Part shown: in pieces, positions 1 through 32,943 of the stretch
Layout: every line of letters begins with the position of its first letter
Position numbering within the stretch: the first letter of the stretch is position 1
Source: Gemmatimonadota bacterium
GTDB taxonomy: Bacteria > Gemmatimonadota > Gemmatimonadetes > Gemmatimonadales > Gemmatimonadaceae
NCBI GenBank assembly: GCA_003171215.1
Contig: PMYN01000055.1
Coordinates: forward strand, 29,564-62,506
Direction of reading: 5' to 3'
DNA length: 32,943 nucleotides
Notes under the pieces: generated by a model
Seen by the model: the letters and a program-made list of their open reading frames with translations, nothing else
Databases searched by the model: none
What the model was told of the DNA's origin: nothing
Program-made: the position numbers and the translations under genes

Positions 1-2
1 TG

Positions 3-950
3 GCGGACGGCGGGCTCACGGTGCGCATCTTCGCGCTCTGGCTGGGTGGGTCGAGTCCGTCGCGCGCGAAGGATCTCATCGCGCAGGTCGGTTCGTTCAC
101 GAAGCCGTACGAGTCCACGGGCGACGATCACCTCGTCAGCGGAGGGATCAAGCTCTACATCGACGGCAGCGGCGGCGCGCGCACCGCGTGGCTCTACGAC
201 GACTGGAACAAGGAGTCCACCGGGATCGACGCCGGAAACAGGGGATATCCGACGTCGAGTCCCGATTCGATCCGGGCGCTCATCAGGATCTTCCACGACG
301 CGGGGCTGCACATCGCCGTGCACTCCATCGGCGACCGCGGCATCGACTGGGTGGTGGACAGCTACGCCGAGGCGGAGAAGGCCAACCCCAAGCCGGGGCT
401 GCGGCATGCAATCATCCATGCGAACATCCCGACGGACCACGCGATCGCGGTGATGGCCGATCTCCAGAAGCGATTCGATGCCGGATATCCGGAGCCGTCG
501 GCCACGTTCGCGTGGTGGATCGGCGACACATACGCGGGGAACTTCGGGCCGGCGCGATCGGCGCGGCTCAATCCATTCCGGACGTTCCTCTCGAAGGGAG
601 TGATCTGGGCGAACGGATCGGACTACGACGTGACGCCGTTCCCCGCGCGGTACGCGATCTGGAGCGCCGTCGCGCGGGAACCGCTGCTCGGCGTGTACGG
701 CGCACACCCGTTCGGCACCGCGGAGTCGGTGGACGTCCATACTGCGCTGCGCGCGGTGACGATCTGGGCCGCGCGGCAGATGTTTCTCGAGAAGAAGATC
801 GGCTCGATCGAGGCGGGGAAGTATGCGGACCTGGCGGTGTGGGACCGCGATCTCTATCGCGTGCCAGTGGCGGAACTCAAGGAGATGCAGTGCCAGATGA
901 CGATCTTTAACGGAAAGGTCGTCTATCGGAGAGCGGGCGGAAAACTGTAG
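3..950 (+). CDS. Amidohydrolase family protein (YtcJ-like), 5' truncated by window edge
   Basis: This is the C-terminal part of a metal-dependent amidohydrolase of the amidohydrolase_3/YtcJ type. The reading frame is open from the first full codon at base 3, so the true start lies upstream; the GTG at 21 is internal. Visible family features are the GGIKLYIDGSGGART segment (usually GGVKLFADGSLGSR), the HSIGDRGID motif with its metal/substrate-binding His and Asp, a His in GLRHAIIHANI, the GSDYDVTPF segment holding the late conserved Asp, and the closing IGSIEAGKYADLAVWDRD typical of the composite beta domain. The substrate cannot be read from the sequence; members act on amides, ureas or esters of unknown physiological role. 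The next gene on the same strand, a CocE-type hydrolase, starts 93 nt downstream with its own ribosome binding site. Confidence 0.85.
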   Translation, partial: ADGGLTVRIFALWLGGSSPSRAKDLIAQVGSFTKPYESTGDDHLVSGGIKLYIDGSGGARTAWLYDDWNKESTGIDAGNRGYPTSSPDSIRALIRIFHDAGLHIAVHSIGDRGIDWVVDSYAEAEKANPKPGLRHAIIHANIPTDHAIAVMADLQKRFDAGYPEPSATFAWWIGDTYAGNFGPARSARLNPFRTFLSKGVIWANGSDYDVTPFPARYAIWSAVAREPLLGVYGAHPFGTAESVDVHTALRAVTIWAARQMFLEKKIGSIEAGKYADLAVWDRDLYRVPVAELKEMQCQMTIFNGKVVYRRAGGKL

Positions 951-1042
951 ACACCATCGCCGGCACTGTCGTCCCCGGCACGGCTGGCTGCGGTTCCCCG
1001 CGGCCACCAGCTAAACCTTTTTGTCGCGCCAAGGAGCCATCC

Positions 1043-2998
1043 GTGCTGAAAATCGTATCACGAACCTGGGACGTTCTCGCCCTCGGACTCTGCGTCATTG
1101 CTGCGCCCATCGGCACGTTGTCGTCGCAGGTCACGACCCTGCCGAGCGAGACGCCGGCGAAGCTCGTGCCCACCAACGACGGATTCGATCATGTGCGGCG
1201 CGAAGTCATGATCCCGATGCGCGACGGCGTGAGACTCCACACGGTGATCCTCGTGCCGAAGGGCGCGAGCCGCGCGCCGATCCTGCTCACGCGCACACCG
1301 TACAACGCCAACGAACTCACGACGCACGCCAACAGCGCGCACCTCGGGCCCACGCTCAACGGCTACGACAACGCCCTCGACGTCATCATCGGCGGCGGAT
1401 ACATCCGCGTCATTGAGGACGTGCGCGGCAAGTACGGATCCGAAGGCGACTACGTGATGAACCGTCCGTTGCACGGACCGCAGAACCCGACGGCCGTGGA
1501 CCACGCGACGGACACCTACGACACGATCGACTGGCTCGTGAAGAACGTCCCCGAGTCGAACGGCAAGGTGGGCATCCTCGGCATCTCGTACGACGGCTTC
1601 CTGCCGCTGATGGCGCTCGTGAACCCGCATCCCGCGCTCAAGGTGAGCGTGCCGATGAACCCGATGGTGGACGGCTGGATGGGCGACGACTGGTTCCACA
1701 ACGGCGCGTTCCGCCAGCAGAACATGCCGTACATCTACGAGCAGGCCGGCACGCGCGACAACTCCGCGAAGTGGTGGAGCACGCACTGGGACGACTACGA
1801 CATGTTCTTGCAAGCCGGCTCGGCCGGCGAGCTCGGCCGCCGCCGCGGACTCGAGCAGGTGGGCTTCTGGCAGAAGGTGCTCGCGCATCCGGCCTATGAC
1901 GCGTTCTGGCAGGACCAGGCGATGGACCGGGTGCTCGCCGCGCAGCCGCTCAAGGTGCCGGTGATGCTCGTGCACAGCCTGTGGGACCAGGAAGACATCT
2001 ACGGCGACATCGCGGTATACAAGGCGATCAAGCCGAAAGACACGAACAACGACAAGGTCTTTCTCGTTCTGGGTCCGTGGCATCACGGCCAGGAGATCGA
2101 GGACGGCAGCTCGCTGGGCGCGATCCGCTTCGAGAGCAACACGTCGCGCACGTTCCAGCGCGACGTGCTGCTCCCGTTCCTCGATCAGTACCTCAAGGAC
2201 GGCGCGCCGAAAGCCGACATCGCGCCGGTAACCGCATTCGAGACCGGGACGAACGTGTGGCGGCGACTGCCGGCGTGGCCCGCGGGCTGCGCGAGCGGAT
2301 GCACGGTGCGCGCAACGCCGCTCTACCTGCAGCCGGGATTCGGGCTCGGGTATGCCGCGCCCGTCGCGGGCGCAGCCGCGTACGACGAATACGTGTCCGA
2401 TCCGGCGAAGCCCGTGCCGTTCCGCGCGCGCCCCACGCTGCCGACGGGCTACGACGACGTGCACACCTGGCCGCGTTGGCTCGTCGACGACCAGCGCGAG
2501 GCATCGGGGCGCACCGACGTCCTCACCTTCCGGACGGAGGCGCTCACGGCGCCGGTGAAGATCAGCGGGCAGGCGATCGCGAATCTCATCGCGTCCACCG
2601 ACGGCACCGACGCCGACTGGGTGGTGAAGCTGATCGACGTGTATCCCGACGAGGTCGCGGACCAGCCGGCGCTAGGCGGGTACCAGCTCGCGGTCGCGAT
2701 GGACATCTTCCGCGGGCGGTATCGCGAGAGTTTCGAGACTCCGAAAGCGATCGAGGCCAACAAGGTGTTCACGTACCGCTTCGCGTTGCCGACGGCGAAC
2801 CACGTCTTCCTGCCGGGGCACCGCATCATGGTGCAGGTGCAGTCGTCATGGTTTCCGCTCTACGACCGAAACCCGCAGACCTTCGTCCCGAACATCTTCT
2901 GGGCCAAGCCGGCCGATTACCGCAAGGCGGTGCAGCGCATCTGGCACGCGCCGGGGCAGGCGAGCTTCGTGGAGTTGCCGCTGGTCGTGAACCGGTGA
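1043..2998 (+). CDS. Secreted CocE/NonD family serine hydrolase (S15-like, alpha-amino acid ester hydrolase type)
   Basis: This is a 651-residue alpha/beta hydrolase with an N-terminal signal peptide (hydrophobic residues about 11-27, cleavage near SSQ), so it is probably periplasmic or secreted. The GTG start is supported by AAGGAG at 1031-1036, six bases upstream. The nucleophile motif GISYDG puts the catalytic Ser at residue 182. Asp315 (SLWDQED) and His348 (GPWHHGQ) complete a likely triad; their spacing matches that remembered for alpha-amino acid ester hydrolases and glutaryl-7-ACA acylases. The last 200 residues form the jelly-roll domain of the X-Pro dipeptidyl-peptidase C-terminal family. 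The role is probably hydrolysis of esters or amides of amino acids or peptides; the real substrate is unknown. The gene ends 21 nt from the convergent giant surface protein, and I see no clear terminator between them. Confidence 0.92.
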   Translation: MLKIVSRTWDVLALGLCVIAAPIGTLSSQVTTLPSETPAKLVPTNDGFDHVRREVMIPMRDGVRLHTVILVPKGASRAPILLTRTPYNANELTTHANSAHLGPTLNGYDNALDVIIGGGYIRVIEDVRGKYGSEGDYVMNRPLHGPQNPTAVDHATDTYDTIDWLVKNVPESNGKVGILGISYDGFLPLMALVNPHPALKVSVPMNPMVDGWMGDDWFHNGAFRQQNMPYIYEQAGTRDNSAKWWSTHWDDYDMFLQAGSAGELGRRRGLEQVGFWQKVLAHPAYDAFWQDQAMDRVLAAQPLKVPVMLVHSLWDQEDIYGDIAVYKAIKPKDTNNDKVFLVLGPWHHGQEIEDGSSLGAIRFESNTSRTFQRDVLLPFLDQYLKDGAPKADIAPVTAFETGTNVWRRLPAWPAGCASGCTVRATPLYLQPGFGLGYAAPVAGAAAYDEYVSDPAKPVPFRARPTLPTGYDDVHTWPRWLVDDQREASGRTDVLTFRTEALTAPVKISGQAIANLIASTDGTDADWVVKLIDVYPDEVADQPALGGYQLAVAMDIFRGRYRESFETPKAIEANKVFTYRFALPTANHVFLPGHRIMVQVQSSWFPLYDRNPQTFVPNIFWAKPADYRKAVQRIWHAPGQASFVELPLVVNR

Positions 2999-3019
2999 AT
3001 GCGGGCGCGGCGCCCGGCT

Positions 3020-6000
3020 TCAGGGTAGAACGATCTGGTTGGTGTCCATGGTGATGGCCGCCTTTGCCAGCGCCCTGCCGGTCAGGCTCGTGCCCGTCCC
3101 CAGTGTGATGCTCGCGGCCGCGATGATGTTGCCCCGGAACGAATTGGTGGCACCGATCGGCGCGTCGGAGCCGACCACGAAGAAGATGTTCGCGGCGGGC
3201 GCGGTGCCGGTGATCGTGGCGCCCGCGGCCGTGGTGAATGTGCTCCCGATCTTGAACACCCAGAGTCCATTGGCCGGGCCGCTGAGCGTCAGTGTGCCGG
3301 TCAACTGCGCGGTCGAGCTGAAGCAGTAGACGCCCGGCGCGAGCGGAGCCACCGTGCCGAGATCCTGACCCGTCAGGTCGGTCGTGCACGCCATGCCGGT
3401 GAGACTTACGTTCGCAATGGCAACATCGGTCTGGGCGTGAAGCGCCGTCGCGTCGTTGAGGTGGACAGTGCCATCGCCCGGAGCCGAGATGACGCACGGA
3501 GTGGGGAAGCCGGACATTGTACCAGCGGGATACACACCCACGTTTCCAGCGATGTTCGTCGTACCAACGCAGCTGCTGGCACCCGCGCCGAGCACTGCGA
3601 ACGCTGCCGCAGTACCGAGGTTGACCGTCGCCGTCGCGGTGAACGTGAGCGGGCTGCCCGTGAGTCCTAGCGCCGTGGCCGTCAGCGTGTTGGAACCTGG
3701 TATCGCTCCCAGCGTCCAGCTCCCGATGGTCGCGATGCCGCTCGCGTTCGTGGTCGCGCCGAGGCCGGTCGCCGAGCCGCCGCCGGAGGCGACCGCGAAC
3801 GTCACGCTCACACCGCTGACGGGGTTGTTGTGCACGTCCGTGATGAGGACGCTCGGCGCCGTCGCGACTGCGGTACCCGTGATCGCCGACTGATTGTCGC
3901 CGGCGTTGATCGCGATCTGCGTCGCGGCGCCGGCGATCGCCGTCGCGGTGAACGTGAGCGGGCTGCCGGCGAGCCCGGCGCTCGTCGCGGTCAAGGTGTT
4001 CGCACCTGCCGTCGTGCCGAGCGTCCAACTTCCTACGGTCGCGATGCCGCTCGCGTTCGTGGTCGCGCCGAGGCCGGTCGCCGAACCGCCGCCGGAGGCG
4101 ACCGCGAACGTCACGCTGACCCCGCTCACGGGGTTGTTGTTGATGTCCCGCACCAGCACGCTTGGCGCGATCGCCACGGCGGCGCCCGCGATCGCCGTCT
4201 GATTGTTGCCGGCGTTGATCGCGATCTGCGTCGCGGCGCCGGCGATCGCGGTCGCGGTGAACGTGAGAGGACTACCCGTGAGCCCGGTGCTCGTCGCGGT
4301 CAGCGTGTTGGCGCCCACCGTCGCTCCCAGCGTCCAGCTCCCGATGGTCGCGATGCCGCTCGCGTTCGTCACGGGCGTCGCCGCCGAGACCGAGCCGCCG
4401 CCGCTGGCGACCGCGAACGTCACGCTCACCCCGCTCACGGGGTTGTTGTTGATGTCCCGCACCAGCACGCTTGGCGCGATCGCCACGGCGGCGCCCGCGA
4501 TCGCCGTCTGACTGTTACCCGCGTTGATCGCGATCTGCGTGGCGGTGCCGGCAATCGCCGTCGCGGTGAACGTGAGCGGGCTGCCGGTGAGCCCGGCGCT
4601 CGTCGCGGTCAGGGTGTTGGCGCCCACGGCCGCTCCCAGCGTCCAGCTCCCGATGGTCGCGATGCCGCTCGCGTTCGAGGTCGCGGTGAGGCCGGTCGCC
4701 GAGCCGCCACCGGACGCGACCGCAAACGTCACGCTCACGCCGCTCACGGGGTTGTTGTTGACATCGCGCACGAGCACACTCGGCGGGGTCGCAACCGCCG
4801 TGCCCGCAGTCGCCGTCTGATTGTTGCCGGCGTTGATCGCGATCTGCGTCGCGGCGCCGGCGATCGCGGTCGCGGTGAACGTGAGAGGACTACCCGTGAG
4901 CCCGGCGCTCGTCGCGGTCAGCGTGTTGGCGCCCACCGTCGCTCCCAGCGTCCAGCTCCCGATGGTCGCGATGCCGCTCGCGTTCGTCACGGGCGTCGCC
5001 GCCGAGACCGAGCCGCCGCCGCTGGCGACCGCGAACGTCACGCTCACCCCGCTCACGGGGTTGTTGTTGATGTCCCGCACCAGCACGCTTGGCGCGATCG
5101 CCACGGCGGCGCCCGCGATCGCCGTCTGACTGTTACCCGCGTTGATCGCGATCTGCGTGGCGGTGCCGGCAATCGCCGTCGCGGTGAACGTGAGCGGGCT
5201 GCCGGTGAGCCCAGCGCTCGTCGCGGTCAGGGTGTTGGCGCCCACGGCCGCTCCCAGCGTCCAGCTCCCGATGGTCGCGATGCCGCTCGCGTTCGTCACG
5301 GGCGTCGCCGCCGAGACCGAGCCGCCGCCGCTGGCGACCGCAAAGGTCACGCTCACCCCGCTCACAGGATTGTTGTTGATGTCCCGCACCAGCACACTTG
5401 GCGCGATCGCCACAGCGGCGCCTGCGATCGCCGTCTGATTGTTGCCCGCGTTGATCGCGATCTGCGTGGCGGCGCCGGCGATCGCCGTCGCGCTGAACGT
5501 GAGCGGACTGCCGGCAAGCCCGGCGCTCGCTGCCGTCAGGGTGTTCGCGCCCACCGCCGGGCCCAGGGTCCAGCTCCCGATGGTCGCGATTCCGCTCGCG
5601 TTCGAGGTCGCGGTGAGGCCGGTCGCCGAGCCGCCACCCGAGGCGACCGCAAACGTCACGCTCACGCCGCTCACGGGGTTGTTGTTGACATCGCGCACGA
5701 GCACACTCGGCGGGGTCGCCACCGCCGTGCCCGCAGTCGCGGTCTGATTGTTGCCCGCATTGATCGCCATCTGCGTGGCCGCGCCCGTGATCGCCGTCGC
5801 GCTGAACGTGAGCGGGCTGCCGGCGAGCCCCGCACGCGTCGCGGTCAGCGTGTTGGCGCCCACGGCCGCTCCCAGCGTCCAACTCCCGACCGTCGCGATG
5901 CCGCTCGCGTTCGAGATCGCGCTGAGGGCGGTCCCCGAACCCCCGCCGCTGGCGACCGCAAAGGTCACGCTCACACCGCTCACAGGATTGTTGTTGATGT

Positions 6001-8995
6001 CCCGCACCAGCACACTTGGCGCGATCGCCACAGCGGCGCCCGCGATCGCGGTTTGATTGTTGCCCGCATTGATCGCCATCTGCGTGGCCGCGCCGGCGAT
6101 CGCCGTCGCGCTGAACGTGAGTGGACTGCCGATGAGCCCCGCACTCGTCGCGGTCAGCGTGTTGGCGCCCACGGCCGCTCCCAGCGTCCAACTCCCGACC
6201 GTCGCGATGCCGCTCGCGTTCGAGGTCGCACTCAAAGCCGTCGCCGAGCCGCCGCCCGAGGCGACCGCAAAGGTCACGCTCACGCCGCTGACGGGGTTGT
6301 TGTTGATATCGCGCACCAGCACGCTCGGCGCGGTCGCCACCGCCGTGCCCGCGATCGCGGTTTGACTGTTGCCCGCGTTGATCGCCATCTGCGTGGCCGC
6401 GCCGGCGATCGCCGTCGCGCTGAACGTGAGCGGGCTGCCGGCGAGCCCGGCGCTCGTTGCCGTCAGGGTGTTCGCACCGGGAGTGGTCCCTAGCGTCCAG
6501 CTTCCGACCGTCGCGACGCCGCTCGCATTCGTCGTCGTGCTGAGGCCGGTCGCCGAGCCGCCGCCCGAGGCGACCGCGAACGTCACGCTCGCGCCGCTCA
6601 CGGGGTTGTTGTTGACGTCCTTGATGAGCACGCTCGGCGCGGTCACCACCGCCGTGCCGGCCGCCACCGTCTGATTGTTGCCCGCGTTCACCGTCATGGT
6701 GCCAACGCCGACCGCTCCGGTCGCGGTGAACGTCACCGGGCTGCCGGCGAGCCCCGCGCTGGTCGCCGTCAGGGTGTTCACGCCCACCGCCGGGCCCAGG
6801 GTCCAACTTCCGACCGTCGCGATGCCGCTCGCGTTCGTCGTCGTGCTGAGGCCGGTCGCCGAGCCGCCGCCCGAGGCGACCGCAAACGTCACGCTCACGC
6901 CGCTCACGGGATTGTTGTTGACGTCCTTGATGAGCACGCTCGGCGCGGTCACCACCGCCGCGCCCGCGATCGCGGTTTGATTGTTGCCCGCGTTCACGCT
7001 CATGGTGCCCGCGCCGACGACCCCGGTCGCCGTGAACGTCACCGGATTGCCGGCGAGCCCGGCGCTGGTCGCCGTCAGGGTGTTCACGCCCACCGCCGGG
7101 CCCAGGGTCCAACTTCCGACCGTCGCGATACCGCTCGCATTCGTCGTCGTGCTGAGGCCGGTCGCCGAGCCGCCGCCCGAGGCGACCGCAAACGTCACGC
7201 TCACACCGCTCACGGGATTGTTGCCGGCGTCCTTGATGAGTACGCTCGGCGCGGTCGCCACCGCTGCGCCCGCGATAGCCGACTGATTGTTGCCCGCGTT
7301 GATCGCCATCTGCGTGGCCGCACCGGTGGCGACATTGACGGTCGCGAAGCCCGAGATGGCGCCGCTCGTCGCCTGCACCGTGTTCGTATACACGCCTGGC
7401 ACCGTCCCAGCGGTGAAGAGCCCGGTGCCGCTGTTGATGCTGCCGGCCGTCGAGTTCACGACCGTCCAGACCGGCACGATCGCGAGCACGTTGCCGAGTG
7501 CGTCCTTGCCGACCGCGGTGAAGGTCTGCGCACCACTGATGCTGAGATTGACCGGGTTCGGGCTCACCGTAATCGACGCCAGCGGGTTGACGGCCACGAC
7601 TACCGTCGCAGTACCGGCGAGCGAGCCACTCGTGGCCTTGATCGTATTGGTGAACGTGCCCGACGCCGCGCCGGAAGTGAAGAGCCCGGCCTGATCCACA
7701 GTTCCGCCGCCATTCACGACCGACCAGACAGGCGATATCACGAAGATATTCCCGCTCGCGTCCCGCCCTACGGCGACGAACTGTTCCGTGGAGAAGGTGG
7801 GCATGGTTACCGGATTCGGCGTAACCGTGACGGATGTCAGCGGGCCGCTGATCACGTTCACCGTCGCAAAGCCCGACACGCCACCGCTGCTCGCCCGAAT
7901 CGTATTGGTGAACGTGCCTGCCACCGAACCCGCGGTGAAGAGGCCCGTCCCGTTGATGGTTCCACCATTCGCGACGACGCTCCACGTGGGCGCAATCGCG
8001 ACGGGGTTTCCAGCGATATCGCTGCCGACTGCGGTGAACTGCTGGGCGCCGTTGATCGGAATCGTCGCCGGGTTGGGCGTGACCTTGATGGCGGCCAACG
8101 GCCCGGCGGTTACGACGACCGTTGCCGTAGCGGAGAGCGTGCCGCTCGTCGCAGTGATGGTATTGCTGAATGTTCCCGGCGCCGGGCCCGCGGTGAAGTT
8201 CCCGCTGCCGTCGATCGCGCCGCCGCCAGCCGTGACGGACCACGTCGGCACGAGTGGCACGGTGTTGCCGCCGGCATCCTTGCCGGTTGCGACGAACTGC
8301 TGCTTGCCGCCGACGATCAATGTGTCTGGGTTCGGCGTAACGATGATGGCCACCGGCGAACCGACGGTCACGGTGACGGTCGCGAATGCCGTGATTCCCT
8401 GATTGCTGGCCTCTACGGTATTGGTGAAGGTTCCAGCCGCTCCAGCGGCTGTGAACATTCCGGACGCGGAGATGGTGCCACCACCGGCCACTACAGACCA
8501 GCTCGGCGTGAACTGAACGATGTTCCCGGTGGCGTCTTTGCCTTCGGCGATGAACTGCTGAGTTCTGCCGACTGCCAGGGTGACCGGGCTCGGCACGACG
8601 GTGATGGACGCCAAGGGCCCCGGGATCACCGTGATCGATGCCTGACCCGAGATGCTCCCGACACTGGCGACTACCGTGTTGGCGAACACGCCGGGCACGT
8701 TGCCCGCCGAAAACATTCCGGTTGCGTTGATCGTGCCCCCACCGGCCACCACGGACCACGTGGGGCGGATGGAGACGACGCGTCCGTCGGCGTCGTAGCC
8801 CACGGCGACCATCTGCTGCGCGGAACCCGTGGTGAGCGTCGTGTTCGGCGTCACGATGATCGTCATCAATGTGCCGGGAGCCGTAATCCCGTGCACGTCG
8901 CACGTGGATACAATCCCGATACCGAGCGCGACCGCGAGAATCAGTCGAGCCCGCCCCAGAATCGTGTGCACTTTGGTACCGAACGTCCCCACCAT
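3020..8995 (-). CDS. Giant Ig-like repeat surface protein with C-terminal DUF3494 (ice-binding-like) domain
   Basis: This protein has about 1991 residues from the ATG at 8995; a TTG at 9013 would add six residues, and neither start has a good ribosome binding site. A basic N-terminus and hydrophobic stretch (LILAVALGIGIV) followed by STC suggest export; the cysteine context is a poor lipobox. Next come six domains of about 86 residues that look like Big_2 Ig-like modules (each with a TPNP start and TWSVVAGGG core), up to about residue 555. Twelve Ig-like repeats of about 103 residues follow (INAGNNQ...NNPVSGVSVTFAVASGGG), resembling Big_1/invasin-type modules, to about residue 1790. The last 200 residues match DUF3494/PF11999: AAFAVLGAGASS, GNVGVYPAGT, LAPGVYCFSS, LWVFKIGSTFTT, NIFFVVGSDAPIGA. 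Family knowledge says this fold is a beta-helix found in ice-binding proteins and many adhesins. Surface adhesion or ice/substrate binding is my inference. No sortase or PEP-CTERM tail is seen. Confidence 0.88.
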   Translation of the reverse strand: MVGTFGTKVHTILGRARLILAVALGIGIVSTCDVHGITAPGTLMTIIVTPNTTLTTGSAQQMVAVGYDADGRVVSIRPTWSVVAGGGTINATGMFSAGNVPGVFANTVVASVGSISGQASITVIPGPLASITVVPSPVTLAVGRTQQFIAEGKDATGNIVQFTPSWSVVAGGGTISASGMFTAAGAAGTFTNTVEASNQGITAFATVTVTVGSPVAIIVTPNPDTLIVGGKQQFVATGKDAGGNTVPLVPTWSVTAGGGAIDGSGNFTAGPAPGTFSNTITATSGTLSATATVVVTAGPLAAIKVTPNPATIPINGAQQFTAVGSDIAGNPVAIAPTWSVVANGGTINGTGLFTAGSVAGTFTNTIRASSGGVSGFATVNVISGPLTSVTVTPNPVTMPTFSTEQFVAVGRDASGNIFVISPVWSVVNGGGTVDQAGLFTSGAASGTFTNTIKATSGSLAGTATVVVAVNPLASITVSPNPVNLSISGAQTFTAVGKDALGNVLAIVPVWTVVNSTAGSINSGTGLFTAGTVPGVYTNTVQATSGAISGFATVNVATGAATQMAINAGNNQSAIAGAAVATAPSVLIKDAGNNPVSGVSVTFAVASGGGSATGLSTTTNASGIATVGSWTLGPAVGVNTLTATSAGLAGNPVTFTATGVVGAGTMSVNAGNNQTAIAGAAVVTAPSVLIKDVNNNPVSGVSVTFAVASGGGSATGLSTTTNASGIATVGSWTLGPAVGVNTLTATSAGLAGSPVTFTATGAVGVGTMTVNAGNNQTVAAGTAVVTAPSVLIKDVNNNPVSGASVTFAVASGGGSATGLSTTTNASGVATVGSWTLGTTPGANTLTATSAGLAGSPLTFSATAIAGAATQMAINAGNSQTAIAGTAVATAPSVLVRDINNNPVSGVSVTFAVASGGGSATALSATSNASGIATVGSWTLGAAVGANTLTATSAGLIGSPLTFSATAIAGAATQMAINAGNNQTAIAGAAVAIAPSVLVRDINNNPVSGVSVTFAVASGGGSGTALSAISNASGIATVGSWTLGAAVGANTLTATRAGLAGSPLTFSATAITGAATQMAINAGNNQTATAGTAVATPPSVLVRDVNNNPVSGVSVTFAVASGGGSATGLTATSNASGIATIGSWTLGPAVGANTLTAASAGLAGSPLTFSATAIAGAATQIAINAGNNQTAIAGAAVAIAPSVLVRDINNNPVSGVSVTFAVASGGGSVSAATPVTNASGIATIGSWTLGAAVGANTLTATSAGLTGSPLTFTATAIAGTATQIAINAGNSQTAIAGAAVAIAPSVLVRDINNNPVSGVSVTFAVASGGGSVSAATPVTNASGIATIGSWTLGATVGANTLTATSAGLTGSPLTFTATAIAGAATQIAINAGNNQTATAGTAVATPPSVLVRDVNNNPVSGVSVTFAVASGGGSATGLTATSNASGIATIGSWTLGAAVGANTLTATSAGLTGSPLTFTATAIAGTATQIAINAGNSQTAIAGAAVAIAPSVLVRDINNNPVSGVSVTFAVASGGGSVSAATPVTNASGIATIGSWTLGATVGANTLTATSTGLTGSPLTFTATAIAGAATQIAINAGNNQTAIAGAAVAIAPSVLVRDINNNPVSGVSVTFAVASGGGSATGLGATTNASGIATVGSWTLGTTAGANTLTATSAGLAGSPLTFTATAIAGAATQIAINAGDNQSAITGTAVATAPSVLITDVHNNPVSGVSVTFAVASGGGSATGLGATTNASGIATIGSWTLGAIPGSNTLTATALGLTGSPLTFTATATVNLGTAAAFAVLGAGASSCVGTTNIAGNVGVYPAGTMSGFPTPCVISAPGDGTVHLNDATALHAQTDVAIANVSLTGMACTTDLTGQDLGTVAPLAPGVYCFSSTAQLTGTLTLSGPANGLWVFKIGSTFTTAAGATITGTAPAANIFFVVGSDAPIGATNSFRGNIIAAASITLGTGTSLTGRALAKAAITMDTNQIVLP
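3620..7330 (-). repeat. Tandem array of twelve ~309-bp coding repeats (Ig-like modules)
   Basis: Twelve consecutive units of 309 bp (a few of 306 bp) encode the Big_1-like modules of the giant surface protein. Every unit carries NNNPVSGVSVTFAVASGGG or a close variant and ends PLTFTATA or PVTFTATG. Variation is concentrated at one short window after SGGGS (ATGLSTTTN, ATALSATSN, SVSAATPVTN, ATGLGATTN), so units fall into recurring types shuffled along the array. Unit length is always a multiple of three, so gain or loss of units keeps the frame. Confidence 0.95.
4203..5295 (-). repeat. Near-perfect direct duplication of about 475 bp at 618-bp offset inside the Ig array
   Basis: Bases 4203-4677 and 4821-5295 are almost identical. 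By eye I find two single-base differences: cccggtgctcg versus cccggcgctcg, and cccggcgctcg versus cccagcgctcg. The offset equals two 309-bp units, pointing to a recent dimer-unit duplication or gene conversion. Confidence 0.85.
7330..8880 (-). repeat. Six diverged ~258-bp coding repeats (Big_2-like modules)
   Basis: Six degenerate units encode modules of about 86 residues with the pattern V(T/V)P(N/S)P..L..G..QQF.A.G.D..GN followed by WSVV.GGGTI...G.FTAG...GTFTNT and a closing ATV.V. They are clearly homologous but much more diverged than the downstream 309-bp units, so they are the older part of the gene. Confidence 0.85.
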
Positions 8996-9149
8996 GTACC
9001 GAACCGCCCGCAAGAAGGACCGTTCCGCAGTCTAGCTCAGTTCATGCGGCCCGCGAAATAACTCAATGGGGTGAATTTCGACGGCACTGGTTCGAACAGA
9101 GTAGACAACGCGGGCATTGCTGCGCCGCTCCTCGCGCGGCACACGTCGC

Positions 9150-9176
9150 TTGCCCATCGGAAGAGCGGACCATAAT
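9150..9176 (+). promoter_or_regulatory. Possible sigma70-type promoter for the DUF305 gene
   Basis: TTGCCC at 9150-9155 and CATAAT at 9171-9176 are separated by 15 bases, or by 16 if ATAATG is read as the -10 element. Spacing is short and only the -10 element is convincing. If real, transcription would start at about 9183, only a base or two before the ATG at 9185, giving a nearly leaderless mRNA or requiring use of the in-frame ATG at 9200. Confidence 0.3.
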
Positions 9177-9184
9177 GTAGGTGA

Positions 9185-9823
9185 ATGTCCTACAAGCCGA
9201 TGTTTCGCACCACTACAACGTTGCTCGCGTTCGCATGCCTCGGAGTCGTCAGTCCGAGCGCCCGGGCACAGGAGCCGCAACCGCAGGGCAAGGGCGCTCC
9301 GGCGTATACCGCGGCCGACGTGCAGTTCATGCAGGGGATGATCGCCCACCACTCGCAGGCCCTGGACATGTGCGCGATGGCGCCCACGCACGGCGCCGGC
9401 GAAAAGGTGAGCCTGTTCTGCAAGAAGGTCATCATTTCGCAGCGGGATGAAATTCAGCTGATGCAGACGTGGCTCCGGGACCGCGGCGAGAAAGTCCCCG
9501 ACCCGAACGACAAGATGGCGCACGACATGCCGGGCATGAAGATGGATGCGGACGCAATGCTGATGCCGGGAATGCTCTCCTCCGCGCAGATGAAGCAGCT
9601 CGACGCGGCGCACGGGGCCGCATGGGACAGCACGTTTCTCACCGGAATGATCCAGCATCACGGCGGCGCCTTGAGCATGGTGGCGGCGCTGTTCGCCGCT
9701 CCGGGCGCCGGCCAGACGCCGGAAGTGTTCGGGTTCGCCACGGGAATCGACGCCGATCAGCGCGCCGAAATCGAGAGGATGCAGGGGATGCTTACATCGT
9801 ATCAAAGGAGATCGCCGCAATGA
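9185..9823 (+). CDS. Secreted DUF305 family protein
   Basis: A 212-residue exported protein with a signal peptide (MFRTTTTLLAFACLG core, cleavage after SARA at about residue 28). DUF305 proteins are ferritin-like four-helix proteins built from two repeats rich in Met and paired His. Both are present: MQGMIAHHSQALDM early, and FLTGMIQHHGGALSM plus EIERMQGML late. A Met/Asp/His-rich stretch (MPGMKMDADAMLMPGM) lies between them. Members are often linked to copper or other metal handling at the cell surface, but the function is not established. The start used has AGGTGA just upstream; the ATG at 9200 is possible. The stop overlaps the start of the next gene (ATGA), so the two are very likely co-translated and may act together. 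Confidence 0.88.
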   Translation: MSYKPMFRTTTTLLAFACLGVVSPSARAQEPQPQGKGAPAYTAADVQFMQGMIAHHSQALDMCAMAPTHGAGEKVSLFCKKVIISQRDEIQLMQTWLRDRGEKVPDPNDKMAHDMPGMKMDADAMLMPGMLSSAQMKQLDAAHGAAWDSTFLTGMIQHHGGALSMVAALFAAPGAGQTPEVFGFATGIDADQRAEIERMQGMLTSYQRRSPQ

Positions 9824-11733
9824 GGAGTGCACAGATCGCTGGTCGAAGGTTCACGCGTGGAGTAATGGGATCGTTCGTGCTCGCCGTCGTCTCGCTGCTC
9901 GCCGCGTCGTGCGCGGGATCGTCGTCAGCCGGTTCGACGCCGTCGCCGATGTCCGCCGTGGCACCGGTCACGCTGCCGCCGATGGCCACGAAAGCGTCCA
10001 CCACGGACCCGCGTGTCGGACTCCGCGCCGGTCTCACGGACGCGGCGGAGGTCGCGCACAACATCACGCTCGTCTCGCACCACGCGAAGCCGGACGTGCT
10101 CTCCGGTGAAGGCGGGTCGCGTGGACTGACGTTCGCGAACTCCGACCTGGCCTTCCGCGGCAACTACGTCTTCCAGGGCAACTTCAGCGGATTCCAGGTG
10201 TGGGACATCTCGAACGCCGCGAATCCCGTTCTCAAGAACGCGACCGTATGCGCGACGGGGCAGGGCGATCCTTCGATCTACGGCAACCTGCTCTTCATTT
10301 CTTCCGAGAGCACCGGCGACCGCACGGATTGCGGCACACAGGGCATTCAGGATGCCGTGAGCCAGGACCGGGCGGTCGGCGTGCGAATCTACGACGTCTC
10401 GGACATGACCCATCCGAAAAAGGTCATCGACGTGCAGACGTGCCGCGGCTCGCACACGCACACACTCGTTCCCGATCCCACGGACAAGAACGTCGTCTAC
10501 GTGTACGTCTCCGGCTCGGCGGGGGTGCGGTCGGCCTCCGAACTGCCGGGATGCTACGACCTCCCGAGGGATTCGGTGGGTTCGGCGCGTTTCCGCATCG
10601 AAATCATTCGCGTGCCGCTCGATCATCCCGAGCAGGCGAAGGTCGTTTCGTTCGGTCGCATCTTCAATGACCTGACGGCGGCCGAGACGCACGGCGCCGC
10701 GCCGGGGGACGCGCCGGCAGGCGGGCGTGGCGGACGAGGCGCGGCGGGTGGTGCCGGCGCGGGTCGCGGAGGCCGCGCGGGTCCCGATGCGACGCCCGTC
10801 GGTCCCAACCAGTGTCACGACATCACGGTGTATCCGGCGATCGGGCTCGCGGGCGGCGCGTGCGGCGGCTACGGACTGCTGATCGACATCCACGATCCGC
10901 TCAATCCGAAGCGCCTGCAGGCCGCTGGAGATTCCAACTTCGCCTTCTGGCATTCGGCCACCTTCAACAATGACGGAACGAAGGTGCTGTTCACGGATGA
11001 GTGGGGCGGCGGCACGTCGCCCAAGTGCCGGTTCGACGATCCGATCGACTGGGGCGGCGACGCGATCTTCTCGATCGCGAACGGCAAGATGATACAGGGT
11101 GCGTACTTCAAGATGCCGGCCGCGCAGACCAACACGGAGAACTGCGTCGCGCACAATGGGTCGCTCGTTCCTGTTCCGGGCCGCGACCTGATGGCGCAGG
11201 GGTGGTACCAGGGCGGATTGGACGTCATTGATTTCACCGACGCGACGCACCCGTACGAAATCGCGTATTTCGATCGCGGGCCGGTCGATGCGACGAAGCT
11301 GGTGACCGCGGGGTTCTGGTGCGCCTACTGGTACAACGGACACATCATTGCATCCGAGATCGCACGCGGCATCGACATTCTCGAGCTGAAACCGAGCGAA
11401 TTCCTCTCGCAGAACGAAATCGACGCCGCGAAGCTCGTGCACTTCGACCAGTTCAATCCGCAGATGCAGCCGAAGTTCGTATGGCCGGCCGCATTCCCGG
11501 TGGTGCGTTCGTATCTCGACCAGCTCGTGCGCGGACGCGGGCTCTCGAGCTCGCGGACGGGCGCGATCGCCGCGGCGCTGGACGCCGCGGAGAGGATGAG
11601 CGGCGGCGGACGGAAGAGCGCTCTCGACAAGCTCGCGGGGGAACTGGACCGCGACGCAAGTGGCGCCGCGGACGCGGCACGCGTGCGAGCGATGGCTGTG
11701 GCGACGCGGGACCTGGCGAACGCCACGCGGTAG
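9820..11733 (+). CDS. LVIVD-repeat lipoprotein
   Basis: A 637-residue probable lipoprotein: basic N-terminus, hydrophobic segment and Cys31 in the context LLAASC. The start is fixed by the ATGA overlap with the DUF305 gene and by AAAGGAG at 9804-9810. The body carries LVIVD-type beta-propeller repeats, recognisable as FSGFQVWDISNAANPV, VGVRIYDVSDMTHPKKV, YGLLIDIHDPLNPKRL, GGLDVIDFTDATHPYEIA and RGIDILEL. Family members are surface or periplasmic beta-propellers of unknown ligand. A low-complexity Gly/Arg/Ala insert (about residues 293-325) interrupts the propeller and is probably a flexible loop. The C-terminal 120 residues are helical and outside the propeller. The coupling to DUF305 suggests a joint envelope function. 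Confidence 0.88.
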   Translation: MRSAQIAGRRFTRGVMGSFVLAVVSLLAASCAGSSSAGSTPSPMSAVAPVTLPPMATKASTTDPRVGLRAGLTDAAEVAHNITLVSHHAKPDVLSGEGGSRGLTFANSDLAFRGNYVFQGNFSGFQVWDISNAANPVLKNATVCATGQGDPSIYGNLLFISSESTGDRTDCGTQGIQDAVSQDRAVGVRIYDVSDMTHPKKVIDVQTCRGSHTHTLVPDPTDKNVVYVYVSGSAGVRSASELPGCYDLPRDSVGSARFRIEIIRVPLDHPEQAKVVSFGRIFNDLTAAETHGAAPGDAPAGGRGGRGAAGGAGAGRGGRAGPDATPVGPNQCHDITVYPAIGLAGGACGGYGLLIDIHDPLNPKRLQAAGDSNFAFWHSATFNNDGTKVLFTDEWGGGTSPKCRFDDPIDWGGDAIFSIANGKMIQGAYFKMPAAQTNTENCVAHNGSLVPVPGRDLMAQGWYQGGLDVIDFTDATHPYEIAYFDRGPVDATKLVTAGFWCAYWYNGHIIASEIARGIDILELKPSEFLSQNEIDAAKLVHFDQFNPQMQPKFVWPAAFPVVRSYLDQLVRGRGLSSSRTGAIAAALDAAERMSGGGRKSALDKLAGELDRDASGAADAARVRAMAVATRDLANATR

Positions 11734-11783
11734 CAGCGAGAGAGGGCAGGGCGCGAGGGGAACTCGCGCGGTCGTCGAAGCAG

Positions 11784-11821
11784 ACCGCCCCGCAACGGAT
11801 GGAGTCGTTGCGGGGCGGTTT
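11784..11821 (+). terminator. Rho-independent-type terminator after the DUF305-LVIVD pair
   Basis: A perfect 14-bp GC-rich stem (ACCGCCCCGCAACG at 11784-11797 with its complement at 11806-11819) closes an 8-nt loop and is followed by a short TTT run. It lies 51 nt after the lipoprotein stop codon, in the right place to end that transcript. The T tract is short, so efficiency is uncertain. Confidence 0.8.
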
Positions 11822-11949
11822 GCCATGCGCCGCAGAGGCTGCCGAGCATCTCGAGCGACGCCGTCGGGTTGCCACGGGAACACGGCACATCGATGGGACT
11901 AGTCCGATCGACCAATGTCGCCGCGGACCGTCGAGCCCTACGATTGAGC

Positions 11950-12633
11950 ATGACCACCAAATGCATTTCGATTGGACTGCTCGCGCTCAGCCTCGCTGGT
12001 TGCAGCAAGGGAGCAGCAAATGATGCCACGCCCGCCGGGACGGCACAGCCTTCCGCTGGCGGCACGGGGCTCTCGCGGCCCGAACGCGAGTCGTCCAGCC
12101 GCACCGCAGCAAGCGGCACGACCGTCGAGGTCACGATTCGTGACGAGATTTCCTCGCGCCAGTACTCGGCAGGGCACGCCGTCGAGGGCTCGGTGAGCCG
12201 CGATGTGCTCGACGACAGAGGGCGCGTCGCAATTCCGGCGGGGTCAGGAGTCTCGCTCGAGATCACGAAAATCTCGCCGTCGAACGCGGGTGACACGCGC
12301 GGCGAAGGCACGCTCGAGTTGACCGTGACATCCATCAGCGTGAATGGAGCGTCGCACGCCGCCCGCGCGATCCTGGGCATCAACGACATCCCGCACACCA
12401 TGAAGGGGCGCGGCGTCACCAAGGGTCAGGGCACGGATCTCGCCGTCGGCGCCGCGGTCGGTGCGCTCGCCGGTCAGTTGATCGGCAAGAACACGAAGAG
12501 CACGGTCATCGGCGGAGCGGTCGGAGCGGTGGGAGGCGGAGCGGTGGCGGTTGCCGGAGCGCAGCGCGACATCATCGTCGCGGCGGGAACGCACATCTCG
12601 TTCGCACTGCCGCAGTCGATCACGGTCAAGTAA
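11950..12633 (+). CDS. Glycine-zipper lipoprotein of unknown function
   Basis: A 227-residue lipoprotein beginning MTTKCISIGLLALSLAGC, with a canonical LAGC lipobox (lipid-modified Cys18). A Ser/Thr/Gly-rich linker leads to a middle domain with VEVTIRDEISSRQY and GSVSRDVLDDRGRVAIPAGS, resembling small beta domains of envelope proteins that hold an 'untreated value / coated value' pair. The C-terminal third has a glycine zipper (LAVGAAVGALAGQLIG followed by TVIGGAVGAVGGGAVAV), the sort found in outer-membrane-associated lipoproteins. The ATG was chosen because the signal peptide starts there; upstream in-frame codons encode no plausible signal. It lies alone between two hairpin terminators, so it is probably a single transcription unit. 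Specific function is not recognised. Confidence 0.82.
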   Translation: MTTKCISIGLLALSLAGCSKGAANDATPAGTAQPSAGGTGLSRPERESSSRTAASGTTVEVTIRDEISSRQYSAGHAVEGSVSRDVLDDRGRVAIPAGSGVSLEITKISPSNAGDTRGEGTLELTVTSISVNGASHAARAILGINDIPHTMKGRGVTKGQGTDLAVGAAVGALAGQLIGKNTKSTVIGGAVGAVGGGAVAVAGAQRDIIVAAGTHISFALPQSITVK

Positions 12634-12640
12634 GCTCGGG

Positions 12641-12688
12641 CGGACAAGCCCAGGGAATCGCGGGATGCGCGATCCCTGGGCCCGTCCG
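12641..12688. terminator. Bidirectional terminator hairpin between convergent genes
   Basis: CCCAGGGA(A)TCGCG at 12649-12662 pairs with CGCGATCCCTGGG at 12668-12680 around a 5-nt loop, with one bulged A. An outer CGGAC/GTCCG helix (12641-12645 with 12684-12688) extends the stem. It sits in the 57-nt gap between the stop codons of the convergent glycine-zipper lipoprotein and VPS10/BNR-repeat genes, so it can serve both. No strong T tract is present. Confidence 0.7.
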
Positions 12689-12690
12689 GG

Positions 12691-15600
12691 CTATTTGAGC
12701 GCTTTCATCTCCTTCTCGATCGCGGCGAGCTCGGCCTTCGCGCCGGCAAGCACAGCTTTCGATGTGCCGGTCGGCGGATTCACGGTGCCGGTCTGCGATC
12801 CGGAAATGGTCATCGCGCTCACCAGACCGCTGAGCTGCTGCCGGACCGGCTGAGGTCCGCCGCCACGACCGCCGCCGCGGCCACGTCCGCCGCCCGCGCC
12901 GCCCACGAGCCGCGTCTCCAACGCCTGGAGTTTCGTGGCGCCATCACCGGTCGCCGCGGCCTTCTTCGCGGCGAGATCGGCCGCCAACTTCTCGATCCTC
13001 GTGAGGAGATCCGCGACCTCGACGGCGAACGCCTCGCGCGCCTTGTGCTGTTCGAGCGTCACGGCGGACGCCGGATCGGCGCGCACTTCGAACCGGCGCG
13101 ACTCGACCACGGTGCCGTCCACTTCGAGCGCCACCTTGAACGTTCCCGGTGCGACGAGAATTCCGCGCTGGGCGATGTCGTGCGACGGAATCGGTAGCTG
13201 AATCACTCCGGCCTTCTGGCTGCCGGGGCCGCCGCCACCGCCGCCCTCCTCGCCGCCGCCACCGCCGCGTCCACCCACGCCGGGAGGCAGTGGGAAGCGG
13301 AGGTCCCAGTGCACGCGGTGGATGACGCCCGCTGACGTCGGACCGCTCACCTCACGGATCACCTTGCCCGCCGGGCCATTGCTGCTCACGATGAGTCGCA
13401 CCTTCGACGCGGGCTGCCCGAGCGAATACGTGAACGCCGCTCCCTCGGCCGGATTCTCCGCGGTGTAGAAGTAGTGGTTCATGTTCGACACATCTTCCCA
13501 GTACAGCATGATGGTCGCGCGGGGCACCTCGAACAGATGGGCCTTCGCGACGGCGACCGTGGGAGTCCAGTTCGCGATCGGTGAGGCGTCTTCGAGAATC
13601 CAGATGCTCCGGCCGTGCGTCCCGAGCACGAGGTCCTTCGTGCGCGGATGGATCACGATGTCGTCGTAGCGGGTCGTCGGCAGGTTCGCCTTCAGCCGGC
13701 TCCAGTGCGCGCCGCTGTCGATCGTCACGAACAACGATCGCTCGGTGCCGGCGAACAGCACGTTCGCGTGCCCGGGATACTCGGCGATGCTCCTCACCGA
13801 GGCATCGTCACCCGGGAGTCCATCGACGACCGGCTTCCAGCTCTTGCCGAAGTCGGTCGTGCGCGCGATGTATGGCGCGAAATCACCGTCGCGGTGCTCG
13901 TCGAACGTGACGTACGCGGTGCCGCGCGATGCGGCCGACGCGACGATCTTCCCCACGAACGCGCCATCGCGCACGCCGCGGATATTCCTGCTCAGCTCCG
14001 TCCAGGTGAGGCCGCCGTCGGTCGTGACCTGCACGTTGCCGTCATCCGTGCCGACCCAGAGAACCTTCGGGTCGACCGGCGACTCGGCGAAGTTCGAGAT
14101 CTGGCTCACGCCATCGCCGTCATTGCGCGAGAGGCGAATGTCGCGATTCAGGATGCCCATCATCATGAGCGTATCGCGATTGATCGACCGCGTGAGATCC
14201 TTCGTGCGTGTCCACGTTGAACCGAAGTCGTGCGAGATGAACAGGCGATTCGCGCCGAGGTACACGGTGCCGGAGGTGTGCTGCGATGCGGCTATCGGCG
14301 CGTCCCATGCGTAGCGATACGCGGGCTCGCCGGCCGGCGGGCGCGGATTGAGCGCCTGCACGTCGCCGGTGACCGGATCGACGAGCGAGAGGTTTCCGCC
14401 GCTCGACGACGAGTACACCTTCCGCCAGTTCGCGATGTCGACGGCCTTGCCCGTGCCGTCGCTGAACCCGATCTCGACCCAGTCCTGGTTCAGGATGCCG
14501 AGCCAGTGGCGCGTCGCGCTCGGCCCGCCCCACGAGTGATTGTCCTGGAACCCGGCGTAGATCCAGTACGGATCGCGATTGTCGACCGCGATGCGATAGA
14601 TCTGGCCGACCGGAATGTTGTTGACGCGGATGTACGTCTTCCCCATGTCGAAACTCTCGTGCAGTCCGCCGTCGCCGACGACGTAGATGTGCGCGGAGTT
14701 CGTGGGATCGACGCGAATCACGTGATGGTCGGTCTTGAGGCCCACGTCGTAGGTTGGGGACGTCGGCTCCTCTTCGAACGTGGAGCCGCCGTCCTCGCTC
14801 TTGACGAGGTAGGTGCCGGGGAGCCAGATGCGCTTGTCGTTGTTCGGGTCGATCGTGGGCTTGCTGTAGTACATCGGGCGCGGGTTCGTCGCGCTCATCC
14901 GCTTCCACGTCGCGCCCGCGTCCTCGGTGCGATACGTGCCGCCCTGGCCCGCGTGCTCGATCGTCGCGACGAGCACATCCGGCTTCGAGAGGGCGAGCGC
15001 GAGTCCTATGCGGCCCTTGTCGCCTGCCGGAATGCCGTTCTCGAGCTTCTTCCACGTCGCGCCGCCGTCGGTCGTCTTGTAGATCGCGCTGCCGGGGCCA
15101 CCGCCGTCGAATCCCCACGCCTTCCGGAGACGCTGGTACAGCGCGGCGTAGAGCACGTTCGGGTCGCGCGGATCCATCACGAGGTCGGTGGCGCCGGTGA
15201 GCGTGTCGGCGTACAGGACCTTCGACCATGACTTGCCCGCATCGGTGGTCTTGAAGACCCCGCGCTCCGGGTTGCCGCGCCAGAGATTCCCCACCGCCGC
15301 GATGTACGCGACGTTCGGGTCGGTCGGATGGAGCACCACGCGGCCGATCGAGCGCGTGTCGTGCAGGCCGAGGTACGTCCAGTGTTCGCCGGCGTCGGTC
15401 GAGCGATAGACGCCGCCGCCCCACGAGGAACTCTGCCGGTTGTTGTTCTCGCCGGTGCCGGCCCAGATGATCTTCGGGTTTCCCGCGAAGATCGCGAGCG
15501 AGCCGAACGTGTTGTCGGGCTGGTCGCCGAAGATGTCCCGCCACGTGACGCCGTTGTTCGTGCTCTTCCAGATGCCCCCGCTCGCCGCGCCCACGTAGAG

Positions 15601-15777
15601 GGTTGCGGGATTTCCCGGATCGATCTGCAGGTCGTGGATGCGGCCGCCGGTTGCGGCGGGGCCGATCGAACGAAAGTGCAGGGAGTCGAACGGCGAAGGC
15701 GCGGATTGTGCATGCGCGCCGGGGGGCGTTGTCGCGAGGATTGCGGCGAGAACGGCGAAGCGGATGGCGCTGCGCAC
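12691..15777 (-). CDS. Secreted VPS10/sortilin-like BNR-repeat protein ('glycosyl hydrolase' in many annotations)
   Basis: A 1028-residue exported protein. The GTG at 15777 is preferred over upstream codons because it begins the signal peptide (VRSAIRFAVLAAILA to AHAQ) and has AAAGGAG nine bases upstream. The first 700 residues are a beta-propeller of BNR/sortilin type, with many Asp-box-like repeats such as GGIWKSTNNGVTW, GGVYRSTDAGEHW, RGVFKTTDAGKSW, SAIYKTTDGGATW and VQVTTDGGLTW. These folds bind peptides or sugars; glycosidase activity is usually only an automatic label. The C-terminal part has a beta domain, a helical segment likely to form a coiled coil (EVADLLTRIEKLAADLAAKK) and two Gly-rich low-complexity stretches. 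It follows purF on the same strand after 67 nt but has its own ribosome binding site, so it may be separately transcribed. Confidence 0.87.
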   Translation of the reverse strand: MRSAIRFAVLAAILATTPPGAHAQSAPSPFDSLHFRSIGPAATGGRIHDLQIDPGNPATLYVGAASGGIWKSTNNGVTWRDIFGDQPDNTFGSLAIFAGNPKIIWAGTGENNNRQSSSWGGGVYRSTDAGEHWTYLGLHDTRSIGRVVLHPTDPNVAYIAAVGNLWRGNPERGVFKTTDAGKSWSKVLYADTLTGATDLVMDPRDPNVLYAALYQRLRKAWGFDGGGPGSAIYKTTDGGATWKKLENGIPAGDKGRIGLALALSKPDVLVATIEHAGQGGTYRTEDAGATWKRMSATNPRPMYYSKPTIDPNNDKRIWLPGTYLVKSEDGGSTFEEEPTSPTYDVGLKTDHHVIRVDPTNSAHIYVVGDGGLHESFDMGKTYIRVNNIPVGQIYRIAVDNRDPYWIYAGFQDNHSWGGPSATRHWLGILNQDWVEIGFSDGTGKAVDIANWRKVYSSSSGGNLSLVDPVTGDVQALNPRPPAGEPAYRYAWDAPIAASQHTSGTVYLGANRLFISHDFGSTWTRTKDLTRSINRDTLMMMGILNRDIRLSRNDGDGVSQISNFAESPVDPKVLWVGTDDGNVQVTTDGGLTWTELSRNIRGVRDGAFVGKIVASAASRGTAYVTFDEHRDGDFAPYIARTTDFGKSWKPVVDGLPGDDASVRSIAEYPGHANVLFAGTERSLFVTIDSGAHWSRLKANLPTTRYDDIVIHPRTKDLVLGTHGRSIWILEDASPIANWTPTVAVAKAHLFEVPRATIMLYWEDVSNMNHYFYTAENPAEGAAFTYSLGQPASKVRLIVSSNGPAGKVIREVSGPTSAGVIHRVHWDLRFPLPPGVGGRGGGGGEEGGGGGGPGSQKAGVIQLPIPSHDIAQRGILVAPGTFKVALEVDGTVVESRRFEVRADPASAVTLEQHKAREAFAVEVADLLTRIEKLAADLAAKKAAATGDGATKLQALETRLVGGAGGGRGRGGGRGGGPQPVRQQLSGLVSAMTISGSQTGTVNPPTGTSKAVLAGAKAELAAIEKEMKALK

Positions 15778-15844
15778 GAGGGCGATCTCCTTTCTGCGGG
15801 GAACTGCAGAGAACGACGAGGGTTGAGGACGAGCGTTCAACAGC

Positions 15845-17215
15845 TCAGCCCATGCGGTTCTTGGCAATCACGCTCGGTGCGCGCGTCGGATAGTCGCCCG
15901 AGAAGCATGCATGGCAGAACCCGGTCGGGCCGCCTGGAACGGCGCCGAGCATGCCGTCGAGCGAGATGTATCCGAGAGAATCGACTCCGATCTTCTCGGC
16001 GATTTGCACGAGAGTCAGGTTCGCCGCAATGAGCTGCGACTTGTCGGGCGTGTCGATGCCATACCAGCACGGGCCCGTGATCGGCGGGCTCGAGACACGC
16101 ATGTGCACCTCGCGGGCGCCGGCGGCGCGCACGAGCGCGACGATGCCGCGCGTCGTGGTGCCCCGGACGATCGAGTCATCGACCATCACGACGCTCTTGC
16201 CGCGAAGAATCTCCCGCACCGGGTTGTACTTCACCTTCACCTTCGCGTCGCGCCCGGCCTGCGTGGGCTGGATGAACGTGCGCCCCACGTAGTGGTTGCG
16301 AATCAGCGCGTGTTCGAGCGGGAGGCCGCTCTCCTCCGAAAAGCCGAGCGCCGCGGCGTTCGACGAATCGGGAACAGCGAAGACCAGATCGGCGTCGGGC
16401 GCAGGATGTTCCACGGCGAGACGCCGGCCGAGTGCGCGGCGCGCGCGATCCACCGAGCCGCCGAACACACTGCTGTCGGGGCGCGCGAAGTACACGTGCT
16501 CGAACACGCAGCGGTGCAGCACGGGTGCCGCGCCCAGCTGCAGCGTGCGCATTCCGTTCTTGTCCACGGCGACGATCTCGCCCGGGAGCACCTCGCGCAC
16601 GAGTGTGGCGCCGACGATGTCGAGCGCGCATGTCTCCGAAGCGAAGACCGTCGCGTCGCCGAGCTTTCCCATGACGAGCGGACGCCAGCCATTGGGGTCG
16701 CGGGCGGCGAGCAGCGTGTCGTTGATCAGCACCAGCAGGGAGTACGCGCCCTCGAGTCCCTGCAGCGCCTCGGCCAGCTGTTCCTCCGGCTTCGTCGCGC
16801 CGGAACGCGCGAGGCGATGGACGATCACCTCGGAATCCATCGTCGAACTGAAGATCGAGCCGGCGGCCTCGAGCTGCACGCGGACTTCGGGAGCGTTGAC
16901 GAGATTGCCGTTGTGCGCGAGGGCGATGTGGCCGCCCTTGAAGTTCACCAGGGCGGGTTGCGCGTTCTCGAGCGTGGACGAACCGGCGGTCGAGTATCGC
17001 GTGTGCCCGATGGCGGTCGAGCCCTGCAGTCCCTGCATGGCATCGGGACCGAACTTCTCGCCGACGAGTCCCATCGCGCGCAGGCCGTGTGCCTCGCCGT
17101 CGCGCACCGCGACGATGCCGGCCGATTCCTGGCCGCGATGCTGCAGCGAATACAGTCCGAGATGGACGAGTTCCGCCGCCGATGCGTTGCCGCTGACTCC
17201 AAATACGCCGCACAT
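15845..17215 (-). CDS. purF: Amidophosphoribosyltransferase
   Basis: PurF makes 5-phosphoribosylamine from PRPP and glutamine, the first committed step of de novo purine synthesis. The 456 residues start directly with MCGVFG, so Cys2 becomes the N-terminal nucleophile of the glutaminase domain after Met removal. The PRPP-binding loop is VVMVDDSIVRGTTTRG (about residues 342-357). Four cysteines at 236 (CVFEHVYFARPDS), 383 (GPCWYGID), 434 and 437 (GFCHACFSG) match the ligands of the 4Fe-4S cluster of the Bacillus-type enzyme. Unlike that enzyme there is no room for an N-terminal propeptide: the ATG overlaps the purL stop by one base (TGATG). It is the last gene of the purine run and is likely translationally coupled to purL. 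Confidence 0.97.
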   Translation of the reverse strand: MCGVFGVSGNASAAELVHLGLYSLQHRGQESAGIVAVRDGEAHGLRAMGLVGEKFGPDAMQGLQGSTAIGHTRYSTAGSSTLENAQPALVNFKGGHIALAHNGNLVNAPEVRVQLEAAGSIFSSTMDSEVIVHRLARSGATKPEEQLAEALQGLEGAYSLLVLINDTLLAARDPNGWRPLVMGKLGDATVFASETCALDIVGATLVREVLPGEIVAVDKNGMRTLQLGAAPVLHRCVFEHVYFARPDSSVFGGSVDRARRALGRRLAVEHPAPDADLVFAVPDSSNAAALGFSEESGLPLEHALIRNHYVGRTFIQPTQAGRDAKVKVKYNPVREILRGKSVVMVDDSIVRGTTTRGIVALVRAAGAREVHMRVSSPPITGPCWYGIDTPDKSQLIAANLTLVQIAEKIGVDSLGYISLDGMLGAVPGGPTGFCHACFSGDYPTRAPSVIAKNRMG

Positions 17216-19521
17216 CAGGCCGGTGCTCCGGTTGCGAGGTCGACCGTCACCTGCTCGGCGGGCGCGCGCTGCATCGCCCGCGGAATCGCGTCATGGTATG
17301 CGGCGACCAGGTCCATCAGTGGAGACCGCATGCTATGTCCGGCGACGACGATCACGAGTCCTTCGTTCGGCGGCTTGACCGTGCCGATGTTGCGAGCGGG
17401 CACGCCTCGTCGCTTGGCGATCGCGAGGACGGCGGCGGCATCGCTGGTCGAGACGATCGCGCGGCCCTGCGCTTCGCCGAACAGCAGCGCACGCGAGGGA
17501 ATCGCCTTCCAAGCCGAGAGATCGACCATCGCACCGTGCAGCGCGAGCGGATTGCCGATGCAGCATTCCGCGATCGCCACCGCAAAGCCGCCCTCGCTGC
17601 AGTCATGCGCGGAGTGCACGAGCCCGGCGTTGATGCTCTCGTGCAGCGTCTCGACGAGCGCGCGCTCGCGGGTGAGATCGCAGGCCGGCGGCGCACCGGC
17701 GACGACCCCGTGGATCCAGGCGAGGTATTCGCTCGCGCCGAGTTCGTCCGTCGGCTCTCCGAGCAGGATGATCGCGTCTTCGGGCTCGCGGAACTCCATC
17801 GCCGTCGCGCGCGAGACGTCCTCGAGGAGCCCGACCATGCCGATGGTGGGCGTCGGATACACGGCGCCCGCCGGGCTTTCGTTGTACAGCGAGACGTTGC
17901 CGCCCGTGACGGGCGTCCCGAGCGCCACGCACGCTTCGGCCATTCCGGCGAGCGCTTCACGGAACTGGAAGAAGATGTCCGGACGGGTCGGGTTGCCGAA
18001 ATTCAGGCAGTTCGTGATCGCCATCGGCCTCGCACCGACGCACGCGACGTTGCGGGCTGCTTCCGCGACCGCGATGCGGCCGCCGACGCGCGGGTCGAGA
18101 TAGACGTAGCGACCGTTGCAGTCGGTCTTCAGCGCGAGCCCCTTCTTCGTGCCGCGGATGCGCAGCACCGCCGCATCGCCGCTGCCGGGCCCGATGACGG
18201 TGTTGGTGCGAACCGTGGAATCGTACTGGCGATAGAGCCAGCGCTTGCTCGCGATCGTCGGCGACTCGAGGAGGCGACGGAGCGTCCACGCGGAGTTCCT
18301 CTCCTGTGGCAACGGCGGCACCGCGTGAACGTCACGGGCACGCAAGGCGATGATCGCGTCGCTCTCGCGCGCGTCTGGATGGTATTGCGGGCAGTCGGTG
18401 ACCAGCCGCGTGCCGGGGAATTCCGCGACCACGCGATCACCTTCCGTCACGCGGTACACCGGCTCGGCGATCACTTCGCCGATCACCGCCGCGGTGAGAT
18501 CCCATTTCGCCAGGATCTCGCGGACCTTGTCCTCGCGTCCCTTGATCGCGACGACGAGCATGCGCTCCTGCGACTCGCTGAGGAGGATTTCGTACGGCGT
18601 CATGCCGGATTCCCGCACGGGCACCTTCAGGGTGTCGATCGTGACGCCGACGTCGCCGCGCTCCGCCATCTCGGCGCTCGACGACGTGAGTCCCGCGGCG
18701 CCCATGTCCTGCACGGCCACGACGTGTCCCGACGCGATCAGCTCGAGTGTCGCCTCGAGCAGCAGCTTTTCCGTGAACGGATCGCCCACCTGCACCCGCG
18801 GCCGCTTGGCGTCGCTGTTGTGCGAGAGATCCTCCGACGCGAACGACGCGCCGTGAATGCCGTCGCGGCCCGTGCGCGCGCCGACGGCCATGATCGCGTT
18901 GCCGATGCCCTGGGCCTTCGCGCGGATGAGTTCCTCCTCGCGGAGAATGCCCACGCACATCGCGTTCACGAGCGGATTTCCCTCGTAGGCCGCGTCGAAC
19001 ATCACATCGCCGGCGACGGTGGGGACGCCCATGCAGTTGCCGTAGTCGCCGATGCCGCGAACCACCCCGGCCACCAGGTATCGAACTCGCGGCGAGTCGA
19101 GCGAGCCGAAGCGAAGCGAGTTGAGCATGGCGATCGGTCGCGCGCCCATCGTGAAGACATCACGCAGGATGCCGCCGACGCCGGTGGCCGCGCCCTGATA
19201 CGGCTCGACGGCGGACGGATGGTTGTGCGACTCGATCTTGAACGCCACGGCGAGGCCGTCACCGATCGAGATCACGCCGGCGTTCTCACCCGGACCCTGC
19301 AGCACATACGGCGCCGAGGTCGGGAGTTTCCGGAGGAGGGGCCGCGAATGCTTGTACGAGCAGTGCTCGCTCCACAACGCGCTCACGATGCCGAGTTCCG
19401 TGAAGGTCGGCGTGCGGCCCAGCATGTTCACCAAGCGATCATACTCGTCCCGCGTGAGCCCATGCTCGGCAACGAGTGCCGGCGTGATCGTGGGATCGCC
19501 GGGGCGGGGAGTAGGTGTCAA
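17215..19521 (-). CDS. purL: Phosphoribosylformylglycinamidine synthase subunit II
   Basis: PurL is the synthetase subunit of the three-part FGAM synthase (PurLQS), converting FGAR to FGAM with ATP and ammonia supplied by PurQ. At 768 residues it is the short PurL, consistent with separate purS and purQ genes nearby. The N-terminal motif [14 protein letters not shown], the [20 protein letters not shown] segment and [14 protein letters not shown] are typical. The start is a TTG overlapping the stop of the upstream BamE-like gene (TTGA). It is required because no ATG or GTG start precedes the conserved SEHCSYKHS region at a suitable place, and the 30-odd residues before it resemble other PurL N-termini ([17 protein letters not shown]). 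The weak start is probably served by coupling to the preceding gene. Confidence 0.96.
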
Positions 19522-20045
19522 GGTTTCTTTGCGGGTGCGGGGGCGGCCTTCTTGGTGGTATCGGGGGCCTTCGGTGACGCCTGGATCTTCTTCGTATCGA
19601 CGCTCTTCTTGGGTTCTGAGAGCTTCTTGGCAGGGGGCGCGGCCTTGACTGGAGCCGGGGGTTTCGCCGGCGTCGCGGGCGTCTTCACCGGAGGCGCGGC
19701 CCTCTTCACCGGCGCCCTGTCGCCATTTCCCTTCGCGATCGCCGCCTCGGCCGACACGGGGGCGGGCGATGAACTCCTCCCGGTGTACCTCCGCGCGCTC
19801 GAGCGGAACACGGCGTCGACGACCTTCCCGCTATCGAGGGCAACCATGTCGCTCATGCCCATCTTCCTTTCCTGACCATTCTTGTAGTAGAGGAACGTCG
19901 CCGAGCCGCTCGAGTGTTCCGACGTGGGCCTCCCGAGCTTGGCGACCACCTGATCCCTGGTCATCCCGGGATCGATTGAAGCTTGCGCGCCCGCGTTGCC
20001 TGCGACCGCAACCACTAGAAGTGCGAGGCGAGTGAAGTTGCGCAT
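19518..20045 (-). CDS. Exported BamE/SmpA-like small protein with long Lys/Ala/Pro-rich tail
   Basis: A 175-residue exported protein with signal peptide [22 protein letters not shown]. Residues 24-81 resemble the small SmpA/OmlA (BamE-like) fold: [18 protein letters not shown], followed by a beta segment [12 protein letters not shown] and [13 protein letters not shown]. From about residue 92 to the end the protein is low-complexity and made mostly of Ala, Pro and Lys (for example [21 protein letters not shown]), strongly basic and probably extended. Such tails span the periplasm or contact peptidoglycan or anionic polymers; that is inference. The start is backed by GGAG eight bases upstream. 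It sits between purQ (13 nt) and purL (4-nt overlap), an odd place for an envelope protein; no purine function is suggested by the sequence. Confidence 0.8.
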
Positions 20046-20058
20046 GAACGATCTCCGG

Positions 20059-20748
20059 TCAGGCGTGAGCGGCAACGAGCAGTGATTCGAACAGGACGAG
20101 CCCGTCCTCGGAACCGAGCAGCGGATCGACGGCACGTTCAGGATGGGGCATGAGTCCAATCACGTTGCGTGCGGCGTTGCACACTCCCGCGATGTTGCGC
20201 ATGGCGCCATTCGGGTTCGCGTCCACAGTGGCCTCTCCGGCGGCATCGACGTACCGGAAGAGCACCTGGGCGTCGTTCTCGAGTTGATCCAGCACATCCT
20301 CGCTGGCGGCGAATCGTCCCTCGCCGTGCGCGATGGGCATCGTGAGACACTGTCCGACTGTTGCCGCCGACGTGAAGGCGGTGTTGGTGTGCTCGACCCG
20401 GATGGTCACGGGCATCGAGCGATAGCCGGCGTCGTTGCGAAGCAGCGCGCCCGGCAACAGGCCGGCTTCGCACGCGATCTGGAATCCATTGCAGATGCCC
20501 AGCACGATGCCGCCCTTCCCGGCGTGGAGGGCGACCTCACGCATGATGGGGCTGAAACGCGCGATCGCACCGGCGCGCAGGTAGTCGCCGTAGGAGAAGC
20601 CGCCGGGAAGGATCACGACGTCGCTGCCCTGAAGGTCGTGATCCTTGTGCCAGAGCATGACGGCCTCTTCGCCGAGCTGGTCGACGACGGCGTGGAATGC
20701 GTCGTCTTCGCAGTTCGAGCCGGGAAACCTGACGATGCCGACCTTCAT
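20059..20748 (-). CDS. purQ: Phosphoribosylformylglycinamidine synthase subunit I (glutaminase)
   Basis: PurQ is the class I glutamine amidotransferase subunit that delivers ammonia to PurL. The 229-residue length is usual. Catalytic residues are visible: Cys86 in GIVLGICNGFQIACEAG, and His202 and Glu204 in LMPHPERAVDP. The N-terminus KVGIVRFPGSNCEDD and VILPGGFSYGDYLRAGAIA are diagnostic. The ATG overlaps the purS stop by 4 nt (ATGA), fixing the start and implying coupled synthesis of the two subunits. Confidence 0.98.
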   Translation of the reverse strand: MKVGIVRFPGSNCEDDAFHAVVDQLGEEAVMLWHKDHDLQGSDVVILPGGFSYGDYLRAGAIARFSPIMREVALHAGKGGIVLGICNGFQIACEAGLLPGALLRNDAGYRSMPVTIRVEHTNTAFTSAATVGQCLTMPIAHGEGRFAASEDVLDQLENDAQVLFRYVDAAGEATVDANPNGAMRNIAGVCNAARNVIGLMPHPERAVDPLLGSEDGLVLFESLLVAAHA

Positions 20749-21002
20749 TCCTTCACGACTCCGGCGATCTCGAAATCCTCGGTGACGGGATTCGCGAGCA
20801 ACCGCTCGCACATCGTGCGAACGCTCGCCTCGGCCGCGGACACGTCCTTCGCGCTGGTCTCGATCACCAGGTGGCGGCCGACGTGCACTTCGCCGACGCC
20901 GGCGAATCCGAGCGTGTGGAGTGCGTCCGTGACCGCCTTCCCCTGAGGGTCGAGCAGGCCGCGGCGCGGGATGATATGAACGGAGACTCGAAACCGCGTC
21001 AT
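20745..21002 (-). CDS. purS: Phosphoribosylformylglycinamidine synthase subunit PurS
   Basis: PurS is the small dimeric subunit bridging PurL and PurQ and helping ammonia channelling in FGAM synthase. At 85 residues it has the usual length. Family features are the N-terminal strand FRVSVHIIPRRGLLDPQGKAV and the later VHVGRHLVIETSAKD, plus CERLLANPVTEDFEI near the end. It overlaps pssA upstream and purQ downstream by 4 nt each, so all three are probably translated as a unit. Confidence 0.96.
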   Translation of the reverse strand: MTRFRVSVHIIPRRGLLDPQGKAVTDALHTLGFAGVGEVHVGRHLVIETSAKDVSAAEASVRTMCERLLANPVTEDFEIAGVVKE

Positions 21003-21895
21003 GCGGTGGGTTCCTCTGGGGGTGTGCGCTCAGGCTTGTGCCGCGGACCGCGGAATCGGCGGCGACGCTTGCGCCTGAGCGCGTCGTCGCCGGGCAGGGA
21101 GTCGTCGTCCTCGTGGTCGAAGAGGCTTTCGTCATCGGCGGCTGTTTCGCCCTCGGCGAACTGCGGGCGGTCGAGCAGGCCCTTCACCACCGACGCGACG
21201 ACTCCCGAGGCTACGTAAAGCATGCCGACGGGGAAGAAGAAATCCTTCGGCAGGAAGATCAGCCCGAAGACCAGCCCGATGAACACCGTCAGCCCCAGCA
21301 CGCCGCGCAGCGTCTTGATGCTGAACGTCGGCATCGCGGGATACGGCACGTTGCTGATCATCAGGAACGAGAGGCCCGCCATGAGAAACAGCACCATGGT
21401 GTGCCATGGCAGGTCGCCGATGACGGTCTCGTTGTAGAGCGGCGTCTGGCTGAACCAGAAGTAGGTCGCGAGCACGCCGCCGGCGACGGGGCTCGGAAGG
21501 CCGTGGAAGTGCGTCTTCGCGCGGCCGGCCTGCTCGACGTTGAAGCGCGCGAGCCGCATCACCGCGCACGCAGCGAAGAGGAATACGAAGATCCAGTCGA
21601 GGCCGTCTTTCCTCAGGACGGCGAAGTACATCATCATCGCCGGCGCGAACCCGAACGAGATGGCGTCCACCAGCGAATCGAGTTCCTCGCCGAACTTGCT
21701 TCCCGTGTGGGTCGCGCGGGCCACGCGCCCATCGATCGCATCGCACACGGAGGCGGCGATGATGTACCACACCGCGCGCGCATGATCGCCGCGCGACGCC
21801 AGGACGATGGCGTACACGCCGAAGAACAGGCTCATGAGGGTGAAGCCGTTGGGCAGCATCACCATCGAGGGGCGCGGGAGGCGCGGGCGCCGCAT
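20999..21895 (-). CDS. pssA: CDP-diacylglycerol--serine O-phosphatidyltransferase
   Basis: This membrane enzyme makes phosphatidylserine from CDP-diacylglycerol and serine, the step before Psd. The CDP-alcohol phosphatidyltransferase signature is complete: Asp52, Asp55-Gly56, Ala59-Arg60, Gly69, Asp73 and Asp77 (CDAIDGRVAR followed by GEELDSLVD). Several hydrophobic segments cover most of residues 12-240. The N-terminus LPNGFTLMSLFFGVYAI is typical of the small integral-membrane PssA type rather than the phospholipase D-like type. The last 50 residues are unusual: an acidic run (DDESLFDHEDDD) and then an Arg-rich run (LRRKRRRRFRGPRHK), probably cytoplasmic. It follows psd with a 1-nt overlap (TGATG) and precedes purS with a 4-nt overlap. 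Confidence 0.96.
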   Translation of the reverse strand: MRRPRLPRPSMVMLPNGFTLMSLFFGVYAIVLASRGDHARAVWYIIAASVCDAIDGRVARATHTGSKFGEELDSLVDAISFGFAPAMMMYFAVLRKDGLDWIFVFLFAACAVMRLARFNVEQAGRAKTHFHGLPSPVAGGVLATYFWFSQTPLYNETVIGDLPWHTMVLFLMAGLSFLMISNVPYPAMPTFSIKTLRGVLGLTVFIGLVFGLIFLPKDFFFPVGMLYVASGVVASVVKGLLDRPQFAEGETAADDESLFDHEDDDSLPGDDALRRKRRRRFRGPRHKPERTPPEEPTA

Positions 21896-22542
21896 CAGGG
21901 CAGCTCTGCCAATACCGTGGTTCCCGCCACCGGTTTCTCACCGACCTTCACCCGAATCTTGCTGTTGGTGGGGACGAACACGTCCACGCGCGAACCGAAC
22001 CGGATGAGGCCGAAGCGTTCACCCTGCCGGGCCGCGTCGCCTTCCTTGCTGTAGGTCACGATTCGCCTGGCGATCGCGCCCGCGATCTGCCGCACGAGCA
22101 CGAGCTTTCCGCCGGACTCGAGCCCGACGGACATCTGTTCGTTGTCGAGGCTCGCCTTGTCGGCTGCGGCGTTGATGAACTTGCCGGGGTTGTAGTGCAC
22201 GTAGCGAACGGTCCCATTCACCGGATAGCGATTCACGTGCACGTTGAAAATATTCATGAAGATCGAGATGCGCGTCGCCTTGCCGTGCACGAACGATGGC
22301 TCGTCGACGTCGGCGATCATCACGATCCGGCCATCGGCGGGCGCGATCACCAGCGCGTCGCCGCGCTCGCCCGTGCGCTCGGGATCCCGGAAGAACCAGG
22401 CGACCCAGAGGGCGATGATCGTGAGCACGAAGGCAAGCAGCCAGAGCGGCCACGACCGCCGCATGAGCGCCAGCCCGAACGTTCCCACGGCGAGCGCCGC
22501 GGCGACCAGGATGAACGGAATGCCTTCGCGGGCGACGTTCAT
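21895..22542 (-). CDS. psd: Phosphatidylserine decarboxylase (short pyruvoyl-dependent type)
   Basis: Psd decarboxylates phosphatidylserine to phosphatidylethanolamine. The 215-residue proenzyme is of the short class, with two N-terminal hydrophobic segments (about residues 8-27 and 33-51) as membrane anchor. Self-cleavage would occur between Gly183 and Ser184 in [10 protein letters not shown], Ser184 becoming the pyruvoyl group. Conserved APADG (Asp70), [15 protein letters not shown] (His102) and YNPGKFINA segments are present. It overlaps purC by 4 nt and pssA by 1 nt, so the phosphatidylethanolamine pathway is built into the purine operon. Confidence 0.96.
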
Positions 22543-23465
22543 TCGGCTCCGGCGATCACGAGCGGCGCACCCGTGATCCGCTCGAACGCGTTGAGGTAGC
22601 GGCGGCTCGTCTCCGTGACCACCTCGTCCGGCAGGATGGGCGGCGGCGCGTTGCCGTCCCAGCGCCCGGCCTTCTTCTCCTCCTCGAGCCAGTCGCGCAG
22701 CGGCTGCTTGTCGAAGCTCGGCTGCGTCTTTCCCGGCTCGTACTGGTCCGCCGGCCAGAATCGCGAGCTGTCGGGTGTGAGCACTTCGTCGACCAGGATG
22801 ATCTTCCCGCCGACGTGGCCGAACTCGAACTTGGTGTCCGCGATGATGATGCCGCGCGTCGCCGCGATGTCGCGGCCGCGCGAGTACACGTGACGGCTCA
22901 GGCGCTCGAGCTCCGCGGCCGTCGCGTCGCCGAGTTCCTTCCGCATTTGCGCGACGGTGATGTTCTCGTCGTGCCCGGTCTCGGCTTTCGTCGCGGGACT
23001 GAACACCGGCACGGCGAAGCGGTCACTTTCCACCAGGCCGGGCGGCAGTTTCTCTCCGGCCAGCGTGCCCGAGGCCTTGTACTCCTTCCAGGCCGATCCC
23101 GAGAGGTAGCCGCGCACGACGCATTCCACCGGGAAGACCTCCGTGCGGCGGCAGAGCATCGCGCGTCCCTCCAGCATCGCGCGATGCGGCGCGAGCGCGG
23201 GGACCTCACGCACGATCTCGCCGGCGTCCGCGCTGAGCATGTGATGCGCGAGCTCGCCCTCGAACTGCCGCAGCCACCACGCGGTGATCTGAGTCAGCAC
23301 GGCGCCCTTGTGAGGCACGAGTTCGTTCATCACGACGTCGAACGCGCTCACCCGATCGCTCGCGACGAGCAGCAGGCGGCCGTCGTCGACGGCGTACACG
23401 TCGCGCACCTTGCCACGGCGCACCCGCTCGAGCGGCAATTCCGTCCGGCCAACGACAACGGTCAT
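22539..23465 (-). CDS. purC: Phosphoribosylaminoimidazole-succinocarboxamide synthase
   Basis: PurC joins CAIR with aspartate using ATP to give SAICAR. The 308-residue protein is of the longer PurC class. Diagnostic segments are [20 protein letters not shown] (ATP-binding N-terminus), [31 protein letters not shown], and near the C-terminus [19 protein letters not shown]. The start overlaps the purB stop by 4 nt and the stop overlaps psd by 4 nt, so it is an internal gene of the minus-strand operon. Its product is the precursor of the substrate for PurB, encoded just upstream. Confidence 0.98.
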
Positions 23466-24895
23466 ACGCGAACCTCTTCGCGCGCATGGGGATCGCTCCC
23501 GGCGCGCTGCAGGATTGGATGGATCACTTCGGCGAGGAAATCGTCGACCTGTCGCGCCGCGCGCCCGATGAACCGCGACGGATCGGCGGCCGCGTGCAGG
23601 TCGTGTACCGGAACCCCGAACGCCTCGTCTTTCGCGAGGCGATCGAGCATGTCGTTCTTCGCGCCGTCGTCCTTCATGGCGCGCGCCGCCGCGATGCTGT
23701 GCGTGCGGATCACTTCGTGCGCCTGCTGGCGGTCACCGCCGGCCGCCACGGCACGCAGGATGAGCGCCTCGGTGGCCATGAACGGGAGTTCGTCGGCGAT
23801 TCGGGCGCGAATGCGCGCCGGGTGCACCTCGAGCCCCGCCGCGATGTTCTCCATGAGGATCAGCACGGCGTCGGTCGCCAGGAACGCCTCCGGGATGGCG
23901 AGGCGCCGGTTCGCGCTGTCGTCGAGCGTGCGCTCGAAGAATTGCACGCTGTGCGTCTGGTTGGCGTTCGGCTCGAGCGACAGCACGAAACGCGAAAGCG
24001 AGTTGATGCGCTCGGACCGCATGGGGTTTCGCTTGTACGCCATCGCGCTCGATCCGATCTGCTCCTTCTCGAACGGCTCTTCGATCTCGCCGAACGCCTG
24101 CAGCATGCGCATGTCGCTCGCGAACTTTGCCGCGGTCGCGGCGATGCCCGCGACCACGCCGAGCACCTGCGCGTCGATCTTTCGCGAATACGTTTGGCCC
24201 GTGACGGGGAGGGAGCTCTGGAAGCCCATCGCCTGCGTGACCCGACGGTCGAGTTCGCGCACTTTCTCGTGATCGCCCTTGAACAGCTCGAGGAAGCTCG
24301 CCTGGGTGCCGGTCGTCCCCTTCACGCCGCGCAGCGGAAGGCTCGCGAGGCGGAAGTCGAGATCTGCCAGATCGAGGACCAGGTCCTGCATCCACAATGT
24401 CGCGCGCTTGCCGACCGTGGTGAGCTGCGCCGGCTGCAGGTGCGTGTATCCGAGCGTTGGCTCCGCCTTCCACTTCGACGCGAACGAGGCCAGCGTCCGC
24501 AGCACCGAGATCACGCGTGAGCGCAGCAGGCCGAGTCCGCGATGCATCTGGATCAGGTCGGAGTTGTCCGTGACGTACGCGCTCGTCGCGCCAAGATGAA
24601 TCACGCCGCGCGCCGCCGGGGCGGCCTCACCGAACGCGTGCACGTGCGCCATCACGTCATGGCGGAACCGCTTCTCATACTCGGCGACCTTCACAAAGTC
24701 GATATCATCGAGATGCTGCTTCATCTCGGCGATCGCCGCCGCGGGGATGTCCGCGCCGAGGTCGCGTTCCGCCTCCGCGAGCGCCACCCAGAGGCGCCGC
24801 CAGAGGCCGTGGCGGGTCTGCGACGACCAGAGCGACAGCATCGTCGCCGAGGCGTAGCGCTCGGCGAGCGGCGAGCTGTACCGGTCGTGTGTCAT
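23462..24895 (-). CDS. purB: Adenylosuccinate lyase
   Basis: PurB cleaves SAICAR to AICAR and adenylosuccinate to AMP, each time releasing fumarate. The 477 residues show the fumarase/aspartase superfamily hallmarks: [20 protein letters not shown] (first active-site region), [13 protein letters not shown], and the signature [15 protein letters not shown] at about residues 279-293. The N-terminus [16 protein letters not shown] is typical. It lies directly after degP and before purC with 4-nt overlaps at both ends. Nothing unusual was seen in the active-site segments. Confidence 0.98.
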
Positions 24896-26298
24896 CTGAT
24901 CGAGAAGTCGGTGTAGAGCATTCGGCCGCCGCGCTCGAAGATCATCCGGGACTGCCCCTTTCCAGAGAGTGATTCGAGCATGCGCTTCACCTGCTGCGCG
25001 TCGGAGACGGGCGTGTTGTTGATCTGTACGATCACGTCGCCCGCCTGGATCCCGAGGCTGTTCGAGACGGGCTGTGAGACCGTCGCGATGAGGGCGCCTT
25101 GGGCGTTCTTGATGTTGCGCTCCGCGCGAATCGCGGGCGTCAGCGAGATCAGCTCGAGTTCCTTGAGGACGGCCACCCGCTGCGCGTTGACCTCGGGGAA
25201 GTCGGCGACCTTCACCCGCGACTGGATCTCCCGGCCGGCGCGGCGCAACACCAGCGGGACCACGTCATCGACGTGCAACTCGAGCAGTGCGGCGTCCCAG
25301 TCGTACGCGTTCTTGACCGCCCGGTTGCTCGCGCGCAAGAGCACGTCGCCCGCCAGCAGGCCGGCCTCGGCGGCCGGCGATCCCGGCACCACTTCGTGGA
25401 TCGGCGCGCCGGAGTTCAGCGCATCGCGCGTGAGGGCGGTCTGCTGCGGGTACTCCATCTTCACGCCGATCCACGGCTTGCGGACCTTGCCGTGCAGCAG
25501 CAGGTCGTCCGTCACGCGCCGCGCCCGGTCGATGGGAATGGCGAAACCCAGGCCGACGTTGCCGCCGCTCGGCGAATAGATGGAACTGTTGACGCCGACG
25601 ACTTCGCCGAGCGAGTTCACCAGCGGGCCGCCGGAGTTGCCGGGATTGATCGCGGCGTCGGTCTGGATCATGTCCACGTAGACGCCAAGACCCTCGCCGC
25701 GCGCCGTGAGGTTTCGTCCGGTCGCGCTGATCACGCCCGCGGTGACGCTCGGCTCGGTGTTGCCCAGGATGAAGCCGAACGGATTCCCGATGGCGATGGC
25801 CCACTCGCCGATGAGCAGGTCGCGCGACGTGCCCAGGGTGGCGACCGGAAGCTTCTTCGCGTCGATCTTGAGAACCGCGAGGTCGTTCTGCTCGTCGATG
25901 CCGACCAACTTCGCGGGGTACGACGTGCCGTCGCGCAGCGCGACGCTGATTTTCGCCGCGCCGCTGACGACGTGCGCGTTCGTGACGATCACGCCGTCCT
26001 CCCGGACGATGAAGCCCGACCCGATGCCGGCCTGCACCTGTTGTCCGCTCTGTGTGCCGAAGAAGAAGTCCGCCGGTGACGCCGCGACGCGCTGGATCAC
26101 CTCCGTCTGCACCGTCACGACCGACGGCGCCACCTTTTGCACGGCGTCGGTGATGGCGTTCCGGCGCTGGCTGTTGAGGGACGCCGATTGCGTGGCCGGC
26201 GCGCGCAGCGTCTGCGCGCTCGACGACGAGGGCGAGGCGCCCTCGCACGCAACGAGCGCGGGGAGCGCGAACGTGAGGATGAGCGGCCGGAGTCTCAT
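24892..26298 (-). CDS. degP: DegP/HtrA-type trypsin-like serine protease with two PDZ domains, probable lipoprotein
   Basis: A periplasmic envelope-quality-control protease of 468 residues. The triad is His109 (VTNAHVVSG), Asp139 (NDLAVLKID) and Ser222 (INPGNSGGPL). Two PDZ domains follow: the first includes PIHEVVPGSPAAEAGLLAGD, the second LGIQAGDVIVQINNTPV. The N-terminus LILTFALPALVACEG contains a good lipobox (LVAC), so it is probably lipid-anchored at Cys18; most DegP proteins are soluble, so this is a small departure. The ATG at 26298 overlaps the upstream transaldolase-like gene by 4 nt (ATGA) and its stop overlaps purB by 4 nt. DegP or DegQ cannot be told apart from the sequence alone. 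Confidence 0.94.
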   Translation of the reverse strand: MRLRPLILTFALPALVACEGASPSSSSAQTLRAPATQSASLNSQRRNAITDAVQKVAPSVVTVQTEVIQRVAASPADFFFGTQSGQQVQAGIGSGFIVREDGVIVTNAHVVSGAAKISVALRDGTSYPAKLVGIDEQNDLAVLKIDAKKLPVATLGTSRDLLIGEWAIAIGNPFGFILGNTEPSVTAGVISATGRNLTARGEGLGVYVDMIQTDAAINPGNSGGPLVNSLGEVVGVNSSIYSPSGGNVGLGFAIPIDRARRVTDDLLLHGKVRKPWIGVKMEYPQQTALTRDALNSGAPIHEVVPGSPAAEAGLLAGDVLLRASNRAVKNAYDWDAALLELHVDDVVPLVLRRAGREIQSRVKVADFPEVNAQRVAVLKELELISLTPAIRAERNIKNAQGALIATVSQPVSNSLGIQAGDVIVQINNTPVSDAQQVKRMLESLSGKGQSRMIFERGGRMLYTDFSIR

Positions 26299-26960
26299 TT
26301 CGCGCGGCGCGGCTTGGGACGGCGGCTGATGTCGCCGAGGAAACGATCGAGACCGCGATCGGTCAGCGGATGCTGGAGGAGTGCGCGCAGCACGCCGGGC
26401 GTGACGATCGCCACGTCCGCACCGGCTGCGGCACACGCCGCGAAACTCGACGCGCTCGACGGGCCGGCCGCCGCGATGTCGCATTCCGTGGCGGCGTGGT
26501 CGAAGGCCGCGCGGAGCTCGCAGATCAGGTCCGGTCCGCTCTGTCCGACGGATTCCAGCGTGTCGATCGCGATCGTGATCATCGACGCGCCGGTCTTCGC
26601 CGCGAGGATGCCCTGCGCGCTCGAATAGATGAGGGTGGCCGCGACCCGAATGCCGTCGTTGGCGAGCTTCCTGATGGCGGGAACCGCGTCCTCGATGAAG
26701 GGCACGGCGACGATCAGGTGGTCCACCGACTTCGCCAGGTCGCGCGCGCCCTTGTAGATGTCGGTCGCGCCGATCGCGGGAACGCTCGCGCAGACCGGAA
26801 GTTTCGTTGCGCGCGCAATCTCCGTGACCACGTCGCGGGCGTCCGCGGTGGGAAGTTCGGTCGCGATGATTGTGGGCGTCGCGACCACGCCGTCGATCAG
26901 CGAGGCAGCGGTGGCCCAACGGATTTCGTCGAGCGACGTGGTGGCGAGGAAGATGCGCAT
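26295..26960 (-). CDS. Transaldolase/fructose-6-phosphate aldolase-like protein lacking the Schiff-base lysine
   Basis: A 221-residue protein matching the small transaldolase (FSA/TalC) family in length and pattern: MRIFLATTS start, VVATPTIIA, LIVAVPFIEDAVPAIRKLANDGI, AATLIYSSAQGILAAKTGA, ending in LTDRGLDRF. Aligned without gaps to E. coli FsaA from memory, the lysine that forms the Schiff base (Lys85) is Ala85, encoded by GCC. Asp6 is Ala6, Thr26 is Val26, Asn28 is Thr28, Gln59 is Ser59 and Tyr131 is replaced by a small residue, while Thr109 is kept. Ordinary transaldolase chemistry is therefore unlikely, and the protein may be a non-catalytic paralogue or do different chemistry. The ATG was chosen by homology; it lies 22 nt after truA and overlaps degP by 4 nt. 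Automatic annotation would probably call it transaldolase. Confidence 0.8.
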   Translation of the reverse strand: MRIFLATTSLDEIRWATAASLIDGVVATPTIIATELPTADARDVVTEIARATKLPVCASVPAIGATDIYKGARDLAKSVDHLIVAVPFIEDAVPAIRKLANDGIRVAATLIYSSAQGILAAKTGASMITIAIDTLESVGQSGPDLICELRAAFDHAATECDIAAAGPSSASSFAACAAAGADVAIVTPGVLRALLQHPLTDRGLDRFLGDISRRPKPRRAK

Positions 26961-26982
26961 CGTGTGGTTGGTCGCTCGGTTC

Positions 26983-27771
26983 TCAGGCGGTGAAGTAGAG
27001 GTCGTCGGGGTAGGTGACTTGCTCGAGACACAGTCCCTGGGGCGGTGCAGGCGGAGAGACTTCGTCGTTCGCCGCCGCGACGAGGAGCGCTTCGTACTCC
27101 TCGCGCGGCCGTCGGCCACTCGCCACGTCGAGCATCGTGCCGACGAGAAAGCGCACCATGTGATGCAGAAACCGGTTCGCTTCGATGTCGAGCACCAGCC
27201 CGCCGTGTTCCGGCGAATCGCGCCAACGGCAGCACCGCACATCGCATCGGTGATCGTCCGTCGCGGGCGCCGTTCCGCGCACCGCGAATCCGAAGAACCG
27301 ATGCTGACCCATCGTCCGCTCCGCACACCATTCGAGCGCTTCGCGGCTGAGGGCCCGGTCCGCCTTTGTCCAGGCGTATTCCCACCGCCGGCGAAAAGGA
27401 GAGTGCGTTGCCTCGTCGAGCCCCACCGCGTAGCTGTAGCGACGTCCGGTCGCGCTGTAACGGGCGTGGAAGCCGGGCTTCATCTCCAACGCCCGCGCCA
27501 CCCAGACGTCGCCGGGGAGCTGGCTGTTGACCGCCCTGCGCAGCCGCTCCGCCGTCCAATGCCCGGGCACCTCGACGCCGGCCACCTGGCCGCGCGCATG
27601 CACCCCGGCATCCGTCCGTCCGGCGCCCGTGACGCGCACCGGTTCGTCACACAATCGGGAAACTGCCGCCTCGAGCACGCCTTGCACCGTTCGCTGCGCC
27701 GGTTGGACCTGCCAGCCGGCGAAGTCGCTGCCATCGTAGTGCAAAACGAGCTGCATGGTACGTCCCGCCAT
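26983..27771 (-). CDS. truA: tRNA pseudouridine(38-40) synthase
   Basis: TruA isomerises uridines 38-40 in the anticodon arm of many tRNAs. The catalytic Asp is in VTGAGRTDAGVHARGQ, and other typical segments are LVLHYDGSDFAGWQ, FHARYSATGRRYSY, HRFFGFAV and NRFLHHMVRFLVGTMLDV. The start is uncertain: ATGs at 27774, 27771 and 27756 and a GTG at 27795 are in frame and none has a clear ribosome binding site. I chose 27771 (MAGRTMQLVLHYDG, 262 residues) by the usual distance to the first conserved Tyr-Asp-Gly. It appears to be the first gene of the long minus-strand run and is divergent from the GAF-trp genes across the palindromic intergenic region. Confidence 0.95.
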   Translation of the reverse strand: MAGRTMQLVLHYDGSDFAGWQVQPAQRTVQGVLEAAVSRLCDEPVRVTGAGRTDAGVHARGQVAGVEVPGHWTAERLRRAVNSQLPGDVWVARALEMKPGFHARYSATGRRYSYAVGLDEATHSPFRRRWEYAWTKADRALSREALEWCAERTMGQHRFFGFAVRGTAPATDDHRCDVRCCRWRDSPEHGGLVLDIEANRFLHHMVRFLVGTMLDVASGRRPREEYEALLVAAANDEVSPPAPPQGLCLEQVTYPDDLYFTA

Positions 27772-27806
27772 CATGGGAAAAGTAGCCGTCCGCACGCACT
27801 ACTTCA

Positions 27807-28103
27807 AGCGATGAGAAGTGAGTACGAGAGGGAGGGATGAGTTGGAGAAAGCAGATGCGAGTTTGAGAGCGAGGGTGAGAGGGAGTCCAGCGGGAGTGGG
27901 AACTCAGTGGGAGCGGGAGCTCAGCGGGAATCCAGTGCGCGAGCAAGTCTCTACGGTCGACGCCCACTTCGCGCCCATTCCCACTGTGTTCCCACTCCCA
28001 CTTTGCTCCCACTTGGACTCATGCTCCCCGCTCGAACGCCCACTCAAACTCAGATCTGCTTTCTCCAACTCATCCCTCCGACTCGTACTCGGATCTCATC
28101 GCT
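27807..28103. repeat. 297-bp imperfect inverted repeat (large palindrome) in the divergent intergenic region
   Basis: The 415-nt gene-free stretch from 27772 to 28186 is mostly one palindrome centred near the GTCGAC at 27956-27961. The ends match exactly (AGCGATGAGA at 27807-27816, TCTCATCGCT at 28094-28103). A perfect 26-bp pairing block runs from GGAGGGATGA at 27831 to the AGAT ending at 27856, matched on the right at about 28053-28078. The inner arms pair more loosely. The left arm is purine-rich and contains a 17-bp motif AGYGGGAGYGGGARCTC in tandem (about 27889-27923); the right arm is the pyrimidine-rich counterpart. A T-rich stretch (GTTTTGTTGACTTT) follows at 28104. No target-site duplication or coding potential is seen. 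It could be a dispersed intergenic element, a structured leader RNA of the plus-strand genes, or a protein-binding site. Confidence 0.85.
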
Positions 28104-28186
28104 GTTTTGTTGACTTTGGTTGTTTCGCGTCACAACCTTCCTCTCGCGCCGTGCGCCCGTCCGGGGCCGCGCGTTCACCCGGAAAA

Positions 28187-29503
28187 ATGCCTCCACACAC
28201 GCTCGCCTCGCTCGCGCACGCTCTGAGTGCCGCGACCGATCTCGATGCGGCCTTCGTCGCGCTCTCCGAGGGCCTCGCAGAGACCGATCGCGGATCCCAC
28301 GTCGCGCTCTTCCGGCTCGACGCGAAGCGCGCCATGCTGCGCGAGCGCGCGCTCGTCGTGGACGGGGCGATCCAGCGCGTGCCGCTCGAGGCCTCGCTCG
28401 AGCAGTTCCCCAAGAACGTCGGCCGCGTCATCGCGGAGGGCAGCCTGTTCGCGGATCTCGCGGAGGAGTCTCCTGGTTTCGCGCGCATGCTCGCGATGCC
28501 GCGTGAGAGCGACGGCGGCTGGCTCTCGGTGATCGGGCTTCGCGTGGACGGGCAGCTCGCCGGCCTCCTCGCGCTGCTCGAACCCAAGCGCGTCTTCGGC
28601 ACGCGGGTCTCCGAACGGTTTTCGCCGATGGTGGCGCTGTTCGAAATGGCGTTCCTGCGTTTCGCGGAGCGCGAAGCGCGTCGCGAGGCCGTGCAGACGC
28701 TCGAGGACGTCACGCAAAAGGTGCACGGCGACTATCTCGCTCGGCTGGCGGCGACGGAGGAGCAGCTGCGCGAGGCGCGAAGCGCCGCGAAGCCCGATGC
28801 CTCCCAGACGGCCGCGCTGCTCTCGCGGGAGCGCGACGATGCGCGCGTCGCCGAGGACACCCGCCGATCGACTCGAAAGCTCGTCGTGCTCGAGCAGCAG
28901 CTCACCGCCTCGATCGGAGCGCTCGAGCAGGCTCACGTCGAACTTCACCGCCGGAGCGAAGCGCTGCGGCAGCGCACACGCACGCTCTACCTCGTCGATC
29001 GTGCGCTCACCCTTGCCGCGGCGCGCGAAGAGCCGCAGCGCCTCGCGGACGGATTGCTCGCGCTCGTCGGCGACGACATGCAGGCACACCGCTGCTCGCT
29101 TTTTCTTCGCGTGCCCGGAGATCCCAGCATTCTCTACCTCGCCGCCGGCCGCGGGCTCGCCCCGCACGTCAAGGAGGGCACGATCGTCACGGTCGGCATC
29201 GGTGTCGCGGGGAAAGTCGCCGAGTCCCGTGAACCGCTGCTGGTGATGGACGCCGGAGAGGACGCCATACCGCATCCGCTGCTCGGCGACGAGTATCTCA
29301 CGACCGGCTCGTTCATCAGTTTCCCGCTCGTGCTGCATGACGAACTGGTCGGCGTGGTGAACGTCACGAACCGCGCGCAGCATGGCCTGTTCGTCGAGGA
29401 TGACGTCGAGCGCGTGCGCCTGCTCGGCCTCGTGATCTCGCTGATCGCACGCGAGGCACAGTTGCCCGAGCGGCTGCACGTCTCGAGAATAGAACACCCG
29501 TGA
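28187..29503 (+). CDS. Double GAF-domain protein with central coiled coil
   Basis: A 438-residue soluble protein with no signal peptide. Residues about 8-150 look like a diverged GAF domain (LDAAFVALSEGLAETDRGSHVALFRLD, then WLSVIGLRVDGQLAGLLAL). Residues about 155-275 are charged and helical, likely coiled coil (REAVQTLEDVTQKVHGDYLA and LVVLEQQLTASIGALEQAH). Residues about 280-430 form a clear second GAF domain (HRCSLFLRVPGDPSILYLAA, IVTVGIGVAGKVAESREPLL, GSFISFPLVLHDELVGVVNV). No kinase, cyclase, phosphodiesterase or DNA-binding output domain is present, so it may signal through partners. The ATG at 28187 begins the recognisable fold; upstream in-frame sequence runs through the palindrome and is not protein-like. 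Its stop overlaps the GTG of trpD (GTGA), so it heads the trp run. Confidence 0.82.
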   Translation: MPPHTLASLAHALSAATDLDAAFVALSEGLAETDRGSHVALFRLDAKRAMLRERALVVDGAIQRVPLEASLEQFPKNVGRVIAEGSLFADLAEESPGFARMLAMPRESDGGWLSVIGLRVDGQLAGLLALLEPKRVFGTRVSERFSPMVALFEMAFLRFAEREARREAVQTLEDVTQKVHGDYLARLAATEEQLREARSAAKPDASQTAALLSRERDDARVAEDTRRSTRKLVVLEQQLTASIGALEQAHVELHRRSEALRQRTRTLYLVDRALTLAAAREEPQRLADGLLALVGDDMQAHRCSLFLRVPGDPSILYLAAGRGLAPHVKEGTIVTVGIGVAGKVAESREPLLVMDAGEDAIPHPLLGDEYLTTGSFISFPLVLHDELVGVVNVTNRAQHGLFVEDDVERVRLLGLVISLIAREAQLPERLHVSRIEHP

Positions 29504-30549
29504 GCGCCAAGCCCTCGACGCCGCTTCAGGCGGCGCTGCGACGGATCGCGGCCGGTGCGTCGCTGTCCGACGAGCAGGCGGCATCGGCGTTCAACGCGGT
29601 GATGGCCGGCGAGGGCACCGCCGCGCAGCTGGGCGCGCTGCTCATGGGCCTCCGCGTGAAGGGCGAGACGCCGGATGAACTCGCCGGCGCCGCGCGCGCC
29701 CTGCGCGGGGCGATGACGGTGCTCGGCACCGCCCGCCCGAGCGAACTCGTCGACACGTGCGGCACCGGCGGCGGCGCGATCACGACGTTCAACATCTCGA
29801 CCGCCGCCGCGCTGCTGGCCGCCGGCGCCGGTGTGCGCGTGGCGAAGCACGGCAATCGGTCGTACACGACGAAGTCGGGAAGCGCCGACGTGCTCGAGGC
29901 GCTCGGCGTCGCGATCGACGTGCCCGTCGAACGGATGGGCGAGGTGCTGGATCGCGCCGGCATCATCTTCATGTTCGCACCCACGATGCACCCCGCGATG
30001 CGACACGTCGGCCCGGCGCGACGCGAGATGGCGATCGAGACGCTGATGAACCTCGTCGGCCCGCTCGCGAACCCGGCGGGCGCCGGCCGCCAGGTGATCG
30101 GTGTCGCGTCACCCGGCCGGGTCGAGCTGATCGCGGGCGCGCTTCAGCGGCTCGGGACCACGCATTCGCTCATCGTGCATGGTGCACCCGGGATGGACGA
30201 GATCTCCCCAATCGGCCTTACGACGGTCATCGAGCTGCGCGGGAAGGAACTCTCGCGCTGGACGCTCGATCCGGCGCAGTACGGATTCTCGGGGATGAAC
30301 GCGGAAGAGCTGGCCGGTGGGGAGCCGTCGGAGAATGCAGCGCTGATCGAGCGCGTCCTTGCCGGTTCGGGGCCGGCCGCCGCCGAGGCAGCCGTTCTAT
30401 TGAATGCGGCGGGCGCGATCTACGTGAGCGGGCTGGCGCCGACGTACGCCGCGGCGCTGGATCGTGCGCGTGCGGCGCTGCGAAAAGGAGAGGGCAGCGC
30501 CGCGCTGGCGAGGCTTCGGGCGGCCGCGCCGCACGGCGGAGCGGGTTAG
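29500..30549 (+). CDS. trpD: Anthranilate phosphoribosyltransferase
   Basis: TrpD transfers the phosphoribosyl group of PRPP to anthranilate, the second step of tryptophan synthesis. The 349-residue length is usual. Motifs: ELVDTCGTGGGAITTFNIST (PRPP/Mg binding), VAKHGNRSYTTKSGSADVLE (usually KHGNRAxSSxSGSADVLE; here Tyr-Thr-Thr replaces the usual residues) and AMRHVGPARREMAIETLMNL. The GTG start overlaps the GAF gene stop by 4 nt. The stop overlaps the stop of the convergent lexA by 4 nt (30546-30549), so there is no room for a terminator between them. Confidence 0.97.
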   Translation: MSAKPSTPLQAALRRIAAGASLSDEQAASAFNAVMAGEGTAAQLGALLMGLRVKGETPDELAGAARALRGAMTVLGTARPSELVDTCGTGGGAITTFNISTAAALLAAGAGVRVAKHGNRSYTTKSGSADVLEALGVAIDVPVERMGEVLDRAGIIFMFAPTMHPAMRHVGPARREMAIETLMNLVGPLANPAGAGRQVIGVASPGRVELIAGALQRLGTTHSLIVHGAPGMDEISPIGLTTVIELRGKELSRWTLDPAQYGFSGMNAEELAGGEPSENAALIERVLAGSGPAAAEAAVLLNAAGAIYVSGLAPTYAAALDRARAALRKGEGSAALARLRAAAPHGGAG

Positions 30550-31154
30550 TAGCGGCGGAGCACTCCCACCACGATGCCCTGTACGCGCATCTGGTTTTCC
30601 TGCACGTAGATCGGCTGCAGCTGGTCGTTCGACGGCTGAAGGCGGATGCGGCCATCTCGCTCGCGATAGAAGCGCTTGACCGTCGCCGAATCGCCGTCGA
30701 GCATCGCGATGACCATGTCGCCGTTGTCGGCGGCCTGACGATCGTGCACCACGACGAAATCGCCGTCGCTGATGTGGTCCTCGATCATCGAGTTGCCGCG
30801 GACTTTGAGCACGTAGTGATTGCCCGCCCGGCGAACGAAATCCTGCGGCACCGCGACCGTTTCACCCACCGCGACTTCTTCGATCGGCACACCGGCAGCG
30901 ACCGCACCGAGCAAGGGAAGCTCGACCGCCTGCGGCGTCACATCCGAAACGAGGATCTCGATCGCGCGGCTCTCGTTGTAGCTGCGCTTGATGTATCCCT
31001 TTCGCTCCAGGTTGCTCAGGTGTTCGTGGACCGTCGCCAGAGAGTTATAGTTGAACTGTTCGGCGATCTCCTCGAAGCTCGGGGCGTAGCCATGGACCGA
31101 ACCGTAGCTTGTGAGGTAGTCGAGGATCTGGCGCTGGCGCTTGGTGAGCGGCAT
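30546..31154 (-). CDS. lexA: LexA SOS repressor
   Basis: LexA represses DNA-damage genes and self-cleaves when RecA filaments form. The 202-residue protein has an N-terminal winged helix-turn-helix (LTKRQRQILDYLTSYGSVHG, then SLATVHEHLSNLERKGYIKR). The C-terminal peptidase domain has cleavage site Ala87-Gly88 (GAVAAGVP), nucleophile Ser122 (VRGNSMIEDHI) and general base Lys160 (SATVKRFYRE). The recognition helix is closer to the Gram-positive SLATVHEHL type than to the E. coli one. AGGGA lies seven bases before the ATG. The gene is inserted antisense between trpD and trpC; its promoter region contains two GAAC-N7-GAAG sites that may be its own operators. Confidence 0.97.
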   Translation of the reverse strand: MPLTKRQRQILDYLTSYGSVHGYAPSFEEIAEQFNYNSLATVHEHLSNLERKGYIKRSYNESRAIEILVSDVTPQAVELPLLGAVAAGVPIEEVAVGETVAVPQDFVRRAGNHYVLKVRGNSMIEDHISDGDFVVVHDRQAADNGDMVIAMLDGDSATVKRFYRERDGRIRLQPSNDQLQPIYVQENQMRVQGIVVGVLRRY

Positions 31155-31234
31155 GACGTCGTCCCTGCAATGGGAGTGAACGAACGGCAGTAACTCCGTC
31201 CGGTGCGAGAGCTTGTCTGCGTCAGATGACGCCC

Positions 31235-31249
31235 GAACAACACCCGAAG
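31235..31249. promoter_or_regulatory. Candidate LexA operator 1 (GAAC-N7-GAAG)
   Basis: GAACAACACCCGAAG lies 80 bases before the lexA start. On the lexA strand it reads CTTC-N7-GTTC, one base from the direct-repeat LexA box GTTC-N7-GTTC known from alphaproteobacteria. A second copy with a different spacer lies 26 bp away. Binding by this LexA is an inference. Confidence 0.5.
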
Positions 31250-31260
31250 TAACGGTACCC

Positions 31261-31275
31261 GAACATTGTCCGAAG
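31261..31275. promoter_or_regulatory. Candidate LexA operator 2 (GAAC-N7-GAAG), covering the trpC start codon
   Basis: GAACATTGTCCGAAG repeats the same GAAC-N7-GAAG arrangement as the site at 31235, with a mostly different spacer, 26 bp (about two and a half helical turns) further from lexA. It includes the TTG start codon of trpC at 31266-31268. Conservation of both half-sites and the seven-base gap, with change in the spacer, is what a binding site would show. Confidence 0.5.
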
Positions 31276-32105
31276 CGCAAGACACGACAGCGGTCACCAG
31301 CACGTGGACATTTCCGCAGGGACCGCTGGGGGAACTCACAGCGGCTGCGGAGCGGCGCGCGCAAGCGCTGGCCGAAGGCGCGGCCGACCTCGAGCGGGCG
31401 GCTCGGGCGGCGGGCCCCGTACCGTCGTTTGCCGCCGCACTCCGGGGCGACACCGTGGCCGTGATCGCCGAGCTCAAGCGGCGCAGTCCGAGCAAAGGAG
31501 CAATCAACGAGTCGCTCGACGTCGCTGCGCGCGCGGTCGAATACGCGGCGGCGGGCGCGGCGGCGCTTTCCGTCCTGACCGAACCCGCGCGGTTCGGCGG
31601 CTCGCTGGATGATCTGCGGGCGGTCCGTTCCGTCGCGCGCGTGCCGCTGCTCCGGAAGGACTTCATCGTGAGCCGGCTTCAGCTCCTCGAGGCCCTGGCC
31701 GCCGGCGCGTCCGCGGTGCTGCTGATCGCTCGTGCGCTGCCGCCCGAACGCCGAACGGCGCTGGCGAATGAGGCGCGGGCGCTCGGCCTCGACGTGCTGC
31801 TCGAAGTGCGTGACGAGGGCGAGCTGGAGCACGCGCTTCGGGTCGAGCACGCGGTGATCGGCATCAACAACCGGAATCTCGAGACGCTCGCAATCGACGA
31901 TGCGGTCAGCGCGCGCCTGCTGCCGCTCGTGCCCGGCAACCGCACCGCGGTGTACGAGAGCGGCGTGAACACCCGCGCGGATGTCGAGCGGGCGGCGGCA
32001 ATCGGTGCGGACGCGGTGCTCGTCGGATCGTCGCTCTCGACATCGGAGGACGGCGGCGCCGCGACGGCAGCGCTGGTCGGCGTCCCAAGGCGGACGCGTG
32101 GCTAG
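31266..32105 (+). CDS. trpC: Indole-3-glycerol-phosphate synthase
   Basis: TrpC closes the indole ring, converting CdRP to indole-3-glycerol phosphate. The 279-residue protein shows TVAVIAELKRRSPSKGAINE (phosphate/catalytic region), VPLLRKDFIVSRLQLLEA, VIGINNRNLETL and TAVYESGVNTRADVERA. TTG at 31266 is the only usable start after the in-frame stop at 31227 and before the conserved region. It lacks a Shine-Dalgarno sequence and lies inside a possible LexA operator, so initiation is unusual; a leaderless mRNA is one possibility. The gene follows lexA head-to-head (111 nt) and overlaps trpF by 8 nt. Confidence 0.95.
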   Translation: MSEAQDTTAVTSTWTFPQGPLGELTAAAERRAQALAEGAADLERAARAAGPVPSFAAALRGDTVAVIAELKRRSPSKGAINESLDVAARAVEYAAAGAAALSVLTEPARFGGSLDDLRAVRSVARVPLLRKDFIVSRLQLLEALAAGASAVLLIARALPPERRTALANEARALGLDVLLEVRDEGELEHALRVEHAVIGINNRNLETLAIDDAVSARLLPLVPGNRTAVYESGVNTRADVERAAAIGADAVLVGSSLSTSEDGGAATAALVGVPRRTRG

Positions 32106-32742
32106 CGTCAAGTTCTGCGGGCTCACACGCTCCGAGGATGCCCGCGAGGCGATGCGGCTGGGCGCCGCGTACGTCGGCGCGATATTCGCAGGCGGGCCGA
32201 GGAACGTCACGCCCGAACGGGCGCGCGAGCTGTACGATGCCGCCGCCGGCGGGCCGGCCGCAGTCGGCGTCTTCGGCGCGGATGACGTGGATGCGATCGC
32301 GGCGAACGCTATCACAGCCGGCGTGGAAGTGATTCAATTACACGGCGACCCTCGGGCCGCCGACGTGCGGGCGATGCGCAGGCGCTTCGGCGGTCGCATC
32401 TGGGCCGTGGCCCGGGCCGACGGCTCGGTGCTTCCGGAGTGGACCGAAGAACTCTTTCACGAGGCCGATGCGGTGCTGCTCGACGCGCGCGTGCAGGGCA
32501 GGCTCGGCGGCACGGGGATCGCGCTCGAATGGAGTGCCCTCGCAGACTCCGTCGCTGCGCTTCGGGGCCGCACACCGGTTGTTCTCGCTGGGGGGCTGAA
32601 GCCGGAGAATGTGGCGGAGGCGGTGCGCCTGCTCGCGCCCGATGTGGTGGATGTTTCGTCCGGCGTGGAGTCGTCGCCGGGGATCAAGGATCACGTAAAA
32701 ATGCGCGCGTTCTTCGACGCCGCCGGGGGGAACACGCGGTGA
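32098..32742 (+). CDS. trpF: Phosphoribosylanthranilate isomerase
   Basis: TrpF isomerises phosphoribosylanthranilate to CdRP, the step between TrpD and TrpC. The 214-residue protein starts VASVKFCGLTRSEDA, giving the conserved KxCGLTR with its catalytic Cys. GVEVIQLHGD, TPVVLAGGLKPENVAEAV and DVVDVSSGVESSPGIKDHVK are family-typical; the last holds the second catalytic Asp and the phosphate-binding loop. GTG at 32098 was chosen because it places this N-terminus correctly and overlaps trpC by 8 nt. The stop overlaps trpB (GTGA). Confidence 0.96.
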   Translation: MASVKFCGLTRSEDAREAMRLGAAYVGAIFAGGPRNVTPERARELYDAAAGGPAAVGVFGADDVDAIAANAITAGVEVIQLHGDPRAADVRAMRRRFGGRIWAVARADGSVLPEWTEELFHEADAVLLDARVQGRLGGTGIALEWSALADSVAALRGRTPVVLAGGLKPENVAEAVRLLAPDVVDVSSGVESSPGIKDHVKMRAFFDAAGGNTR

Positions 32743-32943
32743 CGGCACCACTGGAAATCTCGGATCGGTTCGGCGCGTTCGGCGGACGTTACGTGCCGGA
32801 GACGCTGATCCCGGCGCTCGATGCGCTCACCGCGGCGTACGCGGACGCGATGCGCGACCCCGAGTTCACCAGGTCGCTCGACGACGCCTTGCGCAACTAC
32901 GCGGGCCGCCCGTCGCCGCTGAGCGACGCGCCGCGCTGGTCGG
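32739..32943 (+). CDS. trpB: Tryptophan synthase beta chain, 3' truncated by window edge
   Basis: The first 68 codons of trpB are present. The GTG start overlaps the trpF stop (GTGA). The translation contains RFGAFGGRYVPETLIPALD, then RDPEFTRSLDDALRNYAG and RPSPLSDAPRWS, the standard TrpB N-terminus. The pyridoxal-phosphate lysine and the rest of the enzyme lie outside the window. TrpB condenses indole with serine to give tryptophan; trpA probably follows. Confidence 0.95.
   Translation, partial: MTAPLEISDRFGAFGGRYVPETLIPALDALTAAYADAMRDPEFTRSLDDALRNYAGRPSPLSDAPRWS

Follow-up and report, generated by a model that had tools for sequence, protein, structure and literature searches.

A 297-bp palindrome between truA and a GAF-domain gene

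The window analyzed here, a stretch of 32,943 nucleotides from the Gemmatimonadota genome that we designate G000, contains a 297-bp imperfect palindrome between the truA gene and a gene encoding a GAF-domain protein. A repeat scan resolved the palindrome into two nested pairs of arms. The features of the locus are listed below, where S23 refers to the S23p/IVP protein family (PF05635).

26983-27756, minus strand: truA (tRNA pseudouridine synthase), flanking gene, from the ORF list
27779-27807, minus strand: promoter-like boxes of truA, TTGAAG-17-TACTTT, conserved by eye in an eight-genome alignment but not flagged by a consensus scan
27807-28103, unstranded: the palindrome, very probably an ORF-less member of a family of S23-gene hairpin elements (repeat scan, folds, family matches, absence in relatives)
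27807-27883, unstranded: outer left arm, purine-rich, 77 nt, 82% complementary to 28027-28103
27878-27928, unstranded: inner left arm, with a tandem 17-bp motif at 27892-27925 (repeat scan)
27929-27962, unstranded: loop region separating the inner arms, in which an S23 ORF is absent in this copy (repeat scan, ORF list)
27963-28013, unstranded: inner right arm, 51 nt, 76% complementary to 27878-27928 (repeat scan)
28027-28103, unstranded: outer right arm, pyrimidine-rich, pairing with 27807-27883
28110-28138, plus strand: promoter-like boxes of the GAF gene, TTGACT-17-CAACCT, conserved by eye in the same alignment but not flagged by the consensus scan
28187-29503, plus strand: GAF-domain protein gene, flanking gene

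The original prediction of a near-palindrome was confirmed. Folded as RNA, the element reached -191.1 kcal/mol, compared to -110.9 ± 5.2 kcal/mol for shuffled sequences (z = -15.4; 0/100 as good), and folding as DNA gave z = -14.3 with none of 100 shuffles equal. The exact 10-bp ends and the perfect 26-bp block described previously are both present in the pairing string, the outer arms differ in purine and pyrimidine content as had been stated, and the tandem GGGA-rich motif was borne out with 14/17 identical positions (e.g., 27892-27908 and 27909-27925). The strongest lag within the element is 17, and identity at lag 7 is 0.28; the arms thus lack a 7-bp period. The palindrome occupies approximately 70% of the truA-GAF intergenic space, rather than almost the whole of it. 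An open frame (27818-29503) crosses the palindrome, but the GAF protein of element-free relatives aligns from the ATG equivalent to that at 28187. No Rfam match and no rRNA match was detected anywhere in the window.

The two flanking genes are divergent: truA is encoded on the minus strand, and the GAF gene, like the neighboring glycosyltransferase-family-3 (trpD-like) gene, on the plus strand. Judged by eye, truA more likely starts from an in-frame ATG at 27769-27771. When eight genomes of the genus are aligned, the sequence near truA and near the GAF gene is conserved with or without the element, with slight variation in the boxes, and the boundary of the element falls on the first T of TTGAAG. 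Since a promoter and terminator consensus scan flagged neither pair of boxes, their identification rests on conservation by eye; the same scan found no terminator-like site. The palindrome lies between the promoter-like boxes of both genes and is therefore probably outside both transcripts. Hence it does not form the leader of GAF-trpD that had been proposed, given that the genes diverge and the element is upstream of both sets of boxes. The T-rich stretch described after the palindrome contains the TTGACT box (28110-28115), which element-free relatives also retain.

We compared the site among eleven genomes, namely the window and ten plus-strand truA loci. Seven minus-strand loci of the 17 truA loci were left out (L121, L125, L127, L133, L134, L135, and L137), the window standing for L121, and G013 and G015 had no GAF match upstream. 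Only G000 and G010 carry the element; the nine other genomes with a readable site lack it. If the element acted in the GAF-trpD leader as a structured regulatory RNA or an attenuator, this would account for the very stable RNA fold. Against such a function stand the divergence of the genes, the position of the element outside both conserved boxes, its absence from 9/11 genomes, the lack of a terminator-like site or Rfam match, and the lack of any G-U over A-C bias in the arms of the S23 elements described below. An attenuator or leader RNA, which would sit in the transcribed leader and be conserved with its gene, disagrees with both the position of the element and its absence in relatives, and we regard this explanation as highly improbable.

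The G000 and G010 copies are 96.6% identical when one of them is inverted, but only 59.9% identical (ungapped) in the syntenic sense, and their flanks are collinear. The outer arms of the G010 element are identical, pairing perfectly over 50 bp. Unless one of the draft assemblies is wrong, the element has been turned round between the two genomes and its arms therefore recombine. Such arm-arm recombination would provide a DNA-level reason for lasting palindromy, and the resulting homogenization of the arms would mimic covariation. The palindrome might instead stem from a single inverted duplication or from faulty assembly, as the assemblies are drafts and the inversion could be an error in one of them. 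However, the same 297 bp occur with collinear flanks in a second assembly (97%) and relatives occur at many other places, leaving this account with a negligible probability.

At the truA-GAF site of G014 (L124, upstream of truA), an apparent half-palindrome of another family was seen by eye. Different palindrome families likewise occupy the same intergenic place across genomes at a second site (E7 below; L325-L328), as if some intergenic places were possible hot spots for palindromes.

A dispersed family and its insertion sites

The search for further copies that had been suggested was run on the DNA of 61 genomes. It revealed a dispersed family with matches in six genomes, all of the genus of the window, which belongs to the Gemmatimonadaceae. 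By our own grouping, copies occupy approximately eight places in G010, 11 in G014, and five in G002, with weak matches in G016 and G017; in G000, the truA-GAF element is the one full copy, accompanied by two weak matches. Most of the copies fetched are self-palindromes of approximately 200-350 bp, while in a few loci the arms stand apart. The proposal of a dispersed Gemmatimonadota-type intergenic element, or a non-autonomous mobile element, is thus supported by multiple copies within the genus and by empty sites in relatives.

Several features were observed around these copies. Two lone arms of the family face each other 8 kb apart in G014 (L046 151-257 and 8225-8331, contig C26; 88.8% alike). 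Unrelated palindrome families (110-170 bp) lie near family copies (L045 1914-2025 and 5660-5769; L046 5540-5704; L052 1659-1800; L035 676-826), and several of them resemble, by eye, the arms of other S23 genes. Contig ends or N runs adjoin S23 elements or palindromes (L063, L168 near 2409, L175 near 18501), so draft assemblies probably undercount them.

To examine insertion, the joined flanks of seven G000 elements (E1-E7) were searched in four relatives, and empty sites were found for E1, E2, and E5. At E2, G000 and G010 carry the insert, which is bordered at either end by AG (a possible 2-bp duplication), and G014 and G002 have an empty site. Both G014 and G002 also have an empty or almost empty E1 site. 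The E5 site has three alleles, with the ORF in G002 (L115), as a palindrome lacking the ORF in both G000 and G010, and empty in G014; this can also be read as in-place loss of the gene, without movement in trans. E4 is filled or partly filled in all three genomes in which both flanks matched, E7 differs among genomes without a clean empty site, and only one flank matched for E3 and E6. The pattern at the truA-GAF site (two present, nine absent), together with E1, E2, and E5, indicates insertion of members of the S23/IVP-gene hairpin family.

S23 genes enclosed by inverted arms

Three split elements of the truA-GAF family (L049, L039, and L057) each carry one ORF, 145-155 codons long, between their arms. 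These ORFs match PF05635, '23S rRNA-intervening sequence protein' (S23p), with E-values of 4.9e-13, 6.9e-14, and 1e-10, all three matches passing the cut-off, and also match TIGR02436, 'four helix bundle protein'. By sequence comparison, the encoded proteins match the solved structures 2gsc (XCC0516; 3e-5) and 2rld (0.003). Of the options originally offered, a dispersed or mobile element is supported and a regulatory RNA or attenuator is not; the S23/IVP gene of the family had not been seen.

We then asked whether S23 genes generally lie between inverted arms. The genus contains 57 PF05635 matches in 14 of its 18 genomes. A strand-corrected comparison of the 700-bp flanks of each gene recovered an inverted repeat of at least 40 bits around 45/57, compared to 1/360 mismatched flank pairs of the same genomes; in a random-core control on one G014 contig, 1/600 showed an inverted repeat. 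The remaining 12 genes, some of them at contig edges, lack a 40-bit repeat and count against the explanation proposed below. The S23 elements of the genus have a median arm of 77 bp, span of 690 bp, and enclosed stretch of 511 bp. Arm similarity tracks S23 protein similarity (rho = 0.40; 0/1000 permutations), a correlation that common descent alone could give. The position of some of the genes is stable: four genomes have one next to an accD-like gene and two have one next to a tpiA-like gene, the neighbors being judged by eye. With arm mismatches read in the sense of the ORF, G-U and A-C types number 114 and 98 in the genus, 33 and 32 in the phylum, and 63 and 71 elsewhere. An RNA-strand signature was thus not found in the arms, G-U mismatches showing no excess over A-C.

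This arrangement extends beyond the genus. PF05635 is present in 82 of 150 genomes of the phylum Gemmatimonadota, where an inverted repeat of at least 40 bits surrounds 16/28 loci compared to 6/756 mismatched pairs. Among named loci, nearly all of other phyla, 40/80 reach at least 35 bits compared to 19/480 mismatched pairs and the other half fall below; these are the best 80 of 555 confirmed loci, with phylum labels assigned by us from record titles, and their mismatched flank pairs share words more often than those of the genus. On viral contigs, 21/29 S23 loci have an inverted repeat at the 35-bit level compared to 11/174 mismatched pairs, a set that includes near-identical copies (L204-L206; L207, L209, L210, and L229; L222-L223). 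On cyanobacterial plasmids, with 12 of the 40 listed plasmid matches taken, the corresponding values are 9/12 and 7/72. By a crude motif check, the S23 elements read here are not within 23S rRNA genes. Some of the plasmid genes lie between CRISPR genes, in the orders cas10 / S23 / cmr3 and cas6 / S23 / cas4:

L316, 1483-1839: S23/IVP gene amid plasmid CRISPR genes
L320, 1489-1848: S23/IVP gene amid plasmid CRISPR genes
L323, 1483-1851: S23/IVP gene amid plasmid CRISPR genes

Most S23 arms are arrays of 7-bp words, with period 7 the best in 31/45 arms of the genus, 15/21 of the phylum, and 53/73 elsewhere. The truA-GAF element does not have such arms, and for this reason we did not use 7-bp words as a defining feature. 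A heptamer pattern derived from S23 arms gave hundreds of overlapping matches in 3/8 genomes, though in one of these three, G179, the reversed control also gave 112.

We further surveyed long palindromes regardless of family in 366,513 bp of G014 and 410,607 bp of G000, the latter counting approximately 11 kb twice where stretches of contig C50 overlap the window (approximately 400 kb without overlaps). The resulting census of 33 palindromes leaves out the S23 elements themselves and palindromes below approximately 70 bp. Twenty-seven of the 33 match an arm of an S23 gene at E ≤ 1e-4 (G014, 12/13; G000, 15/20), compared to 6/1000 random 150-bp windows, a control drawn from the G014 contig only and shorter than some of the palindromes. 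The six that match no S23 arm count against the reading of these palindromes as S23 elements. In G014, the best-matching arm belongs to an S23 gene of the same genome for 10 of the 12; in G000, 14 of the 15 have an arm from their own genome among the matches listed, the exception being the truA-GAF copy. The arm of one S23 gene in the genome of the window (C98) has at least 83 matches at 39 places, of which 30 are in -/+ order (one being the gene itself), none in +/- order, and nine single.

The truA-GAF element itself matches the library of S23 arms at G014_C25 (1e-17), G002_C96 (2e-15), and G016_C23 (7e-8). This homology to arms that enclose PF05635 genes places it in the S23/IVP-gene hairpin family proposed here. 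Its match to an S23 arm of its own genome is weak (downstream arm of C79; E = 6e-4), which counts against this assignment; the C79 S23 protein is 72% identical to that of the matching S23 gene of G002.

It may be asked whether any protein is needed. DNA-level processes (template switching, recombination and conversion between arms, and slippage of short words) might by themselves disperse the hairpins and maintain their palindromy, with S23 genes as passengers kept inside them. The inversion between G000 and G010 and the 50-bp identical outer arms in G010 point to arm recombination, unless an assembly is wrong, and the arms are made of slippage-prone short words. Yet such processes leave unexplained why one protein family occurs in hairpins of this kind across many genera and phyla, why the arm of each S23 gene is the dispersed one, and why insertions are precise; we consider them unlikely to suffice. 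Alternatively, an ordinary DNA transposase encoded elsewhere could move the hairpins as a conventional MITE family or as REP-like repeats, with the S23 gene as cargo. The inverted ends, the empty sites, and the possible AG duplication at E2 would fit. However, the Y1 transposase (PF01797), the only one searched for and in draft genomes, occurred in 0/18 genomes of the genus compared to 5/14 controls, the median enclosed stretch of 511 bp leaves little room beyond the S23 gene, and each arm family is paired with an S23 gene of its own. Within this Y1-limited search, we consider a separate transposase improbable. What the ORF-bearing relatives of the truA-GAF element carry is an S23 gene, and this is the only protein candidate carried by the elements.

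Proposed explanation and relation to known systems

Taken as a whole, the best explanation, and in our judgment the probable one, is that the truA-GAF palindrome belongs to the S23-gene hairpin family as a copy lacking the ORF and that it inserted between two divergent genes in the G000/G010 lineage. An ORF-bearing element comprises one gene for an S23p/IVP four-helix bundle (PF05635, TIGR02436) between two long inverted arms, and ORF-less copies are arms of the same kind closed on a short loop and scattered over the genome. S23p may recognize the hairpin that its own arms form, most likely in DNA, whether single-stranded or cruciform, and, judging from the pattern of copies and the REPIN-RAYT precedent, may promote the copying of that hairpin into new sites; if it does, the ORF-less copies are non-autonomous, served by S23p as REPINs are thought to be by RAYT proteins. 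The chemistry would then have to come from host enzymes or from an unrecognized activity of S23p. We know of no catalytic activity of S23p, and this counts against movement driven by the protein. Descent of the palindrome from an S23 element is very likely, and mobilization in trans by S23p is put forward tentatively.

The nearest parallel in layout is the REPIN-RAYT system, in which REPs of 20-40 bp accompany RAYT, a Y1 transposase thought to serve the repeats that flank it (PMC3116915, PMC3733652, PMC8266576). In both systems, hairpins are scattered outside genes, and copies of the repeat flank a protein gene that is distinct in each case, holds a stable place (in some cases here), and encodes a product thought to serve the repeats. 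In contrast, S23 elements carry an S23/IVP four-helix bundle and not a Y1 transposase, and the hairpins here are approximately 85-420 bp (297 bp with 77- and 51-nt arms for the truA-GAF element) compared to REPs of 20-40 bp. A RAYT partner was sought and not found, with PF01797 in 0/18 genomes of the genus and 5/14 controls positive.

The gene content is that of the intervening sequences of 23S rRNA, where an S23p gene sits in a hairpin loop and ORF-less forms exist, where the Coxiella sequence has tandem heptamers beside the S23p gene, and for which mobility has long been suspected but is described as a hypothesis only (PMC4990558, in the sections available). The S23p gene in a hairpin loop and the ORF-less forms are shared with the elements described here, whereas the truA-GAF element lies between truA and the GAF gene and the S23 elements are dispersed between genes. 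Thus S23p-ORF hairpins inside 23S rRNA are already known, as is the same gene-in-repeats layout in REPIN-RAYT systems. In the accessible portions of the open-licence literature, we found no published link of S23p proteins with palindromes or heptamer arrays outside rRNA.

Two further systems share part of this picture. Intergenic heptamer arrays have been described in Xanthomonas, Nostoc, and Beggiatoaceae, including 70 and 75 cases as inverted pairs in Xanthomonas (PMC4692102, PMC4679880); the terms 'S23' and 'four helix' are absent from the main text of both papers as available to us. These are arrays of 7-bp words between genes, like most S23 arms and unlike those of the truA-GAF element, and X. 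campestris also has an S23 protein (XCC0516, the protein of structure 2gsc). In diversity-generating retroelements, Avd, a protein needed for retrohoming, is reported to be resembled by PF05635 (PMC10053308), and retrohoming needs a DNA hairpin or cruciform in which the structure of the stem matters and not its sequence (PMC3240598), according to the portions of both papers available. The likeness lies in the Avd-related protein and the DNA structure needed for homing, and the difference in the lack of a reverse transcriptase in G000, G002, G010, and G014. PF00078 was detected in 1/18 genomes of the genus, G017 only, and a search for a reverse-transcriptase partner found none in the palindrome-rich genomes.

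A broader and more speculative possibility, to which we give less weight than to mobilization in trans, is that mobile hairpin DNA defined by S23p/IVP proteins forms a widespread class of its own, for which no transposase or reverse transcriptase is known. An Avd-related protein would recognize hairpins built of its own arm words and drive their copying, ORF-less hairpins would be non-autonomous, and the 23S rRNA intervening sequences, the inverted heptamer arrays of Xanthomonas and Nostoc, and the palindromes of Gemmatimonadaceae would be local forms. The gene-in-hairpin layout, seen in several phyla, may tie together bacterial repeats that lack an explanation. S23p/IVP genes are common, and their link to dispersed palindromes offers a role that can be tested, with their own arms as natural substrates; it could also explain abundant intergenic hairpins in several phyla. 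If S23p does move hairpins, this would be DNA movement without a recognized transposase, on an Avd-related fold.

Two other parts of the window deserve mention. A 589-residue frame at 30549-32315 (minus strand) has its LexA domains, one DNA-binding and one S24 peptidase, confined to residues 389-583, and the true start of this gene probably lies well within the frame. A 1997-codon frame on the minus strand (3020-9013) is faced by plus-strand frames of approximately 100 codons (3894-7286) at steps of approximately 309 bp, which suggests that the large protein contains tandem repeats of approximately 103 residues.
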